Assembly: GCA_016283275.1 (NCBI GenBank)
Contig: JAEEMP010000061.1
Coordinates: forward strand, 43,319 to 107,318
DNA length: 64,000 nt
Direction of reading: 5' to 3'
From: Lachnospiraceae bacterium
GTDB taxonomy: Bacteria; Bacillota; Clostridia; Lachnospirales; Lachnospiraceae
This document shows positions 1-64,000 of the stretch, one piece after another. The notes under the pieces were generated by a model. It did not search any database and was not told the origin of the DNA. It was given only the letters and a program-made list of their open reading frames with translations. Numbering within the stretch: position 1 is the stretch's first letter; the number at the start of each line of letters is the position of its first letter. Both the position numbers and the translations under genes were made by a program.

Positions 1-2
1 TA

Positions 3-914
3 GATCAGGTTTATGAGGTATGCGACCGTATAACGGTACTGCGTGACGGAAAACTCGTGGGTGAATATGAGATCAAAGATCTGCCGAGACTTATGCTTGT
101 TTCCAAGATGTTAGGTAAAGAGCTTGACGATATGTCGTCCATTAAGAGCGACAGCGGCGGCTATAACGGGGAAGATAAGGATAAGATCTTATTTGAAGCA
201 GAGAATCTTTCGAGTGTGGAAGCGGTCAATCCGTTTGATTTCCACATAAAGAAGGGTGAAGTTAACGGCTTTACCGGGCTTCTGGGCTCAGGCCGAAGCG
301 AAAGTGTACGTGCGATCTTCGGCGCCGACAGGGTACTTAGCGGAAAGCTGAAGAAGGATGGCAGGGATATCAAGATCACAAAGCCCATAGACGCCATGAA
401 GAATAAAATAGCATATCTTCCGGAAGACCGTAAGGAAGACGGGATCATCGGAGATCTTTCGGTAAGGGAGAACATAATCCTTGCACTTCAGGTGCTTGAA
501 GGTTTCTTTCACCCGTTTTCAAGAGCCAAAGCCGAAGAGTTTGCCGACGAATATATAAAGCTTCTCGAGATCAAGACAGCTTCGACAGATACTCCGGTCA
601 AATCCCTATCGGGAGGAAATCAGCAGAAAGTTATCCTTGCAAGATGGCTTCTGACTCATCCCGATTATCTGATACTTGACGAGCCTACGAGAGGTATCGA
701 TGTAGGTACCAAGGTCGAGATACAGAAGCTGGTTCTTAAGCTTGCAAGCGAGGGTATGGGAGTTACTTTCATATCTTCCGAGACGGATGAGATGCTGAGG
801 ACATGTTCGAGGCTAATCGTAATGAGAGACCGTCATGTGGTCGGAGAGCTTACGGGCGAAGATCTCAATCAGCACAAGATAATGAGTACGATTGCGGAAG
901 GAGAGAGTGAATAA
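3..914 (+). CDS. ytfR: Sugar ABC transporter ATP-binding protein, 3' part (YtfR/RbsA/MglA-like); 5' end lies outside the window
   Basis: Frame is open from the window start (DQVYEVCDRITVLRDGKLVGEYE...). Contains [15 protein letters not shown] signature and [15 protein letters not shown] Walker B typical of sugar-import double ATPases. Confidence 0.9.
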   Translation, partial: DQVYEVCDRITVLRDGKLVGEYEIKDLPRLMLVSKMLGKELDDMSSIKSDSGGYNGEDKDKILFEAENLSSVEAVNPFDFHIKKGEVNGFTGLLGSGRSESVRAIFGADRVLSGKLKKDGRDIKITKPIDAMKNKIAYLPEDRKEDGIIGDLSVRENIILALQVLEGFFHPFSRAKAEEFADEYIKLLEIKTASTDTPVKSLSGGNQQKVILARWLLTHPDYLILDEPTRGIDVGTKVEIQKLVLKLASEGMGVTFISSETDEMLRTCSRLIVMRDRHVVGELTGEDLNQHKIMSTIAEGESE

Positions 915-1993
915 TGAAAACCGGAAATATATTTCAGAAGATTTTCAGACGTCAGATAATGATACCGCTCGCTGCATTTTTACTCCTTGCGATTTTTAAT
1001 CTTGTGGCGGATCCGTCTTTTTACAAAATAACATTAGGCTATAACAGTGCAGGAAACCCTGTATTGTCGGGATATCTTATCACCATACTTGACTACGGTT
1101 CGGAACTTGCGATACTTGCGATCGGCATGACGCTTGTAACCGCTGCATCCGGCGGACAGGATATTTCGGTCGGCGCGGCAATAGCGATAAGCGGAAGTAT
1201 GTTGCTTCGTTGCCTTTGCGGTGCGGATACAAGATCAGAAAATCTGAATATGCCGATAATCTGTGCTTTCCTGATAAGCATGGTGGTTGCAGGTCTTTTC
1301 GGAGCATTTAACGGTGTGCTCGTGGCGTATTTTAAGATCCAGCCAATGGTCGCGACTTTGATCCTGTTTACCGCAGGCCGTTCAATAGCCGCATGGATCA
1401 ACAACAACGAGCTTCCGATCGTAAATGACCAGAGTTTTGCGATATATGGCGGCTTCATACCGGGTATTCCGATCCCGATGCCGTTCTTTATAGCCGTGAT
1501 CGTAATGATCATCACATGGCTGATACTTAAGTTTACGAACTTAGGACTCTATGTGCAGTCCGTAGGTATAAATGAAAAATCTTCAAGACTTAACGGATTG
1601 AATCCCGAACTTTTAAAGGTTCTTACCTTTGTGCTCTTGGGTGTATGTGTAAGTGTTGCTGCACTTATCAAGACCAGTCGTCTTATGACCATCAACTATT
1701 CGGTCATCGCCAAGGATATCGAAATGGATGCGATCCTTGCCGTAGCGCTCGGCGGTAATGCATTAAGCGGCGGTAAGTTTAACATCCCCGCATCGATACT
1801 CGGTGCATATGTTATCCAGTTTTTGACGACAACGCTTTACAAATTTAATGTATCGTCCGATGCACTTTCGGCTTACAAGGCCGTTGTGGTAATCCTTCTT
1901 GTTGTATTCAGTTCCGAATCGGTAAGAGGCTGGATCGGAGGACTGTTTAAGAAGAGCGTTGCCGTAAAAGCCGGAAAGGAGGCTAAGTCATGA
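914..1993 (+). CDS. ytfT: Sugar ABC transporter permease (RbsC/YtfT-like)
   Basis: Hydrophobic multi-TM protein with GGQDISVGAAIAISG and ALGGNALSGGKFNI motifs; overlaps the ATPase stop codon (ATG at 914). Confidence 0.85.
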   Translation: MKTGNIFQKIFRRQIMIPLAAFLLLAIFNLVADPSFYKITLGYNSAGNPVLSGYLITILDYGSELAILAIGMTLVTAASGGQDISVGAAIAISGSMLLRCLCGADTRSENLNMPIICAFLISMVVAGLFGAFNGVLVAYFKIQPMVATLILFTAGRSIAAWINNNELPIVNDQSFAIYGGFIPGIPIPMPFFIAVIVMIITWLILKFTNLGLYVQSVGINEKSSRLNGLNPELLKVLTFVLLGVCVSVAALIKTSRLMTINYSVIAKDIEMDAILAVALGGNALSGGKFNIPASILGAYVIQFLTTTLYKFNVSSDALSAYKAVVVILLVVFSSESVRGWIGGLFKKSVAVKAGKEAKS

Positions 1994-3012
1994 AAAAGAA
2001 ACTTATGAACATGAGTGACACAAACCTCCTTTTGACCATAACGATAGTGGTATTTGTCGTTATGTATCTGTGTGCCATTATTTTTGAAGGTAAAGGTTTT
2101 TTAAAGCCCCAGACCTTCTTTAACATCTTAAATGCCAATGCGGCGCTTATCATTCTTTCCTGCGGCTTAAGCCTTGTCATGATAACGGGAAGCATCGATA
2201 TTTCGGTAGGCGGTATTACTGCTCTGGTAAGTATGTGCTGTGCTGTATATCTTGATTATCACGGCGGTTCCGTGTTCGGTTCCGTCATGATAGCTTTGGG
2301 TATCGGTCTTGCATTCGGACTTTTCCAGGGTTTACTTATCGCTTACCTCGATATTCAGCCGTTTATCGTAACTCTTGCCGGAATGTTCTTTGCAAGAGGT
2401 ATGACGACCATAGTGCATACAAATCCTTTCAACGTTGAAAATGAGGCGTTTGTTGCACTCAAAGAGACAAGGATCATCGTTCCGGGAATGGGTTCATACA
2501 ATAAAAACGGTACTTACGTAAATGCTTATGTGGAGATCGGTGTTATCGTAGCCCTTTTGGTAGTGGCGATCATGTTCGTTCTTTTGAGAAAAACCCGTCA
2601 GGGCCGTGCATTTTATGCGGTCGGCGGTAACGGACAGAGTGCATTGATGCTCGGTATCAACGTTAAGCGCACCAAATTTATCGCACACCTTATCTGCGGT
2701 ATTCTTGCGGGTATCGGCGGATATGTGTATTTTCTCCATGTAGGATCGGGTGCCGCATCTCATGCAAGCGGTGCCGAGATGAACGCCATAGCTTCATCGA
2801 TAATCGGCGGTACGATGCTTACAGGCGGTGTAGGTAACATTATTGGTACACTGTTCGGTGTTCTTTCATTAAGTACCATTCAGAATATCGTGTCATCCGC
2901 AGGTCTCGATCAGGCGTGGTGGACAGGTATCACAATAGCGGCAATGCTCTGTCTGTTCCTTGTTATACAGAGTGTGGTAATGGCCCGCAAAAAGAAAATG
3001 ACAAAGAAATAA
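1990..3012 (+). CDS. yjfF: Sugar ABC transporter permease (YjfF-like)
   Basis: Multi-TM; ITGSIDISVGGITALVSM and GGNGQSALMLGI motifs; 4-bp overlap with previous permease. Confidence 0.85.
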   Translation: MKKKLMNMSDTNLLLTITIVVFVVMYLCAIIFEGKGFLKPQTFFNILNANAALIILSCGLSLVMITGSIDISVGGITALVSMCCAVYLDYHGGSVFGSVMIALGIGLAFGLFQGLLIAYLDIQPFIVTLAGMFFARGMTTIVHTNPFNVENEAFVALKETRIIVPGMGSYNKNGTYVNAYVEIGVIVALLVVAIMFVLLRKTRQGRAFYAVGGNGQSALMLGINVKRTKFIAHLICGILAGIGGYVYFLHVGSGAASHASGAEMNAIASSIIGGTMLTGGVGNIIGTLFGVLSLSTIQNIVSSAGLDQAWWTGITIAAMLCLFLVIQSVVMARKKKMTKK

Positions 3013-3057
3013 TAATAAGTTTCATGATCGACTCTCTTATAAATGGATGGTTTGGGC

Positions 3058-3094
3058 AAAAGATGAACACAATATCTGTTGTGTTCATCTTTTG
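3058..3094 (+). terminator. Intrinsic terminator-like perfect hairpin
   Basis: aaaagatgaacacaa (3058-3072) / ttgtgttcatctttt (3079-3093), 15-bp perfect stem, 6-nt loop, T-rich 3' side. Confidence 0.75.
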
Positions 3095-3117
3095 TCGCAT
3101 GTTATTATATTTAAAGT

Positions 3118-4227
3118 ATGAAAAAAACAACGATTTTTCTTTTGATCTTAATAATGATCCTTTCTTTTTCGTCCTGCAAAAAAGAGGTTAAGGAAGAGAA
3201 AACTGAGCCGGAAACCGATAATCTTATCGTAGTGGGCTTTTCGCAGCTTGGGGCGGAATCAGACTGGAGAGCCGCCAATACAGAGTCCATGAAATCGGTT
3301 TTTACCGAAAAAAACGGATACAGGCTCATATTTGACGATGCGCAGCAAAAACAGGCCAATCAGATCACTTCGGTAAGAAACTTTATACAGCAGGAAGTTG
3401 ATTATATCGTTATCGCTCCGGTTACCGAAAAGGGCTGGGACACTGTATTAAAAGAGGCAAAAGATGCCAATATACCCGTTATCATAGTGGACAGGCGTGT
3501 GGATGTTTCGGACGAAAGCCTTTTTACTTGCTGGGTGGGTTCGGATTTCGAGCTCGAAGGTAAAAAGATGGCGGAATGGCTGTACAGGTTTACCGCAGAG
3601 CACGACATCGCACCCGAAGACGTGCATATTGCCAATATTCAGGGTACTATCGGCGCTACCGCCCAGATCGGCCGTACCAACGGATTAAGATGGGCTGTGG
3701 AAGAATACGGATTTGACCTTCTTGCGGAAGTTCCGGGTGAATTTACAAAAGCCAGAGGCTATGAAGCAATGGAGAGCCTTCTTGCGGATTATCCCGATAT
3801 AAATGTTGTATATTGCGAGAACGACAATGAAGCCTTCGGTGCGATAGAAGCATGTGAGGCGGTCGGACGGATTGTCGGAACCGATATACAAAACGGCGAG
3901 ATCATGATCCTTTCTTTTGACGGAGTTAAAGAGGAAGCTTTGACGGATGTACTTGAAGGAAAGATCGCATGTATAGGTGAGTGCAATCCTCTTCACGGTC
4001 CGAGAGTAGAATCTTTGATAGCAAGACTTGAGGCGGATCAGTCCATTTCAAAATATACCTATGTCGATGAGGAGATCTTTTCCGCGGATGAGAGTATCGA
4101 AAGTCTTTTGATCGACAATACCGTGTACAATGTAATACGACTCACACCCGAATATGTGGAAGAAAGAATGGAACTTTTCAACGTGGGAAGTTACACCAAC
4201 ACAAACCAGTCGCAGGATGCTTATTAA
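3118..4227 (+). CDS. ytfQ: Galactofuranose-type sugar ABC transporter substrate-binding lipoprotein (YtfQ-like)
   Basis: Lipoprotein signal (FSSCKK). VVGFSQLGAESDWRAANTESMK...QQKQANQITSVRNFIQQEVDYIVIAPVTEKGWDTVLKEAKDANIPVI resembles E. coli YtfQ closely from memory. Confidence 0.85.
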   Translation: MKKTTIFLLILIMILSFSSCKKEVKEEKTEPETDNLIVVGFSQLGAESDWRAANTESMKSVFTEKNGYRLIFDDAQQKQANQITSVRNFIQQEVDYIVIAPVTEKGWDTVLKEAKDANIPVIIVDRRVDVSDESLFTCWVGSDFELEGKKMAEWLYRFTAEHDIAPEDVHIANIQGTIGATAQIGRTNGLRWAVEEYGFDLLAEVPGEFTKARGYEAMESLLADYPDINVVYCENDNEAFGAIEACEAVGRIVGTDIQNGEIMILSFDGVKEEALTDVLEGKIACIGECNPLHGPRVESLIARLEADQSISKYTYVDEEIFSADESIESLLIDNTVYNVIRLTPEYVEERMELFNVGSYTNTNQSQDAY

Positions 4228-4277
4228 GACAAAATGCACCTAAAAAGTGCCGATTTTATGCGGTTTGCAACTGCCGG

Positions 4278-4306
4278 TTGACAAATTTCAAAGCAAACTT
4301 TATAGC
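4278..4306 (+). promoter_or_regulatory. Putative sigma-A promoter for XRE regulator
   Basis: TTGACA (4278-4283), 17-nt spacer, TATAGC (4301-4306). Confidence 0.5.
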
Positions 4307-4419
4307 CTGCAACCGTTACATTTGTTAGATTGAGGTTGTTCGAACGAAAGAAGATCATCAATCACAAATTTGTAAGGTGCAGGCAGTTTTACAACATTCA
4401 TTTAAAAGGAGAAACTGCT

Positions 4420-5442
4420 ATGGCATCGGAAAGGAAAAACATGATATTAGCAGATAAGATCATAAATGAAAGAAAGAAACTTAACTGGTCGCAGGAAGAG
4501 CTTGCCGAGAAACTGGATGTATCACGACAGTCCGTATCAAAGTGGGAGGGAGCACAGTCTATTCCTGATATTTCAAAGATCCTGGCAATGGCAGATCTCT
4601 TCGGAGTATCTACGGATTATCTTTTAAAGGATGAGATACTCCCTGAAGAAGCGGTTTCGGATTCTTATATCAGAGAAGACAGCGGATCTTCCGAAAATTT
4701 GAAAAAGGTTTCCATGGAAGAAGCAAACGAATTTCTGAGTGCCAGAGAAAAGGCGGCTCCGAGAATGGCAATAGCTTCGATGTTATGTGTATTCAGCCCT
4801 GTTACACTGATCCTTCTCGCGGGTCTTTCCACACTGGAGAATCTTAATTTCTCGGAAAACGCTGCAGCGGGTATCGGGCTGGCAGTACTCTTTTTAAATA
4901 TAGCGGTTGCGGTATGTATCTTTATCACAACATCGCACGGGAGCAATAAGTTCAGATATCTTTATACCGATAATTTTGAAACCGCTTACGGTGTGAGCGG
5001 AATGGTAAAAGAAAGACGCGATGCATATGACAATACGACTCATACTTTAAATACGGTCGGTGTAATGATCTGCATCTTAAGTCCGCTTCCGCTTATCATA
5101 ACAGCGTGTCTGGGAGCAACACCGTTTGTGATAGTCGTAATGGTATGTGTACTTCTTACCATGGTTGCTTCGGCAGTTCTTTTCTTTGTACTGGCAGGAG
5201 TCGTAAACGGTTCCTTTGATGTTCTTTTAAAAGAAGGCGATTATACCGTAAAGGCAAAGAGAAGCAACAAGAAACTCGATAATGTTACCGGGATCTACTG
5301 GTCGGTTGTTACGGCAGGTTTCCTGCTTTACAGCTTTGTGACCAATGACTGGGCTCGTTCCTGGATAGTATGGCCCGTTGCCGCAGTCCTTTTCGCCGCA
5401 TACAGGGGCATTATGGCGATGATCCTTAAGGCAGAAGAGTAA
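4420..5442 (+). CDS. XRE-family transcriptional regulator with C-terminal membrane domain
   Basis: HTH: IINERKKLNWSQEELAEKLDVSRQSVSKWEGAQSIPDISKILAMADLFGVSTDYLL. At least four hydrophobic segments follow. Start chosen at ATG 4420 with AAAAGGAGAAA upstream rather than ORF start 4330. Confidence 0.85.
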   Translation: MASERKNMILADKIINERKKLNWSQEELAEKLDVSRQSVSKWEGAQSIPDISKILAMADLFGVSTDYLLKDEILPEEAVSDSYIREDSGSSENLKKVSMEEANEFLSAREKAAPRMAIASMLCVFSPVTLILLAGLSTLENLNFSENAAAGIGLAVLFLNIAVAVCIFITTSHGSNKFRYLYTDNFETAYGVSGMVKERRDAYDNTTHTLNTVGVMICILSPLPLIITACLGATPFVIVVMVCVLLTMVASAVLFFVLAGVVNGSFDVLLKEGDYTVKAKRSNKKLDNVTGIYWSVVTAGFLLYSFVTNDWARSWIVWPVAAVLFAAYRGIMAMILKAEE

Positions 5443-5492
5443 GCTGTCATTAAGAAGACACCAAAAAGGTGCATAGATATCGTTTGTTATCG

Positions 5493-5525
5493 CAACACGG
5501 GCCCGCCGGCCCGTGTTGTTTTTTC
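5493..5525 (+). terminator. Intrinsic terminator
   Basis: aacacgggcc-cgcc-ggcccgtgtt stem followed by gttttttc. Confidence 0.85.
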
Positions 5526-5584
5526 TTGGAGCCGATTACCACATTATGATATAATAATTCATAAAGATAGAAGGAGAGAAGAAC

Positions 5585-6190
5585 ATGAACAGTACTCAGG
5601 CTTATTCCAATGCTCCTTTTGAACTTATGAGCGAATGGAAAGAAGATCAGAAATTCGTCCTTGCAGATCCTGCGCCCGCTGATCTTGACGAACTTAAGGC
5701 GGCAGCAGACGTTACAGACCCGAGAAGTGTAGCGGCGTACTGGGTTCTGGCAGTTAACAGACTTACAGAAGATTATGACGACGGCATGGCTATGATGAAG
5801 TATCTTTTTGCTGATATCGAGCCCTTCGGAAGAGGCTACACCGAAGGCGGCGGAGCAGGCAGAGCAGGCTGGGACAGCTATTTTAACGAGCGCCTTAAGG
5901 ACAGCAACTATTCATGGCTCCCACGTGCGTATTTTAACGGAAACTCCGGCAGAAGCGACAAGTTTGCTCTATGCGCGCCGCTTTCCATAGACCTTTACTA
6001 CAACGAACCCAACACCAAGACTGTTAACAGCCAGTCACTTGAATCACTCGGAAGACTTAATATCGTATACTGGGTTAAGAGTCGTGCGGCAGGCAATAAG
6101 GTTAACATAACTCTTGGCCGCTTTGACGGAACCGACCGTTGGTACGTAACAAGCGGAACTTCTTCCGCTGCGCTTTTCTATATGCAGTAG
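5585..6190 (+). CDS. Conserved hypothetical protein (201 aa), no signal peptide evident
   Basis: Complete ORF with AGAAGGAGAGAAGAAC RBS immediately upstream; no clear family recognised with certainty. Confidence 0.75.
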   Translation: MNSTQAYSNAPFELMSEWKEDQKFVLADPAPADLDELKAAADVTDPRSVAAYWVLAVNRLTEDYDDGMAMMKYLFADIEPFGRGYTEGGGAGRAGWDSYFNERLKDSNYSWLPRAYFNGNSGRSDKFALCAPLSIDLYYNEPNTKTVNSQSLESLGRLNIVYWVKSRAAGNKVNITLGRFDGTDRWYVTSGTSSAALFYMQ

Positions 6191-6204
6191 ATTGGGGGGA
6201 ATCT

Positions 6205-7107
6205 ATGAGAAGATTGGGTATATTTTTCTTGATCCTTTTATGTGTTCTTTCTTTTGCCGGCTGTGCTTCAAAGGAGGGTTCGGACGTGAAACTGTTTAAG
6301 AAAACATTTGAGGTGGGCAAGGATATTGAGCGCTACAACATCAAAGAATTTTACTACACTTACGAGAATATAAATTACGACGCGTTTTATCAGCGCTATC
6401 ACGTTTACAAGACCGATTACGGTACACCTTATTTTACCCATATCACCAGACAAAGAAAGAACGACTACGGCCCCACAACTCCGGCGGATACCGTTAATTC
6501 CGGTACCATCGAGATGACAGACGAGCAGTGGAAGAAGTTTTACGAGCTTATCTTAGGCGGAACCGTTTCGGAGCGTGAGGATACCGCAGACGCCGGGGGC
6601 AGCGGCCCCTGGTACTTCCTTTACTGGGATAACGATAAAGAAAAGTACAGGGAATACAAATTTGTATCCTATGCGGCCGAGAAGGCTCTTGAAGAGTTTT
6701 TTGTTTCTTTGGCCGATGAACCCATAGCGGTGGCAAAAGAAGACTACCCTGCTCTCGAAGACTCCGATATCGGCGGATGGCTTGGTTACTTTGGCAACGT
6801 AAGCGGACAGTATTACATGGAAATAGGCGCAGCTTCAGATAATGCTTATCCCACGAACATCCGCTTTATCTGGAACTATTCGGAGGACGGCGACAACGGA
6901 ATGTATTCGGGAGAGGTAACTGTCGACGGTTTTATCACTAAAAATGCAGACGGACTTACCGTTTTTTGCGGCACCACAAAAGAGGACGACGAACTCATTG
7001 AAGCGGTGATAGGCAAGTCAGGCGACACACTAAAGATGATCGTCACAAGATCCGACAGCGATCGTATATATGCCGGCAACCGCTTTGAACTGACGCGCGA
7101 GCAGTAA
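6205..7107 (+). CDS. Putative lipoprotein, unknown function
   Basis: MRRLGIFFLILLCVLSFAGCASKEG lipobox (FAGC). Start chosen at ATG 6205 after TTGGGGGGAATCT rather than ORF start 6139. Confidence 0.75.
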   Translation: MRRLGIFFLILLCVLSFAGCASKEGSDVKLFKKTFEVGKDIERYNIKEFYYTYENINYDAFYQRYHVYKTDYGTPYFTHITRQRKNDYGPTTPADTVNSGTIEMTDEQWKKFYELILGGTVSEREDTADAGGSGPWYFLYWDNDKEKYREYKFVSYAAEKALEEFFVSLADEPIAVAKEDYPALEDSDIGGWLGYFGNVSGQYYMEIGAASDNAYPTNIRFIWNYSEDGDNGMYSGEVTVDGFITKNADGLTVFCGTTKEDDELIEAVIGKSGDTLKMIVTRSDSDRIYAGNRFELTREQ

Positions 7108-7138
7108 ACATCACTTAAAAAGATACTTGGGCTAAAAA

Positions 7139-7540
7139 ATGAACACCGTAACGTATTTATCGAATCGCACAACACTGATCATGCTGGCAATAGTTGTGCT
7201 TTTGGCAGCTCTTCTTATCTTTGTGCATATCAAAAACGCTCCGAAACGTGAGAATGCTAAGAAGATAAGAAATTTCAGAAAAACGCTTAAGAAAAACCGA
7301 AAAGAAAACCCGGATATTAAATCCGACGATCAGATCTTTCGGGAAATGGCATTTAAACAGGGCAGGGTCAATCCCTGGCTGTATCTTGCCCTTCTTCTTA
7401 CTGTCATTTTGTTTGCAATCGTAAGATGGGATCTGATCGTGGCCGTATCAAGGTGGGGCGGAAATGTTGCCTCTATGATAGGAAATGCGATCAAGGAGAC
7501 ATTGTATCAGTTTGCAAGGATAATAAGCAATGGAGGTTAA
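7139..7540 (+). CDS. Small membrane protein of unknown function (133 aa)
   Basis: Two hydrophobic segments (LIMLAIVVLLAALLIFVHI; WLYLALLLTVILFAIV) separated by a K/R-rich loop. Confidence 0.6.
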   Translation: MNTVTYLSNRTTLIMLAIVVLLAALLIFVHIKNAPKRENAKKIRNFRKTLKKNRKENPDIKSDDQIFREMAFKQGRVNPWLYLALLLTVILFAIVRWDLIVAVSRWGGNVASMIGNAIKETLYQFARIISNGG

Positions 7541-7543
7541 AAG

Positions 7544-7723
7544 ATGCAGGAACAGGATATAAGAGCGGTAGAGTCGATGTGCAGGATCGGGATGAGTTTA
7601 GAGACGGTCAAGGCAAGCTTTAAAAAGTTTCCGGAGGATGAGTTAGAGGCAATTTATAACAGGATACAAAAGCTTAACGATGTGCCGGAAGAAAAACCGG
7701 CTTTTAAGATAAACTGTTCGTAA
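7544..7723 (+). CDS. Small protein (59 aa), unknown function; absent from the ORF track
   Basis: MQEQDIRAVESMCRIGMSLETVKASFKKFPEDELEAIYNRIQKLNDVPEEKPAFKINCS*; GGAGGTTAAAAG RBS; 3 bp after previous stop. Confidence 0.65.
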   Translation: MQEQDIRAVESMCRIGMSLETVKASFKKFPEDELEAIYNRIQKLNDVPEEKPAFKINCS

Positions 7724-7825
7724 AAGAACACAATGTTTTTTCTTTTAAAGTTAAGATTTAATTAAGGTTTTCCCTCTGCAAAGATGATTGACGCTGTGCT
7801 ATCATAATTAGCGGAGGGAATTTTA

Positions 7826-9127
7826 ATGAGAAAAATCAGTATTGTAATGGTCATTGCAGCACTGTTTTTGTCGGGATGCGGCTTTGGCGCATCGGAAACG
7901 TCAGGGTTTAAGGGTGGTAAAACAGAATATAAGGATGTTCCGACCGAGATAACGTCTTTTTTGTGGCAGGAATGGTCGGATACGCCTGTGCACGGATATC
8001 TTATAGAACGCAGGAATTCCGGTAATTGTATATGTCTTGAAGGCAATGTCAACGAACGTGAGTCCATGACAGAATGGGATATAGATGATTCCGTAATGGA
8101 TGAACTTGCCGATTGGGTGGATGATTACAACATTCGCGAGTGGGACGGTTTTGACATGGACAAGGACGATCGTAAACCGTCCTCGGGCTTTGAACTGGTG
8201 ATCGAGCTCGGTACCGGCGAGAAGATAAAAGCGACGGGCAATAATGTCTTTCCAAAGGATTACGACGCTGCCAGAAATTATTTAACGGAGTTGTTGAGCG
8301 ATATGCCGCTTGCAGCCAACGAAAAATCTGCTGATCAAGAGGCAATAAACGGCGGTTACACAAGCACATATTACGAAGAAGATAATTATTCGGAGCCTGT
8401 ATACTCGGACGATCTTGGGGATATGGACGGCGACGGTATCAACGAATATGTTGAGTATCAGCTTGGTCATCTTGAGTTTATGCTTGACGGAGTCTCGATA
8501 TTTAAGCACGATGAGCCGGTACTTTACGTTATGGGAACGGGTGGATCGTCTTATATCGATCTTGACGGTGACGGCAAAGAAGAAATATTCTTTTCGTTTT
8601 ATCCGTCGGTTAATTCCATGCCGCTTGTGGAATTTGCGGTGCTTAAGCAGGATGCATACGGATGGACGGCGATAGATAAGCCTCTTTTCGAAGGAGAAGA
8701 TTACTTAAATGTTAAACTTCCGTTTAAGGGTATAAGGATTTCCAAAGATGAAATGGAAGTTTCCCTTGAAGGATATGAGGATACTTTAACGGTCGATATA
8801 GGATCGTATTTTAAGGATCAGATCGCTCAGTTTAAAGAAGAAGGCGACGAATTCATGCTCCACGAATTTGAAGGAGTATACAACGGCAAGTACGGTGATG
8901 AAGAGTTTCCCGAGGGCTGTGAGTTCGGTTATCCGATGGAGTGGGGGATCTGGGAGATCGATGCCGGCACATATGACGGCAAAAACTGTCTTGTGGCAAC
9001 CGAAGGCATATGCGGTCCTTATGGAAAAGATGAGTTCTTCGGTGTGATAAAGGTTTATTTTGACTATACATCCGACGGAAAAAGAAATATACTGAATATG
9101 GAGTTTACGCCGTATGAATTATACTGA
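7826..9127 (+). CDS. Putative lipoprotein with two acidic DxDGDG calcium-binding-like motifs
   Basis: Lipobox LFLSGCGFG; GDMDGDGINEY and DLDGDGKEEIFF repeats resembling VCBS/FG-GAP-type Ca loops. Confidence 0.75.
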   Translation: MRKISIVMVIAALFLSGCGFGASETSGFKGGKTEYKDVPTEITSFLWQEWSDTPVHGYLIERRNSGNCICLEGNVNERESMTEWDIDDSVMDELADWVDDYNIREWDGFDMDKDDRKPSSGFELVIELGTGEKIKATGNNVFPKDYDAARNYLTELLSDMPLAANEKSADQEAINGGYTSTYYEEDNYSEPVYSDDLGDMDGDGINEYVEYQLGHLEFMLDGVSIFKHDEPVLYVMGTGGSSYIDLDGDGKEEIFFSFYPSVNSMPLVEFAVLKQDAYGWTAIDKPLFEGEDYLNVKLPFKGIRISKDEMEVSLEGYEDTLTVDIGSYFKDQIAQFKEEGDEFMLHEFEGVYNGKYGDEEFPEGCEFGYPMEWGIWEIDAGTYDGKNCLVATEGICGPYGKDEFFGVIKVYFDYTSDGKRNILNMEFTPYELY

Positions 9128-9172
9128 ATACGGAGTATACGCCATATTAAGCAGTAAGGATGTATTGGGTTA

Positions 9173-10477
9173 ATGGAATTGGATACAAAGGGCAAAGTAG
9201 CATACGGTCTGGGCGGTTTCGGTAAAAACGTTGCCTATACTTTTGTTGCATCCTATACTTTGTATTATTACAATACGGTTTTATCAATAAGCGCAGCGTT
9301 CATAGGCACCATGCTTATGGCGATGCGCATTTTTGATGCTTTTAACGATCCTTTCATGGGAGTTTTGGTCGCAAGGACAAGGTCAAAGCACGGTAAATAC
9401 AAACCATGGATATTATCGGGTGCGGTACTTAATGCACTTGTGATAGTTGCAATGTTTTCCGTGCCGAAAGCTTTGAGCATGGGCGGTGTTAAAACCTATG
9501 TGGTCATAACGTATCTTATCTGCGGGATCACATATACACTTACGGATATACCTTACTGGTCGATCATACCGGCTATCACAAAACCCGGAAAGATCAGAGA
9601 AGATCTGACGGTTTTTGCCAGAATGTTTTCGGGAATAGGAAGCGGAGTACCGACGGTCTTTACCATGTTTTTTGTATCGCTTCTTGGAAGCGGAGTGGGA
9701 CGCGAGGCATACAGAAGCGGCTTTTCAAGGCTTTCGGTCGTAATTGCCGTTATGTATGTGTCTCTTACGATCATAACGGTTTTGCACATTCCGGACACGA
9801 AAGAAGATGACAGTGTCCTGCCTACATTCGGCGAACTCTTTAAGGCCCTTTTTAAAAACGATAAGGCGATGGTCGTTTCTTTGATCATTATCCTTTTTTA
9901 CTCGGCAACGAGTCTGACCGTTAATCTTGTCATATATGTTTTTGACTATGATATATCAAGGGCGGATCTTTATACGCCGTTTATGGCAGTGATCGGGGTC
10001 ATGCAGTTATTGCCGATGCTTTTTTACACATGGCTTCGCAAATTTTTTTCAAACAGACGTATCTTTATCGTTGGAATATCTTTGGCACTTATAGGCTATA
10101 CCAGTCTTGTGTTTTTGATCCCTGTCGAGAGATATACGATGGCGCTTATTCTTTTACCCTGTTGTCTTATAGCGGCGGCCAACGGGACAGCATATGTGCT
10201 CACGACCGTTCTCGTGGCGGACGCCGTGGATTACGGGGAAAAGAAAAACGGAAGACGCGATAACAGCATGGTCTCATCTCTTCAGACGCTCATGGTCAAA
10301 CTGTCATCGGCGTTTGCCGTGTTCTTCTCGGGACTCGGGATAGAGCTTATAAACATTACCGACACGGCAAGCCAGAGTGAAGCGACGATAAGGGGACTGC
10401 ACATTATATTTTCGATCCCGTCGTTACTTCTTGCATTCGGGGCTATCATATTACTTATAAGGAGAAAGGATATCTGA
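9173..10477 (+). CDS. GPH (glycoside-pentoside-hexuronide):cation symporter, MFS superfamily (MelB-like)
   Basis: VAYGLGGFGKNVAYTFVASYTLYYYNTVLS...FDAFNDPFMGVLVARTRSKHGKYKPWI is characteristic of the GPH family. Confidence 0.9.
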   Translation: MELDTKGKVAYGLGGFGKNVAYTFVASYTLYYYNTVLSISAAFIGTMLMAMRIFDAFNDPFMGVLVARTRSKHGKYKPWILSGAVLNALVIVAMFSVPKALSMGGVKTYVVITYLICGITYTLTDIPYWSIIPAITKPGKIREDLTVFARMFSGIGSGVPTVFTMFFVSLLGSGVGREAYRSGFSRLSVVIAVMYVSLTIITVLHIPDTKEDDSVLPTFGELFKALFKNDKAMVVSLIIILFYSATSLTVNLVIYVFDYDISRADLYTPFMAVIGVMQLLPMLFYTWLRKFFSNRRIFIVGISLALIGYTSLVFLIPVERYTMALILLPCCLIAAANGTAYVLTTVLVADAVDYGEKKNGRRDNSMVSSLQTLMVKLSSAFAVFFSGLGIELINITDTASQSEATIRGLHIIFSIPSLLLAFGAIILLIRRKDI

Positions 10478-12331
10478 ATGAAGATCTCATCACAGCTTAA
10501 GCTTTTAAACGACGAATACGAAGGCTTCTATTCCTGCGGGCTTACGATGTTCAACAACAGGTCGATGAACCGCTTTAAGACAGTTAAGGATACGGAAAAA
10601 GAAACTGTCCTCGAATCGGAAGACGGGCTTATATTTACCGTTGAGAAAACAAAGGACGAAGTTACCGATGCTCTGCATATATGCACAAGCGTTGAAAACA
10701 AAGGAAATGATCCCGTTACCCTTGAAATGCTCGACACTTTTGTGATCTCGGAAATAGAGGGCGATAAGCTTCACCGCTTTACGTCATTCTGGTCGGCAGA
10801 GGGGCGTCATAAGGTTGACGAACTTTGCGACTTAAACCTGGAACATGCATGGAATCATATGGCATACAGAGTTGAAAAATTCGGGAATACGGGGAGCATG
10901 CCTGTAAGACGTTATTTTCCTTTTGCCGCGATCGAAGATTCGAAGACAGGCAGGTTTACCGCCGTACAGATCTATTCACCGGCGTCCTGGCAGATCGAAG
11001 TGATAATAAGAAAAGACGATAAGGTGACGCTTGCGGGAGGTCTTGCGGACAGGGATTTTGGGCACTGGACAAAGAAACTTTACCCGGGCGAGACCTACAA
11101 TGCCCCTAAAGCTGTGCTTGCGCAAGGCGATTCTTTGGAAGAAGCATGCGATAAACTTGTAAAGTCGCAGCATCCGAACGTAAGCCCCGTTGATGATAAA
11201 ATGGGGGTTTCTTTTAACGAATACTGTGCCACATGGGGCGATCCCGATGAGGGAAAGATGATGCGTCTTGCGGATAAACTGTACGGTCACGGCATTCAGT
11301 ATCTTGTTATGGATTCCGGCTGGTATCTTGACAGGGGTGCATACTGGTGGGAACACCGCGGCGAATGGACAGTCAACAAAGACCGCTTTCCCAACGGTTT
11401 AAAGCCTGTTTCCGACTATATAAGGTCAAAGGGCATGATACCCGGAATATGGTATGAATTCGAGACGATCTCCGACCACTGTCCTATCTTTAACGATGAA
11501 GACATGCTTCTTTCAAAAGACGGAAGCCCGCTTACGATAGCCGGAGCGAGATTTTTGGATCTTGAAAAGGAAAAAGCATGGAACTTCCTTAAAGAGAGTG
11601 TTATAGATCAGCTTAAAGACAATGATTTCGGTTATATAAAAGTCGATTACAACGATAGCCTTGGCATAGGCTGCGACGGTCCCGACGGAATGGGTGAGAA
11701 TCTTCGAAGGAAGATCCTTAAAACCCAGGAGTTCTTTAAACTTATGCGCACAGAGATCCCGGATCTTGTGATCGAAAACTGTTCAAGCGGCGGGCACAGG
11801 CTTGAGCCTTCAATGATGGAAATCTCATCTATGGCAAGCTTTTCCGATGCTCACGAGATAGTATCCATCCCGCTTATCGCGGCTAACCTTTTATATCTTG
11901 TGCGTCCCGACCAGAATCAGATATGGTCGGTGCTTCGCGCTTCCGACTCGATCGACAGGCTTCACTATTCCATGTGTGCGACTCTGTTCGGCCGTATGGG
12001 GCTTTCCGGCGATGTCTACGATATGTCGGATGAGCAGTGGGCTATAGTCGATGAGGGCATTTCTTTCTATAAAAAAGTTGCGGACGTGATCAAGAACGGA
12101 ACGCTTAAGTTAAGGATCGCAGAACCGAAATACTATAACGATCCCGAAGGCGGTCAGCTCGTGATAAGAGAGTACGGAAAAAGAACGCTGCTCGTATATC
12201 ACAGGTTTAAAAATTCCGTCAGCCTTTCCGAGTTCTTGAAAAATCATAACGTCGATCTTCCAAAAGGAAACAAGACCGTGTACGGCGCGGCTGAAGCCGA
12301 TTTCAGCGCCGTTTCGATAGAATTTGCCTGA
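10478..12331 (+). CDS. Alpha-galactosidase, GH36-like
   Basis: YLVMDSGWYLDRG...PNGLKPVSDYIRSKGMIPGIWYEFE...FGYIKVDYNDS...LVIENCSSGGHRLEPSMM, with the expected nucleophile (KVDYND) and GH36 signature. Confidence 0.88.
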   Translation: MKISSQLKLLNDEYEGFYSCGLTMFNNRSMNRFKTVKDTEKETVLESEDGLIFTVEKTKDEVTDALHICTSVENKGNDPVTLEMLDTFVISEIEGDKLHRFTSFWSAEGRHKVDELCDLNLEHAWNHMAYRVEKFGNTGSMPVRRYFPFAAIEDSKTGRFTAVQIYSPASWQIEVIIRKDDKVTLAGGLADRDFGHWTKKLYPGETYNAPKAVLAQGDSLEEACDKLVKSQHPNVSPVDDKMGVSFNEYCATWGDPDEGKMMRLADKLYGHGIQYLVMDSGWYLDRGAYWWEHRGEWTVNKDRFPNGLKPVSDYIRSKGMIPGIWYEFETISDHCPIFNDEDMLLSKDGSPLTIAGARFLDLEKEKAWNFLKESVIDQLKDNDFGYIKVDYNDSLGIGCDGPDGMGENLRRKILKTQEFFKLMRTEIPDLVIENCSSGGHRLEPSMMEISSMASFSDAHEIVSIPLIAANLLYLVRPDQNQIWSVLRASDSIDRLHYSMCATLFGRMGLSGDVYDMSDEQWAIVDEGISFYKKVADVIKNGTLKLRIAEPKYYNDPEGGQLVIREYGKRTLLVYHRFKNSVSLSEFLKNHNVDLPKGNKTVYGAAEADFSAVSIEFA

Positions 12332-12488
12332 ATATGTGCTCTTTATAAGCCCGGTTTAATTATTTGATAATTTTCATTTTTGGGCTAAAGATACTATATA
12401 TAGTGGTCGATATATACATTGAGAAACAATATGTAGCAAGGGATTGCATCAGTTAACTGATTACTTTCATTGGCAAGGAGGGTAAAGT

Positions 12489-12659
12489 ATGCGTAGTGTT
12501 TTGTATGACCGGCCCGAATTATTTATTCTGGCACCCGTAAAGAACACCCTTAAGGAAAGACCTAAGGACGAAGTTCAAAGCAAAAAGAAAGAAAACGGAT
12601 CAAAGGATGACTTCGATAAGATGCTTGTGGCTCAAATAGCCTCTCTTACAAAATTTTAA
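12489..12659 (+). CDS. Small protein (56 aa), unknown function; absent from the ORF track
   Basis: MRSVLYDRPELFILAPVKNTLKERPKDEVQSKKKENGSKDDFDKMLVAQIASLTKF*; AAGGAGGGTAAAGT RBS; followed by an intrinsic terminator. Confidence 0.6.
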   Translation: MRSVLYDRPELFILAPVKNTLKERPKDEVQSKKKENGSKDDFDKMLVAQIASLTKF

Positions 12660-12686
12660 AGGATAAGTCGAAGTTACTTACAAATT

Positions 12687-12724
12687 CCCCGTGAGAACAT
12701 GATTGTTACTCACGGGGTTTTTGT
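12687..12724 (+). terminator. Intrinsic terminator
   Basis: ccccgtgag ... ctcacgggg stem followed by ttttttgtg. Confidence 0.85.
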
Positions 12725-12763
12725 GTTATTTTAATATTACAGTGTTCATTTCGGAGGCTATAT

Positions 12764-13822
12764 TTGAAAAACGGGCGGCTACGGTTAAGTTCCTTAAGTA
12801 TATGGGTAATAACGGGTATTCTCGCGGTACTTACGGTACTGCTTATTTTCTATTATATTTCTTTCAGCACAAGACTCGGCGCACAAGAGGAAAATACGGA
12901 ATACGAAAGATATTATGCGATGATCACCGACGATTCCGATTCATCGTTCTGGCAGTCTGTCTATAAGTCCGCACTTGCATCGGCAAAAGAACAGAATGCA
13001 TATGTGGAGATGATGTCGGAAAATCTTTCGAAGGATTATGATATATACGAACTTACCGAGATCGCGATCGCATCGGGCGTTGACGGCATCATCATAGAGG
13101 CCGATGAAAGCGAAGAGATGACAAGGCTTATAAATAAGGCCAATGATGCGGGAATAAGTGTTGTGACCGTTTATTCGGACAATTCAAATTCCGATCGTTT
13201 AAGCTTTGTGGGCATAAACAATTACAATCTGGGCAAGCTGTACGGCGGGCTTATTTTAAGCCTTTCGGCCGAAAAGTCTTTCTCAAAAGGCAAGATAAGA
13301 GTTGTCGTTCTTACGGATGCTTATGCGGTAGATACGGGTCAGAACGTTTTGTTCGGTGCCATTCAGGAAGCCATCGAGACGGAACCGGGTTCCGGTAAGG
13401 CCCAACATCCTCCGATCGAGGTTTCCATGTATTCCGTCGATTCCACAAATGAGTTTTCGGTAGAAGAATCAGTGAGAAATCTTCTTGTGAAGGGTCGCGA
13501 AGAACTTCCGGACATAGTGGTATGCTTAAATGAGATCGATACCACGAGTACATATCAGGAAGTGGTCGATTACAATGAAGTAGGTCTTGTAAATATATTG
13601 GGATATTATGATTCCGAGACCATTTTAAAGGGTATAGACAGAAACGTTATCTATGCTACTGTTTCGGTTGATACTGATCAGATGGGGCAGTTCAGCATCG
13701 ATGCGCTTTCGGAATATTTTGAATACGGTTACACAAGCCAGTATTTTACGACCGACATTTCACTTATAAACAAGCGAAATGTCACCGAATACATGGAGGA
13801 CAGAGAAGAAGATGAAGAATAA
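12764..13822 (+). CDS. Membrane-anchored periplasmic sugar-binding protein (Peripla_BP_4-like), probable sensor input component
   Basis: N-terminal TM segment then YERYYAMITDDSDSSFWQSVYKSALASAKEQNAYVEMM... SBP fold motifs; TTG start with GGAGG upstream; overlaps kinase gene. Confidence 0.75.
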   Translation: MKNGRLRLSSLSIWVITGILAVLTVLLIFYYISFSTRLGAQEENTEYERYYAMITDDSDSSFWQSVYKSALASAKEQNAYVEMMSENLSKDYDIYELTEIAIASGVDGIIIEADESEEMTRLINKANDAGISVVTVYSDNSNSDRLSFVGINNYNLGKLYGGLILSLSAEKSFSKGKIRVVVLTDAYAVDTGQNVLFGAIQEAIETEPGSGKAQHPPIEVSMYSVDSTNEFSVEESVRNLLVKGREELPDIVVCLNEIDTTSTYQEVVDYNEVGLVNILGYYDSETILKGIDRNVIYATVSVDTDQMGQFSIDALSEYFEYGYTSQYFTTDISLINKRNVTEYMEDREEDEE

Positions 13823-15302
13823 AATCAAAAATCTGTCCGTTCAGGTTAAGATGACCGTTATGTCGCTTGTGGTCAACCTTTTTGTATTCTCGATCAATAT
13901 AGTTCTTTTGGCCGGCATAAACAACATGTCCGCAAAGATCGATACCGTTTATCAGGCCAATATCCAGTTAAACGAGCTTTCCGCATCGCTTAAGTCGGTG
14001 CAGGACAGTATGACGGAATACTTAAATGCAAAGACGAGCGATTCGCTTGAAAATTATTATAAGATCGCTCAGGAATATTCGGAACTGACCGCCGGTCTTT
14101 CCGAGACCGTTACCGGCAAGACGCTTGACAGGATGGAGTTCTCCATAAGGAACATGTCGGAAGTTTACTTAGACGAAGTAGGCCAGACCATTGAAGCCAA
14201 GCGAGGCAGAAATGTCGAAAAATACAGGACGCGTTATGAGGAGGCCACAAAGCTCTACGGCTATATAAATACCTATATCTACAGTCTTAACAATGAGCAG
14301 TTCAAAGAAAATTCCGAGAACTATCGTGAAATGGTATCTGCATTAAGGACTTTTGAGACCATAGGAAATATCATCCTTATTGCCGTTATCGTGGTAAATG
14401 TCTTGCTTATATTAAGACTTACCGCGGGAATAATAAGGCCGTTACGATCGCTTACCGGCATGGCCGACGAGGTTGCAAAGGGTAATTTTGATATCGAACC
14501 CCTTACGGTCTGGTCGCGTGATGAGATCGGAGTCGTTACGACCGCATTTAACCAGATGGTCGTAAGTATCCAGAATTATATCAGGCAGGTTCGCGAAAAT
14601 GCGGAGACAGAGCAGAAGTTAAAAGAAAAAGAACTCATGATGGAGACTCACTTAAAGGACGCTCAGCTTAAGTATCTTCAGGCACAGATCAATCCTCATT
14701 TTCTTTTTAACACCTTAAATGCCGGAGCTCAGCTTGCAATGATGGAGGGAGCCGACAGGACCTACGAATACGTGCAGGTCATGGCCGAGTTTTTCAGATA
14801 TAATGTCAAAAAAGGTTCTGAGACTGTTACCATAGGCGAAGAACTTGAACTTGTGGATTATTATATTTACATATTGAATGTACGTTTTTCGGGTGAGATC
14901 CACTACGAGAAGTCGATAGACAGTTCGCTTCTGGATGTTAAGATGCCCAGTATGATACTTCAGCCAATTGTCGAAAACTGTGTCAACCACGGTATACGCG
15001 ATATGATGGGCAAGGGAGTCATAAAGATGCGTGTATACGGCATAGACGACTATGCATGTATAAGTATAGAAGATAACGGCGCGGGTATGGACGAAGAGAC
15101 GATCGATGCTCTGCTTAACGGAAGATCTTTAAAGGGCGAAAAGAAGGATTCAAACGGTATCGGAATGGATAACGTTATGGCTCGTCTTAAACTCTTTGTG
15201 GGAAGCGATGACGTACTTAGTATCGAAAGCGAAGGCCCTGGCAAGGGCTCAAGGTTTGTCATTTACCTTAACAATGACGTGAGGGAGACTTACGATGTAT
15301 AA
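13812..15302 (+). CDS. Sensor histidine kinase, YesM/LytS-like (HAMP, His_kinase, HATPase_c)
   Basis: LKYLQAQINPHFLFNTLNA phospho-acceptor motif, IVENCVNHGI N box, DNGAGMD G box. Start chosen at ATG 13812 (MKNKIKNLSVQVKM). Confidence 0.9.
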   Translation: MKNKIKNLSVQVKMTVMSLVVNLFVFSINIVLLAGINNMSAKIDTVYQANIQLNELSASLKSVQDSMTEYLNAKTSDSLENYYKIAQEYSELTAGLSETVTGKTLDRMEFSIRNMSEVYLDEVGQTIEAKRGRNVEKYRTRYEEATKLYGYINTYIYSLNNEQFKENSENYREMVSALRTFETIGNIILIAVIVVNVLLILRLTAGIIRPLRSLTGMADEVAKGNFDIEPLTVWSRDEIGVVTTAFNQMVVSIQNYIRQVRENAETEQKLKEKELMMETHLKDAQLKYLQAQINPHFLFNTLNAGAQLAMMEGADRTYEYVQVMAEFFRYNVKKGSETVTIGEELELVDYYIYILNVRFSGEIHYEKSIDSSLLDVKMPSMILQPIVENCVNHGIRDMMGKGVIKMRVYGIDDYACISIEDNGAGMDEETIDALLNGRSLKGEKKDSNGIGMDNVMARLKLFVGSDDVLSIESEGPGKGSRFVIYLNNDVRETYDV

Positions 15303-16878
15303 AGTGATGCTTGCTGACGACGAAGGCATAGTGATCGATTCACTAAAGTTCATAATCCAGAAGGAGTTCGGCGATGAATGCCGTATTGAATACGCAAAGA
15401 CCGGCAGGAGCGTTATCGAGCTTGCGGAAACTTTCCATCCGGATATCGCGATAATGGACATTCAGATGCCCGGAATAAACGGTATCGATGCCATGCGCGA
15501 GATAAGGAAGAGCAACGATAATATCATCTTTATCGTTATGTCCGCTTACGATAAGTTCGATTACGCCAAAGAAGCGATCACGCTGGGTGCCATTGAATAT
15601 ATCACCAAGCCCATGGAAAAGAACAAGATGATCAATGCCATCAAAAATGCCATGGCCATCGTGGACGAGGAAAAACTGAGAAGATCCAACGATCTTATGG
15701 TAAAAGAAAAACTCGAGACCGTAGTTCCGATCCTCGAAAACGGTCTTATCTACAATATCCTTTTCCATGAATATTTCGATGAAGATATAGAAAACTACAA
15801 GACCATGCTCGATATCCGCGACGATTACGGGTATATGATGGTACTTGTTTCGGGTGATGCAAAAGAAGGAAACCATATGACCAATGCGGTGGGGTCGGGT
15901 GTAAGACTTCAGCAGCATTACCGGGAGATAAGAGACTATATAAAGGACTATTTTAACGGTATAGTCGGCTCCGTAATGGGCAATAAGATAGCCGTCTTAA
16001 TACCGTTAAAAGACGGAGAATTCGACTACAACGAGCGTGTGGAAGCGATCACCAAGGCCAGGGAGCTTGCACACAGGTTAAAGGCCAAGACCGATATCGT
16101 GTTCAGGATAGGAATGGGAAAGGCCGGCGAGATCTACAATATGGAAAAGTCATACAGGGATGCGCTTAACGCACTTGTCATGACCACCAATACCGTTGCC
16201 CATGCCGACGACCTTCCGATCGGCTGCGAATACTCCGATAACTACCCGATCGATCTTGAGAACAAGCTCTTTGAAGAGGTCGAAAAGGGCAGAACCGATG
16301 CGGCAGTCAGTGCGGCAAAGGATTATTTTGAATTCATACGAACAAAGGATATCATGGACGTAAGACTTAAGGTCCTTGAGTTTGCTCTTTGGGCCGAACA
16401 TATATCCTATGAAAGCGGCGGTATGACGTACAACATATCGGACAGACGCGATTACCTGCCCACACTCATGGGTCTTTCCGATATGGACGGATTATGGGAA
16501 TGGTTTGCCGACAGGATAATCTTTTCGTGCAGGAATATTTCCAATAAGAAGGAAGAAAGTTCAAACGATGCGATACAGGCTTCAAAAGCATATATTGAAG
16601 CCAATTACACAAAGAACATAACTCTTGAGGATGTATCCAGAGAGGTTAATATAAGTTCTTACTATTTAAGCAGGATATTCAAAGAAGGTACGGGGGAGAA
16701 CTTCATCGATTATCTTACGAGGTTAAGGATCGAGAAGGCAAAGGAGTTACTGAGCACCACGCAGTATTCCATGAAGGAGATCTGCTCAATGTCCGGGTAT
16801 TCCGATCCCAATTATTTCAGTAAGTCCTTTAAAAAGAATGTGGGAGTCACTCCAACGGAGTACAGAGAGGGTAAATAG
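15295..16878 (+). CDS. Response regulator with AraC-type DNA-binding domain (YesN-like)
   Basis: Receiver: MYKVMLADDEGIVIDSLK...DIAIMDIQMPGINGIDAM...; C-terminal double HTH: NITLEDVSREVNISSYYLSRIFKEGTGENFIDYLTRLRIEKAKELLSTTQYSMKEICSMSGYSDPNYFSKSFKKNVGVTPTEYR. Confidence 0.93.
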   Translation: MYKVMLADDEGIVIDSLKFIIQKEFGDECRIEYAKTGRSVIELAETFHPDIAIMDIQMPGINGIDAMREIRKSNDNIIFIVMSAYDKFDYAKEAITLGAIEYITKPMEKNKMINAIKNAMAIVDEEKLRRSNDLMVKEKLETVVPILENGLIYNILFHEYFDEDIENYKTMLDIRDDYGYMMVLVSGDAKEGNHMTNAVGSGVRLQQHYREIRDYIKDYFNGIVGSVMGNKIAVLIPLKDGEFDYNERVEAITKARELAHRLKAKTDIVFRIGMGKAGEIYNMEKSYRDALNALVMTTNTVAHADDLPIGCEYSDNYPIDLENKLFEEVEKGRTDAAVSAAKDYFEFIRTKDIMDVRLKVLEFALWAEHISYESGGMTYNISDRRDYLPTLMGLSDMDGLWEWFADRIIFSCRNISNKKEESSNDAIQASKAYIEANYTKNITLEDVSREVNISSYYLSRIFKEGTGENFIDYLTRLRIEKAKELLSTTQYSMKEICSMSGYSDPNYFSKSFKKNVGVTPTEYREGK

Positions 16879-17919
16879 GTGAAAAGAAAGTTAGCTGCTC
16901 TTGTTTTGTCGGCTTTTCTTGTTTTGTCGGCCTGTGGAAAGCCTCAGGATATAACGGCAAAACCCGGACAGGAAAGCGAAGACAAAATAGAGATAGGAAT
17001 GAGTTTTGATTCGTTTGTTATCGAAAGATGGCAGAGAGACAGGGATGTATTCGTATCTACGGCAAAAGAACTCGGCGCGACCGTAAATGTACAGAACGCA
17101 AACGGCGATGTCGACAAGCAAAAGGAACAGATAGAATATTTTGTCAAAAAAGGCGTGGATGTGATCGTTATCATATGTATCGATTCGGATTCGCTTAAAG
17201 AGACCGTAGCAAAGGCAAAGGATGCAGGCATAAAGATAATTGCCTACGACCGGCTGGTCACAAATTCGGATGCCGATCTATACATTACGTTCGATAATGT
17301 GATGGTAGGCACGCTTATGGCGGAAGCTCTTTCAAAAAACGGCGCCGCAGGCGGAAAGGTTCTTATGCTGGGAGGGTCACCCACCGACAACAATGTACCG
17401 CTTGTCGAATCGGGTTTTAAGTCGGTCTGCGAAAAGAACGATATGGAAATAGTCGATTCGATCCATTGCGACGGCTGGAGAGCGGAGCTTGCGGGTGAAT
17501 ACATATATGAGCATGAAGATATCGTATCAGAAGTCAATGCGATAATGTGCGGAAACGATAACCTTGCCGGACAGGTCATAAGAGCCCTTTCCGAGAAGCG
17601 TCTTGCGGGAGAGATACCTGTCGTCGGCCAGGATGCGGATCTTGAAGCCTGTCAGAGGATAATTGAAGGCACACAGACAATGACGGTATACAAGCCCGTT
17701 GAAAAGCTTGCGAAGCGTGCAGCGGAATGTGCGATAAGCCTTGCCAAGGGTGAAGAGATAACCGGTGATGATGTCACGACAATAAATGACGGTACTTACG
17801 CAATATCTTACATCGGTCTGACTCCGATAGCCGTTACCGCGGAAAATATGGACGAAGTCATCGTAAACAGCGGATTTCACTTAAAGGAAGATGTGTATCT
17901 GTACGCACCGGAAAAATAG
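16879..17919 (+). CDS. Sugar substrate-binding lipoprotein (XylF-like)
   Basis: GTG start directly after regulator stop; lipobox VLSACGKP; SFDSFVIERWQRDRDVFVSTAKELGATVNVQNANGDVDKQKEQIEYFVKKGVDVIVIICIDSDSL. Confidence 0.85.
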   Translation: MKRKLAALVLSAFLVLSACGKPQDITAKPGQESEDKIEIGMSFDSFVIERWQRDRDVFVSTAKELGATVNVQNANGDVDKQKEQIEYFVKKGVDVIVIICIDSDSLKETVAKAKDAGIKIIAYDRLVTNSDADLYITFDNVMVGTLMAEALSKNGAAGGKVLMLGGSPTDNNVPLVESGFKSVCEKNDMEIVDSIHCDGWRAELAGEYIYEHEDIVSEVNAIMCGNDNLAGQVIRALSEKRLAGEIPVVGQDADLEACQRIIEGTQTMTVYKPVEKLAKRAAECAISLAKGEEITGDDVTTINDGTYAISYIGLTPIAVTAENMDEVIVNSGFHLKEDVYLYAPEK

Positions 17920-17922
17920 AAA

Positions 17923-17957
17923 ATACCTGTCCCGACATGCGGGGCGGGTATTTTTTT
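17923..17957 (+). terminator. Intrinsic terminator
   Basis: atacctgtccc / ggggcgggtat stem (with G-U pairs) followed by ttttttt. Confidence 0.8.
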
Positions 17958-18115
17958 GTACCTAAAAAAATACAATGACAATAATTTATTAGTCACAAAT
18001 ATTTTACCCATTAAGGTACAAAAAAATTTAAAGATTGATAAAAATTAATTCCCCGTTAATGATGTTACAGTGTATGTGTACCAAAAAACTATCCTAGAAA
18101 AAGGGAGGAAATATT

Positions 18116-19180
18116 ATGAAAAAACTTTTAAGTTTATTACTTGCGGTTGCAATGGTAGCTACAATGCTTACCGGTTGCGGCGCAGGCGGAAGTGCCAACA
18201 AGGTCGGTGTATCAATGCCCACCAAGTCTCTTCAGAGATGGAACCAGGATGGTGAGAACATGAAGAAGCTTCTTGAAGCAGCAGGTTACACCGTAGACCT
18301 TCAGTACGCAGATAACATCGTAGAAACCCAGGTTTCTCAGATCGAGAACATGATCAACTCAGGTTGCAAGGTTCTTGTTATCGCAGCAGTTGAAGGCGAC
18401 TCACTCGGAACAGTTCTTGCACAGGCAAAGGAAAAGAACATTCCCGTTATCGCTTATGACCGTCTTATCATGAACTCCGATGCAGTTTCTTACTATGCTA
18501 CATTCGATAACTACATGGTAGGTACAAAGCAGGGTCAGTACATCGAGCAGGAACTCGGTCTTGCAAGCGGCGCAGGCCCCTTCAATATCGAATTGATCAC
18601 AGGTGACCCCGGTGACAACAACGCAAGATTCTTCTTCGGCGGCGCTATGGATGTTCTTCAGAAGTACATCGACAATGGTCAGCTCGTTGTTAAGTCAGGC
18701 CAGGTTGATTTCGATACCGTTGCTACACAGAGCTGGTCAACAGAGAACGCTCAGAACAGATTCGATGCTATCATCTCCGCTAACTATGCTGACGGTACAA
18801 AGCTTGACGCTGTTCTTGCATCGAACGACTCAACCGCTATGGGTGTTACAAACTCTCTTGAAGCTAACTATGCAGGAAATCACGACAACTGGCCCATCAT
18901 CACCGGTCAGGACTGCGATATCGCTAACGTAAAGAACATGATCGCAGGTAAGCAGGCAATGTCTATCTTTAAGGATACCCGTACTCTTGCAGCTAAGACC
19001 GTAGAAATGGTTGATGCTCTTATGAAGGGTGGCGAGGCTCCCGTTAACGATAAGGAGACATATGACAATGGTACAGGTATCATTCCTTCATACCTTTGCG
19101 AGCCCGTATTTGCTGATGTTAACAATTACAAGGAATTATTGATCGACTCCGGTTACTATACCGCAGATCAGCTTCAGTAA
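18116..19180 (+). CDS. chvE: Multiple-sugar-binding lipoprotein (ChvE/XylF-like)
   Basis: VGVSMPTKSLQRWNQDGENMKKLLEAAGYTVDLQYADNIVETQVSQIENMINSGCKVLVIAA...YDRLIMNSDAVSYYATFDN closely resembles ChvE from memory. Confidence 0.88.
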   Translation: MKKLLSLLLAVAMVATMLTGCGAGGSANKVGVSMPTKSLQRWNQDGENMKKLLEAAGYTVDLQYADNIVETQVSQIENMINSGCKVLVIAAVEGDSLGTVLAQAKEKNIPVIAYDRLIMNSDAVSYYATFDNYMVGTKQGQYIEQELGLASGAGPFNIELITGDPGDNNARFFFGGAMDVLQKYIDNGQLVVKSGQVDFDTVATQSWSTENAQNRFDAIISANYADGTKLDAVLASNDSTAMGVTNSLEANYAGNHDNWPIITGQDCDIANVKNMIAGKQAMSIFKDTRTLAAKTVEMVDALMKGGEAPVNDKETYDNGTGIIPSYLCEPVFADVNNYKELLIDSGYYTADQLQ

Positions 19181-19267
19181 GATTTAAAAACAAGACGCAG
19201 GCGGGGCAAAACCCGCCTGTGTTTAAGTAAAGGTATATATGAGAGTATATACAAGGGAGGAATAAAG

Positions 19268-20794
19268 TTGGCTGGTAATATACTGGAAATGAGAAATATA
19301 ACCAAAACATTCCCCGGCGTCAAGGCACTCGATAATGTGTGCCTGGAAGTGGAAGACGGCGAGATCCACGCTCTTGTAGGTGAGAACGGAGCCGGAAAGT
19401 CCACTTTGATGAATGTATTAAGCGGTATCTATCCTTACGGGACCTACGAAGGTGACATAGTATACAGGGATGAAGTGTGTAAATTCAACACCATTAAGGA
19501 TAGCGAACATAAGGGTATAGTAATTATCCACCAGGAACTTGCACTCGTACCTTATATGACTATCGCCGAGAATATGTTTCTGGGTAATGAACGTGGTACA
19601 AATTTAAAGATCAATTGGAATGAAACGAATGAACTTGCAAAGAAATACCTTGATATGGTAGGTCTTAATGAATCCCCGCAGGTTCTGATTAAAGATATAG
19701 GCGTCGGCAAGCAGCAGCTTGTCGAAATAGCGAAAGCTCTCGCAAAGAACGCAAAACTTCTTATTCTTGATGAGCCCACAGCTTCTCTTAACGAAGAAGA
19801 TTCAAGAGCACTCTTAAATCTGCTTCTTAAATTCAAAGAAAACGGAATGACTTCCATTATCATTTCACATAAGCTTAACGAAGTTTCTTATGTAGCGGAC
19901 AAGATTACCGTCATACGTGACGGCTGTACGATCGAGACACTCGACAAGAGAACGGATGATATTTCGGAAGGTCGTATCATAAAGGGTATGGTAGGTCGTG
20001 AGATATCCGATCGTTTCCCTAAGAGAACATCCAACATCGGCGATGTGAAGATGGAGATCAAAAACTGGAGCGCTTATCATCCGCTTTATTCGGAGAGAAA
20101 AGTTGTCGATGACGTAAGCATGTATGTAAGAAAAGGTGAGATAGTGGGTATCTCCGGTCTTATGGGTGCAGGACGCACCGAGCTTGCGATGAGCGTATTC
20201 GGAAAGAGCTACGGCGAGAATATAACCGGTGAGATCTATATCGACGGACAGCAGGTACATCTCGACACTGTCGAAGCGGCGATCAAACATAAACTTGCAT
20301 ATGTAACCGAGGACAGAAAGGGTAACGGTCTTATTCTTTCAAATCCCATAAAGATCAATACGACTCTTTCAAATCTCAACGCCGTAAGTAAAAAAGGTAT
20401 CATAGACAAGGACAGGGAATATCAGGCAGCTGTCGAATACAGACAGAAACTGAATATCAAATGTCCTACCGTTGAACAGAATGTAGGTAACTTATCGGGT
20501 GGTAACCAGCAGAAAGTATTGCTTGCAAAATGGATGTTTGCGGATCCCGATATTCTTATACTCGATGAGCCCACAAGAGGTATCGATGTAGGTGCCAAAT
20601 ACGAGATATACTGCATAATGAACGATCTTGTAAGCATGGGCAAATCCGTAATAATGATATCTTCGGAAATGCCGGAGATTTTAGGTATGTGCGACAGAAT
20701 TTACGTCATGAACGAAGGTAAGATGGTAGCGGAACTTGACGGCAAAGAAGCTACGCAGGAAGCTATAATGTCACACATTATAAGAACCGCGTAG
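19268..20794 (+). CDS. Sugar ABC transporter ATP-binding protein (GguA/XylG-like, two ATPase domains)
   Basis: [25 protein letters not shown]; two nucleotide-binding domains; [40 protein letters not shown]. Confidence 0.92.
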
Positions 20795-20806
20795 GACTAG
20801 GAAGGA

Positions 20807-22006
20807 GTGATAGATATGGACAGAACAAAAGCGCTTGATTTTGCCAAAAAGTATACGATGATAATCGTACTTATTCTTGTACTGGGATTCTTTGCTGTAT
20901 GTACCGGCGGAAGCATATTACTTCCAATGAACGTATCGAGTTTGATCTCCCAGAACGCATATGTGTTTATTCTTGCAACAGGTATGTTGCTTTGTATTTT
21001 AACAGGTGGTAACATCGATCTTTCCGTCGGATCGGTCGTATGTTTCACCGGTGCAGTGGGAGCTGTCTTAATGACAAAGTTCCATGTTCCCTTTATCGTG
21101 ACCGTGCTTTGCATGTTTGCACTCGGTACCGCGATCGGTGCTTTCCAGGCATTCTGGATCGCATTTGTAAGAATACCTCCTTTCATCGTAACTTTGGCAG
21201 GTATGCTTATATTCAGAGGTTTAAGTAACGTAGTTCTTGACGGCCTTACGGTTTCCATCAAGGAATGCACAACATTCGTAAACGTATTCGGCGGCGGAGC
21301 AAACTGCTATATCCCCGATATATTCGGTATCCCCGGATTTAACGGAACATGTATGCTGGTTGGTGCCATCGGCGCTGCGATTTTCCTTGGAATGCAGATC
21401 AAAACAAGAGCCGAAAGGACCAAAAAGAATTTTGAAGTTGAAGGTGCAGCGATATTCTGGACAAAGACGATCCTGATCGCGGCAGTTATACTCGCTTTCT
21501 TCTTCAGACTTTCACAGCACAAGGGTATCCCGACAGTGCTCATCTGGGTACTTATCGTAGTACTCGTATACGGATATATTACATCCAATACAAAGACCGG
21601 TCGTTACTTCTACGCAGTGGGCGGTAACGAAAAGGCTACAAAGCTTTCCGGTATCAATACCAACAAGGTTTACTTCCTTGCATACACCAACATGGGACTT
21701 CTTTCAGCCCTTGCAGGTATGGTCACGATCGCAAGACTTACATCCGCTCAGCCCACATACGGCCAGAACTATGAGATGGATGCGATCGGTTCCTGTTTCA
21801 TCGGTGGTGCTTCGGCATACGGCGGTATCGGAACGGTTCCCGGAGTTATCGTAGGTGCGGTTCTCATGGGTATCATCAACCTTGGTATGTCTCTTATGGG
21901 TGTTGACCAGAACATGCAGAAGGTTGTTAAAGGTCTTGTATTACTTGCAGCCGTAATCTTCGACGTTGTTTCGAAGCGTGGCGGTAAGATGATCTCCAAA
22001 GGCTGA
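20807..22006 (+). CDS. Sugar ABC transporter permease (GguB/XylH-like)
   Basis: Multi-TM; LTGGNIDLSVGSVVCFTGA and AVGGNEKATKLSGINTNKV motifs; co-directional with ATPase. Confidence 0.9.
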   Translation: MIDMDRTKALDFAKKYTMIIVLILVLGFFAVCTGGSILLPMNVSSLISQNAYVFILATGMLLCILTGGNIDLSVGSVVCFTGAVGAVLMTKFHVPFIVTVLCMFALGTAIGAFQAFWIAFVRIPPFIVTLAGMLIFRGLSNVVLDGLTVSIKECTTFVNVFGGGANCYIPDIFGIPGFNGTCMLVGAIGAAIFLGMQIKTRAERTKKNFEVEGAAIFWTKTILIAAVILAFFFRLSQHKGIPTVLIWVLIVVLVYGYITSNTKTGRYFYAVGGNEKATKLSGINTNKVYFLAYTNMGLLSALAGMVTIARLTSAQPTYGQNYEMDAIGSCFIGGASAYGGIGTVPGVIVGAVLMGIINLGMSLMGVDQNMQKVVKGLVLLAAVIFDVVSKRGGKMISKG

Positions 22007-22070
22007 TACAAAATCGTAAAATAAATCTCTTTTTCATCATAAGCCGGGATAACCCCGGAAGCCACACACA

Positions 22071-22107
22071 AAAGGGAAGGGACCGTTCGGTCCCTTCCTC
22101 TTTTTTA
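22071..22107. terminator. Bidirectional intrinsic terminator between convergent genes
   Basis: ggaagggacc-gttc-ggtcccttcc stem with A-rich 5' and T-rich 3' flanks. Confidence 0.85.
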
Positions 22108-22398
22108 TCTTACCAATTCGTTATATTGTTCGTTGAGCCAGTCGACGGCTTCGCACACGCCTTCTTCGGAAAAAGGAAAATCCTTAAAGACTTTATCTTT
22201 TGAAGTGTTGAAATTAAAAGGCTCGGGCCAGGCATAGGCACGTATCAGATAACCTTCTCTTTCTTCCGGTTTTTTGTAAAAAACGTTATCCAAGGGCTCG
22301 ATCCCTATCCGGTATCTTAATCCCTTATGACTTCCGTAAAATGCCTCACCGTACAGAAAATATGTAAAATGATGAATGTCGCTTCGTTCAATGGCCAT
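22105..22398 (-). CDS. Conserved hypothetical protein (97 aa)
   Basis: Complete ORF MAIERSDIHHFTYFLYGEAFYGSHKGLRYRIGIEPLDNV...; lies between a divergent promoter region and a terminator. Confidence 0.6.
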   Translation of the reverse strand: MAIERSDIHHFTYFLYGEAFYGSHKGLRYRIGIEPLDNVFYKKPEEREGYLIRAYAWPEPFNFNTSKDKVFKDFPFSEEGVCEAVDWLNEQYNELVR

Positions 22399-22508
22399 GT
22401 TTTTTTACCTCGGCGATAATTGTATCATAGCTTTGGTACTTTCGTATAGATTTATCATGACGATTTTGGTACAATCTATTTTGGATTGTTATGCAGAAAG
22501 GTATGGAT

Positions 22509-24293
22509 ATGCGTGAACTTGAATATCCGTTTGATGCGGACCTTATTTTATCCAAGAAAAAAAGTTTAAAAAGGCGCCTTTTGGAGGAGTCCGGTTCTTT
22601 TACGGAAAAAAGGATCGCGATCTTAGGCGGCGGTACCACTTCGGATATAAAGCAGATCCTTGAATTGTTTCTTTTAAATTACGGGATCGCGGCTAAATTT
22701 TACGAAAGCGAATACAATGCTTTTTATCGCGATGCGGTATTTGACAATGAAGAGCTTATAAAGTTTAAGCCCGACATTATATATGTGTGCACTTCAAACA
22801 GAAATATAGATGCATATCCTTCTTTAAACGATGACTCCGATACGGTCGACATGCTCTTAAAGCGTGAGACGGACAAGTATATGGCTGTATGGAGATCGTT
22901 AAAAGAACGCTATAACTGCCCGATAATACAGAATAATTTTGAAATGCCGTATTTTAGGCTTCTCGGTAACCGTGATGCGTACGATATCCACGGGAGGGTT
23001 AATTTTTTATCAAGACTTAATGCAAATCTTTACGAATACGCAAGAGAGCATGAAGATTTTCATATCTGCGACATAAACTATATTTCCGCGGATTACGGAC
23101 TTAAAGAATGGTCGGATCCTTTTTACTGGCATATGTACAAATATGCGCTTAACGTTAAGGCTGTCCCGTATCTTTCTTTTAACGTTGCAAATATCATAAA
23201 GTCGATATTCGGAAAAAACAAAAAAGGATTTGTGCTCGATCTTGACAATACACTGTGGGGCGGGGTCATCGGAGACGACGGAGCGGAGAATATAGTGATC
23301 GGCCCGGAAGAATCCGAAGGGCAGGCATATACCGAGTTTCAAAAGTATTTAAAAGCCCATGAAGACCTTGGGATAATATTGAACATCGATTCAAAGAACG
23401 ATGAAGAAAATGCGCTGTTAGGGCTTGATCATCCCGACAGTGTGCTTAAAAAAGACGATTTTATAGTGATAAAGGCCAACTGGGAGCCCAAAGACAAAAA
23501 CTTTAAGGAGATAGCGGATTCGCTCAGCCTTCTTCCCGAAAGTCTTGTATTCGTGGATGATAACCCGGCTGAACGCCATATAGTAAGATCGTCTTTCGGA
23601 AACGTCTCCGCACCCGAGATAGAAACCGATGACATCTCGCATTTTGTGACAGCCATAGACCGCGCGGGTTATTTCGAGGCAACCTCGATCTCGGAAGATG
23701 ATAAAAAGAGGAAAAAGATGTATGAGGATAATGCCAAAAGGGCGCAGGAAGCCGCTTCTTTTACCGATTATCACGACTATCTTATTTCGCTTTCGATGAA
23801 AGCCGATATAAAGGCTTTTGAACCGGTTTATATGGCCAGGATCGCGCAGCTTACAAATAAGAGTAATCAGTTCAACTTAACAACAAAGCGTATGACACAG
23901 GACGAGATCGAAAAGGTCTCGGCAGACGATACGTATATTACCCTTTACGGTAAGCTTACGGACAAGTTCGGAGACAACGGTGTCGTATCGGTAGTCATAG
24001 GGCATATCATCGGGGATGCGCTTGATATAGAGTTATGGCTAATGAGCTGCAGGGTGTTAAAGCGTGATATGGAATACGCTATGCTTGATACTCTTGTAAA
24101 AAGGGCAAAAGAAAAAGGCATAGATAAGTTTTTGGGGCATTATTATCCTACGGCTAAGAACGCAATGGTCAAAGATTTTTACGCCACCCTAGGATTTAAA
24201 AAGATCAAAGAGGAATCCGATATGAGCACCTCTTGGGAACTATCCGTAAAAGATCACAAGGATAAGAACACCGTTATCTGTGTGGAGGAATAA
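22509..24293 (+). CDS. HAD-IIIC / FkbH-like protein with C-terminal GNAT-like domain
   Basis: FVLDLDNTLWGGVIGDDG motif I, FVDDNPAERHIVR motif; N-terminal SGNH-like region; C-terminal NQFNLTTKRM...GDNGVVSVVIG. Start 22509 preferred (GAAAGG upstream); ORF start is 22491. Confidence 0.88.
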   Translation: MRELEYPFDADLILSKKKSLKRRLLEESGSFTEKRIAILGGGTTSDIKQILELFLLNYGIAAKFYESEYNAFYRDAVFDNEELIKFKPDIIYVCTSNRNIDAYPSLNDDSDTVDMLLKRETDKYMAVWRSLKERYNCPIIQNNFEMPYFRLLGNRDAYDIHGRVNFLSRLNANLYEYAREHEDFHICDINYISADYGLKEWSDPFYWHMYKYALNVKAVPYLSFNVANIIKSIFGKNKKGFVLDLDNTLWGGVIGDDGAENIVIGPEESEGQAYTEFQKYLKAHEDLGIILNIDSKNDEENALLGLDHPDSVLKKDDFIVIKANWEPKDKNFKEIADSLSLLPESLVFVDDNPAERHIVRSSFGNVSAPEIETDDISHFVTAIDRAGYFEATSISEDDKKRKKMYEDNAKRAQEAASFTDYHDYLISLSMKADIKAFEPVYMARIAQLTNKSNQFNLTTKRMTQDEIEKVSADDTYITLYGKLTDKFGDNGVVSVVIGHIIGDALDIELWLMSCRVLKRDMEYAMLDTLVKRAKEKGIDKFLGHYYPTAKNAMVKDFYATLGFKKIKEESDMSTSWELSVKDHKDKNTVICVEE

Positions 24294-24533
24294 ATGACAA
24301 GAGAAAAGTTATACGAAGAACTTAACGAGGTTTTTAAGGATGTTTTCGACGATGAGAGCATCTGTGTGGACGATCATACAACAGCAGACGATATAGAGGA
24401 TTGGGACAGTCTTGAACACATAAACCTTATCGTGGCGATCGAAAAGAAGTTTTCGATCAAGTTCAATATGGGCGAAGTCAACAAGTTTAAAAACGTGGGA
24501 GAAATGGCGGACAATATCCTTGCCAAACTGTAA
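24294..24533 (+). CDS. Acyl carrier protein
   Basis: 79 aa, DDIEDWDSLEHINLIVAIEKKFSIKF phosphopantetheine attachment motif; abuts FkbH stop codon. Confidence 0.92.
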   Translation: MTREKLYEELNEVFKDVFDDESICVDDHTTADDIEDWDSLEHINLIVAIEKKFSIKFNMGEVNKFKNVGEMADNILAKL

Positions 24534-24539
24534 TTACCG

Positions 24540-26054
24540 ATGGGCGTAACATCTGTGGGATTTCTGGCGTTTACCGCCGTAAGCATAGTCATATACTATA
24601 TTGTGCCGAGGCGTTTTCAGTGGTGGGTGCTGTTAGCGGACAGCCTTATATTCTATTTTCTGAATTCGGTTGCCTATACGTTCGCATACCTACTTGTTTC
24701 CGTAATTTCGGTATACTTTGCCACTTTGTATTTTGAAAAGCGCGATAAGGGCAAAAAACCGGTCCTTGTACTTACGATAGTATTGAATGCGGGCCTTCTG
24801 GCTGTTTTAAAGTACACAAATCTTGCCATTAACACGGTAAGTTTCATAAGGGAAAGAAGCGGCGGTGAAGCTTTAAAAAACGTTAAGTGGTATGCATCGC
24901 TTGCGATAAGTTTCTATACACTCCAGATCATAGCTTATCTGCTGGACAATTACTGGGGGGTGACGGAAAGGGAAAAGAACCCGCTTAAGCTTCTTTTGTT
25001 TACCTCATATTTTCCGCAGATGATCTCCGGTCCCATAAGCAGGCATTCCGAGCTTGCCCCGCAGTTTTTTAGGGAGCATTCTTTTGATTACGAAAAAGTA
25101 ACAAGAGGTATGCGAAGATGTGCTTTCGGTATAGCAAAAAAGGTGATCGTTGCAGACAGGCTGGCGGTTTTTGTATCGGTGCTCTTTTCGGATCCCGACA
25201 CTTATTCGGGAATCTGGGTAGTTATTGCCGCAGTCTTGTTTATCATACAGCTTTACTTTGATTTCAGCGGCTGCATGGACATAGTGCTGGGTGTTTCGCT
25301 TTCATTCGGCATAGAGCTTACTGAGAATTTCAAAGCTCCTTTTCTTTCAAGAAGCATACAGGAATTCTGGCAGCGCTGGCACATAACACTCGGTGCCTGG
25401 CTTAAATCATACATAATGTATCCGATCCTTAAAACAGATGTTTTTTCCGACATGGCGGTAAAATGCAAAAAGCGACTCGGCAAGCAGGGTAAGAAGATTC
25501 CTTCTTACATCGCAATGCTCGCGGTTTGGTTTTTGATGGGCTTATGGCATGGAAATTCATGGAAATATGTGATCGGCGAAGGGCTTTGGTTCTGGCTTAT
25601 CATCGTGCTCGGACAGGTATTTGAGCCTTTGTTCAAAAAGTTAAAGAATACACTTCACATAAAAGAGGAAAGCGTTCTTTTCAACATATTCAGGGTTGTA
25701 AGGACGGTTCTTTTGTACAGCTTCGGTATGATATTCTTTAACGCAAAGAGCCTTAACGCATCGTTTTATATGATAAGCAGAATGTTTGTGCAAAGCTCAT
25801 TTATCGGGGGTCTTAAATCGCTTTATGACGAAGCGTTTGCAAGTTTCGGCGGATTTGATGCCCTTTTGGCAGTCCTTTTGATGTTCGCGCTTCAGATATA
25901 TGCCGATTTTAAGATCTATGCGGGAAAAGACGTTCAAAAGGCGGTTACAAAAAGATCCCTTGTACAGAGGTGGATATTGTATTTTGCATTTGTATTGTTG
26001 ATCATAACGGAAGGCGCTTTCGGACAAAGCTCCTTTATCTATTTCGGATTTTAG
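24540..26054 (+). CDS. MBOAT-family O-acyltransferase (AlgI/DltB-like)
   Basis: SYFPQMISGPISRHSELAPQF, FDFSGCMDIVLGVSLSFGIEL, FWQRWHITLGAWLKSYIMYPI, and WFLMGLWHGNSWKYVIGEGLWF with catalytic-type His. Confidence 0.93.
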   Translation: MGVTSVGFLAFTAVSIVIYYIVPRRFQWWVLLADSLIFYFLNSVAYTFAYLLVSVISVYFATLYFEKRDKGKKPVLVLTIVLNAGLLAVLKYTNLAINTVSFIRERSGGEALKNVKWYASLAISFYTLQIIAYLLDNYWGVTEREKNPLKLLLFTSYFPQMISGPISRHSELAPQFFREHSFDYEKVTRGMRRCAFGIAKKVIVADRLAVFVSVLFSDPDTYSGIWVVIAAVLFIIQLYFDFSGCMDIVLGVSLSFGIELTENFKAPFLSRSIQEFWQRWHITLGAWLKSYIMYPILKTDVFSDMAVKCKKRLGKQGKKIPSYIAMLAVWFLMGLWHGNSWKYVIGEGLWFWLIIVLGQVFEPLFKKLKNTLHIKEESVLFNIFRVVRTVLLYSFGMIFFNAKSLNASFYMISRMFVQSSFIGGLKSLYDEAFASFGGFDALLAVLLMFALQIYADFKIYAGKDVQKAVTKRSLVQRWILYFAFVLLIITEGAFGQSSFIYFGF

Positions 26055-26057
26055 CAT

Positions 26058-28211
26058 ATGAGTAAAAAAAGCACGGTTTTTGTCCTTATCCTTATTTTTC
26101 TTACCGTAGCGGCAACCCTTATCTATGCGTTTGCCCCGCGCGGAGAAAAGTTATCGTTAAGGACAAAGGATCAAAGTGATCTTGAAAAAATAATCGAAGA
26201 CAGGGAAGAAGATCCAAATCTTTCGGCGACGATCGTATTTAACGGTGAGCGTCTTTTGTTTGATTCGGTCAATTCGGTCTATTATTATTCGCTGAACGAA
26301 GACGATAAAAAAGCGTTTGATCCGCGCACCAAGGTTCTTGAAGAAGGAATAAGATTTCTGATCGCCGGGGATATCAAAGAGGATATGATCGCGAAGGCGG
26401 AGACTTTGCCGATGATCATATACAGCGACTTATCGTATAAAAGAGTAGATCTTGCATTAACAACACTTCCACTCATAAATATCACTTACGACGGAGATCT
26501 TGACGGCGACGGCGCCAAAATGCATCTTTATCTTTACGATAACCGGAAAGGTGTTGAGAACAGGATCACAGAGTCCGATGGCACGATCAGATATCGCGGC
26601 GCATCCACGCTTTTTTATCCCAAAAAGTCGCTTAAGATAAACCTTCTTGACAGAAACGGCGACAAGAACCATACTTCGCTTCTTGGAATGCGTGTTGATG
26701 AGGACTGGATACTTTATGCACTTTATAACGATCAGGATAAGGTAAGGGACGTTTTTTCGCAAAAGCTTTGGTATGAAGGCTGTGCAAAAGACAATTCCTG
26801 GGGCGTGACCGCGGGAATGGAGTATAAATACACCGAGGTGCTTTTAAACGGTGAATACATGGGAATGTATGCGCTCGGTTATCCCATCGATGAAAAGCAG
26901 TTAAACCTTTCGGGCGACTTTAGGAAGGAAGCTTTATACAAAAAGCAGGGATGGGACAGCGAAGAACTGCTTGGCATGAATGTCTGGGGAGGATTTCCGG
27001 GATACGAGTGCAAGACCGATAACAGACTTGTTTCACAGGGTTATACAGGTGAGTTCGGCGTATGGACAAACGGCAAGGGCGATACTAAGACAGATATGTC
27101 CGAGTGGCAGCTTCTTTATAAGTATTACTTTTATCTTTCGGATAATGCGCATGATTCCGATAAGATGATCGATCTTATCGATGTAAACAATGCGATCGAC
27201 ATATACATTTTTTACAATCTCATCCAGGGCTATGACAGTGTAAGGGACGATCTTATAAAAAACACCTATATTGCTGTCAGGGAAAAAGAAAAAAAGCTTT
27301 CCGTACTCTATGTACCGTGGGATATGGATATCACCTGGGGCAACACCTGGATAGCGGACGGCGACATTAATTTTATTGTCCCGGATCATTACTCACCGAC
27401 GGATAATTTTATATCCTTATACGGTCCGCTTGAGCAGATCATTTTAAACGGCGATACGGATATATTCGAAAAAGTTTCAAAACGCTATTTTGAGTTAAGG
27501 GATACCGCATGGTCGGATGAAAATGTAAATCTTATCCTCGATGAATACGAGGCAGATATTTTCTATTCGGGTGCATATATCCGAGAAGCGCAAAGATGGC
27601 CCGACGCAACGCTTCGTGATCCTTCGGAGGATCTTTCAAGATTCAGATCGTATGTTCTTGAAAGATTTAAGGCTACGGACTTATATTATTCGGGCATGAA
27701 GGACTTTAACGGCCTTTCAAAGTATGTTTTAAGGACAAAGGCTTTTTCCGATTTTTCCACATCGTGGATATTTATCGAACTTAACGATCATTCTCTTATG
27801 GAAGACCCGGCTTTTCTCGATCTTTTGAATGAAGCATATGTGGACGGAAGCAAAATAACGGAAAATACACATTTTATCGTAGGAAACATTGCGGACGGAT
27901 ACAGTTATCATGACGATGAGCCGAATAACAGTTACGATCTCGGTACGGGACTTGGGAATTTTGTGCTCAAAAGGCTTGAGACAGGGGAATATTTATATGA
28001 TGACAGTTATACCGTATGCTTGAATGATCTTCCCGCATATGATATAAGAATTTCGGAGCGGGAACCTGTATATTTAGGTATCTTCAAAGACGGACGCATC
28101 AGTATGTTTAGTTTTTCGGGCTATTATGAGCCCACGGTCGACATTGATTCGTTAAAAGATGAGACGCTTATCAAACTTGCGGAAGACTATTTAAACGGTA
28201 AGGGCGAATGA
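26058..28211 (+). CDS. CotH-like protein (CotH kinase family), secreted/membrane-anchored
   Basis: N-terminal TM; IRYRGASTLFYPKKSLKINLLDRNG...LLGMRVDEDWILYALYNDQDKVRDVFSQKLW...LSVLYVPWDMDITWGN. Confidence 0.85.
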   Translation: MSKKSTVFVLILIFLTVAATLIYAFAPRGEKLSLRTKDQSDLEKIIEDREEDPNLSATIVFNGERLLFDSVNSVYYYSLNEDDKKAFDPRTKVLEEGIRFLIAGDIKEDMIAKAETLPMIIYSDLSYKRVDLALTTLPLINITYDGDLDGDGAKMHLYLYDNRKGVENRITESDGTIRYRGASTLFYPKKSLKINLLDRNGDKNHTSLLGMRVDEDWILYALYNDQDKVRDVFSQKLWYEGCAKDNSWGVTAGMEYKYTEVLLNGEYMGMYALGYPIDEKQLNLSGDFRKEALYKKQGWDSEELLGMNVWGGFPGYECKTDNRLVSQGYTGEFGVWTNGKGDTKTDMSEWQLLYKYYFYLSDNAHDSDKMIDLIDVNNAIDIYIFYNLIQGYDSVRDDLIKNTYIAVREKEKKLSVLYVPWDMDITWGNTWIADGDINFIVPDHYSPTDNFISLYGPLEQIILNGDTDIFEKVSKRYFELRDTAWSDENVNLILDEYEADIFYSGAYIREAQRWPDATLRDPSEDLSRFRSYVLERFKATDLYYSGMKDFNGLSKYVLRTKAFSDFSTSWIFIELNDHSLMEDPAFLDLLNEAYVDGSKITENTHFIVGNIADGYSYHDDEPNNSYDLGTGLGNFVLKRLETGEYLYDDSYTVCLNDLPAYDIRISEREPVYLGIFKDGRISMFSFSGYYEPTVDIDSLKDETLIKLAEDYLNGKGE

Positions 28212-28232
28212 TCCTTTCCGTGTGGGAGAGTT

Positions 28233-30248
28233 ATGACAGCGGATTTATATACGTTTTCTTTATCAATTTTCATAATCACTTTGGCCATTTTGTTAAGGCA
28301 GCATCTGTCGCTTAAGGTTGCGGACAAGTTATCGCGGTATTTTAATGCGGTGCTTGTGATCTCAATACTGTTCTGTATGATCGATCTTTTGTGGGGCCTG
28401 TGCTACTTTCGCCTGATGCCGGCGAACAGTGTTGCTTTGAGCGTATTTACATATATATATCACATCTTTGCACTTGCCATGGCAATAGGCTGGTATATGT
28501 ATACTTCGGCATATCTTGAATTTAAAGATTCCCTTTTTATGAAGCTGCTGGTCTTCATTCCGGTTGTTGCGGGTGTGGCTTTATTGTATATAAATTATAC
28601 GACGGGATTACTGTTTTATATATCGGGCGATATGGAGTTTCATGTCGGCCCCGTTCGAATGGCTCTGTTTGCCATGGAACTATTCTATGTGCTTGCAGCT
28701 TTGGCAAGAACACTGGTAAGGCTTTCGGCCGAAAACGATGCTTTCAAAAAGAGCCGTTATAAAGTTGTGCTTACTTATCTTATCGTGCTTTTGGGCTTCG
28801 GCATCGCTCAGCTGTTTTTTGTGATAGCACCGATCTATTCGGCAAGCCTTATGATAAGCGCGCTTATCGTTTTTATAGGAAATATCACGACAGAGAGAGA
28901 AAAAAGGCTTTCGGACAAGTCCGATTATTACATGACGGAGTCGAGGGAATCATTCAGGGCACTGTCAGCGCTTGCGGAAGCATATGTATCCATTCACGTT
29001 ATCGATCTTGTAAACAATACGGTTACGGAAATCCGTTCACCTCACTATGTGGAACGGTTTGTATTGCAGGATGAAGGTGCGGATATGCAGATAAGACGTG
29101 CGATGGAAGCGGTTGCCATTCCGGAAATGGAAGAAGAGATACTGGAATTTGTGGATCTTGGTACATTACGTGAACGCCTTAAAGACAAAACCAGTATAAG
29201 CCACGAATTTATAAGCCGTTACGAAGGCTGGAGCCTTTCAACTTTTACCAGGATGGAAGAGGATACCGTGGGTGAACCCACCAAGGTTTTGCACGCAGTT
29301 TTGGATATAGATGAAGGTAAAAGAAAAGAAATTGAATATCAGGAGGCATTAAAAGTCGCCCTTGAAAACAAAAACGAAATATATGCCGAAATGCTCAGAA
29401 TGCAGGCGGGCGGTATCGTGGCATCCGATGATAAGGGTCAGCTCATATTTATAAACGATGCGGCTGCAAAGATGTTCGGTTATATGACATATAAAGAGGT
29501 TGGCGGTTCATATACCGCTATCCTTGAGAGAATGGAATCGGATCAGAAAGAGGAATTGCCGGAGCTGTTGAGACGCGTGGTAAAAGAAGGCATGAAGCTG
29601 GTATTCTATTTTTCCACAGCGGATTACAAGAGCAGGCAGATATATGCGAGAGCCGACGTAAGGCGGCTTCAGCTTAAGAACGGAAGCAACATTGTAATAA
29701 CATCTCTTACCGATATGACAGCCAATAAGGAAATAGAAGATAAGCTTACGGTCCTTTCGGAGACTGATGCGCTTACGGGTATCAGGAACAGAGGAAGCGG
29801 CGAGAGTCTTACGATCAGAGAACTTAAAAGCGGGGTGCAGGGCATGTTCTGCCTTGTGGATGCCAATAACTTCAAGAATATAAACGATACATACGGACAT
29901 CAGGCAGGCGATAAAGCGCTTATAGCGATAGCCGAAACATTAAAGGCATCATTCAGGGATGACGATATCGTCATGAGACTCGGCGGCGATGAGTTTGCCG
30001 TATTTGCCAAGTCGATCATGGACAAACAGCTCGCTCAGACGGTCATAAGAAGATTTTTCGACCGACTGTCATCCGTAATAATAGAAGAGTTAAACGGAGA
30101 AAAACTCACGGTAAGCCTTGGGGCTGTGTTTACCGAAGGCGACGGGCAGGATACGTTCGAGCAATTGTACAGCAGAGCGGACTCTGTGATGTACCTTTGC
30201 AAGCACGAAAAAAATACAAGCAATATGGCATTTTACGAAGTGCATTAA
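28233..30248 (+). CDS. Membrane diguanylate cyclase (7TM N-terminus, PAS, GGDEF)
   Basis: Multiple N-terminal TM segments; GIVASDDKGQLIFINDAAAKMFGY PAS; VMRLGGDEFAVF active site with RDDD I-site 5 residues upstream. Confidence 0.9.
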   Translation: MTADLYTFSLSIFIITLAILLRQHLSLKVADKLSRYFNAVLVISILFCMIDLLWGLCYFRLMPANSVALSVFTYIYHIFALAMAIGWYMYTSAYLEFKDSLFMKLLVFIPVVAGVALLYINYTTGLLFYISGDMEFHVGPVRMALFAMELFYVLAALARTLVRLSAENDAFKKSRYKVVLTYLIVLLGFGIAQLFFVIAPIYSASLMISALIVFIGNITTEREKRLSDKSDYYMTESRESFRALSALAEAYVSIHVIDLVNNTVTEIRSPHYVERFVLQDEGADMQIRRAMEAVAIPEMEEEILEFVDLGTLRERLKDKTSISHEFISRYEGWSLSTFTRMEEDTVGEPTKVLHAVLDIDEGKRKEIEYQEALKVALENKNEIYAEMLRMQAGGIVASDDKGQLIFINDAAAKMFGYMTYKEVGGSYTAILERMESDQKEELPELLRRVVKEGMKLVFYFSTADYKSRQIYARADVRRLQLKNGSNIVITSLTDMTANKEIEDKLTVLSETDALTGIRNRGSGESLTIRELKSGVQGMFCLVDANNFKNINDTYGHQAGDKALIAIAETLKASFRDDDIVMRLGGDEFAVFAKSIMDKQLAQTVIRRFFDRLSSVIIEELNGEKLTVSLGAVFTEGDGQDTFEQLYSRADSVMYLCKHEKNTSNMAFYEVH

Positions 30249-30328
30249 TTGTGGCGGGATCCGCGCAAATCTGATACAATTAAATTGTTGTTTACAAGGG
30301 GAGTTTAAACTTTTGAGGAGGGTTATCC

Positions 30329-32410
30329 ATGAAAAGAAAACATGCAGGCAAATTTAAATTTGCCGTCCCCGGGGTTAGTATCCGCACCAAGATGATATTC
30401 AGCATTTTGATACCGGTCATCTTTATGATGATCATCGGTATGGCTGCATACAGTACGGCGGAGAGAGGCATGCGTGAAAAGTACGAGGCCTCCACGATGG
30501 AATCCGTCAACATGGCTTCCGCACATGTGGAGCTTGTATCGTCGTTTATACGAGGCGAGACCACAAAATATGCTTTCGATGAGAACTTAAGAAAACTCAC
30601 ATCGGGTTTTTATAAAGACGATCTTTTGGCAAGAAAGTACGCCATTGATGCGGTGGGTTCGAGCCTTATGTCCAGCCAGTCCACCAATTCTTTTATTGAG
30701 AATATACATATCATCACTGATCCGTCCGATAAGATGTTTTCCACCAAATCCAATTCAATAGACGGAATATTTCCCGCATATAGGGATTCGATGCTGGCAG
30801 ACGACAGCGGGAAAAAGATAGTAAACTGGATAGATTCACATCCGCTTGTCGATGAAGCTTTTTCTTTGTCGCCTACGGAATCATATATTCTTTCTTATCA
30901 GATGATGGGTTCAAGCAATAAGTGCATTGTGGTCATTGATATTTCCAAGAAAGCAATGCAGGAGTTTCTTGACGAGGTTGACTTGGGTCCGGGTTCCGTT
31001 ATAGCAATGGTTACAATGAACGGTCGTGAGATATACCACGAAAGCGGCACGAAGAATTATCCGGAAGGCGATGTGATCTTTTACGGAAGGGATTTTTACG
31101 ATAAGGCCGTAAAAGCGGTTGCTGCGGGTGAGACCGCAGGACACAGTGAAGTAAAGATTGAAGGAAAGAGTTATCTTTTCTTTTACTCATCGTGTGCACT
31201 TTCCGGTTCCATGATATGTGCGCTCGTACCCTTAAAGACGGTTACCGAACAAGCCAATTCGATAAGGTCGCTTACGATAGTTCTGGTCCTTATCGCGATC
31301 GTTGTGGTAATGACCATAGGGATGCTCATATCCAACAGCATAAGAGCAAACGTTAAACGTATATCGGGCAGACTTGATGAAGTTGCCAAGGGAGATCTTA
31401 CCGTTTCCGTTACCGCAAAAGGCAATGATGAATTTAAAGGACTTGCGGCTTCTGCAAGCGATATGGTGGTAAATACAAAGAATCTTGTTAAGAAAGTCGA
31501 TGATGCAACTGTTCAGCTCGAATCGTCTTCCGTAAATGTTAAGGAGGCAACCGATGCTTTGGGCGACTGCTCAAACGATATTTCCTATGCGGTTTCGGAT
31601 ATAGCAAAGGGCATGGAACGCCAGTCAAGACATGCCGAAGAGTGTGTCAGGACAACTGACAGTTTATCGGAAGAGATCAGGAACGTTGCCGAAATGGTCG
31701 AAAAGGTAAGAGTTCTTATCAAAGAAACCGGCGCCATGATCGAGGAGGGAGTTAAACTTATCAAAAACCTCGGCAATAAGGCGGATGAGACTACCAAGGT
31801 AACCGAAGAAGTAAGCATTAGTATAGACGGACTTCGTGCGGAGTCCGAGAATATCAGTAACTTTGCGGGAGTTATTACCGATATTTCTTCTCAGACAAAC
31901 CTTCTTTCACTAAACGCATCGATCGAGGCCGCCCGTGCCGGAGATGCGGGACGCGGTTTTGCCGTTGTGGCGGAAGAGATACGCAAGCTTGCCGATGAAT
32001 CGGCCGAAGCTGCCGGAGAGATCGCAAAGCAGGTTGAAAAGATTAATGTTCAGACCGTCAATACGGTTACAAATTCAGCACGTGCTCAGGAGATCGTTAA
32101 CGAACAATCCGGCCTTGTAATGGAAGGTGTACAGGTTTTCAATAAGATGCATGAGAGAATGGAAGCTCTTACAGAAGGCCTTGAAGATATCATTGAGGCA
32201 TCACGTTCTGCGGATGCAATGAGAAGCGAGGCGGTCGGAGCCGTAAGAAATATTTCCGATATCATAGGAGAAACGGCCGAGAATGCGGAAACCGTTATGA
32301 AGGCAGCCGACAGACTAAAAGACAGCGTGGCTAACCTTGATGCAACAGCCAATGAGTTAAGTGACAGTATGGCGGGACTCAAGACGGAGATCGAGGTATT
32401 TAAGATTTAA
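30329..32410 (+). CDS. Methyl-accepting chemotaxis protein
   Basis: TM-extracellular-TM-HAMP architecture; signalling tip [47 protein letters not shown]. Confidence 0.95.
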
Positions 32411-32421
32411 AGAGGCAGAGA

Positions 32422-33291
32422 ATGCGCGAAAAGCTTTTACTTAACATATACAGAGTATTACTGCTCATTTGTATTGTTGCCCTTATATTTGCATATAGGG
32501 GCAACATTGCTCGTTTGATAAATGGCAATGAAGAGGTGGCGGCAGAGGAACCCGAAAGTTCCGTGAGCTTCGGAGTCGTTGAGGGTTTTGAAGGCTCTAC
32601 GGAGCAGACACCCCCATATAAGCCCGATACATCACTTTCATCGAAGTACACGGATGAAAGAAAGCCGGATTACAGTATCGTGAACACATGTATCAACGAT
32701 CCCGTATCAAACGAGTTTACATGGACTTCATTCGAAGGGCTTTATTATGCCACGATCTGTTATTCGATCGACGAAAAACTGTATGAGTATTATAAAGGCC
32801 TCGCAAGATATTACGGCAACGATGAGTATATAAATTACATTACCGATCCAATCAATTCGGAATATATCGACATGATAGTCGAGAACTTAAATGAGATCGG
32901 CGACAGAAGAGAATATACCGAAGGAGAGCGGGTGAGAGAAGCGGTAAGCTTCTGCCAGAGCTTTGAATATGTGGAAGACGATTCGTCCACGACCCATACC
33001 GAATGGCCCAAATATCCGATCGAACTTCTGTATGAGCGTAAGGGTGACTGCGAAGACACAAGCATTCTTCTTGCGGGCATACTTAAAAAGATGGGCTACG
33101 GAGTGGCTTTGATTAAATTCGATGACCATATGGCCGTCGGGATAAAAGGCGATGAAACAATCTACGGAACTTCATATAATTACGAGGGAAACGACTATTA
33201 CTATGTGGAGACCACCAACAAAGGCTGGTATATAGGCGAGATACCCGAGGAGTATAAGGAGCTTCCCGCGACTGTTATAGTATTAAATTAG
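32422..33291 (+). CDS. Transglutaminase-like protein with N-terminal TM
   Basis: LLYERKGDCEDTSILLAGILKKMGYGVALIKFDDHMAVGIKG gives Cys and His of the transglutaminase-like fold. Confidence 0.8.
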   Translation: MREKLLLNIYRVLLLICIVALIFAYRGNIARLINGNEEVAAEEPESSVSFGVVEGFEGSTEQTPPYKPDTSLSSKYTDERKPDYSIVNTCINDPVSNEFTWTSFEGLYYATICYSIDEKLYEYYKGLARYYGNDEYINYITDPINSEYIDMIVENLNEIGDRREYTEGERVREAVSFCQSFEYVEDDSSTTHTEWPKYPIELLYERKGDCEDTSILLAGILKKMGYGVALIKFDDHMAVGIKGDETIYGTSYNYEGNDYYYVETTNKGWYIGEIPEEYKELPATVIVLN

Positions 33292-33302
33292 AGGTAAATG
33301 CC

Positions 33303-34673
33303 ATGAAATATGATGTTATTGTTATAGGAGCAGGGCCGGGAGGTATTTTTTCCTCATACGAGCTTATGAAAAAACGCCCCGACCTTAAAGTGGCCGTATA
33401 TGATTCGGGCTATCCTTTGGAAAAAAGAAAATGTCCGATAGACGGTGATAAGGTCAAATCCTGCATAAAATGCAAGACCTGTGCGATCATGTCGGGCTTT
33501 GGCGGTGCAGGAGCTTTTTCCGACGGAAAGTATAATATCACAAACGATTTCGGCGGAACTTTATATGAATATATCGGCAAGGAAAAAGCGCTTAAGTTGA
33601 TGCGTTATGTCGATGAGATAAACGTTTCCCACGGCGGTGAAGGCACAAAGATGTATTCGACAGCCGGTTCCGAATTCAAAAAGCTGTGTATGCAGAATAA
33701 GCTTACACTTCTGGATGCTTCGGTAAGACATCTGGGGACGGATATCAATTACATCGTGCTTAAAAATCTCTATGACGAGATGAAGGATCATATAACCTTC
33801 AATTTCCTTACTCCGATAAGGACTATCGAGAAGCTCGAAGACGGTTATAAGGTTAAGTATGATAACGGTGAAGCCGAGTGCAGGAATCTTATAGTTTCCG
33901 CAGGCCGAAGCGGCAGTAAGTGGATGGAACAGGTATGCAACGATCTTGAGATCCCCACAAGCTCAAACCGTGTGGATATAGGTGTAAGAGTGGAACTTCC
34001 CGCAGTTATCTTTTCACATCTTACCGATAAACTTTATGAAAGCAAGATCGTATACAGAACATCGAAGTTTGAAGACAGTGTCCGTACTTTCTGCATGAAC
34101 CCCAACGGAATAGTGGTCAACGAAAACACAAACGGTATTGTAACGGTTAACGGCCACAGTTTTGAGGATGCCGATAAGAAGACCGAAAATACAAATTTTG
34201 CGCTTTTGGTCGCAAAGCACTTCTCGGAGCCGTTTAAGGACAGCAACGGATACGGTGAAAGTATAGCAAGGCTTTCCAATATGCTCGGAGGCGGTGTGAT
34301 AGTACAGCGTTTCGGAGATCTTGAAAGAGGTCGGAGAAGTAACTGGAAACGTATAGACAAGGGAACGGTAAGGCCCACATTAATGGCCACACCGGGCGAC
34401 TTAAGCCTTGTACTTCCCAAACGTATCCTTGACGGTATTATCGAGATGATATATGCTCTTGATAAAATCGCACCCGGAACAGCAAATGACGATACATTGC
34501 TTTACGGAGTGGAAGTAAAGTTTTACAATATGGAAGTAAAGCTCGATGAAAATCTCGAGTCGATTCATAAAGGACTTTATATAATAGGCGACGGAAGCGG
34601 TGTTACACATTCGCTTTCTCACGCATCGGCAAGCGGAGTTTATGTCGCAGGAAGAATAGCCGAAACACTATAA
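33303..34673 (+). CDS. NAD(P)/FAD-dependent oxidoreductase
   Basis: YDVIVIGAGPGGIFSSYEL Rossmann; SGFGGAGAFSDGKYNI; C-terminal GLYIIGDGSGVTHSLSHASASGVYVAGRIAE. Confidence 0.9.
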   Translation: MKYDVIVIGAGPGGIFSSYELMKKRPDLKVAVYDSGYPLEKRKCPIDGDKVKSCIKCKTCAIMSGFGGAGAFSDGKYNITNDFGGTLYEYIGKEKALKLMRYVDEINVSHGGEGTKMYSTAGSEFKKLCMQNKLTLLDASVRHLGTDINYIVLKNLYDEMKDHITFNFLTPIRTIEKLEDGYKVKYDNGEAECRNLIVSAGRSGSKWMEQVCNDLEIPTSSNRVDIGVRVELPAVIFSHLTDKLYESKIVYRTSKFEDSVRTFCMNPNGIVVNENTNGIVTVNGHSFEDADKKTENTNFALLVAKHFSEPFKDSNGYGESIARLSNMLGGGVIVQRFGDLERGRRSNWKRIDKGTVRPTLMATPGDLSLVLPKRILDGIIEMIYALDKIAPGTANDDTLLYGVEVKFYNMEVKLDENLESIHKGLYIIGDGSGVTHSLSHASASGVYVAGRIAETL

Positions 34674-34697
34674 ATATATCTTTGAGGAGGAATGTAA

Positions 34698-36089
34698 ATG
34701 AATTGTCCTTATTGCGGTACCGTATTAGCTGACGGTACAAAGTTTTGTCCGGCATGCGGAGCTAATTTAACTCAGGCAGCACAGCCCGCACCCGCACCTC
34801 AGCCTGCACCTGCTCCGGTTCCCGAACCCCAGCCCGCACCTGTACCTCAGCCTGCTCCTGCCCCGGTTCCCGAACCTCAGCCTGCACCGGCTCCTGCGCC
34901 GCAGCCTCAGCCTGCAGCACAGCCCAATGCTTTCCAGCAGTCAGTTCAGCAGAATCCATATGTACAACAGCAGGTTCAGCAGCCGGTACAGCCCAATCCT
35001 TATATACAGCAGCCCGCACAGCAGGCACCATACGGTCAGCAGCAGTTTGCACAGGCACCTTACGGTCAGCAGCCCGCACAGCAGGCACCCAAAAAGAAGA
35101 GTAAGGCTCCTCTCATCATCGTCCTCGTGATCGTCGCTGTATTGATCTTAGGCGCGGTCGGCGGTGTCGTATGGTATCTTAACTCTCCCGCACAGAAGGT
35201 TTCAAAAGCCATTGTCGCAGAGGATTATTTAACCGTAGGCAAGTATTACGATAAGCTTTCGGAAGACGACAAGAAACTTGTTTTTGATGCTATGGAAGTG
35301 ATATTCAACAATACACTTATCGAGTATCAGAACGGCGATAAGACGATCGAAGAGTTTAACAAACTTGCTACCGAACTTCAGGGAGTATTGAGCTCAAGTA
35401 CAGTATACAAGAGCGGCATCACTACAGCTTCAAATGTCAAGGCTTCAAAGGAAGCTTATGCTCAGGCAGAGAAGTCATTTGCTTCGGAAGATTATGAGAC
35501 CGCTTATGATTATTATTCAAAGGTAATCTTCGATGATTATCAGAATTACAACAATGCACTTTCAAAGATGGCTGTCTGCGAAGAGAACATGACTGTCGAT
35601 CTTACAGGTGAGTGGGTCGGAAGTGTTGATGTGACGGATGCATTAAGCGATGAGATGGGAGTGGAATTCGAAGATCCCATCATGATGGAGTTCGTTCTTT
35701 CATTTGAGCCGAGCGGTTCGGGTACTATGACCGTAAACTCGGATTTACTGGTAGAATCCATGAAAGCACCCATGATCACATATATGTATGAACTTCTTGA
35801 AGACGAAGGCTATTCAAAGGAAGAAGCCGATGAACTCGTATCATACATGGGCTATTCGGATGTGGCGGAATATGTGGACGAACTGCTCGGTTCCGAATTT
35901 GATTCCGATGATTTTATTGAGGAATATGACTACGAATTCGACGGCAAGGTTCTTTTCATCGACGGCGACGGCCCCATCAATGTAGAGGGCAAATCGGATA
36001 CCGTTACATTTACGATGGAAGATCCCGAAGATATTTATCTCTTCATGGATTATAATATGCCCAATACTTTGGAACTTAAAAGAAAATAA
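34698..36089 (+). CDS. Zinc-ribbon protein with Pro/Ala/Gln-rich linker and one TM segment
   Basis: MNCPYCGTVLADGTKFCPACGANL zinc ribbon; PAPAPVPEPQ repeats; APLIIVLVIVAVLILGAVGGVVWYL TM. Confidence 0.85.
   Translation: MNCPYCGTVLADGTKFCPACGANLTQAAQPAPAPQPAPAPVPEPQPAPVPQPAPAPVPEPQPAPAPAPQPQPAAQPNAFQQSVQQNPYVQQQVQQPVQPNPYIQQPAQQAPYGQQQFAQAPYGQQPAQQAPKKKSKAPLIIVLVIVAVLILGAVGGVVWYLNSPAQKVSKAIVAEDYLTVGKYYDKLSEDDKKLVFDAMEVIFNNTLIEYQNGDKTIEEFNKLATELQGVLSSSTVYKSGITTASNVKASKEAYAQAEKSFASEDYETAYDYYSKVIFDDYQNYNNALSKMAVCEENMTVDLTGEWVGSVDVTDALSDEMGVEFEDPIMMEFVLSFEPSGSGTMTVNSDLLVESMKAPMITYMYELLEDEGYSKEEADELVSYMGYSDVAEYVDELLGSEFDSDDFIEEYDYEFDGKVLFIDGDGPINVEGKSDTVTFTMEDPEDIYLFMDYNMPNTLELKRK
34801..34905 (+). 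repeat. In-frame tandem repeat, about 48-bp period (16 aa), Pro/Ala-rich
   Basis: Two near-identical copies containing cc(c/t)ggttcccgaacc(c)cagcc, offset by 48 bp. Confidence 0.75.
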
Positions 36090-36104
36090 ACGTTAATACA
36101 TAGA

Positions 36105-37937
36105 ATGAGCAAAAGAAGCTTCTTCGGAAGCTTCTTTTACGTAGGTGAAATTTTGGTTTTCGGAAAACATATCAACAAATATTACATAAAGTACGGATGG
36201 ATGCTTTTGATAGGCATACTGGCCCTCATCGTTGTGGATGTGGGCCAGCTTAAAGTTCCGGAATTTTACAGACTGATCGTCAACGGTATGAATACCGGAA
36301 AGGTTGATCTTTCCGGAACGGTTTATGCTTTTGATATGGATTTTCTGCTTACAAATATCTGCAGACCGCTTATTATCGTGGTCTTTATGATGATAAGCGG
36401 ACGCTTTGCATGGAGAGTGTGCTTTTTCGGTGCGGGAGTAAGGGTTGAACGGGATTTAAGGCAGGAAATGTTCGAACGTTCAAAAGAACTTTCGCAGTCT
36501 TACTACCAGATCAACAAGGTAGGCGACCTTATGAGTCTTTTCACAAACGATCTTGAGACCGTTCAGGACTGTTACGGAAACGGTGTCTTAAGCTTTTGCG
36601 ACGCACTTTTTTTGGGTGGGCTGGCTCTTTATAAGATGATCGCAATGAACCCAAAACTTACGCTTCTTGCTATCCTTCCGATGATCTTTCTTTTCTTTTC
36701 GGGCAGAACGATAGGGAAGTATATGACCAAAAAGTGGGACGAAAGGCAGGAAAAATTCTCGCTTCTTTCGGATTTTTCCCAGGAAAGTTTTTCCGGAATA
36801 GCCGTGATAAAAGCGTTTGCAAAAGAAGGAAAAGAACTTCTTGCTTTTAAGAAGCTCAATAAAGAGAATGAAAAAGTCAATGTGGCATATACAAAGCTTT
36901 CCACTCTTTTAAATATATTTGTGGTCCTGTTTGTGGAATCCGTTGTATGTGTGATATTGGGTTATGGCGGATATCTTGTACACAACGGCGTGTTCAATGC
37001 CGGTGAAATGGTTGAATTTATCGGCTATTTTACGGCAATAGTATGGCCCATTGAAGCCGTTGCGATACTGATCGAGATGACATCAAGGGCAAAAGCATCG
37101 CTTAACAGGATATCCGAACTTCTGGATGCGGATATAGATGTAAAGGATAAAGAGGGAGTAAAGCATATCGACAGTGTAAGGGGCGAAATAGAGTTTAAGC
37201 ACTTAAACTTTACTCATCCTCATGCACCGCTCGAAGCGCTTCACGATATTTCTTTCCACATAAAGGCAGGCGAAAACATAGGTATAATAGGTCCCACCGG
37301 TTCGGGTAAGACCACGATCTCGGATCTTATAACACGTACATACAATGTTCCCGACAATACGCTTTTTATAGACGGAAACGATGTTAACGATATTTCGATC
37401 AAGGACTTAAGAAAACATATAGCATATGTACCGCAGGATAATTTTCTTTTCAGTGAATCCATAGCCGACAACATTACCTTTGCGCAAGAAGGCCGGATAT
37501 CGAAAGAACGCCTTGAAGAGGTGTCAAAATATGCGGATATATATGAAAATATAATGGAATTTCCGGATAAGTTTGATACTGTTTTGGGCGAGCGCGGCGT
37601 TACCGTTTCGGGTGGCCAGAAACAGAGGATATCCATAGCAAGAGCTCTCATGAAAGATGCGGAGATCCTTATAATGGACGATTCCGTATCGGCCGTGGAC
37701 ACAAAGACCGAAAAACGTATAATCGACAGTTTAAAGGAAATACGAAAAGGCAAAACAACACTTCTTGTTGCTCACAGGATATCGACCGTTGAAAAGATGG
37801 ACAGGATACTGTTTATCGATGACGGTAAAGTCCTTGATTTCGGAACTCACGAAGAACTGCTGAAAAGATGTGAAAAGTATGCCGAAACGGTTCGTCTTCA
37901 GGCACTTGAAGACGAAGAAAGGGGTGAAAAACGATGA
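36105..37937 (+). CDS. ABC exporter, fused permease/ATPase (half of heterodimer)
   Basis: GPTGSGKTTISDLI Walker A; TVSGGQKQRISIARALMKDAEILIMDDSVSAVD. Confidence 0.93.
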   Translation: MSKRSFFGSFFYVGEILVFGKHINKYYIKYGWMLLIGILALIVVDVGQLKVPEFYRLIVNGMNTGKVDLSGTVYAFDMDFLLTNICRPLIIVVFMMISGRFAWRVCFFGAGVRVERDLRQEMFERSKELSQSYYQINKVGDLMSLFTNDLETVQDCYGNGVLSFCDALFLGGLALYKMIAMNPKLTLLAILPMIFLFFSGRTIGKYMTKKWDERQEKFSLLSDFSQESFSGIAVIKAFAKEGKELLAFKKLNKENEKVNVAYTKLSTLLNIFVVLFVESVVCVILGYGGYLVHNGVFNAGEMVEFIGYFTAIVWPIEAVAILIEMTSRAKASLNRISELLDADIDVKDKEGVKHIDSVRGEIEFKHLNFTHPHAPLEALHDISFHIKAGENIGIIGPTGSGKTTISDLITRTYNVPDNTLFIDGNDVNDISIKDLRKHIAYVPQDNFLFSESIADNITFAQEGRISKERLEEVSKYADIYENIMEFPDKFDTVLGERGVTVSGGQKQRISIARALMKDAEILIMDDSVSAVDTKTEKRIIDSLKEIRKGKTTLLVAHRISTVEKMDRILFIDDGKVLDFGTHEELLKRCEKYAETVRLQALEDEERGEKR

Positions 37938-39817
37938 ATGAATTTTATCCCCTTATCGTAACCGGTGCTATGATACTTGTCATGACAGTCATATTTGTAT
38001 TGGCTTTCATCCTTATGAAAGACAAAAAAGAAGCAATAGGCTTTGACAGGAATATGGCTGATTCGGAGATCGTAAAAAGGCTCCTTGGGTATGCAAAAAA
38101 GCATATAAAGGCCTTTGTATTTGTCATTTTTATAATGCTCGTTTCGATAGCGTATGACGTATACTCGCCCATTCTTGTGGGCAAGGCGGAGGAACTCGTT
38201 AAGGGTAATTTCGAGATGAAAGAACTTCTTAACGTAGTGTTTATATACTTTGGGGTACTTGCGGTATCCTTAGTCTGTACCTATATCCAGGCGATAGTGC
38301 TTCAGAAGACCGGGCAGAAGATCCTTTCCGAAATAAGGGAAGATGCGTTTACCCATATCGAAAGTCTTTCGCACGATCAATTGAATCATATACCCGTAGG
38401 TAAGCTCGTGACGCGTGTCACAAACGATACAAATGCCATATCCATGATGTTTACAAACATTCTGGTGACACTTCTTAAAAACGTATTTGTGATCGTGGGC
38501 GTATTGGTGGCAATGCTTTGTCTTAACTACCAGCTCACCCTTATGATCATGTGTTTTGTGCCGTTTATCGTTCTTTTTACCATCATATTCAGAAAGTTTT
38601 CAAGACGTGCCTACAGGCGCGTCAAGGACGGCACAACGGACATAAACACTTTCTTAAGCGAGAATCTTTCGGGCATGAAGGTGACTCAGGCTTTTAATGC
38701 CGAAGAAAAGAAGTTTAATGAGTTTAAGAAGCGTAACGATACCCTTAAAAAAGCAAAGCGCGATCAGATCTTTGTATTCGGGATATTCCGCCCCGTTGTG
38801 TACATGCTTTATATCACGTCCATTCTTTGCCTGTTCTATTTGGGCGGAAGAGGTTATATAAAGAATATAACGTTTCTGGGACAGGCCGTTACTTCGGGAA
38901 CTCTTGTAAGCTTTTATATGTATATATCCAAGTTCTTTAACCCTATCCAGAGCCTTGCGGAACAGTTTAACTGGCTTCAGTCCGCATTTGCTTCGGCCGA
39001 GAAGATATTCTCGATAATGGATACAAGGCCTGAGATCGAGGACAGTCCCGACGCGATCGGGGTAAAACATCTTGAGGGTAAGATAGAGTTTAAGAATGTC
39101 TGGTTTGCCTATGAGGGCGAAGAATGGGTCCTTAAGGATGTTTCTTTTACCGTTGAACCAAAAGAAACGGTTGCATTTGTGGGCTCGACCGGTTCCGGAA
39201 AAACAACGATCCTATCGCTTGTGTGCAGAAATTATGACATACAGAAAGGGCAGATACTTATTGACGGCCGCGATATAAAGGAATATAAGATCGCTGATCT
39301 GAGGCGTTGCTTCGGGCAGATGCTTCAGGATGTATTTCTGTTTGCCGGCACGATCAGGAGCAATATTGTTTTAAGGGAGACGGGTTTTGACGATGAAACG
39401 GTCATGGAAGCCTGCCGTTACGTAAATGCGGATAAGTTTATAGAAAGACTTCCGGGCGGTCTTGATGAAGAAGTAAGAGAGCGCGGCAACAACTTTTCAC
39501 AGGGGCAGCGGCAGCTTCTTTCTTTTGCAAGGACCATTATCCATAAGCCCGATGTAATGATACTTGATGAGGCAACCGCCAACATTGATACCGAGACTGA
39601 GATACTTATCCAGGATTCGCTTGAGAAGATGATGAATATCGGCACAATGCTCATGGTCGCTCACAGGCTTTCCACGATAAAGCATGCGGATAAGATATTT
39701 GTCATATCGCACGGAAAGATCGTCGAATCGGGAAGCCATAATGAGCTTATAAATGCCGGAGGAAAATATTACGAGCTTTATAAGCTTCAGTACGAGGACA
39801 AAAATGGAACCGAGTAA
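37934..39817 (+). CDS. ABC exporter, fused permease/ATPase (second half)
   Basis: GSTGSGKTTILSLV Walker A; FSQGQRQLLSFARTIIHKPDVMILDEATANID; 4-bp overlap with previous gene. Confidence 0.93.
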   Translation: MNEFYPLIVTGAMILVMTVIFVLAFILMKDKKEAIGFDRNMADSEIVKRLLGYAKKHIKAFVFVIFIMLVSIAYDVYSPILVGKAEELVKGNFEMKELLNVVFIYFGVLAVSLVCTYIQAIVLQKTGQKILSEIREDAFTHIESLSHDQLNHIPVGKLVTRVTNDTNAISMMFTNILVTLLKNVFVIVGVLVAMLCLNYQLTLMIMCFVPFIVLFTIIFRKFSRRAYRRVKDGTTDINTFLSENLSGMKVTQAFNAEEKKFNEFKKRNDTLKKAKRDQIFVFGIFRPVVYMLYITSILCLFYLGGRGYIKNITFLGQAVTSGTLVSFYMYISKFFNPIQSLAEQFNWLQSAFASAEKIFSIMDTRPEIEDSPDAIGVKHLEGKIEFKNVWFAYEGEEWVLKDVSFTVEPKETVAFVGSTGSGKTTILSLVCRNYDIQKGQILIDGRDIKEYKIADLRRCFGQMLQDVFLFAGTIRSNIVLRETGFDDETVMEACRYVNADKFIERLPGGLDEEVRERGNNFSQGQRQLLSFARTIIHKPDVMILDEATANIDTETEILIQDSLEKMMNIGTMLMVAHRLSTIKHADKIFVISHGKIVESGSHNELINAGGKYYELYKLQYEDKNGTE

Positions 39818-40412
39818 GCTTACGGAGAGAATTTCATATTTTTCGCAGGTAGAGGATCCGCTTTCGGCGGATGTGTTTATCATAAGAGGCGATAAAAGGC
39901 TTTTTGTGTATGACGCGGGTAACCGTCCCGATGCGGCATTGTGGCTTAATGCACAGGATGATCTTAAGACGGTCGTTATTTCACATTTTCATAAAGACCA
40001 TACCGCAAATCTATCAAGCCTTAAGTACGATGAACTTTATGTCGGAAGTTATACTCTTAAGGCACTCGGAAAAGGGACAAAAGTTGATTCGCATATGACG
40101 ATAACTGACGGCATAAAAGCCGACATTATCCCTGTTCCGTCCGGTCATGCAAAGGGATCGCTCTTATTGATGATCGACGACGAATATCTTTTTACAGGCG
40201 ATGCCACCTATTCCATGCTGAAAGACGGAAGAAGGGTCCACAATGCACAGCTTTTAAAAGATCAGATAGATATCATCTCAGCCCTCCCGGCCGATAAGAT
40301 AATACTGAGTCACGATCTTGGAAAAATACGCAAAAAGGCTGTCGTGTTACGTCTTCTTAAGACCATATACTCAAAGAGGACGCCCGACAGCCCATATATA
40401 TACGTTGATTAA
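39804..40412 (+). CDS. MBL-fold metallo-hydrolase
   Basis: VVISHFHKDHTANLS motif plus GHAKGSLLL and FTGDATY. Start chosen at ATG 39804 (MEPSKLTERISYF) overlapping the ABC gene end. Confidence 0.85.
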   Translation: MEPSKLTERISYFSQVEDPLSADVFIIRGDKRLFVYDAGNRPDAALWLNAQDDLKTVVISHFHKDHTANLSSLKYDELYVGSYTLKALGKGTKVDSHMTITDGIKADIIPVPSGHAKGSLLLMIDDEYLFTGDATYSMLKDGRRVHNAQLLKDQIDIISALPADKIILSHDLGKIRKKAVVLRLLKTIYSKRTPDSPYIYVD

Positions 40413-41761
40413 AGGTTGATCCTTAATCCTTTCGGATAATGATTTTTGACAACACCGTTTGAAGCTTTCCCGAAGCCTGCAGAGTAGTTGTTTATAAAAA
40501 CGGGAACCCATCCTTTTATTGAGGGATCACAGTTTATCGTCTCGCCGGCTATAAACTTTGCCGCTTCGTCCAAGCCGACAGTAACCGAATCCGTCACTTC
40601 AAAAGGTCTTAATGATATCATGAGGGAATGAGCGGGTTCAAAGCGCTTTCCCTTATCGGTCAAAACGTTTAGCCCGGGTCTTACAACGGACAGACCTTTC
40701 AGATCCGGCATAAGTGACGGAGTTAAATAGATATTTTCACCGAACGCGGTCACGCGGGTATCTTTTAAGATATCTTCGGCCGCTTCTTCTTTTATCTTAA
40801 ACTCGTCGGTGAGGATATTTTTTATATCTTCGGCAAAGATCAATGATACGTTGTTCTTTTTGCCCTTCAAGCGGGGGAATTCGTTTGTTTCATCAAAAAC
40901 GTTTTTTTCAAGCGTTCCGGCTTTTACAAGTTTTGCGACAAAATGACCTTCACCCTTTATTCTGTGCGGATAAAAGTGTTCTTTTGAAACAAGCGAAAAA
41001 TCGGGATGCCTGTTTATGAACGCTTCGATGTTTCCGTCGTTTTCGGCAAAAGAAAACGTACAGGTCGAATACACCATGACGCCGCCGGGTTTAAGCATGT
41101 CCGACGCACAGTCAAGGATCCCGGCCTGCCTTTTTGCACACATTGCTACATTTTCTTCGCTCCATTCGCCGATCGCGATCTCGTCTTTTCGGAACATTCC
41201 TTCGCCGGAACAGGGAGCATCGACCAATATCTTATCGAAGAACGCAGGAAAGAAGGATTTAAGCTTTTCGGGGTCTTCGTTTGTCACAACGGCATTTCTT
41301 ACGCCCATTCTTTCGATATTTGACGAAAGGATCAAAGAACGGCTTTTTACGATCTCATTGGAAACAAGAAGGCCTGCACCGTTTAATCTTGCAGCAATCT
41401 GTGTGCTCTTTCCTCCGGGAGCCGCACAAAGATCGAGTACGATATCACCGGGGCGGGGATCGAGTAAAGCAACCGCGGACATTGCACTCGGCTCCTGAAT
41501 ATAATATGCGCCGGCTTCGTGAAGCGGATGTTTTCCCGGCCGGTCCTTTTCGTCATAATAAAAGCCTTCAAAAGCCCAAGGAACTTCGGAAAGGTCAATG
41601 GGCAGAGAAGACTTAAGTTCATCACATGTACCCTTAAGGGTATTGCACCTTAAACCATAGACGCGTTTATCGCCGTAAGAAGCCATAAACGCGTCATATT
41701 CGTCTTTAAGGTCATTTTTCATTCTGTCTTTAAAGGCTTTCGGAAGAAGATCGGGTGACAT
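40409..41761 (-). CDS. rsmF: 16S rRNA (cytosine-C5)-methyltransferase, RsmF-like (NOL1/NOP2/Sun family)
   Basis: VLDLCAAPGGKSTQIAARLNG, ILVDAPCSGEGMFRKD, MVYSTCTFSFAENDGNIEAF. Confidence 0.9.
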   Translation of the reverse strand: MSPDLLPKAFKDRMKNDLKDEYDAFMASYGDKRVYGLRCNTLKGTCDELKSSLPIDLSEVPWAFEGFYYDEKDRPGKHPLHEAGAYYIQEPSAMSAVALLDPRPGDIVLDLCAAPGGKSTQIAARLNGAGLLVSNEIVKSRSLILSSNIERMGVRNAVVTNEDPEKLKSFFPAFFDKILVDAPCSGEGMFRKDEIAIGEWSEENVAMCAKRQAGILDCASDMLKPGGVMVYSTCTFSFAENDGNIEAFINRHPDFSLVSKEHFYPHRIKGEGHFVAKLVKAGTLEKNVFDETNEFPRLKGKKNNVSLIFAEDIKNILTDEFKIKEEAAEDILKDTRVTAFGENIYLTPSLMPDLKGLSVVRPGLNVLTDKGKRFEPAHSLMISLRPFEVTDSVTVGLDEAAKFIAGETINCDPSIKGWVPVFINNYSAGFGKASNGVVKNHYPKGLRINL

Positions 41762-42336
41762 TAATTATCCTTTGTGGCTTCCTTTAAAGCCTTTTTGGCA
41801 ACATTAATAAGTTTCTTTGTCTCGGGAGAATTTAAGATGCTTGAAAGTGTGCTTTCATCCTTTTTTTGCTCGGTCTTCTTTTTTCCCGAAGAAGAGGTTT
41901 TCTTTTTGGACGAGGAAGAAGTCGTCTTTTTCTTTCCCGATGTCGAAGACGAAGAAGTCTTTTTCTTCGAGGAGGAAGAAGACTTTCCCGTTGAGGATGA
42001 GCCTGTGATCGATTTAAAAGCAGTATATACTTTTGCGGACTTTGCGGCAAGTTTGGAAACCTTTGCCTTATCGGTTGCCACTATAAATGTATCGTGTCCT
42101 TTTGCATCATGATAAGCTGCGTAATATGCATATGCAGCCCCGATCTCCGATGCGGAATCCACTTTGCAATACTCGTATTCGCAGGCAAGTTCGTTTAAAG
42201 CCTCGGAAACTGCTTTGGGCATTTCGCTTTTGGCTTTTTGTGAAACCAAAATTATTAGATCGGATTTTGTAAGTTTGTCCGCACCTGCAAGTTCGGTCTT
42301 TTTGGCATCGTCAACTGTGATGATCACTGCTTTCAT
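41761..42336 (-). CDS. Hypothetical protein with Ser/Lys-rich histone H1-like C-terminal region
   Basis: 191 aa; C-terminal SSSTGKSSSSSKKKTSSSSTSGKKKTTSSSSKKKTSSSGKKKTEQKK; 1-nt overlap (TAATG-type) with the downstream rsmF start. Confidence 0.75.
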   Translation of the reverse strand: MKAVIITVDDAKKTELAGADKLTKSDLIILVSQKAKSEMPKAVSEALNELACEYEYCKVDSASEIGAAYAYYAAYHDAKGHDTFIVATDKAKVSKLAAKSAKVYTAFKSITGSSSTGKSSSSSKKKTSSSSTSGKKKTTSSSSKKKTSSSGKKKTEQKKDESTLSSILNSPETKKLINVAKKALKEATKDN

Positions 42337-43032
42337 TTATTTTACCTCCTTCAAAAGATAATCAAGGAAAAGTTTTGCATTTTCGGGTCTTTTGGTATTA
42401 ACAGCAACAGAATACAAAACTTTTTCGACCTCGGGATAACAGTAATTGTCGTTTAGGACCTTCGAATCCGTAACGTCTATGTATAACGGTGCGGTCTCTC
42501 CGGTAGGATTCTGATCCGAGTCATAGATATTGCCCCAGATGACTCTGTCGCCCAAGGCATTTAATTCTTCTTCGGAAAGAAAATCCCTCAGATCCATGTA
42601 AAAAGAAGATATTTCGTATTTATTGAGCGTTGGGGCATCGCCGAGCATAACATCGCAATCATTGGCCGCGATCACCGCGATCCACTTCTGAAGACTTACG
42701 TATGTGGCGTTGTCCATTGCATCTTCGATTATCTTGATGGTCTCATCATATGTTACCTGATATTTTTTTGTATCTATTCCGAGATAGGCTTCAAATTCCG
42801 CGGCGTCGGGCGCCTGGTAGGCATTGATGAAAAGAACGTTTGCCGCATTGTCTTTAGCCGTAACGACGGACCTTATTATCGAGAACAGCCCGATGGCAAC
42901 GGCGATTATAACAATGGTGGGAATGAGATAGTATTGTTTGTAATAATCAAGCTTGTATTTAAAACTTTTTCCTTTAAGATATTCTTTCTGTTCGTTGATT
43001 ATTTCTTTTTGTGTGGGATCCAATAGTTTCAT
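42337..43032 (-). CDS. Hypothetical single-TM protein
   Basis: MKLLDPTQKEIINEQKEYLKGKSFKYKLDYYKQYYLIPTIVIIAVAIGLFSIIRSV...; start chosen at internal ATG 43032 (AAGGAA upstream) instead of 43131. Confidence 0.65.
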   Translation of the reverse strand: MKLLDPTQKEIINEQKEYLKGKSFKYKLDYYKQYYLIPTIVIIAVAIGLFSIIRSVVTAKDNAANVLFINAYQAPDAAEFEAYLGIDTKKYQVTYDETIKIIEDAMDNATYVSLQKWIAVIAANDCDVMLGDAPTLNKYEISSFYMDLRDFLSEEELNALGDRVIWGNIYDSDQNPTGETAPLYIDVTDSKVLNDNYCYPEVEKVLYSVAVNTKRPENAKLFLDYLLKEVK

Positions 43033-43185
43033 ATTTGTCAATTTCCTTCTCAAATCATTATCGTAAAAGCGCAAAAAGGTGTCAACAATTGTTTCTAAAC
43101 TTTCTGTGAAATATTCAAAAGAGTTTACCATTTTTGAGATTTTCTGTTACACTAATACATACTAAGATATATAAGGAGTTTTAAA

Positions 43186-43686
43186 ATGAGTGATTCGTAT
43201 GTTGAATGCCTTGTGGCACAAAAATCTTCGCCGGTTAAGGCATTCTTTAAATATTTACTTATAGCGTTAACGGTGATCTCGGGACTTGCGGGTCTTGTAT
43301 TCGGTTCGCCGATACTTGTGTTTGTGGCAGCCGCCTTCGGCGTGGGTGCGTATTTCGTATCGCTGTTTTCAAACGTAGAGTTTGAATATCTTTATCTTGA
43401 CAAGGAGATAACAGTAGCCAAGATATACAACAAGCAAAGACGCAAGAAAGTCGGCACCTACGAACTTGACAAGATCGAGATAATGGCACCTTTAAACAGC
43501 TGGCATCTTGATTCTTTCAAGAACCGTACTTTCAAGGAAGTCGACTATTCAAGCGGTGTGGCCGGGCAGCCCGAGAAGAGGTATTTATTCTACTATAACG
43601 GTGAGCAGAAAGTCATATTCGAACCCAATGCCGAACTTGTCAAGCTTGCCAGGAACGCAGCCCCCAGAAAAGTCTTTATTGACTGA
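43186..43686 (+). CDS. Conserved hypothetical membrane protein (possibly DUF6106-like)
   Basis: Two TM segments then EFEYLYLDKEITVAKIYNKQRRKKVGTYELDKIEIMAP; AAGGAG RBS. Confidence 0.7.
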   Translation: MSDSYVECLVAQKSSPVKAFFKYLLIALTVISGLAGLVFGSPILVFVAAAFGVGAYFVSLFSNVEFEYLYLDKEITVAKIYNKQRRKKVGTYELDKIEIMAPLNSWHLDSFKNRTFKEVDYSSGVAGQPEKRYLFYYNGEQKVIFEPNAELVKLARNAAPRKVFID

Positions 43687-43710
43687 AAAAAACAACATTA
43701 AAAATAGGTG

Positions 43711-43739
43711 TTGACATATTCTTTTTACTTTGTTAAACT
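43711..43739 (+). promoter_or_regulatory. Putative sigma-A promoter for guaB
   Basis: TTGACA (43711-43716), 17-nt spacer, TAAACT (43734-43739). Confidence 0.6.
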
Positions 43740-43835
43740 CACCAATAAATTTATCAGCGGATCGGACATTGTACATGTAAGGTCCGCTTTAAGTTTAAAG
43801 AAGTGCCCAAAGATCCCTTCCGGATCTTTTCATAA

Positions 43836-45323
<1,488 letters not shown>

Positions 45324-45335
45324 ACTTGTTTACAT

Positions 45336-45373
45336 AAGCGCTTCGGTTCCGTATGGGATCGAAGCGCTTTTAA
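45336..45373 (+). terminator. Intrinsic terminator downstream of guaB
   Basis: aagcgcttcg...cgaagcgctt stem followed by tt. Confidence 0.8.
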
Positions 45374-45519
45374 AAATAGTACGATAGTCTCAGAAAACGT
45401 GATAAATATCGGAAAAACGTGTAAATTAACCCCGTATTTTTTGTAAAATTCTTGCAAACGATCAATATATTATGGTAAACTGATTCTCGGGATGTGTATT
45501 TGGAAAACTATGTTCAGGG

Positions 45520-48162
45520 ATGGGTATATTACAAGTGGAAAAGAATATGCTTGATTTGGTTATTGCCCGGCGTCTGGGCTCCCGTTTCAGTAACGTAGCG
45601 GGAGTATACATGTATGGGCTTAACCATGACGGGGAGGTAACGATCGATGTTACCGGTGACCCTACCGAGAGCAGCAGGCTTCTTGATATGATCGGCCGGG
45701 ATGCTCTGGATGAACTGTATCACAGAGTTTCAGATTCGGATCTGGAAGTTCAGGCCATTGAGGAAACTGTTATTCCAAACGTTCGCGCAGCAGGTGTGTC
45801 ATTTCGTGTAGATGATTCGCCGTTATTTACGTGGGTGATTCTTGGTGTGCTCGAAGACGAAGAATTAAAAGTTCCCGGAGCGCTCAACACTTCGGAATTT
45901 TCTTTCACGACAACACTGGACCGGTTTGTCGATGCCATAGATATTATCAGAGATGTAACTCAGCTTATTTTGTTTAATAAGGTTTCTCTTTTTAATGCGG
46001 AAGCGGAGAGCAGAAGAAGCAAATTCTCGGAAGAAGAGATGAAGGCTTCATTAAAGCATGCCGAAGCCATTTCCGAGGTTGTACAGCTTCTCGACAACGA
46101 TGACGCTATCGAAGCCGTTATGCGCGAATGCATGGAACTCATCGGTGAGTATCTTGATATATCTTCGGCCATGGTCGTCCGCACAAGACCCAACAGAGAT
46201 ACAATGGACGTCGCAGCAGAATGGAATAATCGCGGCGTTATTTCGCTGTTCGATCAGTTCAGGGACAGAAAGATATTTTCTTTTGTGCGCGGAGATAAAC
46301 CGCTCGTTGTTTCTTCGGATTCCGAGACCCCGCCTCAGATATCAAAGGATATGGCATTTCTTGCGATAAAGGCTTTGGTGGTGCTGCCTATCCATGTAAG
46401 TAACGGATATGGCATGTATGCATGTTTTATGGATTCGAATCCTTCAAAGGTATGGAAGGTCGAAGAAGTTAAATTTTTGTACGATGCATCGCATGTGCTT
46501 CATTCGGTGGTCACAAAGCGTATTCAGAAGAATTCGCTTGCAGGCTCTTATGCATCGCTTGAAGCCGTGCTTGATAATGTCGGAAGTGCGATCTATGTAA
46601 GGGATGTTGAATCGGGTAAACCGCTTTTTATGAACAGGATATTAAAGAGCACTTTTGCGACGGAACTTCAGACAGGTACTCTCGATAAGCTTTTTGACAG
46701 TGCCATTCCGGTCAATCGCGGAAGCGGTATATACGAGATCCACCATATAGACAGAAACCGCTGGTACGATCTTCATTACACCTACATCAACTGGGTGGAC
46801 GGCCGCAAGGTTTCGCTCTGCGCCGCATATGATGTTACGGATAAAAAGACATATCAAAGACGTATCGAGCAGCAGGCCTGCACAGACTTCCTTACCGGTC
46901 TTTATAACCGTATGTGCTGTGAAAGAGATCTTGCGATGCACATCGATTCGTCCAAGCAAAACGGCATGACCGGTGCGCTTTTGTATCTCGACCTTGATGA
47001 CTTTAAGCATATCAACGACGGTTTGGGCCATCAGTACGGCGATGTTCTTTTAAAGGCGATCTCGCATTCGCTCCAGCGTATCGACGGTATACAGAATACC
47101 TGTTACAGAATGGGCGGCGATGAATTTGTCATAATCATCCCTCCGGAAGCTTATAAGAACTTTGAAAGAATAGTTGAAAGGATCAGGGATATCTTCAGCA
47201 AGCCCTGGTATTTAAAGGATGCCGATTATTACTGTACCATGAGTATGGGTATAGTGGAGTTCCCCGAAGCAGGCGAAAGCGTTCAGGATCTTATCAAAAA
47301 GGCCGATGTTGCAATGTTCGAGGCCAAGAAGGAAGGCAAAAACCGTATTGCCAAGTATTCCGACAAGATCGTTATCTCGTCGAACAGACGTCTCGACATG
47401 GAAAAGAACATGCGTGACGCCATTACCAACGAGTTTAAGGAATTTCAGGTATATTATCAGCCTATAGTAGATATCCAGCAGAAAGGAAATCCATGTATAG
47501 GAGCAGAAGCCCTCATAAGATGGAATTCCGCGGAACTCGGGTTTATCTCACCGAGTGACTTTATCCCGCTTGCCGAGTACCTTGGGCTTATAAATCCGAT
47601 AGGCAACAATGTTTTAAAAGAAGCCTGTCGTGAAGTTAAGTACTGGAATGAACACGGGCATGAAAATTTTAAAGTAAATGTTAATTTATCGGTGGTACAG
47701 TTGCTCCAGACCGATATTATTGATATAGTTAAGGAGACGATCGAAGAGACGGGAGCCAATCCCAACAACCTCACCCTTGAGGTTACGGAGAGTCTTGCTA
47801 TCAACGATATGGACAGAATGAAAAAGATCCTTTCCAATATCAAGACCCTCGGGGTTAAGATCGCTCTTGATGATTTCGGAACGGGTTACAGTTCGCTTAA
47901 TCATATACGCGAGATCCCGTTTGATGTTATCAAAGTCGATCAGAGCTTCGTTAGAGATCTTGCCGATGATGCTTACTCGCAGTCGTTTATCAAGATGGTT
48001 GCGGAGCTTGCGGAGACGATCGGTGTTAACATTTGTGTCGAAGGTATCGAGACCAAAGAGCAGTTCGATGCTCTTAACGGCATGAAGGTTAAGATGGTAC
48101 AAGGTTTTTATTTCGACAGGCCTATGACAAGAGAAGATTTTGAGGCCAAATATATAGGGTAA
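45520..48162 (+). CDS. GGDEF-EAL bifunctional c-di-GMP protein with N-terminal GAF-like region
   Basis: RMGGDEFVIII; IGAEALIRW, NVNLSVVQ, DDFGTGYSSL, IKVDQSFV, VEGIETKEQ (EAL catalytic set conserved). Confidence 0.93.
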   Translation: MGILQVEKNMLDLVIARRLGSRFSNVAGVYMYGLNHDGEVTIDVTGDPTESSRLLDMIGRDALDELYHRVSDSDLEVQAIEETVIPNVRAAGVSFRVDDSPLFTWVILGVLEDEELKVPGALNTSEFSFTTTLDRFVDAIDIIRDVTQLILFNKVSLFNAEAESRRSKFSEEEMKASLKHAEAISEVVQLLDNDDAIEAVMRECMELIGEYLDISSAMVVRTRPNRDTMDVAAEWNNRGVISLFDQFRDRKIFSFVRGDKPLVVSSDSETPPQISKDMAFLAIKALVVLPIHVSNGYGMYACFMDSNPSKVWKVEEVKFLYDASHVLHSVVTKRIQKNSLAGSYASLEAVLDNVGSAIYVRDVESGKPLFMNRILKSTFATELQTGTLDKLFDSAIPVNRGSGIYEIHHIDRNRWYDLHYTYINWVDGRKVSLCAAYDVTDKKTYQRRIEQQACTDFLTGLYNRMCCERDLAMHIDSSKQNGMTGALLYLDLDDFKHINDGLGHQYGDVLLKAISHSLQRIDGIQNTCYRMGGDEFVIIIPPEAYKNFERIVERIRDIFSKPWYLKDADYYCTMSMGIVEFPEAGESVQDLIKKADVAMFEAKKEGKNRIAKYSDKIVISSNRRLDMEKNMRDAITNEFKEFQVYYQPIVDIQQKGNPCIGAEALIRWNSAELGFISPSDFIPLAEYLGLINPIGNNVLKEACREVKYWNEHGHENFKVNVNLSVVQLLQTDIIDIVKETIEETGANPNNLTLEVTESLAINDMDRMKKILSNIKTLGVKIALDDFGTGYSSLNHIREIPFDVIKVDQSFVRDLADDAYSQSFIKMVAELAETIGVNICVEGIETKEQFDALNGMKVKMVQGFYFDRPMTREDFEAKYIG

Positions 48163-48184
48163 ATAATTATTTGAGGAGGCCTTT

Positions 48185-49015
48185 ATGGCAGACGGTTTAC
48201 TGTCCGGCCTTGAATCTTTCGGATTCAGCGGACTTGAAGGCGTGAGCCTGTTTGAAGAAGAGAAAAAAGAAGAAAAGAAAGATGCCGAAAAGGCACCGGT
48301 AATAACCGAGAAGGACTTTCTTTTGGACAGGACGATCGAGTGTCCGGTATGCGAATCAAAGTTTAAATATCGTTCGGTAAAGGCATCTTCCGCAAAACTT
48401 GTATCTACCGATAAAGATTTAAGACCGCGCCACGAGCATATCGATATATCGAAATATGATGTGATCATGTGCCCCATGTGCGGGTATACCGCTCTTTCAA
48501 GATACTTTCCGAATGTTTTGGATCTTCAGAAGAAGAGGATACGTGAAAAGATCTGTGCCAATTTCAAAATGCGTCCCGGTGCACCGGAAGAATATTCTTA
48601 CGACGAAGCCATAGAATATTACAAAATGGCACTTTTAAATGCGGTCGTAAAGGGCGCGAAGGCCAGTGAAAAGGCTTATATCTGTCTTAAATCATCGTGG
48701 ATGTACAGAGGAAAAGCCGAAGAAGTGGGTGAATCCGATCCCGAATACGCAAAGATCAAGGCCACCGAGCTTGAGTTCACCAAGAATGCATACGAAGGAT
48801 TTTCACAGGCTGTCCAGGCCGAAGGTTTCCCCATGTGCGGAATGGACGAGACTACCGTTGATTATCTTATGGCCAACCTTGCGGATATGACTTCTCATTA
48901 TGATGTGGCTTCAAAGCTTATAGCCAAGATACTCGCATCTCCTTCCGCGACTCCCCGTATAAAGGACAAGACCAGAGATCTTAAGGATGAGATAGTAAAG
49001 AAACTTAAAAAATAA
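48185..49015 (+). CDS. DUF2225 family protein
   Basis: ECPVCESKFKYRSVKASSAKLVSTDKDLRPRHEHIDISKYDVIMCPMCGYTALSRYFP. Confidence 0.85.
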   Translation: MADGLLSGLESFGFSGLEGVSLFEEEKKEEKKDAEKAPVITEKDFLLDRTIECPVCESKFKYRSVKASSAKLVSTDKDLRPRHEHIDISKYDVIMCPMCGYTALSRYFPNVLDLQKKRIREKICANFKMRPGAPEEYSYDEAIEYYKMALLNAVVKGAKASEKAYICLKSSWMYRGKAEEVGESDPEYAKIKATELEFTKNAYEGFSQAVQAEGFPMCGMDETTVDYLMANLADMTSHYDVASKLIAKILASPSATPRIKDKTRDLKDEIVKKLKK

Positions 49016-49080
49016 ATGAAAAATATGTGTAAAAATCACAATTGACACTTCGTTCTTTTGCCGATATTCTATTAACGTAA

Positions 49081-49187
49081 CGAGTCTATATGACTGACGG
49101 ATTATGTGGAATCGACCACAGGAAGTATAGATGATCAAAGCCGACCGTCTGGGCGCCGATGAGGATAGCCCTGCGTCGGCTTTTTTT
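49081..49187 (+). promoter_or_regulatory. ZTP (pfl motif) riboswitch with intrinsic terminator expression platform
   Basis: P1 TCTATA(49085-90)/TATAGA(49126-31); P2 TGTGG/CCACA; conserved TGACTGACGG and GCCGACCGTCTGGGC; pseudoknot GACGG(49096-100)/CCGTC(49145-149); terminator AAAGCCGAC/GTCGGCTTT then T run; upstream of purine genes. Confidence 0.9.
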
Positions 49188-49207
49188 AAACATTAAGGAG
49201 ACCAGCC

Positions 49208-49921
49208 ATGAAAACGTACGAACTTAAGAATCTGCTTATTTCAAACGCTTATCCGGGACGCGGTATCGTTATAGGTCGTTCCGAGGACGGAAAGAATGCC
49301 GTCATCGCTTATTTCATCATGGGCAGAAGCGTTAACTCAAGAAACCGTGTATTTGTGGAAGACGGTGAAGGCATAAGGACCGAAGCTTTCGATCCCGCAA
49401 AACTTTCGGATCCTTCGCTCATAATCTATGCACCCGTAAGAGTGTTCGGCGAGCACACGATAGTAACTAACGGCGATCAGACCGATACCGTTTATGACGG
49501 CTTAAGAGCCGGCAAGAGCTTTGAAGCATCATTAAGAAGCAGAAAGTATGAGCCCGATGAACCCAACTTCACACCCAGGATATCGGGTATCCTTAATTTC
49601 TCGGACGATACTTTTACATATGAAATGAATATTTTAAAAAGCAACAACGGTGACGGAAGCTGCTGCAACCGTTACAACTTCTTCTATGATAATCCAAAGA
49701 TCGGCGAAGGACGTTTTATCCATACCTACATGAAGGACGATAACCCGCTTCCGAGTTTCGAAGGCGAGCCGGAAGTAGTCAGATTAAGCGGTAACATCGA
49801 CGAGTTCGGTGAAATGTTATGGGAGAACTTAAACTTCGATAACAAGGTTTCTTTGTTTGTAAGATATACAGATCTTGAGACCGGAAAATGGGAACAGAGA
49901 ATATACAATAAGAATAAATAA
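49208..49921 (+). CDS. IMP cyclohydrolase, PurO-like
   Basis: NAYPGRGIVIGRSEDGKNAVIAYFIMGRSVNSRNRVFVEDGEGIRTEAFDPAKLSDPSLIIYAPVR; adjacent to AICAR transformylase gene and ZTP riboswitch. Confidence 0.9.
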   Translation: MKTYELKNLLISNAYPGRGIVIGRSEDGKNAVIAYFIMGRSVNSRNRVFVEDGEGIRTEAFDPAKLSDPSLIIYAPVRVFGEHTIVTNGDQTDTVYDGLRAGKSFEASLRSRKYEPDEPNFTPRISGILNFSDDTFTYEMNILKSNNGDGSCCNRYNFFYDNPKIGEGRFIHTYMKDDNPLPSFEGEPEVVRLSGNIDEFGEMLWENLNFDNKVSLFVRYTDLETGKWEQRIYNKNK

Positions 49922-49963
49922 AGCACCGGAAAAACGGTCGATAATCCAATACATAAGGAGTAA

Positions 49964-51145
49964 ATGATGAACGAGATTCAGTTAAAATACGGATGTAACC
50001 CCAATCAGAAGCCTTCAAGAATATTTATGGAGGACGGAAGCGACCTCCCTGTTACCGTTTTAAACGGACGCCCCGGATATATCAATTTCCTTGATGCATT
50101 TAACGGCTGGCAGCTTGTAAAAGAGTTAAAAGAAGCAACGGGTCTTCCCGCAGCAACAAGTTTTAAACATGTTTCTCCCGCAGGTGCGGCAGTCGGTCTT
50201 CCGCTTGACGATACGCTTGCAAAGATATACTGGGTGGACGATCTTGGTGAATTAAGCCCTCTTGCATCGGCTTACGCAAGAGCCAGAGGTGCAGACAGAA
50301 TGTCTTCTTTCGGAGACTTTATCGCGCTTTCGGATGTCTGCGATGTCGATACCGCAAAGCTTATAAAAAGAGAAGTCTCGGACGGTGTCATCGCACCCGG
50401 TTATACCGATGAAGCACTTTCTATATTAAAAGCCAAGAAGAACGGAAATTATAATGTTATTCAGATAGACCCTTCATACGTACCCGCCGAGATCGAAAGA
50501 AAGCAGGTTTACGGTATTACTTTCGAGCAGGGCAGAAACGAACTTGATATAAACAAAGATCTTTTTGCGAATATCGTTACAAAGAATAAAGATATTCCGG
50601 AAAGTGCGCTTATCGACATGAAGATTGCCATGATCACATTAAAGTATACGCAGTCAAACTCAGTATGCTACGTTAAGGGCGGACAGGCCATCGGTATCGG
50701 TGCGGGACAGCAGTCGAGGATCCACTGCACACGTCTTGCGGGCCAGAAGGCGGATAACTGGTTTTTGCGTCAGAGCCCCCAGGTCATGGGTCTTGATTTT
50801 ATCGACGGACTCGGCCGTGCCGACAGAGATAATGCGATCGACGTATATATGGGTGACGAGTATGAAGATGTATTGAGAGAAGGTGAATGGCAGAAGAGAT
50901 TTAAGACAAAGCCCGAAGTATTTACCCGAGAAGCCAAGAAGGAATGGCTTTCCAAGAACACGAATGTAACACTCGGTTCCGATGCGTTCTTCCCGTTCTC
51001 CGACAATATCGAAAGAGCATTTAAGAGCGGTGTAAAATACATTGCCGAACCCGGTGGCTCCGTAAGGGACGACCTTGTAATCGAGTGTGCCGATCATTAT
51101 AATATGGTAATGGCGTTTACAGGTATAAGATTATTTCATCATTAA
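49964..51145 (+). CDS. purH: Phosphoribosylaminoimidazolecarboxamide (AICAR) formyltransferase, PurH AICARFT domain only
   Basis: [61 protein letters not shown]; lacks the N-terminal IMP cyclohydrolase (MGS-like) domain. Confidence 0.93.
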
Positions 51146-51149
51146 GATT

Positions 51150-51821
51150 ATGGATACTTTAAAGATCATTGCACACATACGGACGGATTTTCCGGAGAAG
51201 TTCGGAATACCGAGACAGAGCGGCCTTGTAAAGAGCGCTGTCGGACGTATTGTTTTCGAACCCGAATTCAGAAGCCCTGATGCCATTAAAGGCATCAGCG
51301 GCTTTTCGTATCTCTGGATATTGTGGAAATTTGAAGATGCGCACAGAAATGAATTTAATGCTACAGTAAGGCCTCCAAGGCTCGGAGGAAACGAAACGGT
51401 CGGAGTATTTGCTTCAAGATCGCCGTATCGGCCGAATCCGATCGGATTGTCTTCCGTAAAGCTTGAAGGAATCGAGGACACGCCCGAAGGAAAAGTTTTG
51501 GTTGTCAGCGGCGTCGATATGAGAGATAATACACCAATATATGACATCAAACCTTATCTTTCGTATGCCGATTCCCATCCGGATGCGACCGACGGTTTTG
51601 GCGGCGACCACTTAAAAGAGTCTTTGGTGGTTGAATGTGACGCCAAATTGTTGTATAAATTGGACGAGAAAAAAAGAGAAACCCTTCTTGATATCTTAAG
51701 ACAGGATCCGAGGCCTCATTACCATGACGATCCGGCAAGAGTGTACGGGGTTTCGTTTGATAAATATAATGTAAAATTCAAAGTTGGTTCAGGAATACTT
51801 AAGGTTATTGAGATATCATAG
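51150..51821 (+). CDS. trmO: tRNA (N6-threonylcarbamoyladenosine-37) methyltransferase TrmO
   Basis: IAHIRTDFPEKFGIPRQSGL...RPPRLGGNETVGVFASRSPYRPNPIGLSSVKLE; C-terminal DPRPHYHDDPARVYGVSF. Confidence 0.9.
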   Translation: MDTLKIIAHIRTDFPEKFGIPRQSGLVKSAVGRIVFEPEFRSPDAIKGISGFSYLWILWKFEDAHRNEFNATVRPPRLGGNETVGVFASRSPYRPNPIGLSSVKLEGIEDTPEGKVLVVSGVDMRDNTPIYDIKPYLSYADSHPDATDGFGGDHLKESLVVECDAKLLYKLDEKKRETLLDILRQDPRPHYHDDPARVYGVSFDKYNVKFKVGSGILKVIEIS

Positions 51822-51837
51822 TTATTGAATGCTTAAG

Positions 51838-51900
51838 GCTTGCCGCCGATTAAAGGCGCTATCGCGCGCGGCGGCAAGCAGGCAAGCCACTATCGTGGCT
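51838..51900. repeat. Tandem palindromic elements (two hairpins) in an intergenic region
   Basis: GCTTGCCGCCG (51838-51848)/CGGCGGCAAGC (51869-51879), then AGCCAC (51885-51890)/GTGGCT (51895-51900). Confidence 0.7.
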
Positions 51901-51924
51901 CACAAAAAACAGGAGGTTTTAAAA

Positions 51925-52914
51925 GTGATAGTAAAATCAACGATTACCGATGAAGAACTTAAAAGAGCCAAGGATATATCGGACAAGATCCTTAACTACT
52001 ATAACAGCAAGGTTGTGGGCCAGCCGTTTCTCGGTGCGGCGATCCTGGTCGCAATGATGAATAACGGACACATCTTACTTGAATCCGTTCCCGGTCTTGC
52101 AAAGACAACGGCAGCAAAGGTTATGACCGATGCCGTACACGGTTCGTTTTCACGTATCCAGTGTACGCCCGACCTTATCCCGAGTGATATCGTCGGTACA
52201 CAGATATTCAATATGGCCACCAACAGTTTTGAGACAAAGATCGGTCCCGTTTTTGCAAACTTCGTGCTCCTTGACGAGATCAACAGATCTTCCGCAAAGA
52301 CACAGAGTGCCATGCTTGAGGCAATGGCCGAGCATGAAGTTACGATCGGCGGCGAGATATATAAGATGCCTGATGTTTTCGTGGTGATCGCAACCCAGAA
52401 CCCTATCGAACAGGAAGGTACATACGAGCTTGCCGAAGCACAGATGGACAGATTCCTGTTAAAGGTAGAGTTAAACTATCCCGATCCCGCTTCGGAAGTT
52501 GAGATATTAAACAGGATAGAGGCCGACGTATTCTCAAAGAGAGAAGCGGTCTGCGACTTAAACGACATTCTTTTCCTCCAGGAAGCTTCAAGGAAAGTAT
52601 ACCTGGATCCTGCAGTAAAGCAGTATATCGTTGACATCGTACAGGCTTCGCGTAACACAAAGCAGCTTATCCATCCCAATCTTTCACAGTATGTGACAAT
52701 GGGAGCAAGTACCCGTGCGGCGATCACATTTATGGCAGTTTCGAAGTCGATCGCTCTTTTGAACGGACGTAACTATGTAACACCCGATGATGTGCGTGCA
52801 ATGCGTTATGAAGTGCTCCGTCACAGGATAATGCTCAATTTTGCCGCTGTAGCCGACGGAGTTCAGGAAGAAACCATCATTGACGCTATCATAGGAGCTG
52901 TAAGAACACCATGA
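51925..52914 (+). CDS. MoxR-family AAA+ ATPase
   Basis: HILLESVPGLAKTTAAKVMTDA, FVLLDEINRSSAKTQSAMLEAMAE, IATQNPIEQEGTYELAEAQMDRF. Start chosen at GTG 51925 (AGGAGG 8 nt upstream) instead of 51829. Confidence 0.93.
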   Translation: MIVKSTITDEELKRAKDISDKILNYYNSKVVGQPFLGAAILVAMMNNGHILLESVPGLAKTTAAKVMTDAVHGSFSRIQCTPDLIPSDIVGTQIFNMATNSFETKIGPVFANFVLLDEINRSSAKTQSAMLEAMAEHEVTIGGEIYKMPDVFVVIATQNPIEQEGTYELAEAQMDRFLLKVELNYPDPASEVEILNRIEADVFSKREAVCDLNDILFLQEASRKVYLDPAVKQYIVDIVQASRNTKQLIHPNLSQYVTMGASTRAAITFMAVSKSIALLNGRNYVTPDDVRAMRYEVLRHRIMLNFAAVADGVQEETIIDAIIGAVRTP

Positions 52915-53798
52915 GAATGAGATATATATCGCGGATTCAGGCGAATCTCAAACGATATCAGATCATTTATTCACGCAAAGCCACGGCCAATGTTCTGGAC
53001 GGTTCATATAAGTCGGTATTTAAAGGCCGAAGCATGAACTTCGACGAATTAAGAGAGTACGTACCCGGCGATGAGATAAAAGACATGGACTGGAAAGCCA
53101 GTGCCAGAAACCGCAAGCTTTATGTGAGAGAATATGTTGCCGAGAAAAAACACAACGTTATGTTTGTGCTTGATACGAATGCCAGAATGCTGGGTGATTC
53201 GGAAAGGCTTGAGGAAAAGCGTGAGCTTGCCATCATGAGTGCGGGCACGCTTGCTTTCTATGTCGATAAGAACGGTGATTTTGTGGGCGCAACATACGGA
53301 ACCTTCAGTTCCATCAATCATTTCCCGCTTAAAACAGGGCTCGGAAACATAGAGACCATACTCGAAAACTATCATAACGAGGTTGTGCCGGCAAATAATT
53401 CCGATATCAACAACACCCTTGACTATATAGTAAGAAATTTCAGACGTAAGACCATACTTATCATAGTGACCGATCTTGAAGGCGTATTAAGGATATCGGA
53501 CGTCAATATCAAAAGACTTCTGGTCGCACATGATGTTTTGGTGGTAAACGTAAGCGATGCAGATATTGCCTACAACAAAATGTACAATATCGGTGAGGGA
53601 TTATATATGCCCGATTTCTTCTTAAAAGATAAAAAACTTGTGGCAAAGGCCAAAGAAAACAAGTTAAATGCCATGAATGCAATGCATGAAAAACTTAAGA
53701 AGTTCGGCATCCCTTATGTAACGATAGACGATTTTAACGAGATCGAGCGCGAGCTCATGACACTTTTAAGTTCTCACAGAGGCGGAGGAAAGCAGTAA
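52911..53798 (+). CDS. DUF58 domain-containing protein
   Basis: GRSMNFDELREYVPGDEIKDMDWKASARNRKLYVREYVAEKKHNVMFVLDTNARM. Confidence 0.92.
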   Translation: MRMRYISRIQANLKRYQIIYSRKATANVLDGSYKSVFKGRSMNFDELREYVPGDEIKDMDWKASARNRKLYVREYVAEKKHNVMFVLDTNARMLGDSERLEEKRELAIMSAGTLAFYVDKNGDFVGATYGTFSSINHFPLKTGLGNIETILENYHNEVVPANNSDINNTLDYIVRNFRRKTILIIVTDLEGVLRISDVNIKRLLVAHDVLVVNVSDADIAYNKMYNIGEGLYMPDFFLKDKKLVAKAKENKLNAMNAMHEKLKKFGIPYVTIDDFNEIERELMTLLSSHRGGGKQ

Positions 53799-54281
53799 TT
53801 GGATTCGGTTATAAATGTTCAGGAACCTTTTATGTATCATATGTGGCCCATTATCGTGGTGCTTCTTCTGCTTACGGTGCTCGGGATAATCATCCTGGCA
53901 AGTTATTACAGAAAGAAGACAAAGCCCGTTTTGCCGGTTGAAAAGCCAATCGAGCGAAAGTTCTATACGATGCAGGAAAGGTCGGTACTTAAAAATAAAT
54001 ATCTCGGTTTACTCAGTGCTCTTGAGGCGCGCTTTAGAAACGGAGAGATCGAACGCCGTCCGGCATACCAGGAATTGAGCGCTTTGGTGAGAAGCTTTCT
54101 TAAAGAGATATCCGGAGTGGATGTTACAAACTGTACGCTCGAACAGATAAAGGAAATGAACGTACCCGTTATCACTCCGCTCATAGCCAACTATTACGAG
54201 CCCGAATTTGCGCTCGAAACGGACGACGATCTTTTGGATTCGATAAATAATGCAAAGAGGATAATAGAAAGATGGAATTAA
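53799..54281 (+). CDS. Small membrane protein in MoxR/Bat operon
   Basis: One N-terminal TM, then cytoplasmic helix-rich region; TTG start right after DUF58 stop. Confidence 0.65.
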   Translation: MDSVINVQEPFMYHMWPIIVVLLLLTVLGIIILASYYRKKTKPVLPVEKPIERKFYTMQERSVLKNKYLGLLSALEARFRNGEIERRPAYQELSALVRSFLKEISGVDVTNCTLEQIKEMNVPVITPLIANYYEPEFALETDDDLLDSINNAKRIIERWN

Positions 54282-55297
54282 AATATCGCTTTGTATTGTA
54301 TATAGGTTTTGCCGCAGCTGTTTTGATAAGCATTCTTTTGCTCATTAAGAAAAAGAAGCAGACAAAATACGCCGACGGCGTTAAGCTTGCCAACACCTAT
54401 GTACTCGATAAAGATGATTATTATCTTGCAAAAATTAAATTATACAAGGCTTTTTCGGTGGGAATGGCTCTTTCGCTCATCGTGTCGATCCTTTGCACTA
54501 CGATTTTGTGTGCAAGACCTTATGAACGGAAGAAGATAGTCGAAGACAAGTACTGCAGGGACATTATCTTATGTCTTGATGTATCGACTTCGGTCGATGA
54601 ACTGAACGCAAAACTCATGGGGGAACTTATCGATATGGTGGGCGACCTTGAAAAAGAGCGCTTCGGCATTATTATCTTCAACACTTCACCGGTTTTGCTG
54701 ACCCCTCTTACCGATGATTACGAGTATATACAGGAGACTCTCGGAAATATCGAAAAGGCTATGAAGAACCGCGTTAAGATGTATAACTCGTTCTTTTACC
54801 CCGACGACTGGTATTACTGGGAAAGTTATATCTCCGACGGTACTCTTGTGGGTAACGAAGAACGCGGAAGCTCGCTCATAGGCGACGGCCTTGCGGCAAC
54901 GGTCAACAATTTCTCGACGGTCGATGACGACAGGACGAAGATAGTCATCTTTACAACCGATAACGACCCTTACGGCAAAGAGATAGTACCGCTTAAAACC
55001 GCTGCGGAAATATGCAAGCAGCGCGGTATCACGGTCTACGGTATCGGTACAAAGGAAATGACCAATCACAACATGAAGGCGATGAAAAACGCAATGGAAG
55101 TGACCGGCGGCGAATTCTTCCTTGAAGAGGAATCGGGAACCTTTGACGAGATAGTGAAGAGGATCGAGAGCCACAGCGAGAGCCTTGTGCCCGGCGATAC
55201 TTACTATGTGGATCTGGACAGACCGCGCGGAATGTATATCTTAACGCTTATCTCGGTCATTTGTGTATTTTTGTTTGCAAGGCTTTTAAGGGAGTAA
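54272..55297 (+). CDS. VWA-domain membrane protein (BatA-like)
   Basis: IILCLDVSTSVDELNAK MIDAS motif (DxSxS), TM segments at both ends. Confidence 0.85.
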   Translation: MELKYRFVLYIGFAAAVLISILLLIKKKKQTKYADGVKLANTYVLDKDDYYLAKIKLYKAFSVGMALSLIVSILCTTILCARPYERKKIVEDKYCRDIILCLDVSTSVDELNAKLMGELIDMVGDLEKERFGIIIFNTSPVLLTPLTDDYEYIQETLGNIEKAMKNRVKMYNSFFYPDDWYYWESYISDGTLVGNEERGSSLIGDGLAATVNNFSTVDDDRTKIVIFTTDNDPYGKEIVPLKTAAEICKQRGITVYGIGTKEMTNHNMKAMKNAMEVTGGEFFLEEESGTFDEIVKRIESHSESLVPGDTYYVDLDRPRGMYILTLISVICVFLFARLLRE

Positions 55298-55310
55298 CGG
55301 AGCTTAATAT

Positions 55311-56279
55311 ATGACGATAAATCCAATATTACCCATATGGCTGATGGCAATTATCTGCGTCGGACTTTTATTTCTCAAACGAAAAGGAGTCTGGGGCTTT
55401 ATAAGGCAGATAATCATCGTCATACTGATATTTTTGATCAATTTAAGAATAATGATACCCGGCGAAGTCGAAAACGTCGGAAAACAGGAACGTGATCTCT
55501 ATGTGCTTTTCGTCGTGGACGATACGATAAGCATGGTCGCCCGGGATTATAACGGCAGCGAAGAACGTCTTACCGGGGTAAAAGAAACTGTCTGCCATAT
55601 AGCGGATGAGCTTGAGGGAGCGAAGTTCGGAATGATATCCTTCCACAACAGCGCAAACAGGCTTGCCCCTTTTACCGACAATACGGACCACATAAAGAAC
55701 GTTGTGAACTCAATCTATCCTATAGGCGAGATATATGCTCACGGAAGTTCCTTAAACGTTCCGCATGATACGATGCTGACTGAACTCAATATGGCTTATC
55801 AGAAAGCAGACGGAGCCATAGCGGTGTTCTTTATAAGCGACGGCGAGATCACAAACGACGAAAAACTTCGCGACTTCTCTGATCTTAAGAAATACATAAA
55901 CGGCGGAGCGGTGCTGGGCTTCGGTACCACACAGGGCGGCAACATGTATCTTAAAGAATACTATGAGGATGAGCCCAAAATGATACAGGACACCACGGTC
56001 TATCCGAATGTTCCGGCAGTTTCAAAGATCGATGAGTATAATCTTAATGCCATTTCGAAGGATTTCGGTATTGATTACATACATGTCACAAAGCCTTCGG
56101 ATGTCGACAATGAGATAGAAGCCGTTAAAAGGATCGCTGACAGTTCTTTTGCCGAGTTTGACGACGATCATAAAAAGATCGTAAACGGTGCAACGGATAT
56201 CTATTATTATTTTGCTATACCGCTTCTGGCAATGCTTATATTGGAAGGCGCATTGCTTGTTAAAAGGAAAAGAAAATGA
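55311..56279 (+). CDS. VWA-domain membrane protein (BatB-like)
   Basis: LYVLFVVDDTISMVARD (MIDAS-like), AVFFISDGEIT, C-terminal TM. Confidence 0.85.
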   Translation: MTINPILPIWLMAIICVGLLFLKRKGVWGFIRQIIIVILIFLINLRIMIPGEVENVGKQERDLYVLFVVDDTISMVARDYNGSEERLTGVKETVCHIADELEGAKFGMISFHNSANRLAPFTDNTDHIKNVVNSIYPIGEIYAHGSSLNVPHDTMLTELNMAYQKADGAIAVFFISDGEITNDEKLRDFSDLKKYINGGAVLGFGTTQGGNMYLKEYYEDEPKMIQDTTVYPNVPAVSKIDEYNLNAISKDFGIDYIHVTKPSDVDNEIEAVKRIADSSFAEFDDDHKKIVNGATDIYYYFAIPLLAMLILEGALLVKRKRK

Positions 56280-57175
56280 AGAAATCTATGATAATCGTGT
56301 GGATCGCTTTGTTTCTTGTGTTTCTGGCCCTTACTTACAATTATGTACGCACCGGTAAGGCCATAGGACATTTTTATGAGGATTCAATGCGTTTGGAGGA
56401 TCTGTCGGAGCTTGGCTTCATAAGTCCTTACATAAACCACTACAACCGCGGAATTACATATTATACGTCCAAGGATTATTTAAATGCCGAGAAGGAATTT
56501 CGCAAGGCACTTAAGGCGACTCATCCGTCCGATGAAGAGAGGGACTGCAAGATAAGGATCAACCTTGCGCTTTCCATGGTAAAGCCTTTGACTCCGGACA
56601 GCATTACTCTCGACAATGTCGATTATGCGATAAAGATCCTTGAAGAAGCCAGATCGATCCTCTGTGAAAGGGGCTGTGCCGACATGGAGGATAAGGAATG
56701 GCATAACGATGATGCACAGACCCTTAAGAAAGAGATAGATGCATACATAGAAATGCTTAAAAATTTCAGGGACAATCCTCCTCCTCCGCAGAATGACGAT
56801 TCAAACGGAAACGGGGACGGAGGCGGCGGCAACGGCGGTGGCGACGATAGCCAAAACGGCGGTGGCGGCGGCAATGACGATTCAAACGGCGGCGGTGACA
56901 ACGGCGGTCAGGATGGCGATCAGAACGGACAGGGCGACCAGAACAATAACGGTGGCGGTGATGATCAGAATAATGGCGGCGGAGACCAGGATCAGAACAA
57001 CGGCGGTGGCGACGACAACCAAAACGGCGGTGGCGGCGGCCAGAGCAACGACCCCTATCAGGACATGCTTGATGAACTTCAGGGCCTTCAGGGTGATTCC
57101 ACGCAGGATCGTCAGCATTCCCAGGATTTCGAAAACAACTCGGACTATTCTTATTACAGCGGAAAGCCCTGGTAA
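56276..57175 (+). CDS. TPR-like protein with Gly/Asn/Asp-rich low-complexity tail (BatC-like)
   Basis: HYNRGITYYTSKDYLNAEKEFRKALKA TPR-like helix pair, then long GGGDDSQNGGGGGNDD tract. Confidence 0.75.
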   Translation: MKKSMIIVWIALFLVFLALTYNYVRTGKAIGHFYEDSMRLEDLSELGFISPYINHYNRGITYYTSKDYLNAEKEFRKALKATHPSDEERDCKIRINLALSMVKPLTPDSITLDNVDYAIKILEEARSILCERGCADMEDKEWHNDDAQTLKKEIDAYIEMLKNFRDNPPPPQNDDSNGNGDGGGGNGGGDDSQNGGGGGNDDSNGGGDNGGQDGDQNGQGDQNNNGGGDDQNNGGGDQDQNNGGGDDNQNGGGGGQSNDPYQDMLDELQGLQGDSTQDRQHSQDFENNSDYSYYSGKPW

Positions 57176-57190
57176 AACTTGACACAAAAC

Positions 57191-57235
57191 AAAAAAGCGT
57201 CGCATTGAGGTGACCCCTCAATGCGACGCTTTAAT
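57191..57235. terminator. Bidirectional terminator between convergent genes
   Basis: aaagcgtcgcattgagg-tgac-ccctcaatgcgacgcttt long near-perfect stem, A-rich and T-rich flanks. Confidence 0.88.
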
Positions 57236-57246
57236 TATTTTAACGG

Positions 57247-58686
57247 TCAATCGTTGTCCAAAGCTTCGAGACCCTTGGCGTTTGCAACCTTTTCGGCTTT
57301 GATGTTTTTAACAAGTGTTGTGAACATCGTACAGCTTAAGATCGTGAGGATGCACGCGTAAATGGGAAGCGCGCCCCATGCACCGGTTGCCTTAAACACA
57401 AGACCCAGCAAGATGGGTGTAACGGTCTGTGCGGACATGCTTGCAGTGTAGTAGTAGCCGGTGAATTTTCCGATCTTCTTTGAAGAGCAGAGTTCCACGA
57501 CCATAGGGAATGAACAGTTGTGTACAAGAGCCATTCCGAAGCCTTTGATAACCCATACCACAAAGAGAAGAGCGGGGAAAGAAAACTCGCCGTTTGCTCC
57601 TGTCACGACTCCGGTGGGTTTTGCAAAGCACATTACTATGTAGGCAAGGACCGTAACGGTAAGACCTGAGGATATGGTCCATTTTCGCCCTATTTTATCG
57701 GCGATCGATCCTGCGGTCGCAAAACCGACAACGGAAGCAACACCTCCCAGTATGGTGAGGATCATGGTCTTCGATGATGAAGACTGAAGATGATAGATTA
57801 CGTAGTTTCCTATATAAGTACCTATTGCGTTGTCCGCCATGAACCACAAGAATTCTGCCGCAAGGATTGCAAGAAGCATTCTTTTATTGGCCTTGCTCAT
57901 AGGCTTGTCGTCATCGACCGGGGTTTCGATCGCTGCGAGTTTTTCGCCTTCTTCCATTTCATCTTTGAGTTCTTCGGCCAGTTTGTTTTCTTTTATCGTA
58001 AAGAAAAGTACCATAGCGGATATGACCATAAGAAGCGATGCTACCAGGAAGGGGATCTCGATCGTCCATACGTTGCGGGCTTCATCCCCCGAATTGATGT
58101 AATCGCTCAATTTAAGGAATATACCGAGAACCGTGGCAAATGCACCGCCGAGATAACCCATGATATTGATGATACCGTTGGCTTTTGCACGCAAAGGCTT
58201 GGGCGTTATATCGGGCATCAATGCAACCGCGGGGTTTCTGTACATCATCATGAACATGAGCACGATCGCCATCATAACGACCATTGCTGCGATATTATTC
58301 TTATGGAAGAAAAGAGGAATGAACGGGAATGCTACAGCGGCAACAAATGTGCCGGTCAGGATATAAGGCATTCTTTTTCCGATAGGACTCTTTGTCTTGT
58401 CGGACAGGCTTCCGAAAATGGGGAGCAGTATCAAAGCGGCCAGATTATCACAGGCCATTATTATCCCGACTATCCACTGAACCTGAAGGATCTTTGAGGG
58501 ATCGCTTGCTTTAAGCCCTGCAGAAGACAGTCCGAACATTCTTCGAGCGAAGATGTCCGTTAAGAATGTGGGACACCAGGAATCGTATACCTGCCACAGA
58601 AGAAGTATCCCGAAAAACGCGAAACCGATAAGCGCGGTACGTTTTCCGTTCAATTTAAGCCCCACAGAATTGTTTTTTGTTTTCAT
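57247..58686 (-). CDS. MFS transporter (SLC45/GPH-like sugar transporter)
   Basis: 12-TM pattern; LLPIFGSLSDKTKSPIGKRMPYILTGTF motif. Confidence 0.85.
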   Translation of the reverse strand: MKTKNNSVGLKLNGKRTALIGFAFFGILLLWQVYDSWCPTFLTDIFARRMFGLSSAGLKASDPSKILQVQWIVGIIMACDNLAALILLPIFGSLSDKTKSPIGKRMPYILTGTFVAAVAFPFIPLFFHKNNIAAMVVMMAIVLMFMMMYRNPAVALMPDITPKPLRAKANGIINIMGYLGGAFATVLGIFLKLSDYINSGDEARNVWTIEIPFLVASLLMVISAMVLFFTIKENKLAEELKDEMEEGEKLAAIETPVDDDKPMSKANKRMLLAILAAEFLWFMADNAIGTYIGNYVIYHLQSSSSKTMILTILGGVASVVGFATAGSIADKIGRKWTISSGLTVTVLAYIVMCFAKPTGVVTGANGEFSFPALLFVVWVIKGFGMALVHNCSFPMVVELCSSKKIGKFTGYYYTASMSAQTVTPILLGLVFKATGAWGALPIYACILTILSCTMFTTLVKNIKAEKVANAKGLEALDND

Positions 58687-58842
58687 GTATCAGTCTCCCT
58701 TTGTTTTCTGCCGCACCGTACGCATCTTACCGGCGGCAATTTGGTTATTTTTACTGCATTTATAATGTAGTATAATCTATAAGTAGATTATAAAATATGG
58801 GTAATAAAAGTCAAATACGGCTTTAAACAGAGGACAACGGAT

Positions 58843-60357
58843 ATGAAATATCTTGTGGACTGCGTCGCCATGAAGCGGGCGGACGAAAATACGTCAAAAG
58901 AGTTTTTGGTATCTCCGGAAGTTTTAATGGAAAGGGCTTCGCTTTCATTTGTGAGCGTGTTAAAAGAACGCGTTAAGCCGGACGATAAGATCCTGATCGT
59001 ATGCTCAAACGGCAATAACGGCGGAGACGGTATATGCATAGCAAGACTTCTTAAACTTGAAGGATATAAAGTCTGTGTTCTTTTGCTCAAAGCGCCGGAC
59101 CCCGGTACTCTTTGCAAACTTCAGTACAGGATCGCTTTAAAATACAAGGTCGATATAAAAGAATACGTTAAAGATATGAAGATCGCCGATCTTAATGCGG
59201 ATGTATATGTGGATGCACTGTTTGGCACAGGCCTTAAGCGGGATATTGAAGGCAATCTTAAGACCGTAACGGAAGAGATCAATTCCCTTGACGGACTAAA
59301 GGTTTCGGTCGATATTCCGTCCGGCATCTGCGCGGACGACGGGAAACTTATGGGTACCGCTTTTAAGGCTGATCTGACTGTTACTTTCGGCTTTTACAAA
59401 ACGGGTCAATTTCTTTATCCCGGAAAAGATTACGCGGGAGAGGTCATTCTTAAGGACATAGGCATTACAGAGGACAGTTTTCTGGGTAGTTTTCCTAATT
59501 GTTTTCTGCCCGAAAGCTCAGATCTGGCCAGACTTCTTCCCAAACGCTACGAAACATCGAATAAGGGAAGCTACGGCAAAGTTCTTGCGATAGCGGGGAG
59601 CGAAAAGATATACGGAGCGGCATTTCTTTGTGCAAAGGCCTCTTATATAAGCGGTGCGGGTCTTGTGAAGATATTTACCCACGAAGCCAACAGGATACCG
59701 CTTGAGCGTGAACTTCCCGAAGCTATGCTTGAGACTTATTCGGGTAAGGACGATATAGATGAAAAGTTAAGCGAATCCTTAATGTGGGCTGATGTCGTAG
59801 TTATCGGCCCGGGGCTTTCAACCGACGGTGCAGCACATAAGCTTTTGGAGCTTACCTTAAAACTTTCGGGAAAGAAACCGGTCGTCATGGATGCCGACGC
59901 GTTAAATGTTCTTTCGGAAGATCTGAGCCCGTTAAAAGAACACGACGGGGATATCATCCTCACACCTCACATGAAAGAGATGTCGAGGCTTTTATCTAAG
60001 CCGGTCGAAGAAATTAAAGAAAACAGGATCGAATACGCACTTAAGTTTTCGGATGAATACGGCGTAACGCTTGTAATGAAGGATGCCGATACGATCACGG
60101 TATCAAAAGGAAAAACATATATAAACAGTTACGGGAACAACGGTATGTCGACGGGCGGAAGCGGAGATGTGCTGGCGGGTCTTATAGCGGGACTTATGGC
60201 GCAGGGTGCAACGGCCGAAAATGCCGCGATCGCGGGTGTCATGATCCATGCTCTTTCGGGCGATCATTCTTCGTCCGAGCGAGGGGTCCGTTCCATGCTT
60301 GCGGGCGATCTGCTTTCGGCGATCATAAAGGTTTTGTTTGACACGGACAATGCATAA
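58843..60357 (+). CDS. nnr: Bifunctional NAD(P)HX epimerase/ADP-dependent NAD(P)HX dehydratase
   Basis: ICSNGNNGGDGICIARLL epimerase N-domain; VVMDADALNVLS and NGMSTGGSGDVLAGLIAGLMAQG dehydratase C-domain. Confidence 0.93.
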   Translation: MKYLVDCVAMKRADENTSKEFLVSPEVLMERASLSFVSVLKERVKPDDKILIVCSNGNNGGDGICIARLLKLEGYKVCVLLLKAPDPGTLCKLQYRIALKYKVDIKEYVKDMKIADLNADVYVDALFGTGLKRDIEGNLKTVTEEINSLDGLKVSVDIPSGICADDGKLMGTAFKADLTVTFGFYKTGQFLYPGKDYAGEVILKDIGITEDSFLGSFPNCFLPESSDLARLLPKRYETSNKGSYGKVLAIAGSEKIYGAAFLCAKASYISGAGLVKIFTHEANRIPLERELPEAMLETYSGKDDIDEKLSESLMWADVVVIGPGLSTDGAAHKLLELTLKLSGKKPVVMDADALNVLSEDLSPLKEHDGDIILTPHMKEMSRLLSKPVEEIKENRIEYALKFSDEYGVTLVMKDADTITVSKGKTYINSYGNNGMSTGGSGDVLAGLIAGLMAQGATAENAAIAGVMIHALSGDHSSSERGVRSMLAGDLLSAIIKVLFDTDNA

Positions 60358-60372
60358 GAAAGGGGAAAGAAA

Positions 60373-61242
60373 ATGAGGATAGGAGCACTTGAAGCGGGCG
60401 GCACGAAGATGGTTCTTGCGGTGGGCGACGAGAAAGGAAAAATATTCGACATAAAGAGTATTCCGACGGTCAGTCCGGAGGTTACGGTTCCGCTCATGAT
60501 CGAATATTTTAATGACGAAAAGATCGAGGCTCTGGGGATCGGGTGTTTCGGACCGATCTGTCCCGACAAAAGTTCCGATAAATACGGTTATATAACTTCG
60601 ACTCCGAAACTTGCATGGCGGGATTTTAATATCGTTAAGGCTTTTAAGGATGCCTTAAAGGTTCCGGTCGGATTTGACACCGACGTTAACGCTTCATGTT
60701 TGGGTGAAGCGACTTTCGGAAGCGCGAAAGGCCTTAAAAATGTGATATATCTTACCGTAGGAACGGGTATCGGTGCGGGAATACTGTCGGAAGGAAAACT
60801 TTTGCACGGAAATCTCCACCCCGAAGCCGGCCATATAATGATGAAAAGATATGAAGGCGATACATATAAAGGCAAGTGCCCTTACCATGCCGATTGTTTC
60901 GAAGGACTTGCGGCAGGTCCGGCGCTTGAGGAAAGATGCAAAATGTCCGCAAAAGAAATCCCCGCAGACAGCGAAGCTTTTAAGGCGGAAGCTTATTATA
61001 TAGCACAGGCGCTTGTAAGTTATATCCTGATACTGGCTCCCGAAAGGATAATCCTGGGAGGCGGAGTGATGCACAGGCTTGAGCTGTTTCCTCTTATAAG
61101 AGAAAATGTCGTTAAAATGCTTAACGGTTATATCAACACAAAGGAACTTGAAGACATAGACAGCTACATAGTCCCCGCTTCTTTGAATGACGATCAGGGA
61201 ATCATCGGCTGTCTTGTGCTCGGTGCGGATGCAACTTTATAA
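60373..61242 (+). CDS. ROK-family sugar kinase (fructokinase-like)
   Basis: IGALEAGGTKMVLAVG; TVGTGIGAGILSEGKLLHGNLHPEAGHIMM; zinc site GKCPYHADCFEGLAAGPALEER. Confidence 0.9.
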   Translation: MRIGALEAGGTKMVLAVGDEKGKIFDIKSIPTVSPEVTVPLMIEYFNDEKIEALGIGCFGPICPDKSSDKYGYITSTPKLAWRDFNIVKAFKDALKVPVGFDTDVNASCLGEATFGSAKGLKNVIYLTVGTGIGAGILSEGKLLHGNLHPEAGHIMMKRYEGDTYKGKCPYHADCFEGLAAGPALEERCKMSAKEIPADSEAFKAEAYYIAQALVSYILILAPERIILGGGVMHRLELFPLIRENVVKMLNGYINTKELEDIDSYIVPASLNDDQGIIGCLVLGADATL

Positions 61243-61255
61243 TAAACGATGATCG

Positions 61256-61284
61256 GTAAGCCGCCTGCGGGCGGCTTATTTTTG
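61256..61284 (+). terminator. Intrinsic terminator
   Basis: taagccgcc-tgc-gggcggctta followed by ttttt. Confidence 0.85.
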
Positions 61285-61293
61285 CACCTTTAA

Positions 61294-61307
61294 GAAAACG
61301 ATTAAGT
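61294..61307 (+). promoter_or_regulatory. Putative operator copy 1 (GAAAACGATTAAGT)
   Basis: Exact 14-bp match to a second site at 61471-61484, both upstream of the ABC operon; CG-centred, LacI-like. Confidence 0.5.
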
Positions 61308-61470
61308 TACAAACTTACAAAAAAGATAAAAACGTGTCAATTTACTTGTGTAAAAAGTCACAAAATTTCCATATTAAAAATATTTATTTTGACCAAAAGT
61401 GTAATTATTGCACATTAGAATGTTAAAAAAGTGTTGCATAAATGTAAAAAGTGTTATATTCTTAACTTGC

Positions 61471-61484
61471 GAAAACGATTAAGT
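61471..61484 (+). promoter_or_regulatory. Putative operator copy 2 (GAAAACGATTAAGT), just downstream of a TATATT -10-like box at 61455-61460
   Basis: Exact 14-bp repeat; position consistent with repressor binding over the transcription start. Confidence 0.55.
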
Positions 61485-61536
61485 AAACAGCAATAATTAA
61501 ACACTCGCGTAGCAAAATTATCAAAGGGCGGAAAGA

Positions 61537-62442
61537 ATGAAAGATTTTTTAAAGAATACGTGGAAGCACAGAGCACACATAGTCCTGGCGTTACCGGCAT
61601 TTTTGGTATTGTTCTTTATCATGTACGTACCCATGACGGGTCTTGTGCTTGCCTTCAAAAAATTTGACTATACCAAGGGAATATACGGAAGTCCGTTCTG
61701 CGGTCTCGATAACTTTAAGTTTCTGATAGCGTCCAAGGCGACATTCATAACATTCACCAGAAACACGCTTTTATATTACGTGGTATTTACCGTACTGGGT
61801 ACATTGTTAAATGTAACTCTTGCCATCGCGATAGATCAGTGTCTGTTTAAGAGAATGGCAAAGACGATGCAGACGCTTATGATCATACCGGTCTTCATTT
61901 CATATGCGGCCGTTCAGTTTATAGTATTTGCTTTCTTAAGCAGCGACACGGGTCTTATCAATAACGCACTCGGCACAAGCACAAGATTTTATACGACTGC
62001 GGGCCTTTGGCCTTATATACTTACGATAATAAAGATATGGAAAGACACAGGTTACGGTTCGGTCCTTTATATGTCGGTACTTGCGGGTATCGATACAGAA
62101 CTTTACGAAGCGGCCGAGATAGACGGAGCCAATAAGTGGAGAAGGATCTGGCATATAACCCTTCCGAGTCTTATACCGATGATAACCGTCATGCTCCTTC
62201 TTTCCGTAGGTAGTGTAATGAGATCTGATACGGGTCTTTTCTATCAGGTAACCAGAGACAGCGGAATCCTTTATTCTACGACGCAGGTTATAGATTCGTA
62301 TGTGCTCCATGCGATCTTTAAGAATTCAAACTTCGGATTCACCGCCGCGACTTCGTTCTTCCAGTCGATAGTGGGATTGTTACTTATGATATTTGCAAAC
62401 TGGCTTGTCAAGAAGATCGAGCCTGACAACGCACTGTTTTAA
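61537..62442 (+). CDS. Carbohydrate ABC transporter permease (LplB/UgpA-like)
   Basis: LPAFLVLFFIMYVPMTGLVLAFKKFDYTKGIYGSPFCGLDNF; EAAEIDGANKWRRIWHITLPSLIPM EAA loop. Confidence 0.93.
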   Translation: MKDFLKNTWKHRAHIVLALPAFLVLFFIMYVPMTGLVLAFKKFDYTKGIYGSPFCGLDNFKFLIASKATFITFTRNTLLYYVVFTVLGTLLNVTLAIAIDQCLFKRMAKTMQTLMIIPVFISYAAVQFIVFAFLSSDTGLINNALGTSTRFYTTAGLWPYILTIIKIWKDTGYGSVLYMSVLAGIDTELYEAAEIDGANKWRRIWHITLPSLIPMITVMLLLSVGSVMRSDTGLFYQVTRDSGILYSTTQVIDSYVLHAIFKNSNFGFTAATSFFQSIVGLLLMIFANWLVKKIEPDNALF

Positions 62443-62457
62443 GGGAGGGGGTCTAAG

Positions 62458-63390
62458 ATGAGTAAGCATAAAGGGAACAAAGCTGATCTGGCACCTTCCA
62501 GACATGAAAGAAAAGGCTTGGGACAGATAATACTTCTGCTATTTTTGTTACTGTTCACGATATTCTGTTTTGCGCCGGTACTTTTGGTATTCATTTCCGC
62601 ATTTACGGATGAGATATATATAGTACAGAACGGCTTCTCCTTCTTCCCGGAGAAGTGGTCGATGGCAGGAATGAAAGCTGTTTTGAAATACGGCAAACAG
62701 TTGTTTACATCATATGCGGTAACGATATTCATAACGGTTGCGGGAACATTCCTGGGACTTTTGATCATGAGTATGTACGCGTACTCGATAAGCCGTAAAG
62801 ATTTCCGGCTTTCAAAATTTTTATCGATATTTTTGCTGATTCCCATGCTCTTTAACGGCGGACAGCTTTCGGGATACATAGTATTTACAAACCTGTACAA
62901 TCTTAAAGACAGCCTGCTTCTTCTTATATTACCGCTTTGCGTAAGTACGATGAATGTTATTATCTTGAGAACGTACATAGCAAACAGCATTCCGGGCGAA
63001 CTTATGGAAGCGGCCAAGATCGACGGAGCCGGAGAATACAGAACATTCTTCCAGATCACGCTACCGCTTCTTAAACCTTCGCTTGCGGCAGTCGGCTTCA
63101 TGATGGCTACGGCTTATTGGAATGACTGGCAGAACGCATTGCTTTACATTGATTCAAACAATAAAAAGCCCTTACAGCTTCTGCTTGTAAGTATACAGAA
63201 GAATATAAGCTTCTTACTCAACAACAATAACGTTCCGGCAACGGTTCGTGCAGCCATGGGTGGCGCCATTCCTCAGTATTCCGCCACAATGGCAACGGTT
63301 ATCATAGTAATCGGTCCCATCATGGTAGTATACCCCTTCTTCCAGAAATATTTTATCAAGGGTCTTACCGTTGGCTCCGTAAAGGGTTAA
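62458..63390 (+). CDS. Carbohydrate ABC transporter permease (YtcP/UgpE-like)
   Basis: Multi-TM; ELMEAAKIDGAGEYRTFFQITLPLLKPSLAAVGFMMATAYWNDW EAA loop. Confidence 0.93.
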   Translation: MSKHKGNKADLAPSRHERKGLGQIILLLFLLLFTIFCFAPVLLVFISAFTDEIYIVQNGFSFFPEKWSMAGMKAVLKYGKQLFTSYAVTIFITVAGTFLGLLIMSMYAYSISRKDFRLSKFLSIFLLIPMLFNGGQLSGYIVFTNLYNLKDSLLLLILPLCVSTMNVIILRTYIANSIPGELMEAAKIDGAGEYRTFFQITLPLLKPSLAAVGFMMATAYWNDWQNALLYIDSNNKKPLQLLLVSIQKNISFLLNNNNVPATVRAAMGGAIPQYSATMATVIIVIGPIMVVYPFFQKYFIKGLTVGSVKG

Positions 63391-63465
63391 ATCTTATTTC
63401 GATATTCGAGACTTTGCATAACGTAAGTCTTTGGATATACACACATTTTATACGGAGGTTTTATT

Positions 63466-64000
63466 ATGAAAAAACTCAACAAAGTTGCTGCTCTTGTTCT
63501 TGCAGCTGCAATGAGTGTTTCCCTTCTCGCTTGTGGCGGAGACACTGCACCTGCATCAACAGATACCAGCAAACCCGCTGCTTCCACCGAAGTTACTCCT
63601 TCAGGTGATAATGGCGGATCGGGCCCTGTAGAGATCAGCCTCTACAGACGTACATTCAACCTTGCAGCAGTTGATGACGCTCAGGTTAAGAAAGTCGAAG
63701 ACGCTATCAACGCTTACATCGCTGACAAGATCAATGTAAAGATCAGTTTACACGATATCGCTTCAGAATATGAAGACAAGGCTAACCTTGCTCTTTCAAA
63801 CGGCGAGATCAACTTACTCTGGACAGCTTCATGGGAAAGCACGATCGGCACAAAGGATCTTTATGCAGCAAACGCTGTATATGATATCACAGATCTTATC
63901 GCAGGTACCGACCTTTACAACTCCATGGATGCAAACACATGGGAAGCTTCCAAGTACGGCGGAAGAAACTACTTCATCCCCGTTTACAAGGATAACGTAG
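63466..64000 (+). CDS. Extracellular solute-binding lipoprotein, 5' part; truncated by the window edge and missing from the ORF track
   Basis: TACGGAGGTTTTATT RBS; MKKLNKVAALVLAAAMSVSLLACGGDTAPASTD lipobox; open frame to 64000 (ALSNGEINLLWTASWESTIGTKDLYAANAVYDITDLIAG). Confidence 0.9.
   Translation, partial: MKKLNKVAALVLAAAMSVSLLACGGDTAPASTDTSKPAASTEVTPSGDNGGSGPVEISLYRRTFNLAAVDDAQVKKVEDAINAYIADKINVKISLHDIASEYEDKANLALSNGEINLLWTASWESTIGTKDLYAANAVYDITDLIAGTDLYNSMDANTWEASKYGGRNYFIPVYKDNV

Follow-up and report, generated by a model that had tools for sequence, protein, structure and literature searches.

A putative Dlt-like envelope acylation operon with an FkbH-type loading enzyme in a Lachnospiraceae bacterium

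Enzymes of the FkbH family place a glyceryl unit, derived from 1,3-bisphosphoglycerate, on an acyl carrier protein (ACP). In the window analyzed here, a stretch of 64,000 nucleotides from a Lachnospiraceae bacterium, genes for an FkbH-type enzyme and an ACP are followed directly by those for an MBOAT acyltransferase, a CotH-family protein and a GGDEF protein. The locus raises the question of where an ACP-borne unit made by an FkbH enzyme would be sent by such a set of genes.

Gene content of the operon

The five genes are genuine, uninterrupted and all on the + strand (Table 1), and the open reading frame coordinates reproduce the tight packing, with gaps of 0, 6, 3 and 21 bp, described in the initial annotation. 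For the FkbH frame, which has two possible starts (22491 and 22509), we retain the annotated start at 22509, as it has a ribosome-binding-like site (AGAAAGG) and yields an N terminus (M-RELEYPFD) matching that of relatives. A promoter scan of the locus returned no more sites than did shuffled sequences.

Table 1. Features of the locus, with positions in the window
Feature	Position	Strand	Evidence
Terminator-like hairpin at end of upstream sugar transporter; acylation operon begins downstream	22074..22099	+	
FkbH-type enzyme: FkbH_N, HAD-IIIC and C-terminal acyltransferase-like region	22509..24293	+	TIGR01686, PF21211, solved relative 3slr, ribosome-binding site
Stand-alone acyl carrier protein	24294..24533	+	Phosphopantetheine Ser39 in WDSLEH
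DltB/AlgI-type MBOAT acyltransferase	24540..26054	+	His281, His337 conserved; aligns to DltB 6bug/8jem
Acyl-shuttle hexapeptide FIYFGF, MBOAT C terminus, residues 499-504	26034..26051	+	FXYXXF motif match
CotH-family protein: membrane anchor 2-24, kinase fold, C-terminal domain of ~150 aa	26058..28211	+	PF08757, Foldseek
Membrane PAS-GGDEF diguanylate cyclase	28233..30248	+	Intact GGDEF motif and RxxD I-site; L085 and L086 carry a syntenic orthologue
Methyl-accepting chemotaxis protein, candidate operon member	30329..32410	+	Synteny with locus in related species

Motifs and alignments indicate that the catalytic residues of FkbH, the ACP and the MBOAT are all retained. FkbH scores 257 bits against TIGR01686 (cut-off 147), with its FkbH_N region corresponding to PF21211, and, as its annotation as an active enzyme presupposed, the HAD motif DLDNT, the DDN motif and the Cys of MSCR are invariant or nearly so across 18 relatives. 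By analogy with its family, it is predicted to make glyceryl-ACP from 1,3-bisphosphoglycerate. The ACP matches the PP-binding model PF00550 (24.3, threshold 20.8) and, by model search, is not of the DltC type. The MBOAT scores 64 bits against PF03062 and 142 bits against the DltB model, the latter below the equivalog cut-off of 375, and its two histidines correspond in alignment to those in RWH and WHG of DltB. Its last residues, which had escaped the initial annotation, match the FXYXXF acyl-shuttle motif of DltX and PatA, as defined in work on MBOAT-SGNH systems (PMC12148441). The gaps of 0-21 bp between the operon genes leave no room for a small open reading frame encoding a separate DltX microprotein.

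The CotH protein scores 109 bits against PF08757, over the cut-off, and its predicted structure matches 5jda in Foldseek (E 5.9e-14); a phmmer search with its sequence against solved structures gave no match, and CotH structures were found by the predicted fold only. Among relatives, D393 is invariant and N402 and D422 nearly so, a set that we equate with D228 and D251 of Bacillus subtilis CotH (PMC7821199) by motif and not by direct alignment. The window protein resembles the Bacillus spore-coat kinase in fold (5jda, 5jd9) and in its acidic catalytic residues but differs in its low identity (~15%), its extra C-terminal domain and its membrane anchor, being predicted to lie outside the cytoplasm, where ATP is not expected. 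That C-terminal domain was considered as a version of the ILEI-like domain of MBOAT-linked SGNH proteins, a likeness seen by eye only, and was set aside, with a best profile E value of 0.054; an iterated search returned the query alone, and Foldseek gave no match. The last of the five genes encodes a GGDEF domain (115 bits) together with a PAS domain, and its synteny with CotH-MBOAT extends to the related species L085 and L086.

Genomic partners and exchange of the loader

The conservation of the neighborhood, on which the initial annotation depended, is partial: the exact order FkbH-ACP-MBOAT-CotH was seen only in the window and a sister species with 92-94% identity (L053/L081), whereas FkbH-ACP-MBOAT recurs in other genera with an SGNH or DltD-like neighbor. 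In those genera, eight of the nine close FkbH relatives have an MBOAT gene within 10 kb, against an expectation of about 0.03 per locus, so the proximity is far above chance. A phylum-wide search added just two close FkbH proteins, which says little about the spread outside Lachnospiraceae. Across Lachnospiraceae, the FkbH-ACP-MBOAT core appears to form a module of the MBOAT-SGNH (Dlt/Pat) type that acylates the envelope from an ACP.

The SGNH partner reported missing by the initial annotation is indeed not encoded in the operon, but a DltD-like protein with GSS and DxxH motifs is encoded on another contig (C56) of the same genome, amid genes that look polysaccharide related, and its counterpart adjoins the MBOAT gene in five related genomes. 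Each of the eight searched genomes bearing this MBOAT clade has a single member of the family (the copy in G107 has a single in-frame TAG), and G109, a genome without the clade, has none. These proteins of 350-364 aa have no Pfam match; the GSS and DxxH motifs, together with weak matches by profile (to DltD-like proteins, E 2.6e-5; to another SGNH set, E 8.4e-5; CotH control, E ~0.05), weakly suggest an SGNH assignment. The two genes are unlinked in the window genome; as the two families occur together across nine genomes of a single genus, we infer that the C56 protein partners the window MBOAT.

Evidence regarding the donor comes from three congeneric species, in which the CotH-MBOAT locus carries Dlt loader genes in place of FkbH-ACP. 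The order is CotH-MBOAT-SGNH-DltA-DltC-GGDEF-MCP in two (G108, G112) and CotH-MBOAT-SGNH-DltA up to the contig end in the third (G116). At these loci, DltC scores above the equivalog cut-off and DltA above the subfamily cut-off, with DltA recognized as a family member in L085 and L086 and DltC in L085. The window operon has neither gene, with FkbH and a non-DltC ACP instead; the closest DltA-like match in its genome is 36% identical and lies on a different contig. In the MBOAT tree, the DltA-linked branch (support 100/100) nests within a clade (100/98) whose other members are mostly FkbH linked; hence, the loader has been exchanged, and one swap is enough to explain the topology. Such an exchange at the same locus implies an ACP-borne donor.

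Proposed pathway and competing explanations

Bringing these observations together, we propose, with a probability of about 0.6, that the operon is a Dlt-like acylation system into which an FkbH loader has been exchanged, leading from glyceryl-ACP through the MBOAT shuttle and an SGNH protein to an extracytoplasmic glycan. In the first step, FkbH would load glyceryl from the glycolytic intermediate 1,3-bisphosphoglycerate onto the operon ACP, as its family chemistry suggests. The MBOAT would then carry the acyl group from the ACP thioester across the membrane onto the Tyr within its C-terminal FIYFGF motif, a step modeled on the PatA/DltX mechanism; the motif and the histidines themselves are seen in the window MBOAT. 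Finally, the DltD-like protein encoded on C56 would pass the acyl group to an extracytoplasmic glycan, on which the likeliest product is a glyceryl ester, both acyl group and acceptor being deduced. The hexapeptide, the loader swap and the recurrence of FkbH-ACP-MBOAT-SGNH favor the earlier suggestion that an FkbH-made, ACP-borne acyl unit is moved by the MBOAT onto an extracytoplasmic polymer. CotH would be an accessory that follows this MBOAT within one genus under either loader, probably acting on the acceptor of the acyl group, or on the carrier of that acceptor, rather than as an acyltransferase. The diguanylate cyclase, a syntenic gene, probably connects the locus with sessile, surface-attached life.

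The initial annotation had offered CotH, or the FkbH_N region, as a substitute for the SGNH protein. The absence of an SGNH gene from the operon is in keeping with this, as is the position of CotH, immediately after the MBOAT in the window as well as in L081, and directly adjacent to it, before or after, in L085, L086, L090 and L091. However, CotH and the SGNH protein are encoded together in the operons of L085, L086 and L091, two genomes (G102, G110) have MBOAT-SGNH with CotH not adjacent, and FkbH_N is part of a cytoplasmic enzyme. With SGNH genes in the relatives and an orthologue on C56, neither substitution is needed; we rejected both, and consider it very improbable that either protein is the extracytoplasmic transferase. 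A freer-standing role for CotH deserves more weight: that it and the following GGDEF gene are functionally independent neighbors of a plain FkbH-ACP-MBOAT-SGNH system is a doubtful but appreciable possibility. CotH relatives outside the genus mostly accompany VTC and DUF4956 and not an MBOAT, FkbH-ACP-MBOAT clusters of other genera lack CotH, and G109 has CotH but not this MBOAT. Against this, CotH adjoins this MBOAT in six species, at CotH identities down to 44%, through changes of loader and gene order. Beside the window CotH, VTC and DUF4956 are absent, and VTC lies on contig C103. At the speculative end, and very unlikely, CotH might phosphorylate the glyceryl ester or the adjacent glycan from a non-ATP donor such as polyphosphate, giving a surface phosphoglycerate under c-di-GMP control.

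The same machine might instead transfer a different small acyl group, such as lactyl or hydroxypropionyl, if glyceryl-ACP were first tailored and then handed over. VOC/glyoxalase-like genes (L033, L036, L038, L096-L098, L104) and MaoC and SDR-like genes (L034, L046, L084) do lie beside FkbH-ACP in related clusters, as transfer of tailored acyl groups would predict, but the window operon is devoid of any such gene, and we regard this variant as unlikely. Alternatively, the target could be a small molecule or glycolipid rather than an envelope polymer, with the MBOAT serving in natural-product tailoring. FkbH and MBOAT genes occur together in some cyanobacterial aeruginosin-type clusters, for which acylation of a sugar by the MBOAT has been proposed (PMC13122637). 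This reading fits poorly with the DltB-type MBOAT, its shuttle motif and its DltD-like partner; moreover, NRPS, PKS and glycosyltransferase genes are absent within and directly beside the operon, and several related clusters adjoin glycosyltransferases or GT-C-like membrane proteins. We hold it to be quite unlikely.

Relation to known systems and implications

With the Dlt system (DltABCDX), which D-alanylates teichoic acids, the preferred glyceryl-transfer pathway shares an ACP-borne small acyl donor, a DltB-like MBOAT with both histidines, the FXYXXF shuttle and a DltD-like candidate SGNH protein in the genome, and congeneric species carry DltA-DltC at this very locus. It differs in that the loader is FkbH and not an adenylating enzyme, the shuttle is fused to the MBOAT and not a DltX microprotein, the SGNH gene is unlinked, CotH and GGDEF are added, and the predicted unit is glyceryl instead of D-alanyl. 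PatA-PatB (PMC12148441) likewise combines an MBOAT bearing a C-terminal hexapeptide with an invariant Tyr and a separate SGNH protein, of which the C56 protein is the candidate counterpart, but PatA takes acetyl-CoA, whereas the window has a dedicated ACP and FkbH. FkbH proteins adjoin stand-alone ACPs in the tetronate and methoxymalonate polyketide pathways too, for glyceryl-ACP loading (PMC7489565); in the window there is no polyketide synthase, and the product would pass to an MBOAT. As for CotH, Gram-positive Pel clusters include accessory CotH, a polyphosphate polymerase (VTC) and DUF4956, joined in bifidobacteria by a DGC/PDE gene (PMC7112168). There, as here, a c-di-GMP enzyme and genes for the envelope or exopolysaccharide accompany a surface CotH; in the window, CotH stands with an MBOAT acylation module. 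No account of an MBOAT-SGNH system fed by FkbH emerged from the open-access literature searched, and searches for FkbH with MBOAT or for glycerate in polysaccharides returned natural-product papers only.

The natural loader swap within one genus makes the proposal directly testable. If it is correct, Dlt-like envelope acylation would be modular at the loading step, with one MBOAT clade fed either by an amino-acid-adenylating enzyme and DltC or by FkbH and its own ACP. The FkbH route would tie a glycolytic intermediate directly to the surface chemistry of a rumen bacterium, which would display a neutral hydroxy-acid ester as opposed to the cationic D-alanyl ester. Finally, a CotH protein beside a defined acylation machine offers a way into the role of this family outside spores.

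The five-gene operon and its motifs

The surface acylation system proposed in the initial annotation rests on five intact genes, whose ORF coordinates and intergenic gaps (0, 6, 3, and 21 bp) we recovered and whose product names all agree with Pfam and NCBIfam assignments. The FkbH start at 22509 is preferred over the longest-ORF start at 22491, given the AGAAAGG site and an N terminus like that of its relatives. FkbH, for which the closest solved structure is 3slr, retains its catalytic residues: the HAD motif DLDNT, DDN, and the MSCR cysteine, all of them shared with 18 relatives. The ACP retains the serine of DSL, and the GGDEF protein possesses both the GGDEF motif and the RxxD I-site. The DltB structures 6bug and 8jem align with the MBOAT over its core; His281 and His337 are invariant, and the C-terminal end reads FIYFGF. 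For PatA, it has been shown that acyl groups reach the SGNH protein on the Tyr of such an FXYXXF motif (PMC12148441), a role that the article cites for DltX as well. Since this MBOAT has its own shuttle motif, common in its family (strict match in 35 of 45 sequences), DltX would not be needed.

Downstream of the operon lie an MCP gene and then others. The sister-species locus (L053, sequence identical to L081), from a yak omasum MAG of a Lachnospiraceae bacterium, shows 92-94% identity.

Features in the window and in related loci (G, genome, with G000 that of the window; C, contig; L, locus)
Feature	Location	Remark
ChvE-GguAB sugar transporter, complete	window:18116-22006	upstream of operon
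Terminator-like hairpin	window:22074-22099	closes the transporter
97-aa protein (MAIERSDIHHF...)	window:22105-22398 (-)	no Pfam match; position upstream of CotH locus kept in several congeners (L082, L083, L085, L086, L092)
Candidate SGNH gene	G000 C56:1325-2371	profile match
Candidate SGNH gene	G115 C60	profile match
Second CotH protein	G000 C20 (L078:5994-7631)	unlinked to window CotH
VTC gene	G000 C103 (L080)	unlinked to window CotH
CotH gene without MBOAT, then 1891-aa subtilase with Big_2 repeats	G109 (L083:4410-10085)	
VOC/glyoxalase-like gene	L033:9273-9674; L036, L038, L096, L097, L098, L104	recurrent beside FkbH-ACP-MBOAT
MaoC-like gene	L034:6155-7537; L046:10865-12248; L084:14361-15116	near ACP at FkbH loci; SDR-like genes too in some

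A candidate SGNH partner and the exchange of the ACP loader

Comparison of neighborhoods in 18 genomes of the genus recovered CotH orthologs in eight, six of which, each a different species, adjoin an MBOAT of the window's clade. The order is FkbH-ACP-MBOAT-CotH in the window genome and its sister species (G107), CotH-MBOAT-SGNH-DltA-DltC-GGDEF-MCP in G108 and G112, CotH-MBOAT-SGNH-DltA up to the contig end in G116, and MBOAT-CotH at a contig end in G115; G102 has MBOAT-SGNH-FkbH-ACP without CotH. At the swapped loci, DltA scores above the PRK04813 cutoff and slightly below that of TIGR01734, and DltC exceeds both of its cutoffs. In the MBOAT tree, the DltA-linked branch (100/100) nests in a clade (100/98) otherwise linked to FkbH, save for G115 and a single G110 copy lacking a loader on the contig. 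The simplest reading is that DltA-DltC took the place of FkbH-ACP once at this locus, implying an MBOAT whose acyl donor is a carrier protein.

A protein of 353 to 364 aa with the SGNH landmarks GSS and DxxH adjoins the MBOAT in G102, G108, G112, G116, and G110. Its family profile has weak similarity to DltD-like proteins (E 2.6e-5; CotH control, ~0.05) and matches a single copy in each of eight of the nine genomes searched; the family is absent from G109, a genome without this MBOAT clade. The window genome, a draft of 2.46 Mb in 130 contigs (~86% complete), carries the gene outside the operon, contrary to the earlier view that such a partner was lacking; hence, the SGNH step is probably supplied by a separate locus. 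The sister-species copy (L100, on G107:C74) has one in-frame TAG, which marks either a newly arisen pseudogene or a fault in the assembly.

In nine further genera, we surveyed relatives of FkbH with identities of 52% or higher. An MBOAT lies within 10 kb in eight of the nine (~0.03 expected per locus); none of these clusters carries CotH. Among their neighbors are SGNH or DltD-like proteins (GDSL-like or with GSS...DxxH), along with glycosyltransferases and the GT-C-like DUF6056 or DUF6020 proteins. The VOC/glyoxalase-like protein, which the window operon does not encode, may tailor or epimerize the ACP-bound acyl group, and the MaoC-like and SDR-like genes suggest other reduced C3 acyl groups.

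CotH and the proposed pathway

The window CotH has one N-terminal membrane helix. Its AlphaFold2 model (mean pLDDT 80) gave as its only significant Foldseek matches the Bacillus cereus CotH kinase structures 5jda (E 5.9e-14) and 5jd9 (E 1.5e-13). The conserved D393, N402, and D422 correspond by motif to D228 and D251, which Bacillus subtilis CotH needs (PMC7821199). A C-terminal domain of ~150 residues (~548-690) is single here and in tandem in several relatives (L055, L056, L058, L059, L061, L070); by eye it resembled ILEI, a resemblance that failed a profile test. Beyond the genus, CotH relatives mostly lie beside VTC and DUF4956, a set reported to neighbor the Pel clusters of Gram-positive bacteria, accompanied in bifidobacteria by a DGC/PDE gene (PMC7112168).

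We propose that FkbH would place a glyceryl unit on the ACP, that the Tyr of the MBOAT motif would relay it, and that the SGNH protein would pass it to a glycan. CotH might be an accessory working on the polymer thus acylated, and the system may be coupled to c-di-GMP. Every component is already known, and the overall assembly is Dlt-like; in the literature searched, we found no description of an FkbH-fed MBOAT-SGNH system. The natural exchange with DltA-DltC is informative, and the role of CotH is the aspect that could go beyond Dlt-like variation.
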